Part shown: positions 1 through 64,000 of the stretch, in pieces
Layout: every line of letters starts with the position of its first letter
How positions within the stretch are numbered: position 1 is the first letter of the stretch
Assembly: GCF_000204415.1 (NCBI RefSeq)
Contig: NC_015416.1
Span: 1,488,001-1,552,000, forward strand
Length of the DNA: 64,000 bases
Direction: 5' to 3'
Source of the DNA: Methanothrix soehngenii GP6
GTDB taxonomy: Archaea > Halobacteriota > Methanosarcinia > Methanotrichales > Methanotrichaceae
Translations under genes and position numbers: made by a program
The notes under the pieces: model-generated
Databases searched by the model: none
Told to the model about the DNA's origin: nothing
Seen by the model: the letters and a program-made list of their open reading frames with translations, nothing else

Positions 1-1395
1 GAGCAAAGAAAACAGGGGAAGAAAGGACTTGAAATAAAGAAAATAGGAAATCATCATTATGTATATTATTCAACGACACATTGGAGTAAACAGCTTAAGA
101 AAAGGATTAAGTCTTCTGACTATATTGGGAAGATCGATCCCATTAAGGGATTTACTGAGGGAGTAAAGAGATCGATAACTAGCAAGAATCTCAGAGGAAT
201 AAAGGAATATGGAAATGCCGTATTATTTGATCATCTTCTTCCTGATTTACGAGCATGTCTTCAAGATGCTTTTCCAGATGAATGGAAGGAAATATACGCG
301 GTAGCAATTACGCGAGCTATGGGATATACACCCCTGAAGAGAATAAAGAGTTCCTGGGATAAAATATATGATATACAGGAAATAAATCCTCAATTAGATG
401 CCAAAAATCTTAGCAAAATCTTAAAATTGGTGGGATCAGATAGTCGAGCCCAAGATTCCGTGTTTAAAGCTTTATCTATGAGGGATAAAGAGCTTGTATA
501 CGATTTAAGCACAGTATTAACACGTTCTTCAATAAATTTTGCAGAGATAGGATACAATAAAGGGAAAGTTCACGTTCCTCAAATCAATATTGCATTATTT
601 TGCTCAATGACAACAGGCCTTCCCACAATGATTAGGACTTTGCCGGGAAGCGTCCGTGACATAAAAAGTCTCTACAACAGTATTCTTGAAGCTAGAAAAG
701 AGGGCGGAACTGTTGTATTAGATCGAGGATTTTTTTCGAAAGGCACCATACAATTCCTGTTAGAAAAAGGCATGAATTTCATACTTCCTGCTAGGAGAAA
801 TAGTCGCCTTTACAATACAGGTATTGATCTAAGTGGACACATGTTTTATCAAAAGAGATTAATCAAATGTGGAAAGCGCAAAAATGAAAACATCTTTTTG
901 TATTTATTCGAAGATCAACAATTGAAACTTGAAGAAAATACTACACTATATCGAAAATTAGATGAGGATAAGATTGATGAGATTGACCTCACAAATTCAC
1001 AAGAACGTGCTGGAAAAATCTTGATAGTGTCCAATCTTGATTCCGATCCCAAAGAAATATTTATGCAATATAAAAGCAGAGATCGGATTGAAAAACTATT
1101 TGATACATATAAAAATTCTCTGCATTCAGACATTCTCTATTTGCAGGATAATGAAAGCATATTTGGACATATTTTCATTTCATTCTTATCATTATATATC
1201 TATTCTAAAATCGAGCAAACATTGAAACGAGCAGATATTTTAGATAAGCATTCACCCAAAGACGTTTTGCTAGAGTTAAGCAAAGTATATTTGGTTGAAT
1301 TAGACGACTGCAATTTGATTTCGGAGGTTCCAAAAAAGTTAGAGATGCTTGATAAGAAAATGAAACTGAATTTATTCCCTAAAGCGCGGAGTTAA
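1..1395 (+). CDS. IS4/IS1634-type DDE transposase, 5' end cut off by the window edge
   Basis: The reading frame is open from base 1, so the first ATG at 319 is internal and the gene starts left of the window. The C-terminal part carries the Y-(2)-R-(3)-E-(6)-K signature of the IS4 superfamily (Y, R, E and K in the stretch beginning YKSRDRIEKLF, around bases 1070-1120). A DDE-type aspartate is likely in VVLDRGFFSKG near base 720. Known of the family: it cuts and pastes IS DNA between short inverted repeats. No downstream inverted repeat was identified, so the IS right end is not defined. The visible part has no frameshift and could be functional if the 5' part is intact. Confidence 0.85.
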   Translation, partial: EQRKQGKKGLEIKKIGNHHYVYYSTTHWSKQLKKRIKSSDYIGKIDPIKGFTEGVKRSITSKNLRGIKEYGNAVLFDHLLPDLRACLQDAFPDEWKEIYAVAITRAMGYTPLKRIKSSWDKIYDIQEINPQLDAKNLSKILKLVGSDSRAQDSVFKALSMRDKELVYDLSTVLTRSSINFAEIGYNKGKVHVPQINIALFCSMTTGLPTMIRTLPGSVRDIKSLYNSILEARKEGGTVVLDRGFFSKGTIQFLLEKGMNFILPARRNSRLYNTGIDLSGHMFYQKRLIKCGKRKNENIFLYLFEDQQLKLEENTTLYRKLDEDKIDEIDLTNSQERAGKILIVSNLDSDPKEIFMQYKSRDRIEKLFDTYKNSLHSDILYLQDNESIFGHIFISFLSLYIYSKIEQTLKRADILDKHSPKDVLLELSKVYLVELDDCNLISEVPKKLEMLDKKMKLNLFPKARS

Positions 1396-1432
1396 GGTTA
1401 AATATAACCTTTATTTTCTGTTATCATTACAT

Positions 1433-1438
1433 GAGGAG
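1433..1438 (+). promoter_or_regulatory. Shine-Dalgarno site
   Basis: GAGGAG lies five bases before the ATG at 1444 and supports translation of the small membrane protein that follows. Confidence 0.6.
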
Positions 1439-1443
1439 AAATT

Positions 1444-1749
1444 ATGGACGATAAGGTTACTAAAGCGATGACCTATGGAGGGTTAATCATTGCATTTTTC
1501 GGTATGTGGCTACTTGGTCAAACTCTACAGGTCTCCAGCATAAATTTCGAATCTGGGTATATGCTGAGTATCGCACCTGCATTGATTACTGCAATAGGAT
1601 ACACTTTGGCGGCCTTAGGTGCTTTATTAGGGAATACGGGCACTTTCACAAAAATAGTAGCGGTAATCGCAATCGTGATTTGCATAGCTATTATAGCAAT
1701 GCGAATTTTGGGCTACTACATGATAGTTCAAAGTCATGGTGCAAGTTAA
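1444..1749 (+). CDS. small membrane protein of unknown function, 101 aa
   Basis: Three hydrophobic segments can be seen, at about residues 11-30, 43-63 and 70-93, with very few charges between them, so this is a small integral membrane protein. The ATG start is backed by a GAGGAG ribosome site. It sits between two unrelated IS elements with no partner gene, so context gives no function. I do not recognise a family. Base composition is AT-rich like its neighbours. Confidence 0.6.
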   Translation: MDDKVTKAMTYGGLIIAFFGMWLLGQTLQVSSINFESGYMLSIAPALITAIGYTLAALGALLGNTGTFTKIVAVIAIVICIAIIAMRILGYYMIVQSHGAS

Positions 1750-1935
1750 AAGTCCCCTATTATCAAGTCCTGCTGATCTGCTAGAATGCCAGGCGGCATA
1801 GATCAATCTCACAAGGTAGCGGATGTGCTTAAGGATGACATTTTCGATAAAAAAAGGTTAGGTTCGTATCACTTATATCAAAATATTTATACGTGATGGG
1901 AACATAAGATCAACTATGTAACAAGATCTTAGGGT

Positions 1936-3233
1936 TTGACGCTAAATAATATATTCAATTTCTCGCTATTTTGATGTAGTTAGACGTGGTTCTATTGAAT
2001 AGTTCCACATGGGATATAATTCATGTACACTAATTTTCAATCGCGCCATATCCTCGTCCAATATCTTTATTCCCGTTTCATAATCTCGGTCATCTAATCG
2101 AGCCTCTATCCTTAGCCCCTTCTTTGTCTTAGTTGATCCGATTAGCTTGATAATGGTTTCATAGCTGGATAAAGGCTTTCCTCGCCAATTCATGCTTATA
2201 AATGAGAACATGCAATGCTCGATCTTATTCCACTTGCTCGTCCCAGGTGGAAAATGACTAACCGTAATGGTTATTCCAATTTCATCAGCCAATTGCTGCA
2301 AAAAGAACTTCCATCCCCTGTTTCGGCTTCCGTTGCTCCCACCACCATCCGCGCAAATGAGCAAATTTTTGCATCCTGCATAGCGATATTTTCCAACTAA
2401 ATTCCACCATTGTCTGATGCTCTCAACGGCAAATTCTGCGGTATTGTGGCTCTTTCCGATATTAACGACCCCTTCGTTTCTTTTAGGATCATAAACCCCA
2501 TAAGGTATAGCGGCTCCAATCGCTTTGGATGGGAAATCATACACATTAACCAGTTCTGGTTGTCCTTTTTGCCTCCAAGTCCTGCCTGAATTCTTGTAGT
2601 TGCCGACGAGTTCCTTTTTCTTTGCATCTACAGAAATTACAGGATCACCTGCATCAATGAACTTGGCGGCTTGACTACTGACATAGCGGAATTGAGTATC
2701 TCTCTCTGGACCTGACTTACCTTCTAGGTTTTTTCGATTGGCTTGAAGCGAGTAGCCGCTTTCCTTCAATAGCCGTCTCACTGTATCATGACTTACTTTA
2801 TAACCTCTCGATTGCAGTTCTTCGGCGATGGCATAGGTTGATTTATATGTCCATTTGAGAAGACTCATTGGGTCGCCTGCTGTACTCTCTTCCATTATTT
2901 TTTCTAGGTCGTTCAATAGGTTTGGCTCTCTATCCGCAACTCGTTTTCGACCACCACCCGGCTTGCGGAGCCTTTCGGGTGGCTTCAGATCTTCGTTGCT
3001 CTCAAGCTCTTGAATGCCCTTATTGATAGTAGTACGCGAAAATCCGGTTATGGCAGAGACTTTTGAGACACCACCCCATCCAATCTCAAGAGCCTTCGCA
3101 GCTGCAAAACGCCTTGCCTGGATAGGATCTGCACCGGATAAGGCTTTTAAGAATGGTCCATAGTCTGCATCGTTGTCCATAATATATAGACAACGTTCTA
3201 CAATATAAAGTTGTCTATTTTATTTTGCGTCAA
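1936..3233 (-). mobile_element. ISAzo13-family insertion sequence, about 1.3 kb
   Basis: One transposase gene is enclosed by a near-perfect terminal inverted repeat: TTGACGCTAAATAA at 1936 and, on the opposite strand, TTGACGCAAAATAA ending at 3233 (13 of 14 bases match). I found no convincing target duplication in the flanks. The right end lies inside the reading frame of the next host gene and seems to have removed that gene's start. Confidence 0.7.
1966..3180 (-). CDS. ISAzo13-family transposase, 404 aa
   Basis: The N-terminal 70 residues form a helix-turn-helix region (GWGGVSKVSAITGFSRTTI), followed by a basic stretch and a second HTH-like region near residues 105-140. The catalytic core shows a DDE pattern: D185 in VISVDAKKKE, D278 in LLICADGGGSNGS and E321 in TSKWNKIEHCMFS. 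The set ADGGGSNGSR plus PPGTSKWNKIEH is characteristic of the ISAzo13 (Rhodopirellula-type DDE) group. Length is normal and no frameshift is seen, so it is probably active. The ATG start is at the element's end, consistent with a promoter inside the terminal repeat region. Confidence 0.85.
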   Translation of the reverse strand: MDNDADYGPFLKALSGADPIQARRFAAAKALEIGWGGVSKVSAITGFSRTTINKGIQELESNEDLKPPERLRKPGGGRKRVADREPNLLNDLEKIMEESTAGDPMSLLKWTYKSTYAIAEELQSRGYKVSHDTVRRLLKESGYSLQANRKNLEGKSGPERDTQFRYVSSQAAKFIDAGDPVISVDAKKKELVGNYKNSGRTWRQKGQPELVNVYDFPSKAIGAAIPYGVYDPKRNEGVVNIGKSHNTAEFAVESIRQWWNLVGKYRYAGCKNLLICADGGGSNGSRNRGWKFFLQQLADEIGITITVSHFPPGTSKWNKIEHCMFSFISMNWRGKPLSSYETIIKLIGSTKTKKGLRIEARLDDRDYETGIKILDEDMARLKISVHELYPMWNYSIEPRLTTSK

Positions 3234-3564
3234 TAACTTAGTAAAACACAATTCAGATTGGGAAATAGATCAGGTTTTAATTAATGGCAAAGATCTATTT
3301 ACTCTCATTGAAGATCCACTTAATTGGGAATTTGATCCATTTTCTCCGGATATTGCAAGAATAACCTTTCGAGATGAATTCAAGCAAGTTCTGGAAGATA
3401 TATTTTTTGCTATTGATGACTTATATAGTACACATAAAGAATGCTTAGCCGCATTTCTGTCTTCATTCCTATACGAAAGGCTAACACCTTCGTGGGAGAA
3501 ATTGATATTATCTGGAAACCATATCAATGCAATCCAATATTGGAAAAAATATATTTTAATAACT

Positions 3565-3572
3565 CACGAATG
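3565..3572. repeat. target site duplication, left copy of IS1-type element
   Basis: CACGAATG here is repeated at 4746-4753, directly outside the two IS ends. Eight bases fits the 8-9 bp duplication typical of IS1 elements. Confidence 0.85.
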
Positions 3573-4745
3573 GGTCGTGACTTAGTTATAGGTTGTTATA
3601 AATATACCAATATCCCTAATAGTACGTGGGGTGTAGCAATTGGGAAAAAGAGGGCCGAAACCACGATTCTTAGACATAGTATGCCCAAATGAGAATTGCT
3701 CCTTATTTGGAGTTGCTGGAAAAGGAAACATCACCGTCTATGGGACCTATAAAAGAAGTTCAGGTAAAGGCAGGAAGTTCATTTGTCATACCTGTGGAAC
3801 TACGTTCTGCGATAGAACTAACACACCGCTTTATGATCTAAGGACAAACGAAGAAAAAATCGAAACCGCGATAAAAATGATCACAAGCGGAATGAGTATA
3901 TCAAAAGTCGCGGAGGTCCTTGAGGTGAAACCAATAACTGTAAGCACTTGGGTATCTAGAGCGGGAGATCATTGTAAAAAAGTCGACGAAATTGTCTTAA
4001 AGAATATAGAGACGCCTAAAGTAGAGATGGATGAGGCATGGACTTTCGTGGGGAAAAAACGTTACCTAGGGAAGACGAATATGAAGACAACGGGACATGG
4101 ATCTGGATAAGCATGGCAACGGAATCCAGGCTAGTGCTTTCTCATGTAGTGGGCGAACGATCTCAGAAATCATCAGATCAACTCATTAAAAACACTGCAA
4201 AAAAGCTGAGCTCAATTCCGCTATTTGTAACAGATGGATTAAAGTTTTATATAAAGTCTCTTCGAAAACAATATGGAAAGCTGAAGCAGTTTGCACCAAC
4301 TGGTAAGCGAGGGCGTCCACGAAGCCCCAAATTAATAGTGGACGAGTTATTAAAGTATGCTCAAGTCATAAAGATAAGAGCTGAAGGCAAGCTGAAAAGT
4401 GTGGTTAAAAGGATCATCTTTGGAGAGGGCATAAACTCCAAAATGATATCTACAAGCTACATTGAGCGACTTAATCTGACGTGCAGACAAGATAACAACC
4501 GCATATCAAGGAAAACAATAGGATTTTCTAAGAAGGCTGAGGAATTGGATCATCAAATGACCCTGTACTTCGCATGCTACAACTACTGCCGAAAACATCG
4601 ATCTCTAAAATATAAGGATGAGACGGGAATTGCGAGACTAAATTGCCCCGCGAAACATGCAGGTTTGATCGACCATGTCTGGTGTTTGCATGAGCTATTG
4701 GTATATCCATATCATAAAATTCAAACCTATTATTGACTCACGACC
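3573..4745 (+). mobile_element. IS1-family insertion sequence, 1,173 bp
   Basis: The left end starts GGTCGTGACTTA and the right end, read on the other strand, starts GGTCGTGAGTCA, giving an imperfect terminal inverted repeat beginning with GG as in IS1. Both ends are flanked by the 8-bp duplication CACGAATG. The length is greater than enteric IS1 (about 770 bp) and matches the longer archaeal members of the family. It splits a host gene cleanly, and the intact duplication indicates a fairly recent insertion. Confidence 0.85.
3640..4736 (+). CDS. IS1-family transposase made by a -1 frameshift (InsA-InsB' type)
   Basis: ORF A (3640-4110) begins with TTG right after an in-frame stop and encodes a zinc-finger region (CPNENC and CHTCGTTFC pairs) and a helix-turn-helix ending in the catalytic DEAWTFV segment. 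ORF B lies in the -1 frame and continues to 4736 with the DDE core (TDGLKFY, HRSLKYKDE). The two frames overlap across A6-C at 4054-4060, the same slippery heptamer type that IS1 uses. Slipping back one base there joins VGKK to TLPRED and gives one protein of about 365 residues. This is best read as programmed frameshifting and not as decay. Confidence 0.8.
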
Positions 4746-4753
4746 CACGAATG
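4746..4753. repeat. target site duplication, right copy of IS1-type element
   Basis: Second copy of CACGAATG; the host reading frame resumes directly after it. Confidence 0.85.
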
Positions 4754-5740
4754 GGAAGGCCGCAATAATAAACACATTCACAAAGGTACACCTTATGCAT
4801 TTATGGCTTACACTTATTTATTAATTGGGGATATTGATACAGGCTTTAGCTATATTTACAATGCAATTGAAGAAGATATTAGATTGAACTCAGTCTGTCC
4901 GCAGCTAAATTATCCAAGAAGCGCTCCAGTATATTTGACAGCAAGCTTAAGTTCAGTTAAAAGAAATGTAATGTACAGTTTCGTCGAGAGAATCAGATTA
5001 GACCTTGAGACTAATTTAAGTGATTACAGGGATTGTTTTGGAAGAATTTTAACTCTGAGTGAATTTGATAATAAATTTCTACAAAATGAGTTACTAGATA
5101 TAATTAAGTACTATTTTGTGTTCACATATTGGACTGTCTTTGAATATCAGCGAAAAGTCGATGCTGCTATGATGCAAAATGACTTCTCAAAGCTAAAGAA
5201 TGCTAATTGGATGTTTGCACTCTGCTTAGTTATTGATAAATTATTAAACAGTAAGTACGGAACCGATAATATAGGTAAGGGAATTATCGCACTTTCTACT
5301 GATAAAGGATATATGAGACAATCAGATCTTGAGAATTTGCGATCTCAGAATAATCTCAAAAAAGACCCAGATGATGCAATACCCAGACTGTTGCAGATGA
5401 ATTTGAATTATAACGGTTCACCTATTAAGAAGGAAATTCAATATCTTTTAGTTGCTTGGAATATAAGAAATTTTGCAGGGCATAATATTAAGATACAAAA
5501 CGTTTTTGGAGACAAATTCAAGGAATTATTTAAAGTATTACTATATTGTATATTCATTATTGTTGAGGAATATTAATACATTTTGTAAATCATATTATGT
5601 TGGATCCAATTATATTGGACTGAATCCTGATCGTAGACAGGTAGTTAAGACCCTCAAGTTATTACACGGGGCGAGTTTAAGTCCAAAACCTCTGGATATT
5701 CGCCGACAGAAAACTTTTTAATCAAGATTAGATATCTTTT

Positions 5741-6628
5741 GTGCAACCTATGAATCCAATAATAATAAATGCACATAAATTGCTGATACGTTTGGTTGAG
5801 ACAGATATTGAACGAGATTATATTAGTAATGATTTTATTGAAACCAAGATAGATTTAACTCCGTACGAAATTAATGATGCAATAAACTATTTAGAAGGAC
5901 AAGGAGCAATAGAGGTTCTGAGAGCATGTGGAACAGCACCTTATGATTTCTTAAGTGTAAGGATAGAGACTCCTGGCAGAATACTGTATCATCATATAAA
6001 AGATAAAATTTATAAAAAAGAAGGCCAACATAAGATAAAAGTTCTAATTCTATCTGCTAATCCTCTTGATACACCTAAATTGAGACTGGACGAAGAGGTC
6101 CGCGAAATAACGTCTAAGATAAGAGCTTCAAAATTTCGAGACTCAATAGAGCTTGTCTCAGAATGGGCGGTTAGGCCAGATGACATTCTTCAGGCACTTA
6201 ATGAGGTCCGGCCAGAAATCGTGCATTTTTGTGGTCATGGAAGTTCTTCTGGTGAGATTATTGTTGTTGATAGCACAGGTTCGCCGAAGCCTATAAGCAA
6301 TGAAGCGATTAGATCTCTATTTGAAACTATGAAAGATAATATTAAAATAGTTCTCATTAATGCCTGTTATTCCAGGACTCAGGCAGAATCAATCGTAAAT
6401 GTTATTGATTGTGCTATAGGAATGAATACTAGTATTGGAGATTTAGCTGCGATAACGTTTGCGGCTGCATTTTATAGAGCCATCGGCTTTGGACGATCAG
6501 TCCAAGAAGCATTCTATCAAGGAAGAACTGCAATGCTCCTTGAAGGCATATCTGAAGAGAATACTCCAGAACTGCTGGTCAAATCAGGAATAGACCCTGC
6601 TCAGATTCGACTTATAGAAGGCGAATAA
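5741..6628 (+). CDS. CHAT-domain (caspase-like) protein, 295 aa
   Basis: Residues 1-90 look like a winged-helix region (repeated short helices with YEINDAINYLEGQGAIEVL). From residue 97 a caspase-like CHAT fold follows: KVLILSANP opens the core, His166 lies in VHFCGHGSSSGEI and Cys209 in IVLINACYSRTQAE, which together form the expected His/Cys dyad. Known of the family: CHAT proteases cleave partner proteins, often in signalling or antiviral death pathways. The GTG at 5741 is the listed start; ATG at 5750 is an equally possible one. Its only close neighbour on the same strand is the damaged HEPN-like gene 164 bases upstream. CHAT assignment is firm; role in defence is inferred from context. 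Confidence 0.85.
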   Translation: MQPMNPIIINAHKLLIRLVETDIERDYISNDFIETKIDLTPYEINDAINYLEGQGAIEVLRACGTAPYDFLSVRIETPGRILYHHIKDKIYKKEGQHKIKVLILSANPLDTPKLRLDEEVREITSKIRASKFRDSIELVSEWAVRPDDILQALNEVRPEIVHFCGHGSSSGEIIVVDSTGSPKPISNEAIRSLFETMKDNIKIVLINACYSRTQAESIVNVIDCAIGMNTSIGDLAAITFAAAFYRAIGFGRSVQEAFYQGRTAMLLEGISEENTPELLVKSGIDPAQIRLIEGE

Positions 6629-6699
6629 ACGAATAGTGTGTTTCTTCACGATTTTTGCCTAGTCTTTGAATCTCATTTAATGATGGCGAATAAACTATA

Positions 6700-6999
6700 T
6701 CAGATCAACTGCAGACCTAAATTGCGAATTATATAATCTTCTCCTGCTTTATTCAGCATTTCTTTCCAGCTTGAAAATCGAGTATGTTCACGAATAAACT
6801 TATCTAATTTTTCTTCCGGAATATTATTAAAATCTTCCTCATTGTCAACCTTAAAACCGGCAGATTCAAACATGTCATCTATCGTTACAAATTCGGTATA
6901 TTCTGTCATGAATCTAACATTGAATAAGTCATCAAAGGGGACATTGTGTGTACCTTCTATCTTCTCCATATTACGTGCAAGATCCTCCAAATCAACCAT
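6700..6999 (-). CDS. small acidic protein of unknown function, 99 aa
   Basis: A strongly acidic, helix-rich protein (VPFDDLFNVRFM, IDDMFESAGFKV) without membrane segments. A TATA-like run (TTTAAATTTAAA) lies about 40-50 bases upstream of the ATG on the minus strand. It faces the CHAT gene tail to tail. The composition resembles small helical DNA-mimic or antitoxin-like proteins, but I do not recognise a family and assign no function. Confidence 0.5.
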   Translation of the reverse strand: MVDLEDLARNMEKIEGTHNVPFDDLFNVRFMTEYTEFVTIDDMFESAGFKVDNEEDFNNIPEEKLDKFIREHTRFSSWKEMLNKAGEDYIIRNLGLQLI

Positions 7000-7109
7000 C
7001 TTTATCTCACATCCAGTAATCCTTGTTAAGGATCCGTTTAAATTTAAATAATTTCCTATTCATCTTGGTTTATTTCCAGCTGTAAAAGCAACAAGAGAAA
7101 ATCAAGGGC

Positions 7110-7325
7110 ATCCAAGGCCCCTGAATGCTTTTAATTTCTCCGGGCTCCAATCTGATGAGATCCAGTCTTCCCTTTTGATTTCCGCCTCTTTCAATATCTG
7201 CATTAGAAGTCGAACCTCGATATCTTGCGTTTATGCAGGTTTGGTGTGGTAACACGAAGCTCGCACCTAAACATGTAATCGTGGTCAGAATCCTTGAAAG
7301 AACTGAGGGAACCCAAAGTATCTGC
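7110..7325 (-). pseudogene. decayed gene copy A (paralogue of 14340-14575)
   Basis: Read on the minus strand, this stretch encodes HDYMFRCELRVTTPNLHK and, after a frame change, LKEAEIKREDWISS. A second site near 14.4 kb encodes HDYMIRGMTRVIRPNMHK and LKEAKIDRDYWISS in the same order. The protein-level match across two frames shows both are remains of one small gene. Neither copy has an intact frame. Function unknown. Confidence 0.55.
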
Positions 7326-7352
7326 GGATCAGCTCGAATCTAAAGGAACGAG

Positions 7353-7625
7353 CTATTCGACAATTGGCACGGGCTCCACTGAAACGTTTATATCAATGCC
7401 ATCGATCGGGGGGATCGGATGACCCAGGCGCAATCCCAATGCCACCCAGCCTTCGATGGCTCCAATCAGGTCGTCTCGACATTCTTCAATTGTATCTCCA
7501 ACCGCTATCACACCCTGGAGACCCGCAACTGTTGCCATGTAGGTGCCGTCCTCCAGAGGCTCATATTTGGCATTTCTCAAGGCTGCCTGGATGTACTCTG
7601 CGAACATGCAGTACTCTATGTGCAC
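7353..7625 (-). CDS. hicB: HicB-family antitoxin-like protein, orphan
   Basis: The 90-residue protein has the HicB/UPF0150 pattern: a partly degraded RNase-H-like fold with the strand DGTYMATVAGLQGVIAVGDT followed by the helix IEECRDDLIGAIEGWVALGLRLG and a PIPPIDG tail. Known of the family: HicB neutralises the small RNase toxin HicA, and some HicB proteins bind DNA. No HicA gene is found on either side: decayed gene copy A lies downstream and an IS3 remnant upstream. It may work with a HicA elsewhere or be a leftover. Confidence 0.75.
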   Translation of the reverse strand: MHIEYCMFAEYIQAALRNAKYEPLEDGTYMATVAGLQGVIAVGDTIEECRDDLIGAIEGWVALGLRLGHPIPPIDGIDINVSVEPVPIVE

Positions 7626-7689
7626 GGAGAGGATTTAACTCTTTTTTGGAAGATGACAGGCAACATGCGCTCCTCGCACTCACAGAAAG

Positions 7690-7876
7690 CCCGACTACAA
7701 TTTCCGGCGATGAGTGCTCTTTCGGTCTTCTCGGGCCAATTCATCTCGCATCGGCAGTGGAGACTGGATGGATGGCGTGCTCGCGGGCGATCTGAGCAAG
7801 TGGTTTGCCGGACTCAAGCACGACTACTATTAATATCTTGAATTCTCGATCGCAGGTGTAATCCGGTCTTTTTCAT
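7690..7876 (-). pseudogene. IS3-family OrfA remnant
   Basis: Minus-strand translation gives CDREFKILIVVVLESGKPLAQ followed by IAREHAIHP and, after another shift, DELAREDRKST. This is the usual N-terminal helix-turn-helix of IS3/IS2-type OrfA (KFKxxVVLEALxGKxxAEIAREHGIHP). At least two frameshifts are needed to read it, and no OrfB is present. It is a dead fragment. Confidence 0.6.
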
Positions 7877-8101
7877 GTGATTCCCTCCATGAGTTGGCAT
7901 TGCTAATCTCATTGTCCACTCGGAGGGGTTCACTCCATCTTGGTTCTTAAGCTACACCCCACCAAATCAAGAGCTGGACAAATAAAGGCTTCTAACCCCC
8001 CTCATAGTTGGACGGGCAGGACGATAATACCTTCAATCGAAGAAAACATTTATAGATTCAACCACCGAACCGGTCACACAGTCGGACGGAGATATGATGT
8101 C

Positions 8102-9211
8102 ATGGGAAAAGTCAGAGCAGTTCTTACCTTGAGCCTTGCTATATGCTTAGGTCTAACAACTGTATGCCTTGCTTCTGAAGAAGTTTCATCTCTTGTAAAA
8201 CAAGTCATGCCAGGAGTGGTTCTAATTCAAACTTATGATTCAAATGGGAATGAATTGGGACAAGGAAGCGGTTTTATTATCAGCAAAGATGGAGGAATTG
8301 TCACTTGCTATCATGTGATGAGAGGCTATTCCACAGCCATAGTAACCACGTCTGACGAAAAAAAATTCCAAGTCAGGAATGTCACTGCCCTAAACAAAAG
8401 TGATGATCTTGCAAGGATCTCATTATCTGTTGATAACCACAGTTTTTCTAACTTGAATGTGAATACGACAACCCCAGAGGTAGGCCAAGATATAATAGCA
8501 ATCGGTGGGCCACTTGGATTAGCGAAAACAGTATCAGAAGGCATAGTTTCGGCCATCAGGAATAATACAATACAGATAACCGCGCCTATTTCTCCGGGGT
8601 CAAGCGGCGGGCCTGTATTCAATATGAGAGGAGAGGTAATTGGAATAGCCTCCTCTCAAATGAAAAACGGGCAAAATTTGAACTTCGCTATTCCTGCATA
8701 TCTAATATCAACCATGCAGCAAGCTTCGGCAGAAAAGGTAAAGGAATTGCTTGAACCATACTCTGAAGTTGAAAGTTTTGATGCTGATACACCTTTGTGG
8801 AAAACATTGGGATATCAGTCTGAGGATGCATTTTTGAAGGTGAAAGGTACACGCACCCTTTCTGGGGCATATATCTATTATTGCATGGATCAATTATATT
8901 TTAAAAATAAATATAAAGAGACTATTCAGTGCTGCGATTATATTCTTGATGAAGATCCTTCGTTTCACTTAGCTTGGAACATGAAAGGATTAGCGTTGTA
9001 TTATCTGACACGATACGAAGAGGCATTAAGCTGTTTCAATGAATCAATAGAACTAGACCCGTCAATGGGTGCATACTGGCAAAATAAAGGTGCGGCTCTA
9101 AAAAAACTTCATCGATATGCTGAAGCAAAAGAAGCATTTGCAAAAAGAGGGAACAATATATGGAAAGAAGAAGAACCAGTGATGGTGTTTCCGGGCAACA
9201 TGAAGATATAA
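8102..9211 (+). CDS. secreted HtrA-like serine protease with C-terminal TPRs, 369 aa
   Basis: The frame opens at 7940, but the ATG at 8102 is preferred because it begins a clear signal peptide (MGKVRAVLTLSLAICLGLTT, cleavage near residue 24). A trypsin-like domain follows with His71 (GIVTCYHVM), Asp102 (KSDDLARI) and Ser168 (SPGSSGGPVF), the catalytic triad in HtrA/Deg order. Residues about 250-350 hold two to three TPR units (AWNMKGLALYYLTRYEEALSCF; YWQNKGAALKKL) in place of the usual PDZ domain. It probably acts outside the membrane in protein quality control, with TPRs choosing the substrate. It stands alone. Confidence 0.85.
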   Translation: MGKVRAVLTLSLAICLGLTTVCLASEEVSSLVKQVMPGVVLIQTYDSNGNELGQGSGFIISKDGGIVTCYHVMRGYSTAIVTTSDEKKFQVRNVTALNKSDDLARISLSVDNHSFSNLNVNTTTPEVGQDIIAIGGPLGLAKTVSEGIVSAIRNNTIQITAPISPGSSGGPVFNMRGEVIGIASSQMKNGQNLNFAIPAYLISTMQQASAEKVKELLEPYSEVESFDADTPLWKTLGYQSEDAFLKVKGTRTLSGAYIYYCMDQLYFKNKYKETIQCCDYILDEDPSFHLAWNMKGLALYYLTRYEEALSCFNESIELDPSMGAYWQNKGAALKKLHRYAEAKEAFAKRGNNIWKEEEPVMVFPGNMKI

Positions 9212-9238
9212 CCAAAAGGGGGATAGGCCGAAGAAACC

Positions 9239-9676
9239 ATGAAGCTGAAAGAGGATGAGATTTCGTTCCTTCAAGGCTACGTGGCGCAGCTAACCCAAAG
9301 CATCAGCCGGCTAACATTGAAGCCGAGCGAAGAGGAGATCAAGAAAAAGGGCTGGTGGAGTTCTGGAAATGAGAGAAATGCAACAACTATTTTGGAGTCC
9401 AAGATGCCAGTTCTTGATTTCAATTATAAAAGTAATAATCTAGCACATACCAGCCCGCCCCACATTCGCCCATCTCCGGGCTCTCATCCCCCTGCCACTG
9501 TGGCCGCAGATCGCAAGTCTCTGGGCCCTTCACACAGTCGCCCTCCGGCCCCGGAAGGCAGGCCCGCGTGCATGCTTGCGCCCGCCCCTGCGCGCTGCGG
9601 CCATGCGGACAAGCTGGTTGTAGACCTGAGGCCTTTTGTTATCAAGATATCGAGGCATCAAATCATTGACATTTAG
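9239..9676 (+). CDS. doubtful small ORF running into a GC-rich repeat
   Basis: Only the first 60-70 residues look like protein (LKEDEISFLQGYVAQLTQSI, amphipathic helix). The rest is proline- and arginine-rich translation of repeat copy R1. This may be a gene whose 3' end was replaced by the repeat, or chance. It begins 28 bases after the protease gene. Confidence 0.25.
   Translation: MKLKEDEISFLQGYVAQLTQSISRLTLKPSEEEIKKKGWWSSGNERNATTILESKMPVLDFNYKSNNLAHTSPPHIRPSPGSHPPATVAADRKSLGPSHSRPPAPEGRPACMLAPAPARCGHADKLVVDLRPFVIKISRHQIIDI
9538..9650 (+). repeat. GC-rich dispersed repeat, copy R1
   Basis: Shares with the other copies the order CGCCCTCC, GCGTGCATGC, GCGCCCGCCC, CGGCCATGCGG, CAAGCTGGT and GACCTGAGGCCTTTTGT. 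One of the two fullest copies; it ends with ATCAAGATAT. Confidence 0.7.
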
Positions 9677-9730
9677 CAGCTATCCGGACCATGTCAAATG
9701 TTTAAATAATATCAGACGTGAGGCGAAATA

Positions 9731-9943
9731 ATGTCCGAAGTAGGCGAAATGGACGACGCTGAGATAAGGGCAAGGGGCCTCGACGCCCTCTACCAAGCCC
9801 TTGGGCCGGCCAGAGCCCATAAGTTTCTGGGTATGTTTCGCCGTGAGCCCACCGACTATGTCGAAATCTCTAGAAGGATATACGAAGGGCAGAGCATTGA
9901 AGAGATCTTCGATCGGGCGAAGAAAGAACGCCATTCGCATTAA
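9731..9943 (+). CDS. small conserved-type protein of unknown function, possible antitoxin, 70 aa
   Basis: The sequence pattern (MDDAEIRARGLDALYQALGP, ARAHKFLGMF, DYVEISRRIYEG) resembles a widespread family of about 70-residue helical proteins found near nuclease toxins in bacteria and archaea; I recall the pattern but cannot name a Pfam entry. GTGAGG lies about 10 bases before the ATG. No toxin gene is adjacent, and repeat copies lie on both sides, so it is a one-gene cassette. Confidence 0.6.
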   Translation: MSEVGEMDDAEIRARGLDALYQALGPARAHKFLGMFRREPTDYVEISRRIYEGQSIEEIFDRAKKERHSH

Positions 9944-10001
9944 AGCGGGATTTCGCCCTCCTGCAATGCCATATTCAAGTTCTTCTGAATTAGGATTGTA
10001 G

Positions 10002-10060
10002 CCCCGTCCCCCTCCTGTGTCAGCCCCCCGTGCATACAAGCGCCCGCCCGCGCGCGCAAA
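10002..10060 (+). repeat. GC-rich dispersed repeat, copy R2 (partial)
   Basis: Contains CCCCCGTGCATACAAGCGCC followed by CGCCCGCGCGCG, like copy R5. It lacks the CCTGAGGCC end. Confidence 0.6.
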
Positions 10061-10441
10061 GGGGGGGGCATACGGCATCGGTTAAGGAATTATTGATATT
10101 ATATTAATAATTTATTTTACATTTTGCTATTGGGCCAAAAACTCGAATTAGCTGAAATCAGCTCTCTGTGGGCTCGAGCCTTTTCTGCAAAAAATGATCT
10201 CAAAAAACTCAGAAGCCTAATTCTGTGCATACTGGTCTTAACCGATGACGCATGGCGCGCAAAGGCGCCTGCATGGATGGATAATCGCCCACACATCGTC
10301 TGTCACCCCTCAATATAGAGCAGTCCGGGTGCCAGGAGTTGATAGCTCCACAGCCCGCTCACGATTTGGTCTGTTCAAAGGCCGCGGTGACCCCGGCATC
10401 CTTGAACAATTTGCAGAGAAGCAACTCTGCAGTTCCGCCTC
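10061..10441. other. gene-free stretch
   Basis: No convincing gene is seen. On the minus strand directly after vapC a 30-residue open stretch without a start (GGGTAELLLCKLFKDAGV) reads like the C-terminus of some protein and may be a remnant. Confidence 0.4.
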
Positions 10442-10852
10442 CTAGATTAGCTGCACATTCTTGGTCAATTTTGCCCTTTCATACAGCTTTCTATCCAGCG
10501 TCAAGAGTGGCACTTGGCTTTCCTCAGCCGCAGCCAGAAAGAGTGAGTCGTAGAAAGCAGTCTTGGCCTCTAAAGAGATGATGTATGCCTCCATGGTCAG
10601 ATCCTCAGCCCGGATGAGTTCACACGCCTCTGAGATGAAACTCTGGCATTTCTTAAAGGCCGCTAATGTCAGGTCTTTATCCCCACCACAGAAGGCGACT
10701 TGCTTGCTGGCCACATTCCCAACCTCAGCAATAGCAAGATCCAGGGTGATCAAGTCGGATTTTGCAGCTGCTTGTATTGCCCGCGTTGAAGCATCTTCTC
10801 TAAAGAACATAGCAGCGATTACACTTGAATCAAGGACCACCTTATCTGGCAT
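10442..10852 (-). CDS. vapC: VapC toxin, PIN-domain ribonuclease, 136 aa
   Basis: The PIN fold is complete. The first acidic residue lies in VVLDSSVIAAMFF (D8), further conserved acids in LAIAEVGN (E42) and in the helix around residue 94, and the C-terminal acids in TAFYDSLFLAAAEE (D100) and LLTLDRKLYERA (D118). Known of the family: Mg-dependent endoribonuclease that blocks translation, held inactive by VapB. It overlaps vapB by 11 bases, so the two are translated together. GC-rich repeat copies flank the pair. Confidence 0.9.
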   Translation of the reverse strand: MPDKVVLDSSVIAAMFFREDASTRAIQAAAKSDLITLDLAIAEVGNVASKQVAFCGGDKDLTLAAFKKCQSFISEACELIRAEDLTMEAYIISLEAKTAFYDSLFLAAAEESQVPLLTLDRKLYERAKLTKNVQLI

Positions 10853-11069
10853 CTCGATCCTCCCTGATCATCTCTGCCGCCCCAATTTTATTAGGAATTT
10901 GGTCCTCCCATAGCTCTTTTGCCTCCGCCAATAGCTTCTGCTTCTTCTTCTCCCGGACTATCCTCTCCACTGACTGTCTGATCTCGACCTGCCAGTTGAC
11001 GTCATTCATCTCATCCATCATCCGGCGAACACGATCATCTATCCGGATGCTGTAAACATTAGTTGACAT
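10842..11069 (-). CDS. vapB: VapB antitoxin, ribbon-helix-helix type, 75 aa
   Basis: The N-terminus has a CopG/RHH-like strand and helices (VYSIRIDDRVRRMMDEM), and the charged C-terminal tail (EKKKQKLLAEAKELWEDQIP) is the part that normally wraps the toxin. The first gene of the vapBC operon, it overlaps the toxin gene by 11 bases. A TATA box about 24 bases before the ATG suggests a leaderless transcript, and a perfect palindrome covers the start codon, so VapB probably represses its own promoter. Confidence 0.88.
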   Translation of the reverse strand: MSTNVYSIRIDDRVRRMMDEMNDVNWQVEIRQSVERIVREKKKQKLLAEAKELWEDQIPNKIGAAEMIREDRDAR

Positions 11070-11080
11070 AATACTTATGT
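11066..11080. promoter_or_regulatory. palindromic operator over the vapB start
   Basis: ACATAA-TAC-TTATGT is a perfect 6-3-6 inverted repeat that includes the vapB start codon (11067-11069) and the expected transcription start. Position and symmetry fit an RHH-dimer autorepressor site. Confidence 0.6.
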
Positions 11081-11087
11081 TTACAAT

Positions 11088-11097
11088 TTTTATATAT
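11088..11097 (-). promoter_or_regulatory. archaeal TATA box of vapBC
   Basis: On the minus strand ATATATAAAA is centred about 24 bases from the vapB ATG, the normal TATA-to-start distance for leaderless archaeal transcripts. Confidence 0.6.
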
Positions 11098-11100
11098 GAA

Positions 11101-11249
11101 ACTGTCGATGAGGATCTGTGAGCTAATTTCCTTCATGCCCTTGCGACCCTGGTAAGGCCCGAAGGCATAGGAGCACTGGCGCTCTTACCCCCTGCATCCC
11201 GCATCCCACTGCCGCCCGGCCACAGACCACATGGCTCCCTTCCACCATT
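11101..11249. other. gene-free stretch before repeat R3
   Basis: GC-rich, low-complexity sequence with no credible gene. Together with R3 and the region to 11596 it makes about 500 bases without a gene. Confidence 0.4.
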
Positions 11250-11366
11250 CGCCCTCCTGCCCCCCTGTGGCAGCCCCACATGCATGCGTAGCGCCCGCAC
11301 GCGTGCGTGCAGCGGCCATGCGGGCAAGCTGGTGGTGGACCTGAGGCCTTTTGTGATCAAGGTTAT
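11250..11366 (+). repeat. GC-rich dispersed repeat, copy R3
   Basis: A near-complete copy: CGCCCTCCTGCCCCCCTGTG, CATGCATGCGTAGCGCCCGC, CGGCCATGCGGGCAAGCTGG, then GGACCTGAGGCCTTTTGTGA. Its order of blocks matches R1. Confidence 0.7.
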
Positions 11367-11596
11367 ATCTTCAGGGGCCTCCGGAGAGGGGATTTTCGGC
11401 CTGCGGCAGCATTTTCAGTATAAATCCCGAGCCCCCGTTTGCCCCCTCAGTAGATTCAACGGAAAAAATCAGGCCGATAGATTATACGGCAAATGCCCTG
11501 GATTTCTAAGTGCTCCTGTAGCTTGTATACAGCAAATGAACCACCAGATAAATGAAGGGCTAGAAAAAAGGCGACAATTGTTTTAGTCCCCATTTC

Positions 11597-12169
11597 TCAT
11601 TCAGATCTGGCCAGTAGATCTGCGCTGTATATCACTTTTATGCCTGCATCTCTTATCTTGGCCATTGTTTCTTCCAACTGGTCGTGATACGCGGGTTTGG
11701 TCGCATCAAGAACGATGTAAGTATCAAAACCCAGGGCTATTGCGCTTACGGCGGTTTCGTAGACACATACATCAAGGACAAAGCCCGTGATATAGACCCT
11801 CCTGATATTATCGGCCCTGAGCATGGCCTCTAGGTGCGAATTTTCGAACACACTATAAGCATCATCATCTCTTTCCACGCCTTTGTGGATTATCGTCCGG
11901 ATATTCCTTTGGTCTAATGAGAAATGGAATTCTGCACCAATCGTGCCGGCGATGCAGTGCATCGGCCATTTAGCAAAACTGCAATGGTCTGGCGGGTGCC
12001 AATCTTTGCTGGCAATAACATACCGAAATCTCGGAATGATTTTGTTGATTACCGTGATCGCTTCGCTTGCGTTTTGCGCAGGCAATGCACCACCTTCTGT
12101 AAAATCGTTTTGCGGTTCCACAACGATCAAAGCCGCATCATTGCTTATTCCTCCATGCATATCATCCAT
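11597..12169 (-). CDS. nicotinamidase/isochorismatase-family hydrolase, 190 aa
   Basis: The catalytic triad of nicotinamidases is in place: Asp22 (VEPQNDF), Lys96 (IHKGVERDDDAYSVFE) and Cys135 (LDVCVYETAVSA). Metal-binding residues D56 and H58 (SKDWHPPDH) and H71 (PMHC) are also present. Likely reaction: nicotinamide to nicotinate in NAD salvage. The frame extends to a TTG at 12223, but those first 18 codons are translated from a repeat also found at 13355-13416, so the ATG at 12169 (or 12160) is preferred. Confidence 0.85.
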   Translation of the reverse strand: MDDMHGGISNDAALIVVEPQNDFTEGGALPAQNASEAITVINKIIPRFRYVIASKDWHPPDHCSFAKWPMHCIAGTIGAEFHFSLDQRNIRTIIHKGVERDDDAYSVFENSHLEAMLRADNIRRVYITGFVLDVCVYETAVSAIALGFDTYIVLDATKPAYHDQLEETMAKIRDAGIKVIYSADLLARSE

Positions 12170-12184
12170 TGAGGAATGGCCATA

Positions 12185-12243
12185 TAAGAGGATTCTGATT
12201 AACCTAAGGTCGATGGTCCCCAACGAACTCTGTTAATATTTTG
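12185..12243 (+). repeat. 59-bp repeat, copy 1
   Basis: AAGAGGATTCTGATTAACCT and the following bases through CGATGGTCCCCAACGAAC recur at 13355-13416 with a few differences. The copy lies just upstream of the nicotinamidase-like gene. Confidence 0.75.
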
Positions 12244-12329
12244 ACGCTTTCGCTCTAATTTTCCCTGTTCTTGCCCCCTGAATCTCTTATTTTCATCAGA
12301 TTTTTCATATTTTTTCGACAGCTACCGCT

Positions 12330-12372
12330 ATGCCTGCAAGCAGGTGTGGACCTGAGGCCTTTTGTGATCAAG
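12330..12372 (+). repeat. GC-rich dispersed repeat, copy R4 (end fragment)
   Basis: Only the terminal block is left: TGTGGACCTGAGGCCTTTTG followed by TGATCAAG, identical to the end of R3. Confidence 0.65.
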
Positions 12373-12505
12373 TCTCAAGAGAAGTAGTTTATGCAGCAAT
12401 AATCGACTGGAATCCTGTTAATTCATCAAACCTCATTATCGGTGATGGCTCAGCGATGATGATGGTGCCGAAGAATTAGGCGGCGTATCCGGCAGAAGAA
12501 ATATG

Positions 12506-12526
12506 GGCTTTGCGTTCTGCAAAGCC
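12506..12526 (-). terminator. hairpin after the peroxiredoxin gene
   Basis: GGCTTTGC-GTTCT-GCAAAGCC forms a perfect 8-bp stem 12 bases past the end of the peroxiredoxin gene. There is only a weak T-rich run after it on the minus strand. Confidence 0.45.
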
Positions 12527-12537
12527 ATTTGGGATTG

Positions 12538-13272
12538 TCAATAGGGTACTTCCTTATAGCATAGCCACCAATCAAAGCAAGTCATGTTATTGCCTGTGAC
12601 TCGTGTAGCCTTTGTTGTCTCGTTCGTCGGTGGCGGTATTATTACGCCATCGGCTATGAGTTCGTTATTTGGCCAGTTAGCAGGCATAGCTACCCGGTTC
12701 TGATCTGCAACCTGGAGAGCTCTGACGGTCCTCAGAATCTCATCCATATTCCTGCCAACTTCCTGCGGATAATAAAGAATCGTCCTAATGGTTCCACTGG
12801 GATCTATGATAAACACTGCTCTGACCGTGTTGCTTCCTTTAGCAGGGTGGATCATGCCCAACTGTTTGGCAACACGCCCTGTGCCATCAGCTATTATTGG
12901 AAAAGTTATGTTCGTCTTTAAGGTATCGTTGATCCATTCGACCCACTTCATATGGGCCTGGACCTGGTCTATAGAAAGCCCTATCAACTCGGTGTTGTTC
13001 TCCCTGAACTGCTCGTGCCTCTTGGCAAAGGCCACAAACTCCGTTGTGCATACAGGTGTAAAATCTCCAGGATGACTGAAGAGAATGAACCATTTGCCGG
13101 CGTATGCATCGGGCAGTTCCATCGTTCCCGCAGTAGTCTGTACCGTCATATCGGGAAACCTGTCTCCCAGCAGGGGCATCCCTTGAGTAGCATTATCTGT
13201 AGATATCGCCGGTGTCGCCAGGATACTCAATAGAACCAGCGATAAGGCAGATGATGTTAAAATTCTGCTCAT
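12538..13272 (-). CDS. secreted peroxiredoxin (AhpC/Prx6-like), 244 aa
   Basis: A signal peptide (residues 1-24, ending LATPAIST) precedes an AhpC/TSA domain. The peroxidatic Cys75 lies in [12 protein letters not shown], the classical PxxxTxxC motif, and the conserved Arg is in the later [16 protein letters not shown] stretch. The C-terminal arm ([18 protein letters not shown]) is of Prx6 type. Unusually, the protein ends [13 protein letters not shown], with two cysteines that could serve as resolving residues. Reduction of peroxides outside the membrane is the likely role. Export is uncommon for this family. Confidence 0.88.
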
Positions 13273-13354
13273 TCAACTAACCTCCATGTTTAAAGATGTA
13301 TCCCTTTTCCAAGAGTTAAATACTTTGGCACGTGATAGGAATCGAATTCAAAAA

Positions 13355-13416
13355 AAGAGGATTCCGATTAACTTAGGGTCGATGGTCCCCATAACGAACT
13401 CCGTCAATATTTTCAA
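13355..13416 (+). repeat. 59-bp repeat, copy 2
   Basis: AGAGGATTCCGATTAACTTA and GGTCGATGGTCCCC match copy 1 at 12185. It lies directly before GC-rich copy R5, so the two repeat types adjoin here. Confidence 0.75.
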
Positions 13417-13431
13417 TTTATAGCTTAGAGG

Positions 13432-13486
13432 ATGGCCCCCCGTGCATACAAGCGCCCGCCCGCGCGCTGCCGGCCATGCGGGCAAC
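13432..13486 (+). repeat. GC-rich dispersed repeat, copy R5 (partial)
   Basis: CCCCCGTGCATACAAGCGCC, CGCCCGCGCGCTGC and CGGCCATGCGGGCAA match R2 and R3. Confidence 0.65.
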
Positions 13487-13586
13487 CCCCGGGAAGATGC
13501 CCGAAAATCCAACCTCGGAGCGTTTTCACCGATAGACCTTGCAGATGACAAGAAGTATAGAGAACAGAAGTTAGGTGATATCGCCT

Positions 13587-13958
13587 CTACTTACCTATCG
13601 ATTTTACAAAGGCCACAAGCTCTTCAGAGGTAACGCCTACCTTTGCGAGTGTTGCTAGCAGCCCTTCATCTTCAGTAAGAGCTTTTGCTATTTCATAGGC
13701 TGCAGCATACGCTTTATCATGATGATCTACATGTACAAAAACGATGAAATCGCCGAATACGCCGTAAATAATCACAAAAGGATCTACATGGTCGCCTCTA
13801 AGGCCCTTCAAGTTGTGGCTTTTGGGTTCTCCTATTTCGGGATTTTCACATATCGCTTTGATCTTCTTCCCAAACCTTTGCTCCAAAGCAGCATCCTTTT
13901 TCGTCAGCTTCTTGAATTGCTTATGAAAATGACTTGGAAGGAGGGGCCTAAATGCCAT
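13587..13958 (-). CDS. RelE/ParE-superfamily toxin-like protein, 123 aa
   Basis: Residues 1-90 follow the RelE fold: a first helix pair (FHKQFKKLTKKDAALEQRFGKKIKAI), the GEPKSHNLKGLRGDHV turn typical of RelE toxins, and strands FVIIYGVFGDFIVFVHVDHHDKAY. The extra C-terminal 30 residues (LLATLAKVGVTSEELVAFVK) are not part of the minimal fold. Known of the family: ribosome-dependent mRNA cleavage or gyrase inhibition. A putative antitoxin gene lies 21 bases upstream on the same strand. Confidence 0.75.
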   Translation of the reverse strand: MAFRPLLPSHFHKQFKKLTKKDAALEQRFGKKIKAICENPEIGEPKSHNLKGLRGDHVDPFVIIYGVFGDFIVFVHVDHHDKAYAAAYEIAKALTEDEGLLATLAKVGVTSEELVAFVKSIGK

Positions 13959-13979
13959 GAAGGATCAAAATTGGATAAA

Positions 13980-14132
13980 TCAGGGTTTTAGCAGGTAGGC
14001 CAATAGCTCATCGGCATCCTTGAAGACCTTACAGCGGCCCTCAGCAAAATCCTCCAGGCCTTCTCTGATGCCCTCGATGAACTCTTTGCCTGTCTCAGAG
14101 TTAGCCTTTACAGGATTAACGACAGGTGACAT
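13980..14132 (-). CDS. putative antitoxin partner of the RelE-like toxin, 50 aa
   Basis: An acidic helical protein (GKEFIEGIREGLEDFAEGRC, FKDADELLAYLLKP) whose C-terminus resembles RelB-type antitoxins. The frame could start at a TTG at 14168, but ATG 14132 has GGAGGT ten bases before it (14143-14148), so it is preferred. The gene sits just upstream of the toxin, the usual order. Confidence 0.65.
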   Translation of the reverse strand: MSPVVNPVKANSETGKEFIEGIREGLEDFAEGRCKVFKDADELLAYLLKP

Positions 14133-14228
14133 CAAATTTTTGACCTCCAGGTTATCTGAGCAAACCAACTGATCACGCCTCCGTCAGATATGTTATGGCT
14201 GTGTTGATAAAAACCTTTGCACTTCCAT

Positions 14229-14305
14229 CGCCCTCCTGCCCCCCCGTTGGGCATCCCCGCGTGCATGCAAGCGCCCGTCCGCGCACTGCGGCCATATGAG
14301 CAATT
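14229..14305 (+). repeat. GC-rich dispersed repeat, copy R6
   Basis: CGCCCTCCTGCCCCCCCGTT, GCGTGCATGCAAGCGCCCGT and GCACTGCGGCCATA match R1 and R3. It marks the right end of the cassette region. Confidence 0.65.
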
Positions 14306-14339
14306 CGGATGTATGATAAACGAAGCTATCGTTGGGAGT

Positions 14340-14575
14340 TATCATAGCAAGATCAGAACGATGTTAATGAGCAGACGCATAAGTCCTCTCTGGCTCCCGT
14401 CGAGGAGATCCAATAATCTCTATCGATTTTAGCTTCTTTCAAAACCGCATTAGGAGCCGAACCCAATATCTTTGCCTTTGTGCATATTGGGTCTGATAAC
14501 CCGAGTCATGCCTCGAATCATATAATCATGGCCCGAGCTTTGAAAGGCCCTCGAATCCTCAACTGGCTGATCATC
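14340..14575 (-). pseudogene. decayed gene copy B (paralogue of 7110-7325)
   Basis: Minus-strand translation gives HDYMIRGMTRVIRPNMHK and then, in another frame, LKEAKIDRDYWISS, the same blocks as copy A. Stops and at least one frameshift separate them. The two copies bracket the repeat-rich cassette region. Confidence 0.55.
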
Positions 14576-14596
14576 TCTTAACCGAAGACCAATGGA

Positions 14597-17227
14597 TTGA
14601 TATCTATCTCTTCACCCAGGGTTAACAACGAAAATACCCGGACTATTGTACAGGAAGAGGTTGCGTTATTGGCTGATGATTTTGATATAAAAACCGCTGG
14701 AGGCCTCACCGAAGCCGAGGCCGCAAAACTGCTAAAAGAAGTAGGCTACAACGAGCTACCCTCAACCAAACCCCGCAGCGCCTTCGCCATTGCCTTTGAA
14801 GTTGTCAAGGAGCCTATGTTCCTGCTCCTGGTAGCGGGCGGGCTGGTTTATTTTTTGCTTGGAGATCTCCAAGAGGCCCTGATACTAATGGGCTCTGTCC
14901 TGGTTGTTATGGGCATCACTTTCTATCAGGAACGCAAGACAGAGCGGGCCCTGGAGGCCTTGCGAGACATGTCTAGCCCGCGTGCACTGGTAATCCGGGA
15001 TGGTGTGGAGAAGCGGATAGCCGGAAGGGATGTAGTCCCGGGAGATCTGATTGTTCTTGCAGAAGGCGACCGCGTGCCTGCGGATGCAGTTTTGCTGAGC
15101 TGCACCAATCTTTCCGCAGATGAATCCCTTCTCACAGGTGAATCGGTCTCTGTCCGGAAGGTATGCTCTGAGACCGACTCGCCTGTGATGGCCAGACCGG
15201 GTGGAGATGATCTGCCATTCGTCTACTCTGGAAGCCTGGTTGTGCAGGGCCAGGGGGTGGCAGTGGCCAGGGCTACGGGAATAAACACCGAGATCGGCAA
15301 GATTGGAAGAGCTTTAGAGCAGGTCAAGTCCAAGGAGACGGCCCTTCAGAAAGAGACCAACCTGCTGGTACGCAACCTGGCGTTGCTCGGTTTGGGCCTG
15401 TGTCTACTGGTAGTAGTTGCCTATGGCATAACCAGAGGCAACTGGCTGCAAGGAGTACTGGCGGGCATAACCACCGCCATGGCCGTGCTGCCCGAAGAGT
15501 TCCCCGTGGTCTTGACAGTATTTCTGGCGCTGGGAGCGTGGAGAATCTCTCAGAATAACGTCTTAACCCGGCGTGTTCCGGCGGTAGAGACCCTAGGTTC
15601 TGCCACTGTGCTCTGCACGGACAAGACTGGTACCTTGACTCTTAACCGCATGAAGGTGAAAAAGATATTCGCCAGCGGCCAATCAGTCGAGCTGGATGAC
15701 GGCAGAGACAATCTGCCTGAGGCCATTCATGAGGTGATTGAGTTTTCCATTCTGGCCAGTCAGATGGATCCCTTCGATCCCATGGAGAAGGCCTTCAAAA
15801 AGCTGGGCGAGGACTACCTGGCCAAAACTGAGCACATCCACAGGGACTGGGAGCTGGTTCGAGAGTATCCATTATCAAAGAAGTTGCTGGCCATGTCCCG
15901 CGTCTGGAGATCGTCTTCGGGAAATGAGTATGTGATCGCTGCCAAGGGTGCGCCTGAAGCTATTGCAGAACTATGCCACATCGATCCGGATCGGGAAAAA
16001 GAACTATCCAATAACATCCAGACCATGGCCAATGAGGGCATGCGCGTATTAGGTGTAGCCAAGGCCTCATTCCAAAAGACCGATCTGCCCGATGGACAGC
16101 ACGACTTCGAGTTTGAATTTCTGGGCTTGATAGGAATGGAAGACCCGGTGCGGCCAGGCGTTCCTGAGGCGATTAAGGAATGCTATTCTGCCGGGATTCG
16201 AGTGGTGATGATAACTGGAGACTATCCAGGAACTGCTCAGGCTATAGCCAGGCAAATTGGCCTGCCAACAGATAAGGTCATCACCGGTCCTGAACTGGCA
16301 ATACTGAGCGATCAAGAACTTCAGGAGAAGGTCCGAGATATCTGCCTCTTCTCTCGCGTTGTACCGGAACAGAAGCTGAGGCTTGTCAAAGCCCTAAAGG
16401 CCAATGGAGAGGTCGTGGCCATGACAGGCGACGGGGTGAACGATGCACCCGCCCTAAAAGCTGCCGATATCGGAATAGCCATGGGAGGCAGGGGCACAGA
16501 CGTGGCCCGCGAGTCAGCATCTCTGGTGCTTTTGGACGACGACTTCTCGTCCATTGTCAAGGCGATAAAATCAGGCCGCAGGATATTTGATAATATCAAG
16601 AAGGCCATGGCCTACATTCTGGCCATACATGTGCCTATTGCGGGCATTTCGCTTATTCCCGTGCTCCTGGGATGGCCGTTGATATTTTTCCCGGTTCATG
16701 TAGTCTTCCTGGAGCTTATCATAGATCCTGCCTGCTCAATTGCCTTTGAGGCCGAGCCTGAGGAGGCAGATGTGATGGACCGGCCGCCCAGAGATCCAAA
16801 TGCGCCTCTGTTTAGCAGTCATGCATTGGTGCTCAGTCTGCTTCAAGGCTTGAGCGTTCTGGTCATAGTCATGGCAGTTTTCACCGTCTCACTCTATCGT
16901 GGTCAGGGTGAGGCCGAAGCCAGGGCACTGACTTATACCACCCTCATTTTTGCTAATCTGGCCCTTATTCTGGCAAATAGATCCTGGACCAGGACCATCC
17001 TGGAGACAATGAGCACCCCCAATCCTGCCCTTTGGTGGGTGGTGGGAGGCGCCTTGGTCTTCCTGGCAATGGCGATATATGTTCCATTCCTTCGAGAGAT
17101 ATTCAGCTTTGCCTATCTGCATCTTATTGATATAGCCATTTGTTTTGCATCCGGGATAGCGAGCATTTTATGGTTTGAAGCGCTGAAGATCTTCAATGGC
17201 AGAAATCGGGATTCACGGCCACATTAG
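14597..17227 (+). CDS. P2-type cation-transporting ATPase, 876 aa
   Basis: All P-type landmarks are present: the actuator TGES loop (DESLLTGESV), the phosphorylated Asp342 in CTDKTGTLT, the nucleotide-binding KGAPE, and the hinge MTGDGVNDAPALK. An N-terminal cation-ATPase domain and about ten membrane helices surround them. The M4 motif reads PEEFP, where Ca pumps such as SERCA have PEGLP, so substrate (Ca2+ or another cation) is uncertain. Start: a TTG at 14597 is the only codon that keeps the whole N-terminal domain. It stands alone, with a hairpin after the gene. Confidence 0.9.
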   Translation: MISISSPRVNNENTRTIVQEEVALLADDFDIKTAGGLTEAEAAKLLKEVGYNELPSTKPRSAFAIAFEVVKEPMFLLLVAGGLVYFLLGDLQEALILMGSVLVVMGITFYQERKTERALEALRDMSSPRALVIRDGVEKRIAGRDVVPGDLIVLAEGDRVPADAVLLSCTNLSADESLLTGESVSVRKVCSETDSPVMARPGGDDLPFVYSGSLVVQGQGVAVARATGINTEIGKIGRALEQVKSKETALQKETNLLVRNLALLGLGLCLLVVVAYGITRGNWLQGVLAGITTAMAVLPEEFPVVLTVFLALGAWRISQNNVLTRRVPAVETLGSATVLCTDKTGTLTLNRMKVKKIFASGQSVELDDGRDNLPEAIHEVIEFSILASQMDPFDPMEKAFKKLGEDYLAKTEHIHRDWELVREYPLSKKLLAMSRVWRSSSGNEYVIAAKGAPEAIAELCHIDPDREKELSNNIQTMANEGMRVLGVAKASFQKTDLPDGQHDFEFEFLGLIGMEDPVRPGVPEAIKECYSAGIRVVMITGDYPGTAQAIARQIGLPTDKVITGPELAILSDQELQEKVRDICLFSRVVPEQKLRLVKALKANGEVVAMTGDGVNDAPALKAADIGIAMGGRGTDVARESASLVLLDDDFSSIVKAIKSGRRIFDNIKKAMAYILAIHVPIAGISLIPVLLGWPLIFFPVHVVFLELIIDPACSIAFEAEPEEADVMDRPPRDPNAPLFSSHALVLSLLQGLSVLVIVMAVFTVSLYRGQGEAEARALTYTTLIFANLALILANRSWTRTILETMSTPNPALWWVVGGALVFLAMAIYVPFLREIFSFAYLHLIDIAICFASGIASILWFEALKIFNGRNRDSRPH

Positions 17228-17257
17228 GAAACAACTGAAGGGTAGGTGAATCTCGCC

Positions 17258-17279
17258 GCGGGAAGGATGAACTTCCCGC
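17258..17279. terminator. hairpin between convergent genes
   Basis: GCGGGAAG-GATGAA-CTTCCCGC forms an 8-bp stem in the 66-base gap between the convergent ATPase and SnoaL-like genes. It could end both transcripts. Confidence 0.45.
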
Positions 17280-17293
17280 CGGATCATCCACCC

Positions 17294-17716
17294 TTATTGC
17301 CCCAAGGGCGGCAAGATCCCTAGTTGTTGCATCAGCCCAAGCAGGTTGGCCTCACCCCAGAGCTCTGCGATCTTTCCGTTTTCTATCCGAAAGATTTCGA
17401 TGCCTGTCATGGTTATGGATTTGCCTGTGGGCACTAAATCCATGAAAGCACCTTTGTGTATGCCGCGAGCTGTGAAGCGTGCAGCGACTTTGTCTTCCTC
17501 TGCCACCATATCCTCTACGGTAACATTCAGATGCTCGAAGGCTGACCTGCATGCTGTAATCACATCGTTCATCCCCTTAATTCCTGGAGCTGATGGAAGG
17601 GGTGTGTGCAGGGCAAAGTTTGGAGCCAGCAACTCATCTGCGGCTCTCAAGTCTCCCTTGGATGGTCCTTCCTCGAAAAAGCGAAGTACAATGCGTTTGT
17701 TATCCTCTATTGACAT
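17294..17716 (-). CDS. SnoaL-like ester cyclase-family protein, 140 aa
   Basis: The NTF2-like fold of SnoaL proteins can be recognised from NKRIVLRFFEEGPSKGDLRA, LLAPNFALHTPLPSAPGIKG, FTARGIHKGAFMDLVPTGKS and the closing IEIFRIENGKIAELWGEAN. Members bind small hydrophobic molecules and include cyclases and many proteins without a known substrate. No pathway genes are nearby, so the substrate cannot be guessed. Confidence 0.85.
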   Translation of the reverse strand: MSIEDNKRIVLRFFEEGPSKGDLRAADELLAPNFALHTPLPSAPGIKGMNDVITACRSAFEHLNVTVEDMVAEEDKVAARFTARGIHKGAFMDLVPTGKSITMTGIEIFRIENGKIAELWGEANLLGLMQQLGILPPLGQ

Positions 17717-17755
17717 CGATTATCGTCTCCTATTTTTTCTGCAAGAGTTTCGGCT

Positions 17756-18712
17756 TTAGACGAATCCTTTTCCATAGAAGTCAGTAATGTCAAAGTATAT
17801 GGTGGCATTCTCTCCGGATGTAAGATGGACCTCCAGCACATCATAGGATCTGCCCTCTTCACCCTCGACCAGGTACTGAGATATGCGATCCCTGTCCACT
17901 GCATCCGTCCCGAACCTCTTTTCCAGATAATAATACTCTGAGCCTACCCCTTCAAGATCGGTTCTTGCATTCATAATGACTATGGCGTCCTCCATGGACT
18001 CTCCGCGGTTATCGCTGAAGCTGATATGGGCATAGCTCAGATCCCGATATGTGCTCCATGCCTCTTCTGCCTCCTGGGTCCTTCCCAGGCTGCGCAATGC
18101 CAGCGCCTTGCCATACCAGGACTGAGAGCTGTTGGGGTAGATGTCTACGGACTCTTCGAATGATTGCAGGGCCTCTTCATATCGGCCCAGCTCTCCCAGC
18201 GCATAACCCTTACTATCCCAGGGCCTGCTCCAGTTTCCATCGATGAGTATGGCCTGATCATAGCAGGTTATGGCCTCTTCATATCGACCCAATTCCTGGA
18301 GAGAATTGCCTTTGTCATACCATACGAATTTGTTCTCTGGATCTATCTGCAGGGATTGATCATAGGAAGCAAGAGAATCGTTCATCCTGCCAATATAGCT
18401 TTCATCTGTCGCCCTGGCATACCAGACGTCTGCATTCTTGTCATCGATCCGGATGGATTTATTATAGGACGAAATGGCCTCTTCGTATCTTTTCAGACCG
18501 CTGAGGGCCATCCCCCGGGCAAACCAGACGGTTGCATTCTCCGGGTCGACGGTGGTGGCGTTGTCAAATGACCTAAAAGCCTCTTTGAGGCTTCCGTTAA
18601 CGTATTCTTCTGCTCCTTTGGTCAGCCAATACTCAATAGTACCCACATCACCCAATCCAGTCAGGCATAAAAGTGAGAGAATGGATAAGGTGAGGAGAAT
18701 TTCGGTTCGCAT
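17756..18712 (-). CDS. secreted TPR protein, 318 aa
   Basis: The ATG at 18712 starts a signal peptide (MRTEILLTLSILSLLCLTGLG), so it is preferred to the upstream ATG at 18775. Six to seven TPR units of 34 residues follow (for example AVWFARGMALSGLKRYEEAISSYNKSI), then a C-terminal domain of about 100 residues (DRISQYLVEGEEGRSYDVLEVHLTSGENATIYFDITDFY) that looks like a beta-rich domain of unknown type. Probably an extracellular or membrane-attached scaffold, a common class in Methanothrix. Confidence 0.8.
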   Translation of the reverse strand: MRTEILLTLSILSLLCLTGLGDVGTIEYWLTKGAEEYVNGSLKEAFRSFDNATTVDPENATVWFARGMALSGLKRYEEAISSYNKSIRIDDKNADVWYARATDESYIGRMNDSLASYDQSLQIDPENKFVWYDKGNSLQELGRYEEAITCYDQAILIDGNWSRPWDSKGYALGELGRYEEALQSFEESVDIYPNSSQSWYGKALALRSLGRTQEAEEAWSTYRDLSYAHISFSDNRGESMEDAIVIMNARTDLEGVGSEYYYLEKRFGTDAVDRDRISQYLVEGEEGRSYDVLEVHLTSGENATIYFDITDFYGKGFV

Positions 18713-18880
18713 TGAAAACACCTGATATGTATTCCCCATCCCCCCTAATAAATATTTGCAGACGATTTGCGGCAAATTGCATGGCCTCTGATTCTCTATT
18801 CCCGGGATTGAGATTGAAGGAGAAGATCAGCGGGAATTTATCGAAAAAAAATACGAGAAAAGAAGCTAAAAAGGATATTT

Positions 18881-20089
18881 TCAGGATCCTTTCAGGTCCT
18901 CCCTCTGGGTGATATCCTTGATCTCCTTTTTCAGTTCCTCGGGCAGGCCCTTTATCTCCACATCCAAAAATCCCCGAACTATGACGCTGGTGGCCTGCTC
19001 AGAGGAGAGGCCCCGTGCCATCAGATATTCCAGCTCCTCCTCGGAGATTCTGCCCACTGCGGCCTCATGGGACATATCCAGGTCCCGGCAATGGCCATCG
19101 AGCTCCGGAATGGAGTAGATCCGCCCCTCATTGGAGAGGAGAAGGCCGACGCATTCCAGGTGAGCGCGCGCTCCGGGAACGGTTCCGGTCATCCTCCCCC
19201 GGGCGATGACATCCCCGCCCATGCAGACCACTCGGGAGATGGACTCGGCGCTGGTCTCAGGGGCGTTCAGGAACACATCGCTTCCCACATCGATATTGCC
19301 CATGGTGGAGTAGATCACTGTATTGAAGCTGGCCACCGCTCCCCGGCCGGCCAGATTGGCTGTGGGGAATGTCTGCAGGGTCTTGACCGGTCGGAGCATG
19401 ATGTAGTTGTTGTACAGCGATCCACCCTCAGCGATGGTCACCCCGGTCCTCGGACGCACCTCAACCTCCTTTCCCCAGCTGTGCACCATGGTGAAGCTCA
19501 CCTTGGCGTTCTTCTGGATATAGTACTCGGAGACGCCGATGTGCAGCCCCCTCTGAACATGGGCGGGGGTGGTGCAGCCGGTGATCACATGCAGCTCAGA
19601 GCCCTCCTCGGCGATGACGATGTTGTGCACCCGCTGGTTGAGATTGGTGGAGCCCAGATACAGGCAGCTTTTCACCGGAAAGATGGTCTTCATGTTCTTC
19701 TTGGCGCGGATGAAGAAGCCTGCCGGAGGGGCTTCGGCCACATCTGCCGTGTACTTGTCTGCGTCCGCGGCCACCAGCTTCCACCAGTAGTCCTGCAGGA
19801 AGTCGTACTTTTTCAGGGCAGAGGCGATATCCATGATCTCCACCCCTTCGTAGAGGGACTTGGCCACTACAGGGGTCTGATCCATCTGCACATAAGCCCC
19901 GGAGGATTCGTCATCCAGGGTCACGCCCACGTCCAGAGCTGCCTTCTTTACCACATTGGGCAGATCCAGTGCATCATCGACAGCGCTCTGGGGCTTGGCA
20001 TCGGACTGGTAGCTCTCCAGGTTTACATCGGTACCAAAGAGCGCCTTCTTATCTCGCGCTTTGCGGGCCTTCTCCTCTATGCTTGACAT
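18881..20089 (-). CDS. sufB: SufB/SufD-family Fe-S cluster scaffold
   Basis: The C-terminal 250 residues form the SufBD beta-helix core (VHNIVIAEEGSELHVITGCT, VHSWGKEVEVRPRTGVTIAE, YSTMGNIDVGSDVF) ending in the conserved helical tail with SHEAAVGRISEEELEYLMARG. It works with SufC to assemble Fe-S clusters. The ATG at 20089 is preferred; a further start at 20104 would only lengthen the overlap with sufC. The pair sufC-sufB is the usual minimal archaeal form. Confidence 0.9.
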   Translation of the reverse strand: MSSIEEKARKARDKKALFGTDVNLESYQSDAKPQSAVDDALDLPNVVKKAALDVGVTLDDESSGAYVQMDQTPVVAKSLYEGVEIMDIASALKKYDFLQDYWWKLVAADADKYTADVAEAPPAGFFIRAKKNMKTIFPVKSCLYLGSTNLNQRVHNIVIAEEGSELHVITGCTTPAHVQRGLHIGVSEYYIQKNAKVSFTMVHSWGKEVEVRPRTGVTIAEGGSLYNNYIMLRPVKTLQTFPTANLAGRGAVASFNTVIYSTMGNIDVGSDVFLNAPETSAESISRVVCMGGDVIARGRMTGTVPGARAHLECVGLLLSNEGRIYSIPELDGHCRDLDMSHEAAVGRISEEELEYLMARGLSSEQATSVIVRGFLDVEIKGLPEELKKEIKDITQREDLKGS

Positions 20090-20820
20090 GCGCACCCCGC
20101 ACAACCCTCGTATCCGCTTTTCTTGATCTGCTCCAAGATCTCGCCCGGATTTCCGCTGCAGACGATCGCACCGCCCAGCATGACATGGGCCCGGTCTGCC
20201 TTCATATAATCCAGGATATGGCCGAAGTGGGTGATAATGATCCCCGATTTCGTCCGGTAGCTTGGTCGCTGATCCTTCTGAGTGAGCTGGTTTATGGCAT
20301 CTCCTATGAGCTTGATGTTCTCCAGGTCCACCCCAGAATCGGGCTCATCCAGCATCACCAGGTCCGGCTGCTGGGCTAAAAGCTGAACCATCTCCGAGCG
20401 CTTGACCTCTCCGCCAGAAAAGCCGCGGTTAACATCCCTCTCCGCAAAGGCCTCAAAGTCCATCTTTTTGAGAATGGACTCGGTGTCTGCCTGGGGATTG
20501 ATGATCGTGATCAGGTCTTTGAGCCTCAGGCCGCGAATGGCCGGCGGCCGCTGAAAGGCCATGCCTATTCCCAGGCGCGCCCGCTCGTCCATGGACATGT
20601 GAGTGATATCCTTTTCTTTAAATATAATGCGCCCTTTATCGATGGTGTACCTGGGAATACCGGCTATGACATTCAAGAGAGTGGTCTTGCCCGTCCCATT
20701 GGGGCCGAAGAGGGCATGGGTCTCACCACTGTTTATCCTAAGGTTGAAGTTCTTCAAAACCTGCTTACTGCCAATGCTGACCGACAGATCTTCAATCTCC
20801 AGCAGCCGCATCACCTCCAA
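20077..20820 (-). CDS. sufC: SufC, Fe-S assembly ATPase
   Basis: An ABC ATPase of SufC type: Walker A GPNGTGKTT, the Q-loop in AFQRPPAIRGL, signature FSGGEVKRSEM, Walker B LVMLDEPDSGVD and the H-loop ITHFGHIL. It drives the SufB scaffold. It overlaps sufB by 13 bases, so translation is coupled. The protein ends in a CAGCACQA tail with three cysteines that is not part of the standard fold. Start is a TTG at 20820; an ATG at 20811 preceded by GGAGGTG is an alternative. Confidence 0.93.
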   Translation of the reverse strand: MEVMRLLEIEDLSVSIGSKQVLKNFNLRINSGETHALFGPNGTGKTTLLNVIAGIPRYTIDKGRIIFKEKDITHMSMDERARLGIGMAFQRPPAIRGLRLKDLITIINPQADTESILKKMDFEAFAERDVNRGFSGGEVKRSEMVQLLAQQPDLVMLDEPDSGVDLENIKLIGDAINQLTQKDQRPSYRTKSGIIITHFGHILDYMKADRAHVMLGGAIVCSGNPGEILEQIKKSGYEGCAGCACQA

Positions 20821-20888
20821 TTGCCAGTTAAGTCTCTCTTTAGGATTATATTACCTTTTGCTGCAGTAGAGGAGATGATCCAGAGAAT

Positions 20889-21530
20889 TCAATCCAGAGC
20901 ACCCTGTGCCACTGCCTCCAGCTCATCGATCGCCTGGCAGATGGATGCATAGCTCATCACCACTCTGCCTGCCACAGTATCCTGGCAGCCCAATAGCCTG
21001 CAGAGAGCGATGTCATACCCCCCAGGATCGATCTTCCTCTTTTGCAGGTACTCGTGGCCCCAGGGGCCGGCCACCAGATACTTGTTAAGCGGATCGGAGG
21101 TGCTCGTATAGTGCTCCAGCATGCCCGCGGCGGGATCTTCCATTCGGTCGAAGCTCTTTTGCAGGGCAAGAGCCCTCTTCTCCAGAATTGTTCTGCTGGC
21201 CAGGCGGGGGCGCCGCACCAGCTCCTCCAGAGCCTGCAGCTGCGCAGAATCCAGGTTGCGGCGGGCAAAACCAATGGAGTTTTTCAGACCCCTGCCATAA
21301 GCCTGCTCTATGGCCGCTCTCCTCTTCTCCCAATCGTCATAGTTGGCATCCAGACTTCCCGTTCTCTTCTCCTCTAATGCTCTCAGAGCGGCTCGAGAGG
21401 AATCCAGGCTCCGGGTCACCGACTGCACATAGACCAATACCTTGCCCAGGCCCGAAGAGAACTGGCCCTGCAGCAGCGGCTCAATCATCCCTTTTATCCT
21501 ATCTGCCGCAACCAACGGATCTGCCTTCAT
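20889..21530 (-). CDS. protein of unknown function linked to lysA, 213 aa
   Basis: A soluble, helical, basic and acidic protein (SLDSSRAALRALEEKRTGSL, a probable coiled coil at residues 35-75) with no motif I recognise. The ATG lies six bases after the lysA stop, so the two genes are almost certainly one operon. A role in lysine metabolism is possible but has no direct support. Confidence 0.7.
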   Translation of the reverse strand: MKADPLVAADRIKGMIEPLLQGQFSSGLGKVLVYVQSVTRSLDSSRAALRALEEKRTGSLDANYDDWEKRRAAIEQAYGRGLKNSIGFARRNLDSAQLQALEELVRRPRLASRTILEKRALALQKSFDRMEDPAAGMLEHYTSTSDPLNKYLVAGPWGHEYLQKRKIDPGGYDIALCRLLGCQDTVAGRVVMSYASICQAIDELEAVAQGALD

Positions 21531-21536
21531 ATTCCC

Positions 21537-22829
21537 CTACCACATCAGCCGGGATGGGATGGTCTGCCCGGCCAATAGAGCGCTCTCATCCTCTCTATGC
21601 CGGATGAGCTCCCAGCGGTCCTCAGAGACCAAAACTTCTGCCGGTCTCGGCTGGCCGTTATACTGGGAAGCCATGGAGAAGCCATAGGCACCAGCATCCA
21701 GGAAGGCCAGGGTATCGCCCCGCACCAGGCGAGGGAGACGGCGGTCTCGGGCCAGCACATCGCCGGTCTCGCAGATCGGGCCGACGATGGTATAGGTCTC
21801 CTCTCCCTGCTCTTCCGCACGGTTGGCCGCCAGCACATGATGATAGGAGTCATAGAGCATGGGCCGGGCGAGGACGTTGAAGCCGGCGTCCACTGCCACG
21901 AAGTTGACATGCGCCCTCTTGACCACATTGACTCCCGTGAGCATGATAGTGCTGTCCGCCACTATGCTCCTGCCCGGCTCCAAAATGAGCTGAGGGAAGA
22001 TTCCCATATCCCGGCAGCTATCCTGGATTACCGGCAAGACGGCCTTTGCCAGATCCGAGGGCAGGGGGGCAGTGCTGTCTGGTTGGTATTGGATGCCAAG
22101 GCCTCCCCCCAGGTCTATTCTTTCCACATTCCCGCCCTCAGCCACCACTGCTCTGGTGATGTCCATCATCCTTCCCGCTGCCTCGGCGAAGGGGGCGGTG
22201 TCCAGAATCTGGCTGCCGATATGGCAGTGCAGTCCCACTGGCTTTATCCCTTCGAGCTCCATCGCTCTCTTATAGGTCCCGGCCACCTGCTCCGCAGGGA
22301 TGCCGAACTTTGAGGATCTCAGGCCGGTGGCGATCTTGGGATGGGTTTTTGGCGATACATTGGGGTTGACTCGAAAGAGGATCTCAGCCTCTGAATCCAG
22401 GTTACGGGCGGTCCTGGCCAGGTGCTCCAGCTCTTCATTGGAGTCCACGGAGATGCGAACCCCTGCCTGGAGGGCAGCTATGTGATCCTTCTCGCTCTTG
22501 GAGTTGCCGTTGAAGAGGATCATATCCCTGGGGATGCCAGCCAGGCGAACCAGGGAAAGCTCCCCTGCAGAGAATATGTCCGCCCCCATTCCCTCCTGAG
22601 CGGCGACTTGCAGAATGGCCAGATTGCCATTGGCCTTCACCGCGAAATATTTCTCTGCATCAGGAAATGCTCTATGATAGCGGCGGATGTTCTCTCGCAA
22701 CCTTCTCTCGGAGGTGACATATAGTGGAGTGCCCTCCTCCGCGGCCAGACGGCAGCAGTCGACGTCCTCGATATAGAGGTGGTTGTCTATAGTGGTGAGA
22801 TGATCTTTGGATCCAAACATAGATCCCAT
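21537..22829 (-). CDS. lysA: diaminopimelate decarboxylase
   Basis: A fold III PLP enzyme of 430 residues. The PLP lysine is K65 in YFAVKANGN, the glycine-rich phosphate loop is DLGGGLGIQY, and the substrate-binding cysteine is in GPICETGDVL. It turns meso-diaminopimelate into lysine, the last step of the pathway. ATG 22829 or 22820 could be the start. It leads a two-gene operon with the unknown gene. Confidence 0.93.
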   Translation of the reverse strand: MGSMFGSKDHLTTIDNHLYIEDVDCCRLAAEEGTPLYVTSERRLRENIRRYHRAFPDAEKYFAVKANGNLAILQVAAQEGMGADIFSAGELSLVRLAGIPRDMILFNGNSKSEKDHIAALQAGVRISVDSNEELEHLARTARNLDSEAEILFRVNPNVSPKTHPKIATGLRSSKFGIPAEQVAGTYKRAMELEGIKPVGLHCHIGSQILDTAPFAEAAGRMMDITRAVVAEGGNVERIDLGGGLGIQYQPDSTAPLPSDLAKAVLPVIQDSCRDMGIFPQLILEPGRSIVADSTIMLTGVNVVKRAHVNFVAVDAGFNVLARPMLYDSYHHVLAANRAEEQGEETYTIVGPICETGDVLARDRRLPRLVRGDTLAFLDAGAYGFSMASQYNGQPRPAEVLVSEDRWELIRHREDESALLAGQTIPSRLMW

Positions 22830-22866
22830 GATCTCTTCTTGATTACTAAATCGTTTCTATTAAAGC

Positions 22867-24429
22867 TCATTTCATCGACTTCAACCACTTATCAATCTCC
22901 CTGGCGGCGATCTCCCTTCCTCCCAGTCCGAACGCCAGGGCCACGGCCACAGCGATGGCGCCCAGCAGCAGTCCGAATGCCAGGTTGATGATCTCATTCG
23001 CCAGTCCCATGTGCCTCAGGGCCATGGCTCCGGAGAATATCAATACGGAAATCCTGGCCGCCTGAGCGAGCATCTTCGCCTGGCTGGTGTTGCTGGCCAT
23101 CACTGTGTCATAAGCCAGATTGGCCAGGTAAATGCCGGTGGCCAGTATCACCAGTCCCACCAGAACGCGGCCGGCGAAGACTATGAACTCATAGATCAGG
23201 TCTGCCATCAGGGCGAAGTTGAGGATTCTGGATGCCTCTATCAGGGCAAAGAGCATTATTGCCACCAGCACCAGGTAGCCCGCCAACTGGGAGGGCTTTC
23301 TCTCTCCTTCTGCCGGCTCCTTTCCCAGGCCCAGCCAGACCAGTATGGAGTCGAATCCCGCTGCCGCCAGGAGGTTTGTGACCAGCTCTGCCACGATCTT
23401 TCCAAGCACATAAGCGATGGCCAGGATCAGAATGGCCCCGAAGGCTGAGGGAAGTGCAGCCAGTATCTGGTTGAGCATATTAGATAACGGTTGGGTGACA
23501 GATACCAGGTCCAGGGCCTGGAGGGCTGCCATGAGGACGGGGATCAGTATCAAGGCATAGACGATCAGGCCGATCAAACCGGCCAGCCCTCGTTCTCCCA
23601 GTACCCGGGAAAGGCCCACCTTCTCGCTCAGCCTCTCCGAGCCGACTGCCAGCAGCAGGCCGGTGAGGATCTTTTGCACGATGCGGGCGAGAAACCAGCC
23701 GACGAGGAGGATAGCTGCTGCTGCCAGCAGATTGGGGAGGAAGCCAAGCATCTTGGCCATCATCACCTGCAGGGGCTCGAGAAGCCCGCCCAAAGAGAGT
23801 GCATTGAGGACCATGGGCAGGAAGAGGAGGAGCACAAGGTAGAATACGATCTCGGAAATAGTCTGGCTCAATGGCATCTCCTTTCTCTCCAGACCGGCCT
23901 TGCTGCCTATGTCCTCATCGATGTTTGCAGATCGAAGAACTGTCAATACCACCCTCTTGAGAACCATCGCTAAGACGATAGCGACGATCGCTATCAATAG
24001 GGCGGCAAAGAGCTTGGGAATATAGGCGAAGACCACCGTTAGCATCTCATTTAATGGCTGAGCAACCAGTGTTAAGCCCAGAGTCTCGAAAAATGCTACT
24101 ATAACAAAAAATAGTAGAACATAATAAATTATCCGAGTAATCCATCGATTCGAGTCTATGGATCTGGCCCTTTCCTCGCCCACTGCCACCCGGGCTATTT
24201 TTTCATCCATTGCAGTGCGACGCAGCGCTTTGCCAATGAGAGAGCTGACAATCAAAGCTACGATCCACCCCACAACAAGGATGATCAAAGCACTAAAGAT
24301 ATTGGAACTCATAGGTCCAAAGATCTGAGTTACCTGATCGCTTATTCTCATAAGATCACCATTCATTTCAGATGCAAATTTCAAAGCCTGTTTGAGCAAA
24401 ATGCTATTAACAATAATGTACAATACCAT
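22867..24429 (-). CDS. membrane protein with mechanosensitive-channel TM-helix repeats, 520 aa
   Basis: About ten to eleven hydrophobic segments are arranged as repeats of a TM_helix unit (SALIILVVGWIVALIVSSLI; LAAAAILLVGWFLARIVQKI; GAILILAIAYVLGKIVAELV), each followed by a short amphipathic stretch with G(L/A)xR or GLxxL. The pattern matches CmpX-like proteins related to mechanosensitive channels but lacking the MscS beta domain. Likely function is osmotic adaptation. The first Met is in a short leader; Met 24366 (MNGDLMRISDQVTQ) is the more usual start. Confidence 0.8.
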   Translation of the reverse strand: MVLYIIVNSILLKQALKFASEMNGDLMRISDQVTQIFGPMSSNIFSALIILVVGWIVALIVSSLIGKALRRTAMDEKIARVAVGEERARSIDSNRWITRIIYYVLLFFVIVAFFETLGLTLVAQPLNEMLTVVFAYIPKLFAALLIAIVAIVLAMVLKRVVLTVLRSANIDEDIGSKAGLERKEMPLSQTISEIVFYLVLLLFLPMVLNALSLGGLLEPLQVMMAKMLGFLPNLLAAAAILLVGWFLARIVQKILTGLLLAVGSERLSEKVGLSRVLGERGLAGLIGLIVYALILIPVLMAALQALDLVSVTQPLSNMLNQILAALPSAFGAILILAIAYVLGKIVAELVTNLLAAAGFDSILVWLGLGKEPAEGERKPSQLAGYLVLVAIMLFALIEASRILNFALMADLIYEFIVFAGRVLVGLVILATGIYLANLAYDTVMASNTSQAKMLAQAARISVLIFSGAMALRHMGLANEIINLAFGLLLGAIAVAVALAFGLGGREIAAREIDKWLKSMK

Positions 24430-24501
24430 TACTTAAAGATAGTGGATGATTAGCGCCCGGATATTCGATTTCAAAATGAGTCTGTGTATATCAAAATAAG
24501 T

Positions 24502-25539
24502 TTAATATGTTTTGATTCTATCATCTATCCTTAATGGAAATGAATACGGATTTTTAATTCTAACTCCTTTTGAATAATCCTCTACGTTATAATTTTCCGG
24601 CACGGCATCATAAACACATAAGCCTTCTATTGTTGATGTTGCCGTATTAAGAGCCAAATTGCTAATTTTTGTCCCCATAGATGCAAATGATATATTATAT
24701 TTTTCTTGTGGAAAATCCGCAATAATCTTACCTAAATCGCATAAAATTGTTTGATATCCATGAGATGGTGTATATCTTATTTCTATTGAATCTTTTCTCA
24801 AGGGCAACTTGCATGCCAATTCTTCACCAACTTTTCTTGCATGACCGTTCCATTTTGCATGATTATCTGTATCATCTCCCCTTGGAACCATTAAAATTAC
24901 CTCATCTGGATCAACATCTTCAGCCAGCAAATGAGCTCTTTCTAATTCATGACCAGTAAACATGATTAAGACGTCTTCTTTTGATGGATCATGATTCCTG
25001 CCGAGATCCGGAAAGTAGTTTTTTTTCTCCAATCCCTGAGAAAGATTTTTTCCGTATTCCATTGGCTCAAAATAGATTATCTCTCCACTTGTATACTGAA
25101 ATGCCTTCATGAGATATGAACCCAAGTTTCTTGTTAATGTACTCATGTCGAGATAAGTATATCTAACAACCAATTCACTATCAATTTCTAATAACTTATC
25201 TAATACCTCTCGAGGGTTGTGAAAATCACACTCTATGAAATAATATGATTTGATGTCACGGTTTTCGAGAAATTTCGTAATATTTTTTTTATGTTCTACG
25301 ACTTTCTTCCGACAAGTACCAGTATCTATTAGATAAAACACATTGAAATATATTTTCTTTTGCTTTAGGATCGATGAGATCCATTCTGTATTTAAAATGC
25401 ACTTTATCCCGACAAGATCTCGGTCTTCAAAACTCAAAGAACCAATATAATTAATTTTATCCTTATTTTTATTTCGCACCTCAGAAATTAACGAGAGAGT
25501 AGATTGAGAGCTTAATATTCTGTTTTTCTCTTTGTCCAT
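24502..25539 (-). CDS. tandem Rossmann-like protein, possible nucleotide sensor, 345 aa
   Basis: I do not recognise the family. The protein seems to consist of two similar halves. The first has INYIGSLSFEDRDLVGIKCI, RYTYLDMSTLTRNLGSYLMK and IIYFEP; the second has VLIMFTGHELERAHLLAEDV, YNISFASMGTKISNLALNTA and GLCVYDAVPENY. Strand-helix spacing and the S-T-L-T / M-G-T-K turns resemble CARF-like or SAVED-like ligand sensors, but this is an inference from pattern alone. It is AT-rich, has no membrane segment, and lies 26 bases after a 134-residue gene, so the two form an operon. Confidence 0.55.
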   Translation of the reverse strand: MDKEKNRILSSQSTLSLISEVRNKNKDKINYIGSLSFEDRDLVGIKCILNTEWISSILKQKKIYFNVFYLIDTGTCRKKVVEHKKNITKFLENRDIKSYYFIECDFHNPREVLDKLLEIDSELVVRYTYLDMSTLTRNLGSYLMKAFQYTSGEIIYFEPMEYGKNLSQGLEKKNYFPDLGRNHDPSKEDVLIMFTGHELERAHLLAEDVDPDEVILMVPRGDDTDNHAKWNGHARKVGEELACKLPLRKDSIEIRYTPSHGYQTILCDLGKIIADFPQEKYNISFASMGTKISNLALNTATSTIEGLCVYDAVPENYNVEDYSKGVRIKNPYSFPLRIDDRIKTY

Positions 25540-25565
25540 TAAGCTGCACCATACTTATCCTAGTC

Positions 25566-25970
25566 TCAACCTTCTCCTCTGATTTTCTCTCTAATATCTT
25601 TACGTAATTCGCCTCGGAATTTCGCATCTAAAATCTTTTTTGGCAAGCGATCGTTAGCTTTTCTGCTAAAGAATTCTTGAGCCAAATTTTTATTAACCAT
25701 CACCTCTGCCTCACCATAACTTATCCACTCTATGCTTTTATCACTTGTTTTAACGGGGACTTTTCCGGTTACCTTTGTGATATTGGCAAAAATAGAAACC
25801 ATTTCAAATAGAGCTAGCGCATCTTGCTCTCCAATATTAAGTTTTCTCTTCAAATTATCAATTGATAAACTAATTTTTTTGTTTTCGTGTCCTGTAAAAT
25901 AATCCTCGATTATGGCGGTCAGATCCGATTCACCTAATTTCTTGTCTTGAACAATCTGACGCCATGGCAT
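25566..25970 (-). CDS. small helical partner protein of the Rossmann-like gene, 134 aa
   Basis: A basic, mostly helical protein. Residues 14-70 look like a winged helix (SDLTAIIEDYFTGHENKKIS, IDNLKRKLNIGEQDALALFE), and the tail is rich in Lys and Arg (FRGELRKDIREKIRGEG). A TATA-like box lies 25 bases before the ATG, so it is the first, leaderless gene of a two-gene unit. The role is unknown; a DNA- or RNA-binding partner is possible. Confidence 0.55.
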   Translation of the reverse strand: MPWRQIVQDKKLGESDLTAIIEDYFTGHENKKISLSIDNLKRKLNIGEQDALALFEMVSIFANITKVTGKVPVKTSDKSIEWISYGEAEVMVNKNLAQEFFSRKANDRLPKKILDAKFRGELRKDIREKIRGEG

Positions 25971-25990
25971 AAAGGATAGTTATACAAAAT

Positions 25991-25999
25991 CTATTTAAA
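25991..25999 (-). promoter_or_regulatory. TATA box of the two-gene unit
   Basis: GTTTAAATAG on the minus strand, centred 25 bases from the ATG at 25970. Confidence 0.5.
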
Positions 26000-26152
26000 C
26001 ATTCCGTTTCATTCAGCGAATTATAATGGGGAATTCATGAGAGAACTGAAAAGCCGTTCAGATAAATCAGAAATGATAGGTTATAGTTTTATAACTTTTT
26101 TTCAGGTATTATATTAGGAAAATATATAAATACCAATTCTATTATTTGTGAT

Positions 26153-26250
26153 GTGTCCTGGGTCGGTATTATTGCAGGTATTTTAATTATATTATATAAT
26201 AAAATCTCTAAATATATTTGGTGGCGAGATCTAAGAGAGGATTTAAAATG
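26153..26250 (+). CDS. possible small one-helix membrane peptide, or 3' end of a broken gene
   Basis: One frame reads VSWVGIIAGILIILYNKIS then KYIWWRDLREDLK and stops at TGA 26248-26250, which overlaps the ATG of the next gene (ATGA). It contains one hydrophobic helix with a positively charged end. A GTG at 26153 is the only usual start; the open frame reaches back to a stop near 26083, so a 5' part may be lost. Confidence 0.3.
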
Positions 26251-26643
26251 ACCTCATTTAGACCCAAACTTACTGATAATGATAAATATATCTTAAATAA
26301 ATATGGGATAAGGGAATATATTTCGCTTGCAGCCAAGAGCGAAAATCACGAGGCATATAATTTATTGCTGGCCGCAGCCCATTATTTAGATGAGTTTAAT
26401 AATAAATTAAGTAATGAAATAGCATTTAAGTTATTTAATCATTATATGTATAATAGAATATATTATTTAGAGCCTAATGGATTTACGATTCGAGAAAGTG
26501 AATTATCTGCGATTTATAATATTAGGGAAAAAATTAAAAAGATTGCTGAAGTAGAGGGAAAACAAGATTATGATATTGTCGAGCGTGTAAACGCACTGAT
26601 TTTAAATATTTTGATTTCGGAACGTTGGTGGAATCCCAGCTAG
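26248..26643 (+). CDS. small protein of unknown function, 131 aa, with IS630 in its stop codon
   Basis: An AT-rich, helical protein (DKYILNKYGIREYISLAAKS; HYLDEFNNKLSNEIAFKLF) ending ILISERWWNPS. The frame opens at a GTG at 26218, but ATG 26248 overlaps the stop of the small upstream frame as ATGA, so coupled translation makes it the better start. The IS630 element inserted into the TA of the stop codon; because the IS begins with G, TAG is restored and the protein is unchanged. No family recognised. Confidence 0.55.
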   Translation: MTSFRPKLTDNDKYILNKYGIREYISLAAKSENHEAYNLLLAAAHYLDEFNNKLSNEIAFKLFNHYMYNRIYYLEPNGFTIRESELSAIYNIREKIKKIAEVEGKQDYDIVERVNALILNILISERWWNPS

Positions 26644-26670
26644 TACAGCCGGGCTTAAATAAGCCCAATT

Positions 26671-27405
26671 TTAGATAGTAAGTGCCTTCCCTCGATATGT
26701 CCATTTGAATGGCTTTGCCATTGTCTTGTTGAAGTACTCGACAAACGCCAGAACCTTGGCGTTCAGATCATTGATAGAAGCAAAGCTGGCCCGCCTGAGC
26801 AGCTTCCTGACCAAAATGCTAAACCATATTTCGACCTGGTTCATCCAAGAAGCGTGTATCGGCGTGTAGTGAAAGACAATTGAGTGAGATGGATCGGCCA
26901 AGAATGATTCGCGAGTTTCGATTGACTTCAGAATACCATCTCTGCCTTTGATTCCTAAGTCGATGTCCAAGTCGGATACATCTGCCACATACCTCACAAG
27001 AGACTCTGATTTATGGATATTGAGATTGTCGGCGACAAAGTGCCAGCGGGATGTGGATAAGGATCTTTCTACCACTTCCTTGATATGGGATACGAAGTCA
27101 TCTTCATTGCGCGTATCGCCGCAAGAAATGGTGTCAACCTTTCCGTTGGCTACCGCAAAGCTCACGATGAATGATTGAGTTCCATGCCTGATGTATTCAA
27201 ACTCCCTGCGTTCCACTTTTCCTGGTGCCATTGGCAATCCAGGGTGTTTGCGTTCGAGAGCTTGTACCCCAGTCATTTCATCGATGCTCATTACGACTTC
27301 ACCTTTTTGAGCCAAATTAATGGCTTGTTGATACAGTGAATTGATATCGTCTACCTTTTCGTCGAATTGATCGTCCGGAGCAGGTGTTAGCCAGTAACGA
27401 ATCAA
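26671..27405 (-). CDS. IS630 transposase, catalytic part (ORF B)
   Basis: A DDE endonuclease of the IS630/Tc1 superfamily: first Asp in [14 protein letters not shown], second in [13 protein letters not shown], and the third acidic residue in [13 protein letters not shown]. It overlaps ORF A by four bases (ATGA) in another frame, so it is made by coupling or by frameshift to give one enzyme of about 400 residues. Confidence 0.88.
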
Positions 27406-27881
27406 GTGCGGTTGGAGGTCATTTTTTTTAGAATCCTGGCAGAATGACGAGCTGAAATCGTATCTACAATGCCCCGCTTTATTACTTCTGCTGCAATCTC
27501 ACGGCTTGTCCATTGGCTAATTGGACGTCCCGATTCTTCAGGTTTCTCACAAGCCAGCTGTTGGATCTGACAAATCTGGTTTGCAGTTAAACGAGGTGGT
27601 ACTCCTGGTCTTGGCAGGTCATCCAAGCGTTCTTCAATACTCAGATCATCCAAAGAAATCGGCTGCAAGTCCAGCCATCGTCGTCGCCATAATCGAGCAG
27701 TGTCCAAGGAAACCTCTAATTCATTAGCGATTTCACGATTGTTCTTACCCATCGCAGCCAGCAAAACAATCCGTGCTCGGATAACTTTTTGCTGCCCTGT
27801 AGTATACCGACGAACAAGCAATTCCAACCCTTGGCGCTCGACGTCGTTCAAGTTGATTGCTGGTGGTTTCGGACCCGGCAT
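27402..27881 (-). CDS. IS630 transposase, DNA-binding part (ORF A)
   Basis: Helix-turn-helix domain of IS630 type ([39 protein letters not shown]), 159 residues, with the usual basic WRRRW linker. It binds the terminal repeats. It overlaps ORF B by four bases. Confidence 0.85.
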
Positions 27882-28084
27882 TGATACTCCCCTGTTGTAG
27901 AGTATCTGTCAATGATTATATATAAAACCTTATCGTCAGGTTCATCTCAGCCCGGCTGTACTAGTTTGCTTCAGAATTGGGATTGGAGCTAATATAGATT
28001 ACAGGGATTTAGCTAACTGCCCTTAAAAAATAGCGGAAAAAATCAAGCTTATAGAATTTGCATTTTTCAGTAAGTCTTTGGCCA

Positions 28085-28213
28085 CTACCACTCCCATTTC
28101 GCGTCTGTTACCCCTTGCGACTTCAGCTTCTCCTTAAGCTTCTTGCCCTCGTCCTCAGTATCGAACTTCTGCTCAACCTTTTCTCCTTTCTTATTGGTAT
28201 AGGTTACTTTCAT
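28085..28213 (-). CDS. small basic protein, 42 aa
   Basis: A short frame reads MKVTYTNKKGEKVEQKF, DTEDEGKKLKEKLKSQG and VTDAKWEW, then TAG. GGGGTG sits about 8 bases before the ATG. The alternating strand-helix pattern with an EWEW-like end resembles small stand-alone proteins seen in Methanosarcinales. Function unknown. Confidence 0.6.
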   Translation of the reverse strand: MKVTYTNKKGEKVEQKFDTEDEGKKLKEKLKSQGVTDAKWEW

Positions 28214-29536
28214 CTTAGCACCCCATAGCTTATAATAGCCTCATTGATAAATAGGCTTTTGCCTTATAAGCTAAAGCTCTGATTCATCTTTGCAATGCTG
28301 ACACGAGCGCCAAACTCGCTCCTGATGGCCTCAGCCAGTGTCTCTGCGGCACGCTCCTCCCCATGGTTGAGGAATACCTGGCCAGGAAAGCTCCGAAAAG
28401 CGCGCAGCCATTCCAGGATCTCGCTTCTGCCGGCATGAGCGGAGAATGCGTCCATCGATTCGATCCTTGCCCGTACATCGAACTCGTGGTTCATTATCTG
28501 CACGCTTTTTATGCCGTCAAGCATCCTTCGACCGAGGGTTCCCTCTGCCTGATAGCCGACGCACAGTATTGTGCTCTCCTTGCGCTCGATGTTCTGCATC
28601 AGGTGATGGAGCACCCTTCCACCGGTGCACATTCCGCTGGCTGAGATGACTATATGCGGTTCCTTCAGCTCATTTATCGCCTTTGACTTATCCCTGGAGA
28701 GGGCATACTCCATTCCCGGAAACTCCAGTGGGCTGTCACCCCTGCTTATGAGGCCGAGGGTCTCCTCATCGAAGCATTCCGGATGGCGGCGGTAGATCTC
28801 AGAGGCGGAGATGGCCATGGGGCTGTCTACGAAGCATTTCACCCCGGAGAGCTTGCCCGCTTCTGCAAAGGGATTCAGCTCATAGAGGATCTCCTGGGTC
28901 CTACCTATGGCGAATGCCGGGATTATCACAATAGGTGGACTCGAGCACCAGCCAGTCGGCCTCGTCCACCCTTTGAGGATCACGGAGGATTGGGGTGTCC
29001 GGCCTGCCCAGGTCTCCGCTGAAGACCAGCCTCTTTTTGCCAATATCCATCTCAACGATAGTTGAGCCCAGGATATGGCCTGCATCACTGAATCGAACAG
29101 ATATGTCCCCGATATTAAATTTCTTGGAGTAGTCTAAGGATTTAAACTGGCGCATTGCCCTTTCTGCATCTCCTCTGGTGTATAGAGGCGGACGAGGAGG
29201 CCTTTTCATATTGCTGGCATGGCGGCGTTCCCTTTCCGCCGCCTCTTCCATCAGGTGGGCGGAGTCCTGGAGCATGATCTGGCAGGGAGTCCCGCAGGTA
29301 GTGGGTGGTGAGATCTGGGCCCAGTTTATGGGCTGCAAGATCAACCATCACGCATTCAGCTCTTCACAAGGATCACTGGCCAAGAGGTCTTATGACTGGA
29401 TGGCTAAAAGGGTGAAGTGGGGCGATTTGTGCCCGGAACAGTAGAGATACGATATCGTATCCCCACAAAAACCATTTGATTCATCGATGAGTCTGAAGAG
29501 CAATGTACCGGGATTTTTATGATATTCGCCTACAGT

Positions 29537-29544
29537 AAAAAAAA
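29537..29544 (-). terminator. T-tract after the TPR gene
   Basis: Eight A residues on the plus strand give a T8 run just after the original stop of the TPR gene, fitting the oligo-T terminators of archaea. Confidence 0.5.
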
Positions 29545-29548
29545 GAGA

Positions 29549-29663
29549 TCAGGCTGCATTCTCCAGCTCCTTGGTTTTGGCGAAAGCAGCATCTGATTCG
29601 GATGTGCGGCCGAGCGCCTTAAGGGCAACGCCTTTGTTGTACCAGGCTTCGGCAAACTAAGGA
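29549..29663 (-). pseudogene. lost C-terminal end of the TPR gene
   Basis: In the shifted frame this stretch reads FAEAWYNKGVALKALGRTSE then SDAAFAKTKELENAA and stops at 29549, the usual end of such TPR proteins. One extra A (minus strand, near 29682) and a CAG-to-TAG change cut it off from the main frame. Confidence 0.75.
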
Positions 29664-30962
29664 TTAATGCTGATAGCCTGATTCGAAAGCCTTGATGGCC
29701 TCATCGTATTTGCCGAGCGCCTTAAGGACAACGCCTTTGTTGTACCAGGCTTCGGCAAACTGAGGATTAATGCTGATAGCCTGATCGCAAGCCTTGATGG
29801 CCTCATCGTATTTGCCTAGGGCCGTGAGCGCAACGCCTTTGTTGTACCAGGCTTCGGCAAACTGAGGATTGATTCTGTTAGCCTGATCGTAAGCCTGTAT
29901 GGCCTCATCGTATTTGCCTAGGTCATAGAGCGCAATACCTTTAATGGTCCAGGCGAAGGCATCCTGTGGATTGATGCTGATCGCCTGATCGCAAGCCTTG
30001 ATGGCCTCATCGTATTTGCCTAGGGCCGTGAGCGCAACGCCTTTGTTGTACCAGGCTTCGGCAATCTGCGGATTGATGCTGATAGCTTGATCGTAAGCCT
30101 GTATGGCCTCATCGTATTTGCCTAGGTCATAGAGCGCAATACCTTTAATGGTCCAGGTTTCGGCTAACTGAGGATCAATACTGATCGCCTGATCGCAAGC
30201 CTTGATGGCCTCATCGTACTTGCCCAGGCGACCGAGCGCAGTGCCTTTGTTGTACCAGGCTTCGGCAAACTGAGGATCAATGCTGATAGCCTGATCGAAA
30301 GGCTTGATGGCCTCATCGTATTTGCCCAGGATACCGAGCACAGTGCCTTTGTTGTACCAGGCATAGGCATTCTGCGGATCAATGCTGATCGCCTGATCGC
30401 AAGCCTTGATGGCCTCATCGTATTTGCCCAGGTGACCGAGCGCAGTGCCTTTGTTGGACCAGGCATAGGCATACTGTGGATCTATGCTGATAGCTTGATC
30501 GTAAGCGTTGATGGCCTCATCATATTTGCCTAGGTCATAGAGCGCATTACCTTTAATGGTCCAGGCGAAGGCATCCTGTGGATTGATGCTGATAGCCTGA
30601 TCGCAAGCGTTGATGGCCTCATCATATTTGCCTAGGGCCCTGAGCGCTTCGCCCTTGTTGGACCAGGCATAGGCATACTGTGGATCTATGCTGATAGCCT
30701 GATCGTAAGCCTGTATGGCCTCATCATATCTGCCTAGGGCCCTGAGCGCTTCGCCCTTGTTGGACCAGGCATAGGCATCCTGTGGATCTATGCTGATAGC
30801 CTGATCGTAAGCCTGTATGGCCTCATCGTACATGCTCAGCATCACAAAAGCATTTCCTTTCTCCAGCCATTCCGCAGCAGTCTGCTGTCCAAATGCGGGC
30901 ATCACAACCGTCGCCAATAGCACCATAAAAGCCAATATCAATTTCAGTTTCGTCTCAATCAC
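29664..30962 (-). CDS. secreted TPR protein with near-identical repeats, C-terminally truncated
   Basis: Starting at a GTG (30962), the protein has a signal peptide (IETKLKLILAFMVLLATVV, ending AFG) followed by eleven full and one partial TPR unit of 34 residues with the consensus AWYNKGxALxxLGKYDEAIK. Repeats are almost identical at DNA level (102-bp period), so copy number probably changes easily. The frame upstream to 31073 is overlap with the broken nuclease gene and not part of this protein. A frameshift in the last repeat replaces the normal end by ESGYQH. Likely an extracellular protein-protein scaffold. Confidence 0.8.
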   Translation of the reverse strand: MIETKLKLILAFMVLLATVVMPAFGQQTAAEWLEKGNAFVMLSMYDEAIQAYDQAISIDPQDAYAWSNKGEALRALGRYDEAIQAYDQAISIDPQYAYAWSNKGEALRALGKYDEAINACDQAISINPQDAFAWTIKGNALYDLGKYDEAINAYDQAISIDPQYAYAWSNKGTALGHLGKYDEAIKACDQAISIDPQNAYAWYNKGTVLGILGKYDEAIKPFDQAISIDPQFAEAWYNKGTALGRLGKYDEAIKACDQAISIDPQLAETWTIKGIALYDLGKYDEAIQAYDQAISINPQIAEAWYNKGVALTALGKYDEAIKACDQAISINPQDAFAWTIKGIALYDLGKYDEAIQAYDQANRINPQFAEAWYNKGVALTALGKYDEAIKACDQAISINPQFAEAWYNKGVVLKALGKYDEAIKAFESGYQH

Positions 30963-31361
30963 CCACTTGGATATCCAGATAGAGGTCTCTTGTGGCATGG
31001 GTGCAACAGACCGAGCCCTTGAATCCCTCGTTGATAAAAAGAGGAATCCTGCCGCTGTGGTCGACATGGGCATGGGTGAGAATCATCGCTTTCAGTCGAT
31101 TGGGATCATGGCCAAAGCCATCCTGGTTCCGATCGGTATCGCCACCCTGAAATAGGCCTGCATCTATGCCGATTCGGAGATCCCGGGCGTGGAGGACCAT
31201 ATGCGAGCCTGTAACCCCTCCAGCCGCTCCATGGAACTCCAGCTTCATGCCCAAAGTGCGGGGGCTCATCCAAGATTAAGCTTCCGAATAGGACACAAAG
31301 CTTAAGTATATCGCAATAATTTGGTTCGTTCGAAAAAATCCGGATAGAGGGTTTCACTGCC

Positions 31362-33689
31362 ATGGCTGACCTGGAGCGATTGGGAGAATGGATTACCGGC
31401 AATCCTGTGATAATCATCGTGGCAGCAGTTCTCCTTACACTGGTATCACTTCACTATGCCCAGCAGATCGAGAGCCAGGGCATGACAACCGAGGCATTCG
31501 TCTCAAAAGACTCCGCCCTCTATCAGCTCTACGATCACCTCTACCTGGAAAACTTCGGCTCTGATGGCAATATGATACTCATCGAGGGCGATGACGTGGC
31601 AGGGGCCGAGGTCCTGTCTTCCATCCTGCGATTATCAGATCATATGCATCAGGTGGAGCATGTTCTGGGCGTCCAGAGCGCAGCCGACTGGATAGCGGAC
31701 GAGGAATACAAGAGGACGGGCATCCGGCAAATCCCCTCTCAGGAGAGGATTGACGAGATCCTGGCAAATGCAGGCACCTCCATTGCCCATCTGATGCCGG
31801 ATCGCGGCCACACCCGAATCATCATCGGCATGCCCACCACCTCCACCCTGACCGAAGAGCAGCGAAACAGGCTCCTCCTGGAAACAGAGAACGCAGTGGA
31901 CTACGCAGAATTCCCCCCGGGATACGGCGTGACCATCACCGGCGACCCCTCCTTCCAGGCGGCAATCGTGCAGATGATGAACAGCACCAATGGCCAGATC
32001 CTCGCCCTGTGCGGCCTGCTGATGATCGTAGCCCTGCTGCTCTTTTTCCGGCATGTCAGGTGGTCGCTTCTCCCCTTGCCAGTGGTCTTACTGGGGATCG
32101 TCTGGACACTGGGTGCCATGGGCCTCCTCCATATTCGCATGGGAATGACCACATTTGCCGCATTTCCCATCATGATCGGTATTGGTATAGACTATGCTAT
32201 ACAGTTTCACAACCGGATAGATGAGGAATTGTCTAAAGGCAAATCCGTTCTGCAAGCATCGACGAGAACGGTGAAATATGTGGCAATCCCGGTGCTCGTC
32301 GCCCTGACGGTAACGGAGGCGGGCTTCTTCTCCCTTCTCAGCTCCTCCGTCCCATCGACCCAGGACTTCGGAAAGATGTGCATGATCGGCCTGGTCATGT
32401 GCTACCTGTCCGCCCTTTTTGTGAACCTGACCATCCTTTATCAGTCCGAGAAGAGGTTGCCCCGAAAGAAGATGGCAGCAGCCCATTCTGAGAATGGCTC
32501 GCCAATTGGTGCTTTCATCGAGAGCACTGCCACCTTCTGCATTGAGAGGTGGAAGGCGGTGCTGGCACTGGCTTTACTTTTGGCCCTGGCGGGGAATTAT
32601 GCTGACATTCTGGTCCCCATAGAGACGAATTCCCAGAACTATATCCCCGCGGACCTGCCGCCGCTGATCGACCTGAAGCATATGAAAGATGTCTATGGGG
32701 GAACGGACTCAATCAAGTTCCTGATCCAGGCCGATGATGTCACCGATCCTGAGAACCTCAAATGGATGGACGAGTTTGGCAGCTACCTTATGAGGTCCAG
32801 AGAGGACCGGACAGAGAGGGCCACCAGCATTGCCACCTATATCAAATCGGCCAATGGGGGAGAGCTGCCCGGCGACACCACCCGGGCCAGGGAGATCATC
32901 GCCTCTCTGCCTTCTTCAGTTAGCAGCGCATACCTCAACGGTCACAACCTGGCGATAATAGATGTGAATATAGGCAATGCCCAGCTCAACCTGGGAACGG
33001 AAGGGATGGAGCGTCTGGTCCGGTCCTATGAGGATGACCTGGCCTGGCATACCCCACCGCCCGGAGTTTCCGTCCGGATCACCGGCCAGCCGGTGCTGAT
33101 GACCACGGTCATGGATGCCCTGACAGAGGGGAGGGTGGAGATGTCCCTGCTCGGCCTGTTCCTGATTTTCGTCCTGCTGCTGCTGATCTACCGGGACCTG
33201 ATCCGGGCCCTCTTGCCAGTGCTGCCCATGCTGGTAGTGATAGGCTGGATGGGGCTGGTCATGTACTACGGCGGGCTGAAGTACACCCCCCTCACCGCCA
33301 CACTGGGCGCTCTGGTCCTGGGGGTGGGTTCGGAGTACGCTATACTTATGATGGAGCGCTTCTATGAAGAGCTGGAGAATGTGGGCAATCCCATCGATGC
33401 CCTGAAGATCACAGCCAACCGCATAGGTTCTGCATTGGTGGCATCGGGGATGGCGGTCATCTTCGGCTTTGGCGCTCTGATCGCCTCTCCCTTCAACATA
33501 ATCAGCAACTTCGGAGTGGTCACGGTGATGTCGGTCGTGCTCGCCCTGGTCACCACCTTCACCGTGTTCGTAGTCCTGGCCATTAGAATGGAAGTTCAGC
33601 GTGAAGTATTAGAGAATGCAAAACTGGAAATGAAGAGAGCAATTGCACTGATCAACAATCAAAGATGGAGAAGAATCAATGGAAATTAA
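31362..33689 (+). CDS. RND-superfamily (MMPL/HAE3-type) transporter, 775 aa
   Basis: Twelve membrane segments in two halves: one after the N-terminus, a large external loop, then five clustered helices, and the same again. Conserved stretches are GIGIDYAIQFHNR in the first half and GVGSEYAILMMERFYEE in the second, both typical of the proton-relay helix 4 of RND/MMPL proteins. Archaeal members probably export lipids or hydrophobic compounds. It overlaps the next gene by 11 bases, so they are one operon. Confidence 0.9.
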   Translation: MADLERLGEWITGNPVIIIVAAVLLTLVSLHYAQQIESQGMTTEAFVSKDSALYQLYDHLYLENFGSDGNMILIEGDDVAGAEVLSSILRLSDHMHQVEHVLGVQSAADWIADEEYKRTGIRQIPSQERIDEILANAGTSIAHLMPDRGHTRIIIGMPTTSTLTEEQRNRLLLETENAVDYAEFPPGYGVTITGDPSFQAAIVQMMNSTNGQILALCGLLMIVALLLFFRHVRWSLLPLPVVLLGIVWTLGAMGLLHIRMGMTTFAAFPIMIGIGIDYAIQFHNRIDEELSKGKSVLQASTRTVKYVAIPVLVALTVTEAGFFSLLSSSVPSTQDFGKMCMIGLVMCYLSALFVNLTILYQSEKRLPRKKMAAAHSENGSPIGAFIESTATFCIERWKAVLALALLLALAGNYADILVPIETNSQNYIPADLPPLIDLKHMKDVYGGTDSIKFLIQADDVTDPENLKWMDEFGSYLMRSREDRTERATSIATYIKSANGGELPGDTTRAREIIASLPSSVSSAYLNGHNLAIIDVNIGNAQLNLGTEGMERLVRSYEDDLAWHTPPPGVSVRITGQPVLMTTVMDALTEGRVEMSLLGLFLIFVLLLLIYRDLIRALLPVLPMLVVIGWMGLVMYYGGLKYTPLTATLGALVLGVGSEYAILMMERFYEELENVGNPIDALKITANRIGSALVASGMAVIFGFGALIASPFNIISNFGVVTVMSVVLALVTTFTVFVVLAIRMEVQREVLENAKLEMKRAIALINNQRWRRINGN

Positions 33690-34731
33690 GTATGCCATCG
33701 CCCTGGCCTCTATGTTCATCCTCCTGGCTCCGGTATTAGCCCAGAACACCTACATACCCCTGGAGCTTGGCGGGGACAATTACTATACCATGTACGGCAG
33801 TCCGGACATATCCGCGAGCATCTCCGGCACAGATGAGTTTAAGCGGGGGGATACCGTCACCCTTTATCTTGATCTGACCAACTACGGCAGGATCATAGGC
33901 TTCAAGCAGGACCAGATGCCCCAGAATTCCAAGGAGTATGCCCTCGCCAGCGCAGAGCTGGAGGAGGAGAACAAGAAGCCTACCGCTCTGGGGGTCACCG
34001 CCACCCTGATCTCCCAGGCCCCTCAGATCGAGGTGAAGTCAGGCGACCAGGTGGTCGAGTCGCTCAAGTCCGGGGACAAGACTCAGTCTCCTCTCAAGTT
34101 CACCATCAAGATAGGGGAGCATGCTCCGGCCGGAGAGTATCCACTCCACTTGAATATGACTTATGACTATCAGGATAACGTTCGGGTTTATGCCTCCAAG
34201 TTAGTAACCGAGGGGGGCACATCCACCTTCTCCAACTACCGGGTCTCTTATGTCTACCAGAAGGCCAACCAGACAGTGCCCGTCACCATCCGGGTCAAGA
34301 AGCAGGCGGACTTCGTGATCCAGAACACCACTGCTGAGCTTTTAGCCGGGGGCAAGAAGCAGGAGATCCATGCCACCTACAAGAATATCGGCGAGGATCC
34401 CGTAAGGGATGCTGTAGCCAGGCTTTCTATCTTCAAGCCCTTCTCCTCCACCGATGATCAAGCCTTCATAGGAAATTTGGATCCGGGAAATGAGACCACT
34501 GTCCTCTTCCGGATGGACGTCGACTCCGATGCTACAGCAAAGGATTATGGCATAAGCAGCGAGATCAAGTATACTGATGTCAATGGAGACACAGTGATCT
34601 CTGAGAGCATGAAAATACCGGTAAAGGTTGAGCCTGCCGCCCGGTCTCTTCTTCTGCCAGCAGCTCTAGCGCTTATTATCTTGATTGCTGTTGGTGGCTA
34701 TATCTACAAGAAGAGGCAGAAAAAGGTCTGA
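33679..34731 (+). CDS. COG1361-type secreted protein, partner of the RND transporter, 350 aa
   Basis: Signal peptide (IKYAIALASMFILLAPVLA), several Ig-like/CARDB-like beta domains (DEFKRGDTVTLYLDLTNYGR; AGGKKQEIHATYKNIGEDPV), a C-terminal membrane helix (LLLPAALALIILIAVGGYIY) and a basic tail. Such proteins occur beside RND permeases in methanogens and may act as their external adaptor. It starts inside the transporter gene. Confidence 0.8.
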   Translation: MEIKYAIALASMFILLAPVLAQNTYIPLELGGDNYYTMYGSPDISASISGTDEFKRGDTVTLYLDLTNYGRIIGFKQDQMPQNSKEYALASAELEEENKKPTALGVTATLISQAPQIEVKSGDQVVESLKSGDKTQSPLKFTIKIGEHAPAGEYPLHLNMTYDYQDNVRVYASKLVTEGGTSTFSNYRVSYVYQKANQTVPVTIRVKKQADFVIQNTTAELLAGGKKQEIHATYKNIGEDPVRDAVARLSIFKPFSSTDDQAFIGNLDPGNETTVLFRMDVDSDATAKDYGISSEIKYTDVNGDTVISESMKIPVKVEPAARSLLLPAALALIILIAVGGYIYKKRQKKV

Positions 34732-34760
34732 ATCTCGAATAGCTGAAGGAGGAGACCGGA

Positions 34761-35156
34761 TTGGATGAATTGGTGCTGGCCAGCTGGAGTGATCGCTTCT
34801 GGGCCTGGCTGATCGATGTTCTGCTCATGGGACTCATATGGCATAGAGTAGTCCTGGTCCTTGGGATCGATCCAATGCATCTGGACGCAATGCTGATTCT
34901 GTCCGGTCTGATTTTCGTCTACTGGACCGCACTGGAGGGATACCGTGGGCAATCCCTGGGAAAGATGCTGCTCAATATCGTGGTGGTCGGGCCCTATGGA
35001 GAGGCCATCGGCTTTAGGGATTCGGCTCTGCAGTCCTTTGGCAAGGCCTTTCTCCTCCCCGTCGACTGCCTGATCGGCCTATTTGCCTTTCGGGGAAAGA
35101 GGCAGCGCCTCTTCAATAAGCTGTCGGACACCGTTGTCAAAAAGCAGGTTATATAA
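34761..35156 (+). CDS. RDD-family membrane protein, 131 aa
   Basis: The R-x-x-A-W-x-x-D signature (SDRFWAWLIDVLL) and the GQSLGKMLLNIVVV and RGKRQRLFNKLSDTVV motifs mark an RDD protein with three membrane helices. A TTG at 34761 is used, with AAGGAGGAG seven bases upstream. Function in the family is poorly known. Part of the RND operon by spacing. Confidence 0.85.
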   Translation: MDELVLASWSDRFWAWLIDVLLMGLIWHRVVLVLGIDPMHLDAMLILSGLIFVYWTALEGYRGQSLGKMLLNIVVVGPYGEAIGFRDSALQSFGKAFLLPVDCLIGLFAFRGKRQRLFNKLSDTVVKKQVI

Positions 35157-35161
35157 ATTCT

Positions 35162-35902
35162 ATGATTAAATTCCCGGCCAGACAAAAGATCAGGAGGGCG
35201 ATGATCATCCTCTCTTTCGTGCTATTGCCCGCCACCTTTGTTTATATATCCTGTCCGGTAATTATCCGGGGTGCATCACAAGGAGTTGCCACTGGCGGCC
35301 TTATCGTATTCGTTCTCCTTTTCATCAGCTCGCTTCTTTTGGGCAGGCTGTGGTGCGGATGGCTCTGCCCAGGAGGGGGCTTGCAGGAAATTTATATTCT
35401 CCTAAATGATAAAAATGTTCGAACAGGGAGGATGAACCTGCTTAAATATCCGATATTCCTTTTCATACTTTTTATCCCACTCATCTCTGCAATTCGCTCT
35501 GCAGGAGGGCTGAAAACCATCGACCTCTTTTATTATACCGATCAGGGCATATCAATTGCACAACAGGGATCGTACACGATATTCTTTGTGCAGATCGCTT
35601 TTTTCACCGCCTTTGCCCTGCTAGCCGGCAAGCGTGCCTTTTGCCATTACTTCTGCCCGATCGCCGTGATTCTCATCACCGGAAGGAAGATCCGAGACCT
35701 CTTCCGCTGGCCTGCGCTGCAACTCTCATCCGATGCAGGCCGCTGTTCGAATTGCAGAAGGTGCTCGGCAACATGTCCCATGAGCCTTGATGTAAACCTC
35801 ATGGTCCGTCAGGGGATCATGGAAAACAGCGAATGCATCCTCTGCGGCTGCTGTGTTGATGTCTGCTCGGAGAATGCGATTAGTTATTCATTTGGGAGGT
35901 GA
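35162..35902 (+). CDS. NapH-like membrane polyferredoxin, 246 aa
   Basis: Membrane helices carry two CxxxCP motifs (WCGWLCPGG and FCHYFCPIA), as in NapH/RnfH-like proteins, and two 4Fe-4S clusters follow (CSNCRRCSATCP and CILCGCCVDVCS). It probably passes electrons across or along the membrane. Five bases separate it from the RDD gene. No reductase gene is adjacent, so the partner is unknown. Confidence 0.87.
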   Translation: MIKFPARQKIRRAMIILSFVLLPATFVYISCPVIIRGASQGVATGGLIVFVLLFISSLLLGRLWCGWLCPGGGLQEIYILLNDKNVRTGRMNLLKYPIFLFILFIPLISAIRSAGGLKTIDLFYYTDQGISIAQQGSYTIFFVQIAFFTAFALLAGKRAFCHYFCPIAVILITGRKIRDLFRWPALQLSSDAGRCSNCRRCSATCPMSLDVNLMVRQGIMENSECILCGCCVDVCSENAISYSFGR

Positions 35903-35989
35903 ATAGCGGTCGCATGATCTGGCGAATGCATGGGCCAAAGCCGCATACAGGGGAATGCTTATGCCAGATGGGGTGAATATAAGACACTT

Positions 35990-36328
35990 ATGAAGATCGT
36001 GCAGGTCAAAGACGTATCCAGCAAGCCCAATCCCCATGGGGTGGATGCCCGGAGCATCAGCGATACCGAGAGCGCCCAGGTAGTGCATATAACCCTGCAG
36101 CCTGGTGAGTCATTGAAAAAGCACATCACTCCGGTGGATGTGATATTCTATGTCCTGGAAGGAGTTGGGGTGGTGGAGATCGGCGAGGAGAAAGCGGTTG
36201 CAGGGGCGGACACCTTGATTGAGAGCCCGGCAAAGATTCCCCACCGCTGGATGAACGAGAGCAATAGCGTCACTCGAATCCTGGTGGTCAAGACCCCCAG
36301 GCCACGCGAGGCCACCAGGCTGCTTTGA
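35990..36328 (+). CDS. cupin-domain protein, 112 aa
   Basis: Single cupin barrel: LQPGESLKKHITPVDVIFYV LEGVGVVEIG is motif 1 with one metal His, and PAKIPHRWMNES is motif 2. The ATG at 35990 is preferred to an upstream start at 35930, whose extra 20 residues do not look like protein. Follows the polyferredoxin by 87 bases; metal-binding sensor or small enzyme, substrate unknown. Confidence 0.8.
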   Translation: MKIVQVKDVSSKPNPHGVDARSISDTESAQVVHITLQPGESLKKHITPVDVIFYVLEGVGVVEIGEEKAVAGADTLIESPAKIPHRWMNESNSVTRILVVKTPRPREATRLL

Positions 36329-36476
36329 GATCTACCTGGACACCAGGGCAAGGGTATATGATTGGCTCCTCGCTGTTTGGTGTGGGTTCGTGCAAAAGTC
36401 ACAGGAATTCGACATTTTTTCATGATCCTCTGTGCGCTCTGTGACTCTGAGGTTTTATTATTTTTTTACCGCAATA

Positions 36477-36496
36477 CCCCGATGCTTGCATCGGGG
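36477..36496. repeat. perfect palindrome
   Basis: CCCCGATGC-TT-GCATCGGGG, a 9-bp stem with a two-base centre. A related hairpin follows about 100 bases downstream. Confidence 0.7.
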
Positions 36497-36556
36497 ATAA
36501 AGGGCATCCGTGTCCAACTTAGGGATTTGATCAGATCCGAGTAGTACTATCTTTAT

Positions 36557-36606
36557 GCGGCGACGCCTCGGATGCCCCGTCTGCTTGCAGCGGGGTGCGT
36601 CGCCGC
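36557..36606. repeat. nested hairpin
   Basis: Outer arms GCGGCGACGC and GCGTCGCCGC pair over 10 bases; inside, CCCCG-TCTGC-TT-GCAGC-GGGG makes a second stem resembling the palindrome at 36477. Confidence 0.7.
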
Positions 36607-36635
36607 CGTTTCACTCCGTAACTACCACGTGTTTG

Positions 36636-36655
36636 AATATTCGGCTACGAATATT
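36636..36655. repeat. AT-rich palindrome
   Basis: AATATTCG-GCTA-CGAATATT, an 8-bp stem directly before the MITE-like repeat. Confidence 0.6.
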
Positions 36656-36790
36656 AACCGCAGAGACGCAGAGTTCGCAGAGACGTGGAAATTTATCTTA
36701 TTACCAGCACTTGAAAAAAATAGCATATTTCTGAGCAAATAGTCGTCTCCGTTCGTTCGTCCTCCGTGAGCTCTGCGCCTCTGCGGTTTT
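36656..36790. repeat. MITE-like inverted repeat
   Basis: AACCGCAGAGACGCAGAG at the left and CTCTGCGCCTCTGCGGTTTT at the right pair over about 18 bases with one mismatch, enclosing about 95 bases without a gene. Similar CGCAGAG repeats occur scattered in many prokaryotic genomes. Confidence 0.65.
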
Positions 36791-36952
36791 ATTCCGTATT
36801 CCACCAGGATTAATTATCCTGCTACCCACTTGATACAGCGAAGAGCATCCTTTCTTTATCCTTTTTTCTCTCCTTTTGCCATCCCTTTCAGAAATGATTA
36901 TAATCCATAAGGTTTGTTGAAAACAATCTGGCCTTGTGGGGGGCCGATTGTT

Positions 36953-38947
36953 ATGGAAATGCTCCTGCTGGGGGATATTGCGGTCATATTCGTTCTATCG
37001 GTATTAGTACTCTTCATATTCCATAAGGTCAGGGCACCGGCAATCGTGGGCTTCATATTCACCGGGGCGCTGGCCGGCCCCCAGGGCCTGGGTCTGATTC
37101 AGGCCATCGAGCAGGTTGATGTCCTGGCGGAGATCGGCGTCATCCTGTTGCTCTTCACCATCGGGCTGGAGATCTCCCTGAAAGATCTGATGCAGATGAA
37201 AAAGTATGTCCTGGTTGGGGGCACCCTTCAGGTCGCCCTGGCCATCCTCGCTGTCTATGCCCTGCTGATCTACTTTGGCCAGCCGGTCGGTACGGCTATC
37301 CTGATCGGATTTCTGGTCTCCGTGAGCAGCACGGCCATTGTGCTGAGGATAATCCAGAAAAAATCCGAGATGTACACCCCCCAGGGCAGGACCATCCTGG
37401 GCATTCTCATCTTCCAGGATATCGCTATAGTTCCCCTGATGCTGGCCGTCCCCCTCCTGCCAGGCGCTGTGGGCGAGGTTCCTGAATCTCCCCTCCTCAT
37501 TCTGGCCAAGGGCCTGGCTCTTGTCGCCCTGGTGATCATCAGCGCCAAATGGCTGGTCCCTCTTGCCCTTTACCACATCGCCCGGACGGATGATCGGGAG
37601 CTGTTCCTCCTGAGCCTGGTGGCGATATGCTTCGCCGTGGCCTGGGCCACCTCGTTGGCGGGATTGTCTTTGGGTCTGGGCGCATTTCTGGCAGGCCTCA
37701 CCATATCCGAGTCCCAGTACAGCCATCAGGCCTTTGGCAATGTCCTGCCCCTGCGGGATGCCTTCACCAGCTTCTTTTTCGTCTCCGTCGGCATGCTCTT
37801 AGATGTCAATTTCCTGCTGGCTAATCCTCTCTATATCATCCTTTTAGCCTCCGGGGTGATGCTCCTGAAATCCCTGATCGCCGGGGCAACGGTGGCCATC
37901 ATGGGCCTGCCCTTGAGAATTGCTGTTCTGGTCGGCCTGGCCCTCAGCCAGATCGGGGAGTTCTCCTTCGTCCTCTCCAAGGTGGGGCTGGAGTACGGCC
38001 TTATAAGCCAGGAGCTCTACCGGATATTTCTGGATGTTGCAGTCCTGACCATGGTGGCAACATCCTCTATCATAGCGGTATCCACAAAGCTGGCAGATGC
38101 CACATCAAGGCTCCCCCGTTTCCAGAGGCTGAATCGCTCCCTGCCTGCTAATATGCCGGATATAAAGACGATGAAAGACCACCTGATCATCATAGGATAT
38201 GGGGTTAATGGCAGGAACGTGGCCCTATCTGCCAAGAGCGAGGCAATACCCTATGTAATAGTAGACATCGATCCAGAGACAGTGAAATCCGGTCTGCGTA
38301 ATGGTGAGCCCATCCGGTATGGAGATGCCACCCAAGAGCATGTCCTCTTGAGCACTGGGGTCAAGAGCGCCCGGGTGATTGTGATAGCTATCTCCGATCG
38401 AACGGAAACTCGCAGGATGACCGAACTGGCCCGGAGGCTGAATCCCGACATATATATAATTGACAGGACCAGATACATCAATGAGATGAGCGCTCTATAT
38501 AATTTGGGGGCAAATGAGGTTATTCCTGAGGAGTATGAGACCAGTGTGGAGATATTTTGCCGGGTTTTGGAGAAGTATGAAGTGCCAAGGGAGAGGATAG
38601 ACTCTTTCATAAATCGTATCCGGGCAGATGGGTATGAGATGTTTCGCAGCATCTCCAAAGAGCCCTACTGCACCACTGACCTCAATATGATTCAGAATGA
38701 ATTCATCACCATCAAGGTCCCGGCCGGCTCGCCTGCGGCAGGAAGGTCCCTGAAGGAGATCGGATTGAGAGAGATAGGCATATCCTTGCTGGCGGTAAAT
38801 AGGGAATCTCAGGTGATCAACCATCCTGATGAGAGCTTCGTTCTTCAGCCGGATGATTTGGCCATCATCCTGGGCTCCGAGGCCCAGCTAGCATCGGTCG
38901 GCTATCTCTTCGGCAGGGCTGATGGCTCTCAAAATACGGCCTCGTAA
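36953..38947 (+). CDS. Kef-type (CPA2) potassium/proton antiporter with RCK domains, 664 aa
   Basis: About twelve membrane helices (LLFTIGLEISLKDLMQMKKY is the conserved CPA2 stretch; GLSLGLGAFLAGLTISES follows). An RCK_N domain begins at DHLIIIGYGVNGRNVAL (Rossmann GxGxxG) and an RCK_C domain (IKVPAGSPAAGRSLKEIGLR) closes the protein. Cytoplasmic RCK parts bind NAD(H) or ions and gate transport. ATG 36953 is preferred to 36914 because the membrane part begins MEMLLLGDIA. Confidence 0.9.
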   Translation: MEMLLLGDIAVIFVLSVLVLFIFHKVRAPAIVGFIFTGALAGPQGLGLIQAIEQVDVLAEIGVILLLFTIGLEISLKDLMQMKKYVLVGGTLQVALAILAVYALLIYFGQPVGTAILIGFLVSVSSTAIVLRIIQKKSEMYTPQGRTILGILIFQDIAIVPLMLAVPLLPGAVGEVPESPLLILAKGLALVALVIISAKWLVPLALYHIARTDDRELFLLSLVAICFAVAWATSLAGLSLGLGAFLAGLTISESQYSHQAFGNVLPLRDAFTSFFFVSVGMLLDVNFLLANPLYIILLASGVMLLKSLIAGATVAIMGLPLRIAVLVGLALSQIGEFSFVLSKVGLEYGLISQELYRIFLDVAVLTMVATSSIIAVSTKLADATSRLPRFQRLNRSLPANMPDIKTMKDHLIIIGYGVNGRNVALSAKSEAIPYVIVDIDPETVKSGLRNGEPIRYGDATQEHVLLSTGVKSARVIVIAISDRTETRRMTELARRLNPDIYIIDRTRYINEMSALYNLGANEVIPEEYETSVEIFCRVLEKYEVPRERIDSFINRIRADGYEMFRSISKEPYCTTDLNMIQNEFITIKVPAGSPAAGRSLKEIGLREIGISLLAVNRESQVINHPDESFVLQPDDLAIILGSEAQLASVGYLFGRADGSQNTAS

Positions 38948-39028
38948 TCGTAGGCTCGCCGCCCTGACAATATGACAGGTCACGATCAAGAAGGCTAATA
39001 TTGATGTAAGGATGTAAAAGATACTGTT

Positions 39029-40540
39029 ATGATACCGCTGGAATACCTTCTGCTGGGCGTAGCTGTAATGCTTCTCCTTAGCGTAGTATCCAGCAAAGCG
39101 TCCACCCAGCTGGGTGTGCCGACCCTGGTTTTATTCCTGCTGATCGGCATGCTGGCCGGCTCAGACGGGCCGGGGGGAATAGAGTTCAACAACCCCTGGC
39201 TGGCCCAGTACCTGGGTACGGTGGCCTTAATATTCATCCTCTTCTCCGGCGGCCTGGACACCAAATGGAAGGAGATCAAGCCCGTTCTATGGAGGGGGGT
39301 GATACTCTCTACTATTGGGGTCATGCTCACCGCCATAATCGTCGGCTATGCCGCCTACTATGTGCTCGACTTCAGCCTCCTGGAGGCGATGCTCCTGGCG
39401 GCAATCATCTCCTCTACCGATGCTGCTGCGGTATTCTCCATTCTCCGCTCTAAGCAGATCAGCCTGAAAGGAGATTTAAGGCCATTGCTGGAGCTGGAGT
39501 CAGGCAGCAACGATCCCATGGCCATCTTCCTCACCACCAGTCTGATTGCATTGATCACCGGGGCGATTGCTTCCCCCACCACTCTGATCTCCATGTTCGC
39601 CCAGCAGATGGCCCTGGGAGCGGTATTCGGCTATATGATGGGCAGGGGCATGGCCGTTATCGTAAACCGTATTCGCCTCGATTATCGGGGCCTATACCCC
39701 CTATTGACCATATCGCTGGTCCTGCTGACCTATGCACTGACTGCCGCTCTCGGGGGCAACGGTTTTCTGGCCGTCTACATCGCCGGATTGAGCCTGGGCA
39801 GTCACTCCTTTATCCATAAGCGCAGCCTGATAGACGATCATGATAGTATGGCCTGGCTGATGCAGATCGTCATGTTCTTAACATTGGGTCTGCTGGTCTT
39901 TCCATCGAAACTCATTCCAGTGGCAGGCATTGGTCTATTCATCTGCTTTGTGCTGATGTTCCTGGCCAGGCCAATGGCCGTTCTCATATGCCTGTTGCCC
40001 TTCAGGAAAATGCCCATCAAAGAGAGGGTCATGCTCTCCTGGGTGGGCCTCCGGGGTTCAGTCCCCATCATCCTGGCCACTTTCCCCCTCATATCCGGGG
40101 TTCAGAAGGCGGATATGATATTCAATGTGGTCTTCTTCGTGGTCTTGACCAGCGTCCTGGTGCAGGGGTCGTCCATACCTTTCTTCGCCCGCCGGCTGGG
40201 TGTGGATGCCCCCCTGGTATCTCTCCCCGAGCCGCCAGAGGCGGTGCCTGGAAGAGAAGAGTGGGAGCCGCTGGTTAAGCTCAAGGTCCTTTCTGGCAGC
40301 TCTGCCGATGGAAAGCAGATCGCAGATCTCAACCTGCCCGATGACACCTGGATCGCTGTCTTGAGAAGAGAGGGGCACCCCATCCGCCCCGGCGGGAGCA
40401 CTGTATTGAAGGGGGGAGATCGCCTCTCCGTCCAGTCCAGCGGACCTTCCCTCGACCTCCTCCGCTCTTTGGTGGAGAAAAAAGAAATTGCGAGCGATGA
40501 TAATCAGCCTGAGCAGTACGTCGTCCAACCGGATGAATAG
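39029..40540 (+). CDS. NhaP2/CvrA-like (CPA1) cation/proton antiporter, 503 aa
   Basis: Twelve to thirteen membrane segments with the CPA1 ion-site stretches SSTDAAAVFSIL and ELESGSNDPMAIFL (ND motif), followed by a C-terminal RCK_C domain (VLSGSSADGKQIADLNLPDD). The NhaP2/CvrA group exchanges K+ or Na+ for protons. It follows the CPA2 gene by 81 bases on the same strand, so the two may be co-regulated. Confidence 0.88.
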   Translation: MIPLEYLLLGVAVMLLLSVVSSKASTQLGVPTLVLFLLIGMLAGSDGPGGIEFNNPWLAQYLGTVALIFILFSGGLDTKWKEIKPVLWRGVILSTIGVMLTAIIVGYAAYYVLDFSLLEAMLLAAIISSTDAAAVFSILRSKQISLKGDLRPLLELESGSNDPMAIFLTTSLIALITGAIASPTTLISMFAQQMALGAVFGYMMGRGMAVIVNRIRLDYRGLYPLLTISLVLLTYALTAALGGNGFLAVYIAGLSLGSHSFIHKRSLIDDHDSMAWLMQIVMFLTLGLLVFPSKLIPVAGIGLFICFVLMFLARPMAVLICLLPFRKMPIKERVMLSWVGLRGSVPIILATFPLISGVQKADMIFNVVFFVVLTSVLVQGSSIPFFARRLGVDAPLVSLPEPPEAVPGREEWEPLVKLKVLSGSSADGKQIADLNLPDDTWIAVLRREGHPIRPGGSTVLKGGDRLSVQSSGPSLDLLRSLVEKKEIASDDNQPEQYVVQPDE

Positions 40541-40581
40541 GCTTTTTGGATCTCGAAGATCGCTCCAAGAGTGAGAGGGTA

Positions 40582-41586
40582 TCAGGCCCGGAACAGGAGC
40601 AGCCAGATGAGATAGATCAGATAGGCGGCCACGCCCAGGCCCCCCTCCAATCGGGAGATGCGTCTGCCGGTGAGAAATACAGGGACGCAGGCCAGGGCAA
40701 CCAGGGTCATCAGCGGGATGTCGAAGAGCTGAAGCTGGCGGGTCACAGCAAGGCCAGTGGGGGCGGCCAGAGCGGCAAGGCCCAGTACGAGGAGTATGTT
40801 GTAGATGCTGCTTCCCAGGAGGTTGCCGATGGCAACGTCCCTCTCATCTCTAAGGGTGGCGACGATTGTGGTGAACAGCTCCGGAGCAGATGTGCCGATG
40901 GCGACGATGGAAAGGCCAATTATCGCCTCGGGGATATCGATCATTCGGGCGAGGCCCGTTGCCCCATCCACCAGCCAGTCGGCTCCAATTGCCGTTATGG
41001 CCATTCCCGCGATGAGCATGGCGACATACTTCGCTTTTGCCAGCAGCTCTTTTCTCTCTGGCGGCAGAGCCTTCGGGCCACAACTTTCCATGAAGCCATC
41101 GCCGCACATGTCCTCGAACTCCCCTTTCACATAGTCCGACTCCGCTCGGCTGCTGCGGACGACGGCCAGGGTGTATATTGCGGAGGCGCCAACCATCAGG
41201 ACTCCTTCCAGAGGGGTCAGGACGCCATCTGAGGCCAGGCCGGCCAGAGCGGCGGCGGCGACGATCATCATTGGCAGGTCGAGACTGAGGACCTGCAGAT
41301 GGAGGGCCAGGGGTCGAATCAATGCGCTCAGGCCAAGGATGAAGAGGATGTTGACCAGATTGGTGCCGGCGATGTTGGCCACTGCCAGGGGACCGCTCCC
41401 CTGCAGCCCGGCGGTGATTCCCACAGCCAGCTCGGGCATGCTGGTGCCGATGGAGACGATGGTGAGGCCGATCAGCAGAGGATTTATCCCCAGCAATGCT
41501 GCCAGGCGCGATGCTCCTCGCACTATCAGCTCCGCCCCCACGATGAGAGCGAGAAGGCCTGCGAAAAATATCATCACCTCGTTCAT
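40582..41586 (-). CDS. YrbG-type calcium/cation antiporter, 334 aa
   Basis: Two inverted repeats, each with the CaCA alpha motif: LTIVSIGTSMPELAVGI and, in the second half, LSIVAIGTSAPELFTTIV. Ten membrane helices, with a cytoplasmic loop in the middle (residues about 135-165, CGDGFMESCGPKALPPERK). Known of the family: Na+ or H+ dependent Ca2+ exchange. Convergent with the CPA1 gene. Confidence 0.92.
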   Translation of the reverse strand: MNEVMIFFAGLLALIVGAELIVRGASRLAALLGINPLLIGLTIVSIGTSMPELAVGITAGLQGSGPLAVANIAGTNLVNILFILGLSALIRPLALHLQVLSLDLPMMIVAAAALAGLASDGVLTPLEGVLMVGASAIYTLAVVRSSRAESDYVKGEFEDMCGDGFMESCGPKALPPERKELLAKAKYVAMLIAGMAITAIGADWLVDGATGLARMIDIPEAIIGLSIVAIGTSAPELFTTIVATLRDERDVAIGNLLGSSIYNILLVLGLAALAAPTGLAVTRQLQLFDIPLMTLVALACVPVFLTGRRISRLEGGLGVAAYLIYLIWLLLFRA

Positions 41587-41675
41587 GGATAGCTGCCTCC
41601 CACCTCTCCTGACAGATCTCTGTTAGCAGATTGTCTGCTGCTCTCATAGTCCAGGTAGCTGAAATGTGTCTAGAA

Positions 41676-41800
41676 GGGTAGTGACTACTCCCACCCCTTA
41701 AAAGGGGCAGGCTTCTACGGTTTTTATTCCGACAGATTGTAGTCCCAATCTGAGTATATTGATTGCCGCATTCCAATCCCGATCCAAGGATAGCCCGCAC
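41676..41800 (-). ncRNA. likely omega RNA region at the tnpB 3' end
   Basis: By analogy with other TnpB elements, the guide RNA overlaps the last part of tnpB and runs past the hairpin at 41694-41707, with its guide taken from the flanking DNA below about 41676. Borders are inferred from family knowledge, not seen. Confidence 0.35.
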
Positions 41801-42822
41801 TGAGGGCAGCTATGGACGCGATCAGAAAGCGTCTTTTCAACCAGAATGCCACACCTGGAACACATCTTAGACGTATTTCTTGGATCTACCAGTACTACCA
41901 TCGAACCGGCACTTACAGCCTTGTACGAGGTCAGAGTCACAAGCATATTCCAAGCCACGTCTGAGATGGATTTTGCCAGGCAATGGTTTTTGAGCATATT
42001 TTGAATACTAAGATCTTCAAAGGCAATCAAGCCGAACCTGTTAACCAGATATCGACTAACCTTATGGGCAAAATCGTATCGCTTGTTAGCGATCCTTTCA
42101 TGGACCCGCTCAACCATCCGAAGAGCTTTTTTTCTCTCTGGAGTGCCTTTCGGTGCTTTTGAGAGCTTCCTTTGGACTCTGGCGAGTTCCGTTTCCTCTT
42201 CTCGGAAGAATCGAGGATTAGCTATCGTCTCACCATTGGAAAGAGTCGCAAAGCTTTCCAGACCAACATCTACACCAACGAGAGAACCGTCTTTCCAGGG
42301 AGGCTTAAGTTGATCTTCGATCTCCACAGAAAAGCAGGCAAACCATTTACCTGTCGCAGCTCTCCTTACGGTCAGCCGTTTGATTTTGCCTTCTATGGAT
42401 CTATGGAGCTTGATCTTGATATTACCAATCTTGGAAAGATAGAGCTTACCAGCATTGAGCTTGAACCCCTTCTGAGGATAGGTAAAAGAATCGTACCAAC
42501 CTCTTCCCCGAAATCTTGGATATCCAGGATTCTCTCCGGCTTTGACTCTTCGGAAGAACGCCTTCAAGGCAAGATCCACCCTTTCCTGGGCATTCTGAAG
42601 GGTTTGGGAAAAGACATCGTTAAGTTCAGGCTTCTCTTCTTTCCACGTTGGAAGAAGATTGTGCGTCTCGTACTTGGATACGGATTTGCCTTCTTTCTCC
42701 CAAGCATCTTTTCGGTATGCTAAGGTCTGATTGTATGTCCACCGGCATAGATCTAGGGTCCTCTCCATCTTCGTCCTTTGGGACTTTGTTGGATAGATCC
42801 TAAATTTATATGCCTTGAGCAT
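41698..42822 (-). CDS. tnpB: TnpB, RNA-guided nuclease of an IS605-type element, 374 aa
   Basis: The split RuvC catalytic residues are present: D185 in LVGVDVGLES, E269 in LIAFEDLSIQNM and the closing Asp in LDRDWNAAINIL (D347/D349). Between the last two lies the zinc finger CSRCG-CPQCG. The N-terminal YKFRIYPTKSQ is the usual start. Known of the family: TnpB uses an RNA from the element's end to cut DNA. Length is normal and no lesion is seen, so it is probably active. Confidence 0.92.
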   Translation of the reverse strand: MLKAYKFRIYPTKSQRTKMERTLDLCRWTYNQTLAYRKDAWEKEGKSVSKYETHNLLPTWKEEKPELNDVFSQTLQNAQERVDLALKAFFRRVKAGENPGYPRFRGRGWYDSFTYPQKGFKLNAGKLYLSKIGNIKIKLHRSIEGKIKRLTVRRAATGKWFACFSVEIEDQLKPPWKDGSLVGVDVGLESFATLSNGETIANPRFFREEETELARVQRKLSKAPKGTPERKKALRMVERVHERIANKRYDFAHKVSRYLVNRFGLIAFEDLSIQNMLKNHCLAKSISDVAWNMLVTLTSYKAVSAGSMVVLVDPRNTSKMCSRCGILVEKTLSDRVHSCPQCGLSLDRDWNAAINILRLGLQSVGIKTVEACPF

Positions 42823-42992
42823 AGATACTTTTTATGCGGTTGATTATGTTTATAGTTTTCTGCACAACGGCGGGGCACGATTCATCCCCTCCCCTGAAGG
42901 AGAGGGGTCTTCTCTGCCCTTACACCCCGACGTTATAAACCTCTTTGCCTGGACCATCATTTCTTTTAACCTGGAAAATAAGAATTAGTACG

Positions 42993-43964
42993 ATGGATCT
43001 GGAGACAAAAGCCCTTCTTCTCTCCCGGGGAACGGTTCAGCTCTCCCAGCCTGGTCGCGAGGGCAAGATGTCCACCGCCGGTCCAGGTGCGGGGGAAAGC
43101 TCGATCTTCTTTCAGTCCGGCTCGCGTATGGTGCGCCTATCGGTAGTGGATAGCACTGCTATTCAGCTGGAGATGGATGGGGATGAGGCAACAATCTCGC
43201 TGGAGGGCAGGGTAATTGCCAGGGGCAGAGTAGTCGAGCCCCTCCTGCACTGTCCTGATCAGGCCTACATCACCATTTCCGAGCGCTGCATCTACGACTG
43301 CAAGTTCTGCGCCGTCCCCAGGCTGATGGGAAAGGTGAAGTCTCACGAGAGGGTGATGGAGATGGCGAAAGAGGCGATGGCCACGGGGAGGCTGGAGTCC
43401 ATCTCTCTGACCAGCGGCACTGAGGTCTCCCCCCAGCATGAGGCGGAGAGGGTGGCGGCTCTAGTTCGTGATCTGTTGCCATTTGGTCTGCCCATCGGCG
43501 TCTCTGTCAACCCCTTTCCTGGAGTCAATCGGATTCTTCTGGATGCGGGCGCTGATGAGGTCAAGTACAATCTGGAGACGGTCGATCGCGATATATTCGC
43601 CCAAGTCTGCCCGGGATTGTCCTATCAAGAGATAATGGATGCTCTGGAGGAGGCCGTGGAGCTGTTCGGCCCTAACCACGTCTTCTCCAATGTGATCATT
43701 GGCCTGGGGGAGTCGGACCAGTCCCTCCGCCAGGGAATAGATGAGCTCATTGATATGGGTGTTCTTCCCATCCTGAGGGCGGCTTATCCTCATCCCCTGC
43801 GCCGGGGGGAGGTGGATATCGTCCGGCCTTCGGCTGATCGGATGCTCGGGCTGGCTCGATATCTGAGGATGGAGCTGGATGAAAAAGGTCTGGACGGCAG
43901 CCTGGCTCTCACCGGCTGCTACCGGTGCACTGGCTGCGATCTCGCTCCGGGAAGGGATCTATAG
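42993..43964 (+). CDS. radical SAM protein with C-terminal cysteine cluster, 323 aa
   Basis: The radical SAM CxxxCxxC motif is CIYDCKFC (C99, C103, C106) in a TIM-barrel context (YITISERC; SISLTSGTEV; IGVSVNPFPG). The N-terminal 85 residues are an extra beta-rich region. The protein ends GCYRCTGCDLAP, where C309, C312 and C315 could bind an auxiliary Fe-S cluster. ATG 42993 starts at MDLETKALLLSRG; the longer frame from 42945 is less likely. Substrate unknown; it stands alone next to an IS element. Confidence 0.85.
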   Translation: MDLETKALLLSRGTVQLSQPGREGKMSTAGPGAGESSIFFQSGSRMVRLSVVDSTAIQLEMDGDEATISLEGRVIARGRVVEPLLHCPDQAYITISERCIYDCKFCAVPRLMGKVKSHERVMEMAKEAMATGRLESISLTSGTEVSPQHEAERVAALVRDLLPFGLPIGVSVNPFPGVNRILLDAGADEVKYNLETVDRDIFAQVCPGLSYQEIMDALEEAVELFGPNHVFSNVIIGLGESDQSLRQGIDELIDMGVLPILRAAYPHPLRRGEVDIVRPSADRMLGLARYLRMELDEKGLDGSLALTGCYRCTGCDLAPGRDL

Positions 43965-44162
43965 CGCTCAGAACTCAATATCCTCATCATCGATCAGACA
44001 GGCCGTATCATCATTGCGCCTTATAAATCAGCCAATGAATGCACAACTGGATATAAGCAAATGATGGCAGAATCTTCTTCAGCATATTGAGAGAGATGGC
44101 ATCAGATTCGCATGTTTTGGTTCGGCATCATCATAAATCATAATTGGTATCATTAACAGATT

Positions 44163-44705
44163 TCAGCCTTCGAAGCTATTTAGAATCTCTATCAAATCTT
44201 TCTTCCATAGGCCTTCAATTGTCATTGGAACCCGTTGCATCTTTTCTAGATACTCTGGGTGCTCTTGCCATCGCTCAAGATCCTTGGATCTGATGAAAAC
44301 ATAATCCCATTTCTGTGTCTGGTTAAATAGGCAAACTGCGAGGATATCAAAGTGGTCTACTCGATAACGTCTCGTCTCCAGGCCCTGCTTTGAATCCCTG
44401 GTCCTTTGGATTTCCACCATGTAGCTTGGAGGCCGTTTATAGATCTTATTTCTTAGGTTCTTGCACTCCATTAAATATTTCTTGCCATTATATAAAAATT
44501 CGAAGTCGGGTCTTCCATCTGTATCTCTCCACTCTACTTCCTCGATAATATGTTCTGCTTCCAGATGTTTTATATATCTGTAGGCATAAAACTCAGATAA
44601 TTTCCCTTTCACATCGATCTGGGCTCTGAATCCTTTTAAGATAGCGTCCATTATGTCATTAGCCGGTGCTTTTAGGATCTCTTCTAATTTATGTGGCATC
44701 TCCAA
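44163..44705 (-). CDS. putative type II restriction endonuclease, PD-(D/E)xK type, 180 aa
   Basis: The nuclease core is visible as D67 in GRPDFEF, then E80 and K82 in YLMECKN, the PD-x(n)-ExK pattern. The rest is unlike other enzymes by eye, as is normal for restriction nucleases. A DNA methyltransferase gene lies 280 bases away on the other strand with a small gene between them, which is the main reason to call it a restriction enzyme. The recognition site cannot be told. Confidence 0.7.
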   Translation of the reverse strand: MEMPHKLEEILKAPANDIMDAILKGFRAQIDVKGKLSEFYAYRYIKHLEAEHIIEEVEWRDTDGRPDFEFLYNGKKYLMECKNLRNKIYKRPPSYMVEIQRTRDSKQGLETRRYRVDHFDILAVCLFNQTQKWDYVFIRSKDLERWQEHPEYLEKMQRVPMTIEGLWKKDLIEILNSFEG

Positions 44706-44801
44706 CCTAACCGAGCAACGTAATGGGGGAAAAACTAATATAATACCAGCCTATTTCACCTGTGTAATGAGTGTGTCATTTCAGCGGCTGGGAGGTGCCC
44801 A

Positions 44802-44981
44802 ATGAATAAACGGGTTCAGGTAGTATTTACCCCTGAACAATGGGCCCTCATTGAGAACTTTCGAGGCGAACTGGGAAATGGGGATGCTGAGATTGTAAGG
44901 AATATCGTTCTCGCTTGGCTCGCTGAAAAGTCGATCATATCAACCAACGCAAAGAATAAGCTGAATAAAAACCAAAGGTAG
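44802..44981 (+). CDS. small DNA-binding-like protein between restriction and methylase genes, 59 aa
   Basis: Reads MNKRVQVVFTPEQWALIENF then RGELGNGDAEIVRNIVLAWL and ends in a Lys/Asn-rich tail. One strand and two helices fit a ribbon-helix-helix (CopG/Arc-like) fold. GGGAGGTG lies 7-9 bases before the ATG, and the methylase ATG starts four bases after the stop. It may be the controller of the restriction-modification genes. Confidence 0.65.
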   Translation: MNKRVQVVFTPEQWALIENFRGELGNGDAEIVRNIVLAWLAEKSIISTNAKNKLNKNQR

Positions 44982-44985
44982 TCCA

Positions 44986-45924
44986 ATGACATCTTACAAC
45001 TCTGTGCTCCCACTGGATATGGGTGTAGAGAACCCCTTTAGAAGTATAATACCCTACAAGCCCTATTACTTCACCGAGCACGGATCAGCCTATTTGGCCG
45101 ATTCTCTAGAAGTCATGAAAAATATGCCTGAATCATCGGTTAACTTAATCGTCACTTCTCCGCCTTATGCCCTTGTTTACAAGAAAGAATACGGTAACGT
45201 AGATGCTAATGCTTATGTAAAATGGTTTATGGATTTTGCCGATCAATTCCTTAGAGTACTAACCGAGGATGGCAGCCTTGTGATCAACATAGGCGGATCA
45301 TGGAATAGAGGCAAGCCCACTAGATCGACCTATCAATTTGAACTTATTATAGAATTAGCCAAAAAGTTTCATTTAGCACAGGAGTTTTATTGGTACAATC
45401 CTGCAAAATTACCTGCTCCTGCCGAGTGGGTTACTGTCAGAAGGATCAGAGTGAAGGACTCTGTTGAACTAGTGCTCTGGCTGTCTAAATCTCCTTTCCC
45501 TAAAGCTGATAATAGGAAGATTCTTCAGCCATATAGCAAGGATATGCAGCGATTGATTGAGAGAGGATATGTAGCTAAGAAGAGACCTTCAGGGCACAAT
45601 ATTACCTCAAAGTTCCAGAGGGATAATAAGGGAGCCATCCCGCCAAATCTACTTCAGGTTGGAAATAATGATGCCAATAGCCCCTATCTCCAAAAATGCA
45701 AAGAATCTAATATGAAGCCTCATCCAGCTCGATTCCCTAAAGAATTGCCACAGCTCTTCATCGATTTCTTAACAGACCAAGGAGATGTTGTTATGGATCC
45801 ATTCTGCGGAAGCAATATGACAGGTATTGTGGCTGAGACCAGAAAGCGTAGATGGATCGGAATTGAATCTATCGAAGACTATCTTAAGGCATCTGAGTTT
45901 AGATTTCCGCACATCTATAGATAG
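44986..45924 (+). CDS. DNA methyltransferase (N4-cytosine/N6-adenine, beta class), 312 aa
   Basis: Catalytic motif IV is TSPPY (residues 57-61), which favours N4-cytosine methylation, and the AdoMet-binding motif I DPFCGSNMTG lies near the C-terminus, so the order IV-TRD-I puts it in the beta class. The target-recognition region is in between (residues 120-230). It protects the host from the divergent nuclease and is translated right after the small regulator. Confidence 0.88.
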   Translation: MTSYNSVLPLDMGVENPFRSIIPYKPYYFTEHGSAYLADSLEVMKNMPESSVNLIVTSPPYALVYKKEYGNVDANAYVKWFMDFADQFLRVLTEDGSLVINIGGSWNRGKPTRSTYQFELIIELAKKFHLAQEFYWYNPAKLPAPAEWVTVRRIRVKDSVELVLWLSKSPFPKADNRKILQPYSKDMQRLIERGYVAKKRPSGHNITSKFQRDNKGAIPPNLLQVGNNDANSPYLQKCKESNMKPHPARFPKELPQLFIDFLTDQGDVVMDPFCGSNMTGIVAETRKRRWIGIESIEDYLKASEFRFPHIYR

Positions 45925-46046
45925 GGCATCAGCTTTGCCTTCATGCCAGTCCAGGAAGTCAAAGGATTCAGGAGGAAGACGGCATATCCCATAATAATAA
46001 TAATGGAATTGACCGGCAGAGATACGAAAGGCTGAGAAGGCAGGCA

Positions 46047-46694
46047 ATGATAAGGTTTGGTCTGGCCGCAATTGTCATTCCCATCATTATCTATCTTCTG
46101 GCCGGCACCTTTCGTTACTGGCAGGGGTGGCTTTATTGGGCGGTTCTCGTCTTGCCGATGCTGGTTGCAGTATGCTATTTTCTGAAGCATGAGCCGGAGA
46201 TGCTGGAGCGGAGGATGAATCTGCAGGAAAGAGAAAAAGAGCAAATTGCGATCGTTAATGCAATCTCTCTGATCATCATCGCTGGATTTGTAGCCATTGC
46301 CATTGACCTGCGCCTTCATGGACTGAATGCCATCCCTGTCCACCTGGTACTCTTTGCAGACGCTGCTGTATTTTTCGGCTATATTCTGGTCTTGTGGGTG
46401 TTCAAGGAGAACAGCTATGCATCTCGCATCATCCAGATCTCTGAGGGCCAAAGGGTCATCAGCACAGGCCCCTATGCCATTATCCGCCATCCCATGTACC
46501 TGGGAGTGCTGGCCATGTATCTGGCAACGCCGATAGCCTTAGGCTCCTGGTGGGCTCTTCCCATCTTCGCCCTAAGTGTTCCCTTCATCTGCTGGAGGAT
46601 TATCGCTGAGGAGAGGCTGCTTTTGCGTGACCTGCCCGGATATCTGGAATACTGCCAGGAGAGACGATACCGCCTCCTGCCGCATGTCTGGTAG
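46047..46694 (+). CDS. ICMT/PEMT-like membrane methyltransferase, 215 aa
   Basis: Five to six hydrophobic segments and a C-terminal domain with GPYAIIRHPMYLGVLAMYLA and EERLLLRDLPGYLEYCQ, the AdoMet-binding signature of isoprenylcysteine carboxyl methyltransferase-like (phospholipid methyltransferase) proteins. In prokaryotes these act on lipids or unknown small molecules. Stand-alone gene. Confidence 0.9.
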   Translation: MIRFGLAAIVIPIIIYLLAGTFRYWQGWLYWAVLVLPMLVAVCYFLKHEPEMLERRMNLQEREKEQIAIVNAISLIIIAGFVAIAIDLRLHGLNAIPVHLVLFADAAVFFGYILVLWVFKENSYASRIIQISEGQRVISTGPYAIIRHPMYLGVLAMYLATPIALGSWWALPIFALSVPFICWRIIAEERLLLRDLPGYLEYCQERRYRLLPHVW

Positions 46695-46969
46695 CATCTG
46701 TTAAAAATCAATATCAGGCTGAAAGGGCCAGATCCATCAGTACTGCAGGGCTTGGATAGGATGAATAGACGGAAAGAAAGATCGCCTGCAGCAATAATGT
46801 GCTCGATCCTTCTGAAGAGCGTCAATAGGATCTGGTTAGGGGAGAAGAGGTGAGTCCAGAGCCCAACAGATCCCATTGGTGCTCCCCCGCCCAGCGTCGA
46901 CCGAGAGGGCAGCCCACCACCGAGGCTAGCTCGCCATTTCGAGTACGCCTCATTCGATTCAACAAAAAG

Positions 46970-47302
46970 TTAATATGGCCAGGGCAAACCATGCCAATAA
47001 TAAGCGGGGCTGTAGTAGTTTACAGGATAGACGGTAATTCCGCTTCGATAATAATACGATGGCCAATACCAACTATCAAGGTACGGTCTGGCAACGGATC
47101 TATACCAGGGATCAGAGACCGAATAGTCGATATATCCGTAATTGAAGACTGACGGGCTCCATTTTAAGGCAGCAGGAGCATTGTAGCCAGTAACGACATA
47201 TCCGCCAGATAACCAGTCACCCACTTCTACTCCACCAGCTACGCCTGATGCGGTAAATGCTAGAATTATACAGGCGAAAACAACTGCGAACATCATCCTC
47301 AT
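46970..47302 (-). CDS. secreted tyrosine-rich protein, 110 aa
   Basis: Signal peptide (MMFAVVFACIILAFTASGVA) followed by a mature part very rich in Tyr, Trp, Pro and Ser (SVFNYGYIDYSVSDPWYRSV; YYYRSGITVYPVNYYSPAYY). No known domain. Probably part of the cell envelope or sheath; no partner gene. Confidence 0.65.
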   Translation of the reverse strand: MRMMFAVVFACIILAFTASGVAGGVEVGDWLSGGYVVTGYNAPAALKWSPSVFNYGYIDYSVSDPWYRSVARPYLDSWYWPSYYYRSGITVYPVNYYSPAYYWHGLPWPY

Positions 47303-47474
47303 TTCTTATCCCTCATTCACTCTTCTTTTAGCTGTATTCTCTTCTGCCCAAAATAAATGAGTAACCATTATATGAGATTCATATGATGGCATGAGGAGAT
47401 GTCGAACGGCGACGAGGACCAGAGAGTTGGAGAAGGCGCCGGTGGCGGGAGGACAAAGAGGGGGGAAAAGCTCT

Positions 47475-48113
47475 CTATCCCAATCCAGTTGTCCATGCCC
47501 AGTTGAGCGGACCGCCGTGGCAGATGAAGGTATGGCCCGTCAAATTCACCGGCGTGCTGGAGCTGGACCTCAAGCTGCTCATTTCTTTGCCGGGAGGCGG
47601 TCTATAAGCAGGCAGAAAAGGCGGATTCATCCCGCCGCTGGAGAATGCATTGGGAAGGGAGAGGGGTTTGTTGTCGGATGCGCTACCGGGAGTCGAAACC
47701 TCTATTGGATATCTATACTGGGAAATGATCCTTCCGGCTATATCCTCTAAAGTGGCAGTATCGCCCATCTCGCTCCAAAAGAGCGCGCTATTGTATAGAT
47801 CGGAGGAGGAATTGCTGCCCTCTTTGGAGTGAACTCGGGCTGTTGAGCCGGCCTTCAGGGTGAAGTTTGCAGGAAACGCATAGCTTTGATTTTCCCGGTT
47901 TTTGAGCGACCAGCCGTCCAGATTCATCAAACCAGATCCCATGTTGGCGATCTCAACCCACTGATCGGCATCCTGGTAGCTTACGCTTATGATCTTGACG
48001 ATATCCGCCCCAACGCCCGCTGGAGCGGCTGCTGCCCCTCCCAGCGAGAGAGCAAAAAGTATCAATAAAATAGCCAATATGATCAAGCATCCACCCGCGC
48101 TTTTCATTAACAT
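47475..48113 (-). CDS. secreted lamin-tail-domain protein, 212 aa
   Basis: Signal peptide (residues 1-30, ending GGAAAAPAG), then a lamin-tail domain: VKIISVSYQDADQWVEIANM, GLMNLDGWSLKNRE and the closing DTATLEDIAGRIISQYRYP. The C-terminal 60 residues are Pro/Ser-rich. The domain is found in secreted nucleases and surface proteins, but here no enzyme domain accompanies it. Confidence 0.82.
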   Translation of the reverse strand: MLMKSAGGCLIILAILLILFALSLGGAAAAPAGVGADIVKIISVSYQDADQWVEIANMGSGLMNLDGWSLKNRENQSYAFPANFTLKAGSTARVHSKEGSNSSSDLYNSALFWSEMGDTATLEDIAGRIISQYRYPIEVSTPGSASDNKPLSLPNAFSSGGMNPPFLPAYRPPPGKEMSSLRSSSSTPVNLTGHTFICHGGPLNWAWTTGLG

Positions 48114-48158
48114 ACCTCATACCTCCACGAACCTTCTCGCCTGCAAACAAGGACTTGC

Positions 48159-48776
48159 TCAAAAGAGGCTCATCAGCTCCTCGGCTATTATCCTGTAGCC
48201 CGCCTCATTGGGGTGGTCCAAGCCTGGCAAGATCAGAGAATCTAGAGGCATACCAGCTTGCACCCGCTTCATCCAGGCGCCGTAGACGTCCACAAAGCCC
48301 ACATTCATCTCTTTTGCCACCCTCTCCACCGTCTGATAGTAGTCCAATACCCTCTGGTCATAGGGAGGGCTCTCCAGGGGCTGGGAGGATAAGAGCAAGA
48401 TCTCCGAGTCCGGGCCTGCCCGGATGCGGCGCACCATCACCACCAGGTTCATCTCGAACTCCTCCAGGCTCAGCCCTAAAACACAGTCGTTGATGCCGAA
48501 GTTTATGGTGACCAGATCCGGCTCATAAGATAGCACTGCCCAGTCCAGCCGGCTCAGGCCGTCCTGGCTGGTATCTCCGGAGATGCCAGAGTTGATCATC
48601 TCTATCTTTGAATCGGGGAACCTCTGACGGAGCGACTCCAGCAAAAAGGAGGGAAACCCTCGCCGCACTGCATAGCCAGCGGTGATGGAGTCACCAAAGC
48701 ATACGATAGTGGCATCCGCCCCGGACTCAATGTCCCGGCGCGTCCTTTCCACATACTTCCTCAGCTCTTCATTCAT
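48159..48776 (-). CDS. SGNH/GDSL-type hydrolase, 205 aa
   Basis: All SGNH blocks are found: FGDSITAGYA (Ser nucleophile), the NSGISGDT block with the oxyanion Gly, NFGINDC (block III) and GLDHPNEAGYRI with the catalytic Asp and His. It lacks a signal peptide, so it works in the cytoplasm as an esterase or acyl hydrolase with unknown substrate. Confidence 0.9.
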   Translation of the reverse strand: MNEELRKYVERTRRDIESGADATIVCFGDSITAGYAVRRGFPSFLLESLRQRFPDSKIEMINSGISGDTSQDGLSRLDWAVLSYEPDLVTINFGINDCVLGLSLEEFEMNLVVMVRRIRAGPDSEILLLSSQPLESPPYDQRVLDYYQTVERVAKEMNVGFVDVYGAWMKRVQAGMPLDSLILPGLDHPNEAGYRIIAEELMSLF

Positions 48777-48824
48777 CGGTATTCCTCAGGTCATTCGTCT
48801 TTCATGGCAATGCAATAGTCCCAG

Positions 48825-49601
48825 CTATTGCAGCCTTGCTCTCCCCGCAGCTTTTACCGCCTTTTTCATCTCCCCAACCAATGCCTCCAGCTCATCGATC
48901 CTGCCCCTGGCGATCAGGTCCACGCAGGCCGATCCCACTATGGCGGCATCGGCACCCGCCCGGATGACCTCAGCCGCCTGGTCAGGGGTGGAGATGCCGA
49001 ATCCCACCGCCTTTGGCTTTTTTCCCGGCACCCGAAGGATGAGGTCTCTTGTATCCTGCAAGACCTCGCTTCTCGCCCCGGTGACGCCGGTCCTGGCCAC
49101 CAGATAGAGAAAGCCGCCCGTCTCTTCAGCGATCAGATCGATCCGTGCGGGGGGCGTGTTTGGTGCCACCAGGTAGATCAGGTCCACGCCGTGCTTGCCG
49201 CAGGCCTCTTTCAGGGGCGCGGCCTCCTCCGGGGGCAGGTCGGGAACGATCATGCCGGTGATGCCACAGCGGGCACAGTCCCGGGCAAACCTCTCCAGGC
49301 CCCGGGCATAGACCATATTGTAGTAACCCATGAATACCTTGGGGACGGGCACATCAGCCTCTTCTGCCACCTGGAAGTATACATCGGTGTTCATCCCCGC
49401 AGCGATAGCCCTTTGCGCTGCCGCCTGGATGGTCGGACCGTCCGCTATAGGGTCTGAATGGGGGAGCCCCAGCTCGATGATATCCGCTCCCGCCCTCACA
49501 AGCCGGCGCACCAGCTCGGGGGTGGCACCGGGCGACGGGTCTCCTGAGCAGAGATAGACGATCAGCAGGGGCCCTTTCTCGAAGGCCTCAGTTATTCTCA
49601 T
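48825..49601 (-). CDS. trpA: tryptophan synthase alpha chain
   Basis: TIM-barrel enzyme of 258 residues. The catalytic acids are in [17 protein letters not shown] (Glu and Asp), and [10 protein letters not shown] is the phosphate-binding loop. It splits indole-3-glycerol phosphate to indole. The gene overlaps trpB by 14 bases, so they are made together. The rest of the trp operon is not present. Confidence 0.95.
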
Positions 49602-50781
49602 AGTCCATCACCGTAGCCAGGTCCTTATCTCCCCGGCCGGAGACATTGATGATCACAAGATCGCCCAGTGATTCAGGCTCTCTTAATGCATAGCCGATGG
49701 CATGAGCCGACTCCAGTGCGGGGATGATCCCCTCCAGCCGGGATAGGGCGCGGAATCCCTCTAGAGCGGTCCTGTCGTCCGCCAGCCTGGGAAGGACGCG
49801 TCCCTTCTCCGCCAGGAATGCCAGCTCCGGACCCACTCCGGGATAGTCAAGGCCTGCTGCCACTGAGTAGGATTCCAGTATCTGGCCGTATGGGTCCTGG
49901 AGGATCTTGGTGAGGGCACCATGCAGTATTCCGTCTGTGCCGTAGCCCAAAGATGCGCCGTTGTCTGCCATCTTGTCGCTCATCCCCGGGCCTCGACCTC
50001 CTGCCTCCACTGCGATCAGCCTCACATCGTCCTTCAGGAATGGAGTGAAGATGCCCATGGCATTGCTCCCTCCACCCACGCAGGCCACAATGCTATCCGG
50101 CAGACGACCTTCCGCCTCCAGGATCTGCTCCCGGGCCTCCTGGCCGATCACGCTCTGAAAGTCCCTGACCATCGAGGGGAAGGGATGAGCGCCGGCGGCG
50201 GTTCCCAGCAGATAGTGGGTGTGCTCGAAGCTGGAGGCCCAGTCCCTCAAAGCCTCGTTTATGGCGTCCTTCAGAGTCCTGGAGCCGGAGCGGACCGGTA
50301 TCACCTCTGCTCCCATCAGCTCCATCCGGTAGACGTTCATCTTCTGCCTCTCGATGTCCACCTCACCCATGTAGACCTGGGTCTCAAAGCCCAGTTTTGC
50401 CCCCACGATGGCCGTGGCCACGCCATGCTGGCCGGCTCCGGTCTCGGCGATCAGGCGGGTCTTGCCCATATTCTTTGCCACCAGAGCCTGGCCAAGGGTG
50501 TTGTTGAGCTTATGAGCCCCACCGTGCATCAGGTCCTCCCTCTTTAGATACACCCGGCAGCCCAGCTTCCGGCTGAGGTTGGGGGCAAGATAAAGCGATG
50601 TGGGCCGGCCGGCGAAGTCCTTTTGGAGAGCTTTCAGCTCATCTTGAAATTGGGGGCTCTTCTTGAGCCGGTCATAGGCAATAGAGAGGTCGGCCAAGGG
50701 AGCCACCAGGGTCTCGGGGACGAAGAGGCCGCCATACCTCCCGAACTTGACTGCGAAATTATCGATCATCATACTGCTCAA
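49588..50781 (-). CDS. trpB: tryptophan synthase beta chain (TrpB1 type)
   Basis: PLP enzyme of 397 residues: the Lys in [14 protein letters not shown] (HK), the phosphate loop [10 protein letters not shown] and the late block RGDKDL. It joins indole to serine. Start is a TTG at 50781 with GGTGAT close upstream, or ATG 50772/50769. Co-transcribed with trpA and probably regulated with it. Confidence 0.95.
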
Positions 50782-50866
50782 CGAATCACCAGCTAAATGG
50801 TTTAATGCACGAATTAATACTATGATGTATAAAAAAGTACATCCTAGATCTTATTTAAGCTTTGCC

Positions 50867-51076
50867 TCAGAGCAGATCGGAGGGCAGCTCGCCGGTCAGG
50901 CACTCAATCCTCCTCTGGGCACTATCCAGTCGAAGGTTGCACACCCGGACCAGCCTCATGCCTCGTTCATACAGCTCCAGGCTCTTCTCCAGGCTCATCT
51001 TCCCCTCCTCCAGCTCCGAGACTATTCTCTCCAGTTCCTCCAGTGCATCCTCCAGCCCCACTTCCTCTATGCTCAT
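50867..51076 (-). CDS. xseB: exodeoxyribonuclease VII small subunit
   Basis: A 69-residue helical hairpin: LEDALEELERIVSELEEGKM, SLEKSLELYERG and a charged end, the XseB pattern. The ATG at 51076 overlaps the xseA stop as ATGA, so this start is preferred to the one at 51118. It activates XseA. Confidence 0.9.
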   Translation of the reverse strand: MSIEEVGLEDALEELERIVSELEEGKMSLEKSLELYERGMRLVRVCNLRLDSAQRRIECLTGELPSDLL

Positions 51077-52278
51077 CCATCCATCTCCTTCTCGTCGATG
51101 CATTCCAAAATCCGGCATCTCAACGCACCCCGACCCAAGATCAACTCAACCTCCTCTCCGGGGAGGACATCATCCCAGGCCACGACCAGCCCCTTCTTCG
51201 AGCGGACCAGGGCATAGCCTCGCTGCAATGTGGCGCGCGGTCCCACCGCTGCCAGCTTGCCCTTGGCCGCGTCCAGCCTGGTCTTTCGCGCCTTAAGCAT
51301 CTCAGCCTGGGCCAGATCCAGCCCATCGCTCAGGTGGTCCAAACGCTGCCTGAGATCTCCGGTTATGGAGTACATCCTCGAAGGGGAGAGGCTGCGCTGG
51401 ATATACTCCAGACGCTCCTCCTTTCTCTCCAGGCTTGTCCAAAGGGCGCGCATAATCCGAACCTGGCTCTGCTCCAGCCTGATCTTCAGATCCGCCACAT
51501 CCGGCACTGCAATCTTCGCGGCAGCGGTTGGGGTTGCCGCCCGCATATCGGCCGCGAAGTCGGTGATGGTCACATCCGTCTCATGGCCCACGGCGGAGAT
51601 CACCGGACTGTCGCATGCGAAGACTGCTCTTGCCACCACCTCCGAGTTGAAGCACCACAGGTCCTCGGCTGAGCCGCCTCCGCGACAGACGATGATCAGG
51701 TCCGTCCTGCCCTGCAGGGCGAGAAGTGCAGAGACGATGCTCTCCTCAGCCTTCTCCCCCTGGACCCTGGCCGGAGAGATTATGATCCTTGCTGGATAGG
51801 GGCCGATGGTGCGCACTACGTCCCTCAGCGCTGCACCCTGCAGAGAGGTGACAATCCCTATCCTCTCCGGATAGAGGGGAAGAGGACGCTTCTGCTCCTG
51901 ATCGAAGAGCCCCTCTTCCCCCAGCTTCTTTTTCAAGGCCTCGAACTGCAAAAACCGAAAGCCAAGACCGGCATCCCTCTTAATGGCCCTGGCCACCAGC
52001 TGCACTCTCCCCTGAGGACGGTAGACCGCCACATCCCCAAACAAGAGGACATTCATGCCATTTCTCAATTCCGTCTCCACCTGGCCAATGTTCCCTTTGA
52101 AGAGGACGCAGGAGATCTGGGAATCCCGGTCCTTCAGGGTGAAGTACATATGGCCGGAGCGGTGATGGACGAAGTTGGATACCTCTCCTTGCGCCCAGAG
52201 ATCATGCAGGCGGGGATCGTTCTCCAGACGCTCTCGAATTCTCTCATTGAGGTTGGTGACAGTGAATATCTGGGTCAA
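51073..52278 (-). CDS. xseA: exodeoxyribonuclease VII large subunit
   Basis: N-terminal OB-fold (GEVSNFVHHRSGHMYFTLKD), the catalytic core with IVCRGGGSAEDLWCFN and SAVGHETDVTITD, then a long coiled coil. It cuts single-stranded DNA in both directions. Start: TTG at 52278 with AAGGAGAT right before it (52281-52288) fits better than the ATG at 52314. The gene is of bacterial origin in archaea, as in other Methanosarcinales. Confidence 0.92.
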   Translation of the reverse strand: MTQIFTVTNLNERIRERLENDPRLHDLWAQGEVSNFVHHRSGHMYFTLKDRDSQISCVLFKGNIGQVETELRNGMNVLLFGDVAVYRPQGRVQLVARAIKRDAGLGFRFLQFEALKKKLGEEGLFDQEQKRPLPLYPERIGIVTSLQGAALRDVVRTIGPYPARIIISPARVQGEKAEESIVSALLALQGRTDLIIVCRGGGSAEDLWCFNSEVVARAVFACDSPVISAVGHETDVTITDFAADMRAATPTAAAKIAVPDVADLKIRLEQSQVRIMRALWTSLERKEERLEYIQRSLSPSRMYSITGDLRQRLDHLSDGLDLAQAEMLKARKTRLDAAKGKLAAVGPRATLQRGYALVRSKKGLVVAWDDVLPGEEVELILGRGALRCRILECIDEKEMDG

Positions 52279-52280
52279 TG

Positions 52281-52288
52281 ATCTCCTT
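52281..52288 (-). promoter_or_regulatory. ribosome binding site that decides the xseA start
   Basis: AAGGAGAT on the minus strand lies two bases before the TTG at 52278, which places the xseA start there and not at 52314. Confidence 0.6.
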
Positions 52289-52356
52289 TTATAGAGCGGA
52301 TTATTTAAGAGCATTTCTCAATTTATTAAATTAATCTGGTCATAACGCAAAGAAAG

Positions 52357-52364
52357 TTTATATG
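52357..52364 (+). promoter_or_regulatory. TATA box of the cbiMNQO operon
   Basis: TTTATATG preceded by the purine-rich AAGAAAG (BRE-like) lies about 36 bases before the cbiM ATG. No cobalamin riboswitch structure is seen. Confidence 0.55.
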
Positions 52365-52396
52365 CTAGAATATCCCTGCTGCACACGGGTGTTGTG

Positions 52397-53092
52397 ATGC
52401 ATATAATGGAAGGCTTTCTTCCCCATCCCTGGTGGGAGATCTGGCTCATTATCTCTTTGCCGGTGGTGGCCTGGGGCGTTTATAAGATGAACAAGATGGT
52501 CAAGGAAAACCGGGAGATATTGCCCCTGCTCGCTGTATCTGGGGCCTTCGTCTTCGTTCTCTCATCCCTTAAGATGCCCTCAGTCACTGGGAGCTGCTCA
52601 CACCCCACGGGGACGGGCATGGGAGCGATCCTCTTTGGACCATGGATAACCGCAGTCCTTTCGGCAATCGTGCTGATCTATCAGGCCCTATTCCTCGCTC
52701 ATGGCGGCTTGACTACTCTTGGGGCCAACATCTTCTCCATGGGCATCGCTGGTCCTCTGATCGGATATCTGGTCTTCGTTCTTGCCAAGAGGTCTGGGCT
52801 TAATATGTACCTCTCTGTCTTCCTGGCGGCCATGCTAGCCGACTGGACCACATATGTGGTGACCTCAATGCAGCTCGCCCTGGCTTTTCCCGCCGCCTCG
52901 GGTGGGGTTGTGGCCTCCTTCCAGGCTTTCATGGCCATATTCGCCATCACCCAGGTTCCATTAGCCGTAGTGGAGGGAGCGGTGACTGCGCTGATGTTCA
53001 AATATCTTGTCCGGCTCAGGGGCGACATCCTGGTGAAGCTCAACGTGGCCAGTGCCTCCGCCATCAAATTGCTCCGGGAGGCTGCTACATGA
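52397..53092 (+). CDS. cbiM: cobalt ECF transporter, substrate-binding membrane subunit
   Basis: N-terminus MHIMEGFLPHPWW supplies the metal-binding Met1-His2 characteristic of CbiM, so ATG 52397 is chosen over the GTG just before. Six to seven membrane helices follow, with GSCSHPTGTGMG as the conserved inner loop. Imports Co2+ for cobamide cofactors needed in methanogenesis. Overlaps cbiN by four bases. Confidence 0.95.
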   Translation: MHIMEGFLPHPWWEIWLIISLPVVAWGVYKMNKMVKENREILPLLAVSGAFVFVLSSLKMPSVTGSCSHPTGTGMGAILFGPWITAVLSAIVLIYQALFLAHGGLTTLGANIFSMGIAGPLIGYLVFVLAKRSGLNMYLSVFLAAMLADWTTYVVTSMQLALAFPAASGGVVASFQAFMAIFAITQVPLAVVEGAVTALMFKYLVRLRGDILVKLNVASASAIKLLREAAT

Positions 53093-53412
53093 AGCTGGAG
53101 ATAATCGTCCTGGTGGTTGTTGCCCTTTTTACTGCCATCTTCGTCTACCAGAGCACCAGCGGAGAGCACGAGTGGGCAGGGGCGGACGATCAATCGGAGA
53201 AGGTCATCGATGAATTGACCGGAGGGACTTATGAGCCCTGGTCAAGTCCCCTATGGGAGCCGCCGAGCGGCGAGATCGAGAGCCTTCTCTTTGCCCTCCA
53301 GGCGGCCATAGGGAGCCTGGTCATCGGCTATTTCCTGGGATACTACAGAGGTTTGATGAGAAAGAAAGGCGAGCAGAGAGACGGGGACTGGGAAGCAAGA
53401 TCTGATGCATGA
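53089..53412 (+). CDS. cbiN: cobalt ECF transporter auxiliary subunit
   Basis: Two membrane helices at residues about 4-20 and 70-90 with an external loop (GEHEWAGADDQSEKVIDELT) between them, as in CbiN. The start overlaps the cbiM stop (ATGA), and the end overlaps cbiQ by eight bases. CbiN helps CbiM take up cobalt. Confidence 0.93.
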   Translation: MKLEIIVLVVVALFTAIFVYQSTSGEHEWAGADDQSEKVIDELTGGTYEPWSSPLWEPPSGEIESLLFALQAAIGSLVIGYFLGYYRGLMRKKGEQRDGDWEARSDA

Positions 53413-54199
53413 TCTCCTGGATGACTGGGCCCAGTGCAATGCCCTGAGAGAGACCAGCGCCCATCTTAAGCTATTCCTTGGCCTGGGAGCGATCATAATC
53501 TGCGTCTCCTCGGTCACGCCACCCGCGCCCGTATTCGTCGCCGCGAGCATGAGCCTTATCATCCTGATCCTGGCTAAAATCCCCATTCGCATCTACTCCC
53601 GGCTCCTCCTTCTCCCCCTCTCCTTTGCTCTGCTCAGCTCAACGGTGGTGGCCCTGATGCATGGCTCTGGAGAGATGCTCTATTCCATGCAGCTCTTCGG
53701 CCTGGAGATAGGGATCCGAGTGGATGGGGCAGCTTTGGCCCTGCTCCTCATCGCCCGGACCTTCGGCGGCATGTGCTCATTGTTCTTCATCGCCCTCACC
53801 ACCCCCATGATCGAGATTTTCGCCGTCCTCAAGTCGCTTCGGATTCCCGAATCGGTGATAGAGCTCTCTATGATGATCTACCGATACATATTTGTCTTTC
53901 TCGATCAGGCAGCGATGATACACAGCGCCCAGGTGATGCGACTGGGGGACCTGGGCACCAGGAGTTCCCTCAACTCCTTCTCCATGCTTGCCAGCGTTCT
54001 ATTCCTCAGATCCTGGGAGCAGGGAGAGAGGCTGATCGTGGCCATGGACGCCCGCTGCTACGACGGCCGGCTCGATCTCATGGAAGAGAGAAAAGGAGCG
54101 GGAGCATTAGAGATAGCAGCCACTGCGGCCTTTTTGGCCTTGGCCCTGGCGATCAGCCTTATGACTGGAGAAGAAGGGATTCTAAGGATGGGAGGGTGA
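53405..54199 (+). CDS. cbiQ: cobalt ECF transporter T component
   Basis: Five to six membrane helices and the coupling motif EQGERLIVAMDARCYDGR (AxR box), which docks on the ATPase. 264 residues, normal length. It begins inside cbiN and ends two bases before cbiO. Confidence 0.93.
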   Translation: MHDLLDDWAQCNALRETSAHLKLFLGLGAIIICVSSVTPPAPVFVAASMSLIILILAKIPIRIYSRLLLLPLSFALLSSTVVALMHGSGEMLYSMQLFGLEIGIRVDGAALALLLIARTFGGMCSLFFIALTTPMIEIFAVLKSLRIPESVIELSMMIYRYIFVFLDQAAMIHSAQVMRLGDLGTRSSLNSFSMLASVLFLRSWEQGERLIVAMDARCYDGRLDLMEERKGAGALEIAATAAFLALALAISLMTGEEGILRMGG

Positions 54200-54201
54200 G
54201 A

Positions 54202-55425
54202 ATGGCCACGATCCTGGAGACCAGGGGGATAGAATACGCCTATGCCGACGGCACGCGGGCCCTTAGCAATGTCAGCCTCACAATAGGGGAGGGCAGAAAG
54301 ATTGCCCTGGTGGGCCCCAATGGAGCGGGAAAGTCCACCCTGATGCTGATGTTCAATGGGATCTTAAGGCCGGATGCAGGTGAGGTTCTATTCCGGAATG
54401 AGAGGCTGGATTATGACTCCCGATCATTGCGAAAGGTAAGGCAAAGGGTGGGAATGGTCTTCCAGAACTCCGATGATCAGCTCTTTGCCCCAACCGTCTA
54501 CCAGGATGTGGCCTTCGGGCCGGTGAACTTGAGGTTCCCTCCTGAGAAGGTGAAAAGGTATGTGGGCTATGCCCTGCAGTATGTCGGCCTATCCGGATAC
54601 GAGCGCCGCCCTCCCCATCATCTGAGCGGCGGGGAGAAGAAGAGGGCGGCCATTGCGGGAATTCTGGCCATGGAGCCGGAGGTGATGATCCTGGACGAGC
54701 CCACCTCAAACCTCGATCCCGCCACATCAGAGGAGATCATGGAGATGCTCGATGAGCTTAACCTGGGGGGAAAGACATTGATCATCTCCACCCACGATGT
54801 GGACCTGGCCTATCGCTGGGCGGATGAGGTGGTGCTGATGAAGGACGGTGGATTGCTCCGCCGGGGCTCGGCTGAGGAGGTGTTCGGCGATTTGGAGCTG
54901 GTCCGTGATGCCAGGCTGAAGCCCCCAATGGTGGTGGATCTATATCAGGAGCTTGTGAACAGAGGGCTGGCAGAGGGCAAGAAGCCTCCAAAGAGCATTC
55001 TTGAGCTATGCGACTCTCTGGAGGGGGGCGAGAGGAGGTGTGCTGTCCAGGGGGCGAAGAGGGGCACGATCTACGTCTGCGATGCCGATGAGCTTCTTTT
55101 AGAGAATGCAGATGAGCTGGTAGGGAAAGTGGATGCAGATTATACCGGAGCCATGGGGACCAGGGCCAAGCTGATGGCAGAAGAGGCCAAAATCCGGGTG
55201 GACTTCACCTACGGGGTGATAGACAAATGCATCCTCAAGGCGCTTGCAGGCAAGAGCTGCCTGGTCTTGACCTCTCAGGGAATGATGGGCCAGGTTCAAA
55301 AGAGGATAGAGGCCTATTCTCAGCAGTCCGGAGAAGAGATAAATTCAGTCGATCTCTCCTCAGGCAGCAACGGGCGCTCTTTGCCAATAGATCGCGATTT
55401 TGTCGGGACCAAAAGCCTTAAGTAA
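54202..55425 (+). CDS. cbiO: cobalt ECF transporter ATPase with extra C-terminal domain, 407 aa
   Basis: ABC ATPase: Walker A GPNGAGKST (residues 38-46), Q-loop VFQNSDDQLF, signature LSGGEKKRAAIA, Walker B VMILDEPTSNLD and switch His ISTHDVD. After about residue 280 the usual protein ends, but here about 125 residues more follow (GTIYVCDADELLLENADELV; EEAKIRVDFTYGVIDKCILK; SCLVLTSQGMMGQVQK) with alternating strands and helices, probably a regulatory or ligand-binding domain. Start is the ATG at 54202; a far longer frame from 53773 overlaps cbiQ and is not used. Confidence 0.92.
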   Translation: MATILETRGIEYAYADGTRALSNVSLTIGEGRKIALVGPNGAGKSTLMLMFNGILRPDAGEVLFRNERLDYDSRSLRKVRQRVGMVFQNSDDQLFAPTVYQDVAFGPVNLRFPPEKVKRYVGYALQYVGLSGYERRPPHHLSGGEKKRAAIAGILAMEPEVMILDEPTSNLDPATSEEIMEMLDELNLGGKTLIISTHDVDLAYRWADEVVLMKDGGLLRRGSAEEVFGDLELVRDARLKPPMVVDLYQELVNRGLAEGKKPPKSILELCDSLEGGERRCAVQGAKRGTIYVCDADELLLENADELVGKVDADYTGAMGTRAKLMAEEAKIRVDFTYGVIDKCILKALAGKSCLVLTSQGMMGQVQKRIEAYSQQSGEEINSVDLSSGSNGRSLPIDRDFVGTKSLK

Positions 55426-55762
55426 AATTAATTTGCATAAAGTAAAGTGTAATGGAATAGCGTATGAAGGAATAGTCTGCTATTCCGTGCGTCCATTCAG
55501 CACCAAGGCGGAGCATCCCTGCAAGGCAGACTCCGCCCTGGATCTCCCCAGAGTGCCATGTTTCTAACTATATTATACTTATTTTTAAATACACTATTAG
55601 CCGATTCCAAAAGCCTGGATAAGACGCATGGATTCATGAACTTTGCAGTAGCGGCGGTAATAGCTAGAGCGGGTAGGGGAGTGGGGGTTAGTAAAAAAGA
55701 TGAGTATACCCGCTCAAGGCAAACGAGCCTTTTTATGGTATAAATACCTTCCTAGAAATAAT
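55426..55762. other. gene-free intergenic region after cbiO
   Basis: Holds two hairpins (GGAATAG-TCTG-CTATTCC at 55469-55486 and GGCGGAG...CTCCGCC at 55507-55537) and AAGGC-AAACGA-GCCTT followed by T residues at about 55718-55737, which could end transcripts on the plus strand. No gene is supported. Confidence 0.5.
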
Positions 55763-56602
55763 TTAAGACTGTTTCTCTTTATGAGCTTTTTGTCTGGCGA
55801 TCTTGGCGGCATATGCTCCCGCCACAAATCCCGCATCCACATTTACCACCGTCAGGACGGAGCAGGACTGGAGCATCGAATAGAGGGCAGCCTTTCCCCC
55901 ACCGCCAATTCCGTATCCAGTGGAGACGGGAAGGCCGATGACCGGAGCGTTCACCAGTCCCGCTACCACCGCGGGAAGGGTGCCCTCTCGACCTGCCGCC
56001 ACGACAAATGCATCCGCATCCGCCATCCTCTCTAGACACGGAAAGAGGCGGTGGATGCCTGCCACCCCCACATCATACTCTCTGAGCACCTGGCAGCCCA
56101 TCTCCTCCGCTACCACCCTCGCCTCCTCAGCCACGGGGATGTCTGCAGTTCCTGCCGCCAGGATGGCCACCCTGCCCGCTTGCGCCGGCCGATCAGCAGA
56201 GCGGATGACCACCGTCCTGGCGCGAGGATTGTGCTCAAAGACGCTCTTAGGGGGAAGCTTGGCCGATCTCAATACCACCAGCTGCTCGGAGGACACACGG
56301 GTTATGATCACGCTCCCCGTCTCCTCCAGATGGGCAAGGGATATGGCCAGAAGATCGGACTTGTCCTTTCCCTCGGCGAGGATCGCCTCCGGTATGCCAA
56401 TGCGATTTGATCGGCAGATATCCAGCTTTGCCACCTCGCCCACGGTGCGATAATCCCTGACCCGAATCTGCTTTAGGGCCTCCTCCAGGGAAATCTCTCC
56501 CCGGCGGTAGCTCTCCAGGATCTCTCTGTTGCTCTCCATTTTCTCATCCGGTAATGGAGCCATGAGCATAAAGGGTTTATCCCTCTCCGAGAAGATCTTC
56601 AT
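55763..56602 (-). CDS. larB: LarB-like nickel-pincer cofactor enzyme
   Basis: The AIR-carboxylase-like C-terminal domain (AILAAGTADIPVAEEARVVA; VVAAGREGTLPAVVAGLVNA; PVSTGYGIGGGGKAALYSML) with a helical N-terminal part (ESYRRGEISLEEALKQIRV) is LarB. It carboxylates and hydrolyses nicotinate adenine dinucleotide at the start of nickel-pincer nucleotide synthesis. Start at 56602 or, more usual, Met 56539. Divergent from the EndoQ gene with 14 bases between. larC and larE are not in the window. Confidence 0.92.
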   Translation of the reverse strand: MKIFSERDKPFMLMAPLPDEKMESNREILESYRRGEISLEEALKQIRVRDYRTVGEVAKLDICRSNRIGIPEAILAEGKDKSDLLAISLAHLEETGSVIITRVSSEQLVVLRSAKLPPKSVFEHNPRARTVVIRSADRPAQAGRVAILAAGTADIPVAEEARVVAEEMGCQVLREYDVGVAGIHRLFPCLERMADADAFVVAAGREGTLPAVVAGLVNAPVIGLPVSTGYGIGGGGKAALYSMLQSCSVLTVVNVDAGFVAGAYAAKIARQKAHKEKQS

Positions 56603-56616
56603 CAGGAGTTGGGAAG

Positions 56617-57834
56617 ATGCTAGTCAATCTCGATCTGCACATTCATTCCCGCTATTCGATGGCTGTATCCGGCGACATGGAGCTGGGGCAGATCGCAAAG
56701 GGGGCGGCGCATAAAGGGGTGAAGATAGTGGGCACTGGAGACTGCCTGCACCCTCTGTGGCTCGAATCCATCAAAAAGCTGCCGGAGGATGATGGGCTGA
56801 GGAGGCAGGGGGATACTCTCTTTCTCCTGAGCGTGGAGGTGGAGGATTCGAAGAGGGTCCATCATCTCATTCTCCTGCCGGACACCGGCAAAGCGGAGGA
56901 GCTGGCGGAGGGATTTTCACCCCATTCGGGCAACCTGCATCAGGATGGCAGGCCGCGGTTGCATATGAGCGGGGCCCAGATCGCCGACCTGGTGTTTGAA
57001 GCGGAGGGCCTCATTGGGCCCGCTCATGCCTTCACCCCATGGACGGGGATGTATGCTTACCATCGGTCCCTATCTGAATGCTACCAGGAGAAGGCGGACC
57101 GGATTCGATTCATTGAGCTTGGACTGAGCGCGGACAGCGATTATGCGGACAGGATTGCGGAGCTCTCGGACAAGACCTTTCTCTCCAACTCCGATGCCCA
57201 TTCACCTCGCACCAATAAGCTGGCCAGAGAGTTCAATCAGATGGAGGTGGAGGAGTGCAGCTACCGGGAGATAGCTTTGGCCATCTGCAGGGAGAAGGGA
57301 AGAGGACCGACGCTCAATGCCGGTTTTTTCCCGGGAGAGGGAAAGTATAACCGCACGGCCTGCACCCGCTGCTTTCATCACTTCAGCGCAAAAGAGATGA
57401 ATGATCTCATGGGACGCTGCTCCCATTGCCAGGGGCTGATCAAGCTGGGGGTGGCTGACCGAATCGATCTATTGGCCGACTACGAAGGGCCCCAGCATCC
57501 CTCTCATCGGCCCCCTTACTTGCACCTCATTCCTCTGGCAGAGATCATCGCCCTCGCCCTGGGCTACAAGAGCCCGATGACGGTGGGGGTGCAGAGGCTG
57601 TACGCGGCCATGACAGAGGATAAGACTGAGATTGAGGTATTGCTGAACGAGCATCTCGGGGAGCTGGAGGCGGCAAAAGTCGAGCCGAAGGTGATCAGGG
57701 CCATTGAGGCCTTCCGCAACGGCGGAGTGGAGGTTCTGCCCGGCGGAGGAGGAAAATACGGAGAGATCCGGCTTTTAGCTTCGAAGAAAGCCGGGGGAGA
57801 AAGAGAATCGCAGAGGTCCCTTTTTGATTTTTAA
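56617..57834 (+). CDS. EndoQ-type PHP endonuclease for deaminated DNA, 405 aa
   Basis: PHP-domain metal residues: LDLHIHSRYSMA, GTGDCLHPLW, GPAHAFTPW and FLSNSDAHSP. A zinc-finger-like segment CTRCFHHF-CSHCQG follows, and the protein ends QRSLFDF, a PCNA-interacting (PIP) box. Known of the family (TIGR00375/EndoQ): it nicks DNA 5' of hypoxanthine, uracil or xanthine in archaea. The TAA lies inside the next gene's start region. Confidence 0.9.
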   Translation: MLVNLDLHIHSRYSMAVSGDMELGQIAKGAAHKGVKIVGTGDCLHPLWLESIKKLPEDDGLRRQGDTLFLLSVEVEDSKRVHHLILLPDTGKAEELAEGFSPHSGNLHQDGRPRLHMSGAQIADLVFEAEGLIGPAHAFTPWTGMYAYHRSLSECYQEKADRIRFIELGLSADSDYADRIAELSDKTFLSNSDAHSPRTNKLAREFNQMEVEECSYREIALAICREKGRGPTLNAGFFPGEGKYNRTACTRCFHHFSAKEMNDLMGRCSHCQGLIKLGVADRIDLLADYEGPQHPSHRPPYLHLIPLAEIIALALGYKSPMTVGVQRLYAAMTEDKTEIEVLLNEHLGELEAAKVEPKVIRAIEAFRNGGVEVLPGGGGKYGEIRLLASKKAGGERESQRSLFDF

Positions 57835-58690
57835 TAAGATTGAGACGGATCGCGTCTGTATTGTAATCGCCTCATTGCTCTTATCGGCCTTGATCCTATC
57901 CGCTAATGCCGAGAGGATAACCACCACCGTGGGAACCAATAACACCGACTGGTCCATTGCCCGGCAGAGCGATAGCATAAAATTCGATTACTCGCAGTAC
58001 GTCCAGGGAAGCATATCCCCGGTTGAGTACCGCGGGCGCTCACTTGAGCCCTATCATTCCAGCTATGAGGAGGTGGATGTAAATGATCTTCGCTTGCGTG
58101 CCAGGACCTCTGCCCGAAAGGGCGATTATGCCTCAGAAGGGCTGATTCTCCTTCGAGCGGACTCTGCAAATTCCAGCGAATTCGTCCTTTCAATTGAAAA
58201 CGGCACCTTTATGGGCGAATTTGTCGAGGAATGGCCGGCCATTCTCCGATCCAGCAAATCCCTGAGGTACTCCGGCCTGGGAATCAACAGCCGGGAGTAT
58301 GCAGGGAACAATCTTGATTATGCCGGGTCCAGCCTGCTTTATAATAGTGAGCTCTCCAAGGATTCAGGTATAGATATGCTGCTCACCAGGATGAATGCCA
58401 CTGTGCAGGGCATTTCTCTTTCTCCCGATGATACCGTTCTCTCCGCCCAGTTCATGCCCACAAAGGAGACATATTATAGCATTACGACGTCCTCCACTGG
58501 CATCGCCGACTTCAAATATGGCTTCTTTAGCCCCAATGCCGGGTTGAAGAAATCGATCTATCCTATGGCCAGCGAGGGAGAGGAGAGGTACTACGGAGAT
58601 TACAATATCTCCAGGAGCATCCATATGAAGTCGGACTTCCCGCGGTATGAAGAGGAGGATGATTGGATATCGTGCTGCTCTGCAGGCTAA
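57824..58690 (+). CDS. secreted protein of unknown function, 288 aa
   Basis: A signal peptide (CIVIASLLLSALILSANA) and a beta-rich mature part rich in Ser, Tyr and Asn (repeats of YAGNNLDYAGSSLLYNSEL) without a known domain. The TTG at 57824 overlaps the EndoQ stop; later starts would cut the signal peptide. Similar secreted families are common in Methanothrix. Confidence 0.6.
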   Translation: MIFNKIETDRVCIVIASLLLSALILSANAERITTTVGTNNTDWSIARQSDSIKFDYSQYVQGSISPVEYRGRSLEPYHSSYEEVDVNDLRLRARTSARKGDYASEGLILLRADSANSSEFVLSIENGTFMGEFVEEWPAILRSSKSLRYSGLGINSREYAGNNLDYAGSSLLYNSELSKDSGIDMLLTRMNATVQGISLSPDDTVLSAQFMPTKETYYSITTSSTGIADFKYGFFSPNAGLKKSIYPMASEGEERYYGDYNISRSIHMKSDFPRYEEEDDWISCCSAG

Positions 58691-58706
58691 TCTATATCAA
58701 GATCAG

Positions 58707-60563
58707 TTATCGCCAAGATACAAATGGCAGGATGTCGTAGCTGTCGAGGGGAAGATTGGGATTGTAGTAGGGATCACCCCCTTTTATATATTCTTGCCAT
58801 CTTTCTATGAAGCGCTTTGTGTCATTGGGGTGAGGATCGAATGAAAACGATCGTCCCCTGGTAGCAGATTCGTAATGGAGCAGTTCTGCATAGGGAGTAA
58901 ATAGGTTTTCGTATCCCAACTCCCTCACCCGGAGGCAAAGATCGACGTCTCCAAAGCCAATCTCAAACCTTTCGTCAAATCCGCCTACCTCATTAAAAAT
59001 CGATTTTCGAAGCATCATGCAGGCTGCGGTGACTGCACTATAATTTCTGATGGATACAAAATGGCCCATATAGCCAATGTCATTTGAATGCAACCACTTA
59101 TATATATGCTCTGCCCGTCCACCCCAGCCGACAACCACTCCCACATGCTGTATTTTTCTATCTGGATAAAGCAGCTTGGCCCCCACACAACCGATCTCGT
59201 CTCTCTGCGATTGTTCAAGCATCGCTTCCAGCCAATCGGAGTTTAATACTTCTATATCGTTATTCAAAAAGAGCAGATGCTCTCCACGGGCAAATTCAGC
59301 GGCATAATTATTCAACTTAGAGTAATTAAATTTCTCATTGAACTTTATAATCCTATATGATTTCCCTAGACCATCCAGATATGCGGCGGTTTCCTCCTCC
59401 TGGCTCATGTTATCTACTATTATAATTTCATAATTATCATAAGACGATCTGTTTTGGATGCTTTCAATGCACCTCTTCAAAAGGTCAATGCGATCTTTGG
59501 TCGGAATTATGATGCTGATCTTGGGGCGATCGAGGATATCTCTCTTCAGCCTGAAAAAATTAAAGTTCTTTGTGCCCCAGACCACTCCCTTGATTCCCTC
59601 TCTGTCTGCGAAGTCCTGGAGAGCTCTTCTGCTGGACTCCATCACTCTTTCCTTGAGCAGATGCCCGGTGCTCGATTCGTACTGACGCCATCTGTACAGG
59701 ATTTTGGGTATGTGCAGGACATTTCTGGTCTGGGAGAGGACCCTTAAAAATAAATCGTAGTCCTGGGATACTTTAAACTCGGCTCTGAATCCACCGATCT
59801 TTTTCAAAATGCTCGCCCTTATGACAACAAAATGAACGATATAGCAATGAGATAGCATATAATCTAGAGAGAAATCTGGCCTGAAATAAGCAAATACTGG
59901 CTTTCCCCGCTTGGAAATAAGGATCTCATCGCTATATATAAAATCGGCGCTGGCATTTCGGTTCAGCATCAGAACAACCTCATATAAGGCATTTGGAAGG
60001 AGCTGATCATCATGATCCAGAAATCCGATAAATTCCCCGCTGGCCATAGCGAGGGCCTCGTTTGAAGCTCCAGAGACGCCCTGGTTCTCATTCAGATACT
60101 TGACCTTGATCCGGGCGTCCTTTTGCTGATAGCAATTTAGAGTCTCTTTTATATGCGGTTGATCTGATCCATCATCCGCAATACAAAGCTCCCAGTTATC
60201 ATATATCTGATGTAAAACAGATTCGATGGAACTTCTAAGCCATTCTTCTCTGGTGTTTAATACTGGAACTATTATGCTGATCTTGGGCCGGTACTCAAAG
60301 CTCGCACATTGGATGCGCATATCCTCCAGTTCTTTTCCAGACGGCTCTTTGGGCGGATTCTTTTTTTGAGATAATTTTCTGCGCATATATATTTGGGACC
60401 TTTCCACAAAGCTTTGCATACCGTCTTCGGCGATGATATGACTGGACCTTGCGGCCAACTCGTATATGCCCCTTCGCCCTGTGCCCGGTGCGAAAAGCAG
60501 GTCGACCAAGTATTCATGGCACCTGGCTATTATTTTTCCCGCTCCTATGTCCTTTAATGCCAT
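58707..60563 (-). CDS. two-domain family 2 glycosyltransferase, 618 aa
   Basis: Two GT-A domains lie in tandem. The first (about residues 93-310) has ISIIVPVLNTREEWLRSSIE and GFLDHDDQLLPNAL with the DxD motif DHD; the second (about 345-600) has ISIIIPTKDRIDLLKRCIES, LFLNNDIEVLNSDW and GFDERFEIGFGDVDLCLR. The N-terminal 90 residues are a separate helical region. Probably adds two sugars in surface-polysaccharide or glycan synthesis, as rhamnosyl transferases of this type do. Confidence 0.9.
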   Translation of the reverse strand: MALKDIGAGKIIARCHEYLVDLLFAPGTGRRGIYELAARSSHIIAEDGMQSFVERSQIYMRRKLSQKKNPPKEPSGKELEDMRIQCASFEYRPKISIIVPVLNTREEWLRSSIESVLHQIYDNWELCIADDGSDQPHIKETLNCYQQKDARIKVKYLNENQGVSGASNEALAMASGEFIGFLDHDDQLLPNALYEVVLMLNRNASADFIYSDEILISKRGKPVFAYFRPDFSLDYMLSHCYIVHFVVIRASILKKIGGFRAEFKVSQDYDLFLRVLSQTRNVLHIPKILYRWRQYESSTGHLLKERVMESSRRALQDFADREGIKGVVWGTKNFNFFRLKRDILDRPKISIIIPTKDRIDLLKRCIESIQNRSSYDNYEIIIVDNMSQEEETAAYLDGLGKSYRIIKFNEKFNYSKLNNYAAEFARGEHLLFLNNDIEVLNSDWLEAMLEQSQRDEIGCVGAKLLYPDRKIQHVGVVVGWGGRAEHIYKWLHSNDIGYMGHFVSIRNYSAVTAACMMLRKSIFNEVGGFDERFEIGFGDVDLCLRVRELGYENLFTPYAELLHYESATRGRSFSFDPHPNDTKRFIERWQEYIKGGDPYYNPNLPLDSYDILPFVSWR

Positions 60564-60807
60564 CTAACACCTTGTCCCATGAGCATGACCATCGGCCTTG
60601 AGAGGGTACATCCAGTTATTGATATAATCATAAAGCTTGCCAGGTTGCCTGTATTCATCTCGACCATTCTTGGTATTGCTGTGCTCGTGCGGTTGATGCT
60701 CAATTCACATTTTTCTATGAATATATACAAAATAAATAGTTGACGCCATTTTCATTCACTCGAATAATAGGCACGTTAATGTGACCTCTCTTTTTGATTA
60801 GATATCA
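60564..60807. other. gene-free spacer between the glycosyltransferases
   Basis: AT-rich, no gene seen; a TATA-like run (TATATACAAAATAAATAG) near 60720-60740 may belong to a promoter. Confidence 0.3.
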
Positions 60808-63800
60808 CTAAATAAAAATAGCTTTAAGCATATTCAGCGCCGCTAATTCGGCAGGAAATCGACAGACATCGATGATGGATTGAGAGCACATCTTTTTCCT
60901 TAATTTCTCATCATTTATTAATTTCTCAAGAGCATCAGTGCATGATCGCCTATCTGTCGTATCGATCAAAAATCCATTTATTCCATCCTTTACGAAATCC
61001 TGGCAACCCCCATTTCTCGGAACTATTACCGCAGAGCCACATGCCATTGCTTCTAATGCAGTCAATCCCATTGCCTGATATGTTGAAAAGTCCACGAAGA
61101 TATCGATTTCATTGAATAAATGCGGCATCCATTCTCGTTTTAGCACCCCCATATGATTAATTGGAATATCTCTACAGGGGTTCAATGATAAGAAGTCATC
61201 ATTAGAGCATCCAAAGGTAATGATATTTATTTTATCTCCATATAGTTTTTTGATTTCCTCAAGAATTTCCAAGGTAAAGCGAGGATTTCTGCGTGGAGTC
61301 GATGGCCTAATCATTGCTCCAATAAATATATCATTTGATTTGTGCAATCTTTCTCTTGGTCTGAATAGATCTATATCAACGCTCGGCCCTATAATCTGAC
61401 AGTCAATTCCCATATTCGACATAACCTTATTTTTATTCCAGCTTGTTTTTGTCACATTCTTTATTCTTGGTATCTTCATGTAAGATTCCCACGCCAGATT
61501 GTATTCTCGAGACCCCTTTGGGTAAAAATCTGGTTCAAAGTCCTGAATGTAATATGCCAGGGTAATGTCGCTGCTATTAAGCGATGCAATCCAATATACG
61601 GAATTGTTTATAGTAGCTATAACCGCATCAAAGTCCGCGGCAATTAAAGGGACCTCATTAATGCTCCCATAAATGACAGGAATCCTCAAATCGGGAAAAC
61701 TCTGCTGGAATTTAACTCCATGTTCTGTTAAATTAAACAGGCTTACCCTCACACCCATTTCAATCAAAGCATATGCTTCTTGGATGATGACATAAGCACC
61801 TCCTGTCGGCTCCATTATTGGAAGAATTATCAGCAGACTTTTGCCCTTGAAGAGCTTTTTCCCTTCCTCCAATAACCCGTGCCGATGCCATAGAACATCC
61901 GCTCGGGCTCTAATACCGGCCATTGCTCTATTACCCTTACATTCGGAGACACCCTTAGAGACTTCCTGGATGCCATGTTTGTCGATTAATATTTTGCCTG
62001 CCCGGTCACACAATTTCTTTCTTCTATCATCAGAATAGCTGCGGGATTGCTTATGATAAATGTAAACATCATCGGCAACAGCTAAATGCCATTGCGTTTT
62101 TCTTGCCTGAATACAGTAATCATTCTCCTCACCATAGCCTGCCCCGAAACTATCCTCATCAAAATATCCTATTTGATTTATTAATTCTCTTTTAATTAAA
62201 AGACAAAATCCATTGAGGAATGGTATTTTGGGATAGCAACGACATGAATACTTCCCAATAAGATCAGCCATCATATGGATAGATATATTTTCAGGCAAAT
62301 CATTGGATGCCCAATCGCCGCACGATTCTATTTTCGGGACTGACTGCCATGAAGCGGTATTCGACAATGGGCCGACGATTCCAATTCGTTCATCTGATTC
62401 GGCGCATTCTAGCATTCTATCCAGCCAATCGGCAGAAACGATAGTATCGCTATTTAGCAGGATCACATATTTGCCAGTTGAGTTTCTCAAACCTTGATTT
62501 GCCGCAAAAGTATATCCTCTAGCAACATCATTTCTTAACAAGAAAGCATCGTGATGCAATGCGAAATCCTGCAAGAACGATTTAGTGGTTTCATCGCTTC
62601 CATCATCAACCAAAATCAGTGTATAAATATGTGGAGAATATTTTATTACTGACATCAAGCATGATTTTACATCATCTAATGCATTATGTATGCAGATGAC
62701 GATATCCACATTCTTCTCATAATGTCTCTTCACTTCAAGAGCTATCCCCCAGTTTCTGTGAAAGGAGTGCAATTGAATTAAGAAATCATCCATAACAGTC
62801 TCACGAAAGGTATTTTCTGGGTTTTCAGACTCTTTATGAGCTATGGAACAATAGTATGCATTTCTTGATCGATACTCCTGCAGTAGAGTGCTGAATCCAT
62901 CATTTGCAAGAATCCTCATCGCCTTTAACCCAAGATCATACCATCTCCGGCGCTTGCTTTCATGAGGCAAGGCTCGTTCTATGACACTGTTATTAAATCT
63001 ATTGGTAATTATCCATGAAATGCTCCTCTTAATTTCCGCGATCTCAATATCCAATACATGAGCACGATATCTTGCCAAATGGAGTTGACTGATCAGCTCA
63101 GATTTTTCTTTATTTAGCGACTGGAGTTGACTGATCAGCTCAGATTTTTCTTTATTTTGCGATATTTCGTGCTCATGTAATATCTGGTCAATTCTAAACT
63201 GATGGTAGTAAGAAAATGACAACATAGCATCAGAAATGCTCTCATTGAGTTCCATTTCATCTGCATGCAATTCACAAGTCTTCTTGATAATTATCTCTAG
63301 AGACTTTTTAAATTTATCAGGATCTTTGGTCCGCAAAGAGGAGATCCTATTTTCAATGACATCTCCCGTATAATATTGTATACGCTCGCTCGTTACACTC
63401 CAGATATGACAAGGCTGGCTGGCAAAGGTGAGTCTTCTTATCATATCCCAATCTATGAGTATATCTAGATCCTCATCGTATAAGCCGACCTTATTAAGAA
63501 GGCATCTCCTATGAAGAATACATTTATGATTTATATAATTTTTTAATATGAGCATTGATGGCGACACATCATTTCTAAATTCAAAATATCTATTTATTTC
63601 TCTGCCAAATTCATCTATACATACCTCGTACCAGTCATTATAAATAAAGTCGCACCCCTGATCTATGGCTGCATTTATAAGAACCTCCAGATGCATAGGA
63701 TAAAGAATATCATCATCATCCAGATAGCCGATGAAATCTCCCGAAGAGCGATTAATACCTACATTTAAAGAGTGCGATTTCCCTTTATGATCACTGCATA

Positions 63801-64000
63801 TATATTTAATTCTGCTATCGCTAAATTCATCGATTATATCCTTGATATCTTCGCCACCATCGTTAACCACAATCAGATTCCAATTTTGGTATGTTTGATA
63901 TATCACGCTCTCTATTGCCCTTCGAATCGATCCTCTGCCATTGAACGTGGGCATGATAATATCTATTTTATTTTTTTTCTTTCTTTTTTTATCATGCTTG
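60808..64000 (-). CDS. three-domain glycosyltransferase (GT2-GT2-GT4), N-terminus beyond the window
   Basis: The frame is open to the right edge: upstream of the ATG at 63954 the codons read KHDKKRKKKNKIDII, so the start lies outside. Domain 1 is GT2 (SIRRAIESVIYQTYQNWNLI; DDDDILYP, the DxD). A coiled coil with the doubled segment NKEKSELISQL follows. Domain 2 is GT2 (VDIVICIHNALDDVKSCLMS; LLNSDTIVSADWLD). Domain 3 is GT4-like (GGAYVIIQEAYALIEMGVRV; VDFSTYQAMGLTALEAMACG). Such multidomain enzymes extend cell-surface polysaccharides. It is a partner of the other GT gene downstream. Confidence 0.9.
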   Translation of the reverse strand, partial: KHDKKRKKKNKIDIIMPTFNGRGSIRRAIESVIYQTYQNWNLIVVNDGGEDIKDIIDEFSDSRIKYICSDHKGKSHSLNVGINRSSGDFIGYLDDDDILYPMHLEVLINAAIDQGCDFIYNDWYEVCIDEFGREINRYFEFRNDVSPSMLILKNYINHKCILHRRCLLNKVGLYDEDLDILIDWDMIRRLTFASQPCHIWSVTSERIQYYTGDVIENRISSLRTKDPDKFKKSLEIIIKKTCELHADEMELNESISDAMLSFSYYHQFRIDQILHEHEISQNKEKSELISQLQSLNKEKSELISQLHLARYRAHVLDIEIAEIKRSISWIITNRFNNSVIERALPHESKRRRWYDLGLKAMRILANDGFSTLLQEYRSRNAYYCSIAHKESENPENTFRETVMDDFLIQLHSFHRNWGIALEVKRHYEKNVDIVICIHNALDDVKSCLMSVIKYSPHIYTLILVDDGSDETTKSFLQDFALHHDAFLLRNDVARGYTFAANQGLRNSTGKYVILLNSDTIVSADWLDRMLECAESDERIGIVGPLSNTASWQSVPKIESCGDWASNDLPENISIHMMADLIGKYSCRCYPKIPFLNGFCLLIKRELINQIGYFDEDSFGAGYGEENDYCIQARKTQWHLAVADDVYIYHKQSRSYSDDRRKKLCDRAGKILIDKHGIQEVSKGVSECKGNRAMAGIRARADVLWHRHGLLEEGKKLFKGKSLLIILPIMEPTGGAYVIIQEAYALIEMGVRVSLFNLTEHGVKFQQSFPDLRIPVIYGSINEVPLIAADFDAVIATINNSVYWIASLNSSDITLAYYIQDFEPDFYPKGSREYNLAWESYMKIPRIKNVTKTSWNKNKVMSNMGIDCQIIGPSVDIDLFRPRERLHKSNDIFIGAMIRPSTPRRNPRFTLEILEEIKKLYGDKINIITFGCSNDDFLSLNPCRDIPINHMGVLKREWMPHLFNEIDIFVDFSTYQAMGLTALEAMACGSAVIVPRNGGCQDFVKDGINGFLIDTTDRRSCTDALEKLINDEKLRKKMCSQSIIDVCRFPAELAALNMLKAIFI
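63085..63157. repeat. tandem direct repeat inside the glycosyltransferase
   Basis: A block of about 33 bases beginning GAGTTGACTGATCAGCTCAG and continuing to ATTTTTCTTTATTT occurs twice, coding the duplicated coiled-coil segment. Confidence 0.7.

Follow-up and report, generated by a model that had tools for sequence, protein, structure and literature searches.

The window analyzed here is a 64,000-nucleotide stretch of Methanothrix soehngenii GP6 (NC_015416.1, positions 1,488,001 to 1,552,000). Two reverse-strand genes separated by 26 bp lie in an AT-rich island within it (Table 1); the upstream one encodes a protein of 134 residues and the downstream one a protein of 345 residues. An earlier note, made from the DNA letters alone, had described these two ORFs, at coordinates that we recover exactly, as a unit sharing a leaderless promoter. 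The TTTAAATA box is a perfect match to the archaeal TATA-like pattern and, because it stands 21 nt from the ATG of the first gene and the gap to the second is so short, a leaderless two-gene transcript is plausible; the two genes are probably cotranscribed. The search upstream of the pair revealed no clear operator palindrome. No ORF exceeded 159 aa in 1,000 first-order Markov randomizations of the island, and the 99th percentile was 126 aa. The 345-residue ORF is therefore beyond chance, and the 134-residue ORF lies just over the 99th percentile; its GC content by codon position (0.44/0.32/0.32) has a coding-like bias at position 1, in common with the longer ORF.

Table 1. Coordinates of the gene pair, its motifs, and flanking features in the window
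Feature	Position	Strand	Description
CARF6 gene	24502..25539	-	345 aa; ATG start; intact ORF
Repeat-2 motif MGTK	24667..24678	-	Residues 288-291; motif-II-like, by conservation and fold position
Repeat-1 motif DMSTLTR	25129..25149	-	Residues 131-137; turn after fourth core strand (model)
Partner gene	25566..25970	-	134 aa; ATG start; first gene of unit
TATA-like box TTTAAATA	25992..25999	-	Pattern match and sequence; 21 nt 5' of partner ATG
Divergent AT-rich ORF	26248..26643	+	131 aa from ATG; no recognized family
IS630/DDE_3-type element	26640..27964		26-bp terminal inverted repeats; borders island
IS630-type transposase, two ORFs	26671-27405, 27402-27881	-	

The AT-rich island itself is clear, with approximately 30% GC overall and 28 to 35% over 24500-26500, against ~52 to 61% upstream. 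One IS630-type element borders it, and the divergent 131-residue ORF is shortened at its 3' end where this element starts. Between that ORF and the pair, positions 26037-26251 (+) hold a small ORF with two hydrophobic segments and a frame change at a seven-T run (MRELKSRSDK...ITFF, then FSGIILGKYINT...DLREDLK). This may be a membrane-protein gene that has suffered a frameshift, and at its end it overlaps the start codon of the divergent ORF. Among the congeners searched, just two have the neighboring MscS-like gene, and the pair lies beside neither copy. Farther out, a metallo-β-lactamase/β-CASP gene (28264-31417, -) is apparently in pieces (N-terminal part 30955-31269, β-CASP part 28264-29088), with a 469-residue TPR ORF (29664-31073) between them. 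A ParE-like toxin ORF (13587-13958, -) and a PIN-domain ORF (10442-10852, -), likely toxin-antitoxin parts, lie ~11 to 15 kb from the pair.

The 345-residue protein matches the PADLOC CARF6 model PDLC01917 over residues 27 through 325 (E = 9.6e-18) and is the sole match to that model in a genome-wide search (E = 4.5e-17). It also matches the Pfam CARF family HFX_2341_N (E = 7e-6) at 26.9 bits, under the gathering cut-off of 30. An AlphaFold (AF2) model built from 13 relatives (pTM 0.81) reveals two β-α Rossmann-like repeats, spanning residues ~28 through 165 and ~187 through 317; the protein stops after the second. Profile comparison of the N-terminal with the C-terminal half (81 to 83% probability, P ~1e-6 to 1e-5) agrees with this duplication, which the earlier note had proposed. 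On VIA re-alignment the best structural matches of the model were Can2, Can1, Csm6, Card1, and Csa3 (Z 12 to 15), clear of unrelated structures; Can2 scored Z 15.0, the tandem-CARF protein Can1 Z 14.8 over 233 residues, and Csa3 Z 12.8. SAVED chains scored Z 7 to 8.7, below the CARF proteins. KaiC, UspE (TM ~0.2), and cation-chloride cotransporters had topped the plain Foldseek ranking and were displaced by CARF structures on re-alignment. A PDB sequence search with the protein, and with its alignment, returned no CARF match, and no metabolic family matched either protein of the pair in Pfam or NCBIfam. The identification as a tandem CARF of the already modeled CARF6 family is thus well supported: the resemblance to CARF-type sensors suggested in the earlier note holds, whereas its description of the protein as belonging to no family does not, CARF6 being in PADLOC and its ATPase associates in Pfam.

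The CARF6 relatives found by profile and pattern searches come from archaea and from nine or more bacterial phyla; residue conservation was counted over 30 relatives of that range. In the AF2 model, STLT (residues 133 through 136) and MGTK (residues 288 through 291) each follow the fourth core strand of their own repeat, and by this position in the fold they appear to occupy the equivalent motif-II positions of two CARF ligand pockets. D131 is kept in 28/30 relatives and a K or R at 137 in 24/30; K291 is invariant (30/30). The conserved family residues E38, R40, D131, R137, Y156, E158, P159, G196, E198, R201, P211, G289, T290, and K291 are all present in the window protein. A conserved ligand pocket, which the earlier note had suggested looking for, is accordingly apparent: the residues that follow core strands 1 and 4, at the motif-I and motif-II positions (E38/R40, D131/R137, G196/E198/R201, and G289-T290-K291), are kept. 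Four family-typical residues are lost (P221, N238, P287, and Y311). Motif II is Gly-Arg-Lys in Sso2081, and its lysine is retained in Can2 and Card1 (PMC10018336); judged by position in the fold rather than by residue-level superposition, K291 would be the counterpart of this lysine. The GTS motif I typical of ring nucleases and cleaving CARFs is missing from the noncleaving Can2 and Card1 (PMC10018336). It was not found in the 345-residue protein either, and ligand binding is therefore predicted to be favored over cleavage.

A type III source for such a ligand was sought in the genome. The Cas10 palm profile (PF22335) gave no match, its positive controls did, and a home-made type III cOA signal is therefore unlikely. 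The two cas1 loci of the genome are type I CRISPR, with Cas3 and Cas7-family genes; they lie at G000:C1:2750000-2768000 (L042; Cas3/Cas5/Cas7/TM1802) and 2835000-2853000 (L043; Cas3/DevR). These results bear on the possibility that the CARF protein is a signal sink, clearing away a cyclic nucleotide signal as a ring nuclease or a sponge, with the partner its regulator or unrelated. Stand-alone CARF proteins, Sso2081/Crn1 among them, act as ring nucleases and have a Gly-Arg-Lys motif II (PMC10018336), and in repeat 2 the invariant GTK of CARF6 stands at the corresponding place; however, the motif that marks cleaving CARFs is missing and the genome has no type III system to restrain. We consider this explanation very improbable.

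CARF6 relatives have a characteristic gene neighborhood. An ORC-CDC6-like ATPase gene adjoins CARF6 in 35/35 nonredundant loci with readable flanks, the ATPase being called by Pfam PF24389 or by a profile built here; loci at contig edges or decayed (L104 through L106) were left out of the count. In L047 the ATPase is a fragment on the other strand, at the contig end, and even in a congener (G006, L101), whose CARF6 is a different one, an ATPase C terminus adjoins the gene. Many loci have an effector as well: HD-CE (PF24391; L025 and L027), PRTase-CE (PF24390; L028 and L061), or TIR, SIR2, or kinase domains fused to the ATPase (L030, L045, L032, L034, and L037). Genes for a DNA methyltransferase, an endonuclease-III-like glycosylase, or ThyX also occur downstream. 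In bacteria and archaea alike, CARF6 systems are tied to DNA modification and to the metabolism of nucleotides. A PRTase-CE-like gene, an ORC-CDC6-like ATPase, CARF6, and a ThyX-like gene recur as a four-gene cluster in L061 (5124-9593) and L062 through L065, with PF24390 tested in L061 only and PF02511 (ThyX) in L061 and L065; L048 combines the ATPase and CARF6 with an N6/N4-methylase and ThyX. In Methanophagales an HhH-GPD/endonuclease-III-like glycosylase gene lies directly 3' of CARF6 (L028, 9218-10036, assigned by Pfam; L029, 6981-7622, assigned by sequence similarity). CARF matches in L026 and L040 proved false and belong to other folds, and L039 and L041 are ordinary CARF-wHTH proteins outside CARF6. 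A literature search of limited coverage found no paper naming “CARF6” or PRTase-CE.

In the tree, the window protein groups with the HD-CE-linked archaeal CARF6 proteins of L025 and L027 and the plasmid-borne L044 of Spirosoma (support 96/91), on a very long branch (3.13). Its identity to any relative is at most 24%; a search of 25 congeners did not find it, and single-protein scans of the genome and of viral contigs returned no close relative. The long branch, together with the loss of P221 and the three other family-typical residues, is consistent with relaxed constraint.

What is unusual about the locus is its context. No ORC-CDC6-like ATPase lies beside the window CARF, and a PF24389 search of the whole genome is negative; no effector gene or domain (HD-CE, PRTase-CE, TIR, SIR2, or kinase) was found in the pair, the divergent ORF, or the nearby ORFs checked. 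The gene place directly upstream of CARF6, usually held by the ATPase, is occupied instead by the 134-residue ORFan. A search of the neighborhood for defense genes, as the earlier note had advised, thus yields CARF6 itself and neither the ATPase nor a known effector beside the pair.

The partner is basic (pI 9.3), has no family match in Pfam, PADLOC, or NCBIfam, and has no credible relative in the 393 genomes of the phylum sample, in plasmids, or in viral contigs; candidate relatives at E 0.003 to 0.1 proved to be phospholipase-D-like proteins or matches in other chance frames. Profile comparison gave no sign that it is a piece of the ORC-CDC6-like ATPase. A single-sequence model of low confidence (pLDDT 59) has the order helix-helix-helix then β-hairpin, and Foldseek with this model returns weak MarR-, ScpB-, and DtxR-like matches (best E 1.1, MarR). 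Of the basic, winged-helix-like protein anticipated in the earlier note, the basic character is confirmed; the model hints weakly at a winged helix. The partner's position invites another explanation, a two-gene defense module in which CARF senses a nucleotide and directly switches the 134-residue protein, the latter being a toxic effector and not a regulator of transcription. Effectors such as TIR, SIR2, HD, and PRTase are coupled with CARF6 in its relatives, and the partner holds the place just upstream of CARF6; its lack of an enzymatic family in all three databases argues against such a role, and its basic composition and predicted hairpin suit nucleic-acid binding better. We regard a toxic effector as decidedly unlikely.

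A strong rival is that the locus is a remnant of an HD-CE/ORC-CDC6/CARF6 system, its ATPase and effector lost via mobile elements, its CARF decaying, and the 134-residue ORF unrelated or spurious. CARF6 systems do erode: in a related genome (G102), L106 (7810-8863) holds a decayed CARF6 with kinase fragments. At the present locus, the absence, here and genome-wide, of an ATPase that adjoins every readable relative, the neighboring ORF truncated by the adjoining IS630-type element, the small, possibly frameshifted membrane-protein ORF just upstream of the pair, and the long branch all point the same way. However, the 345-residue ORF is unbroken, almost every strongly conserved pocket residue is still present, the pair retains a promoter box and tight 26-bp spacing, no ATPase fragment lies beside the CARF gene, and the partner fails to match the ATPase profile. 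We judge decay somewhat unlikely, while giving it weight because the low-confidence fold of the partner, its single occurrence, and the long branch count against a regulator. The loss of family-typical residues, the failure to find an operator palindrome, and the lack of a Cas10 palm match, Cas10 being the usual source of cOA, also weigh against that reading.

The explanation we prefer, and put forward tentatively as a possibility, is that an orphan CARF6 sensor has been redeployed with a small partner, the two genes together making a regulator under ligand control (a “split Csa3”). The window CARF would have descended from the ORC-CDC6-like ATPase/effector/CARF6 conflict systems, nearest their HD-CE-carrying archaeal branch, and would now be uncoupled from ATPase and effector. 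Like the two CARF domains of Can1, its two repeats may make up a pseudodimer within a single chain; one nucleotide signal, cyclic or of another adenylate type, would be held between the conserved pocket motifs. The ligand-bound protein would then control DNA binding by the 134-residue protein, and the pair would respond to ligand by regulating transcription, resembling in function Csa3 or HFX_2341, the latter a CARF-wHTH protein that regulates without CRISPR linkage (PMC11434293). The CARF identity of the larger protein is well supported; the mechanism (ligand, partner fold, contact between the two proteins, and regulatory output) we infer, and likewise the reading of the pair as a sensor system. 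We think it unlikely that the pair is a minimal tandem-CARF sensor with a separate DNA-binding partner that works, in a methanogen, without Cas10, an ORC-CDC6 ATPase, or a known effector on a nucleotide signal of unexplained origin. The earlier note's “candidate undescribed sensor system” survives in part: the sensor family is known, and the context, with no ATPase and an ORFan partner, is indeed out of the ordinary.

A functional CARF6 copy lacking its ATPase would mean that sensing had been split off from activation by the ATPase, and could show which signal CARF6 systems sense and how CARF sensors become regulators; if a remnant, the locus would exemplify ordinary defense-island decay. Among known systems, those that combine CARF6 with ORC-CDC6-like (PF24389), HD-CE (PF24391), and PRTase-CE (PF24390) proteins share the tandem-CARF family of the window protein, whose nearest tree neighbors come from HD-CE/ORC/CARF6 loci of archaea and from an ORC/CARF6 locus on a Spirosoma plasmid; in contrast to these conflict systems, the present locus has no ATPase and no recognized effector, and an ORFan instead. 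Like Csa3 and HFX_2341, it pairs a CARF sensor with a basic, putatively winged-helix protein. In Csa3 and HFX_2341, CARF and wHTH form one chain, whereas here one chain holds two CARF repeats and a second gene encodes the putative wHTH. Like Can1, the tandem-CARF nuclease of Thermus, the window protein has two CARF domains in one monomer, but it carries no nuclease or nuclease-like domain and has no type III CRISPR link. The gene pair is thus no new kind of system but a variant of a known defense-signaling theme.
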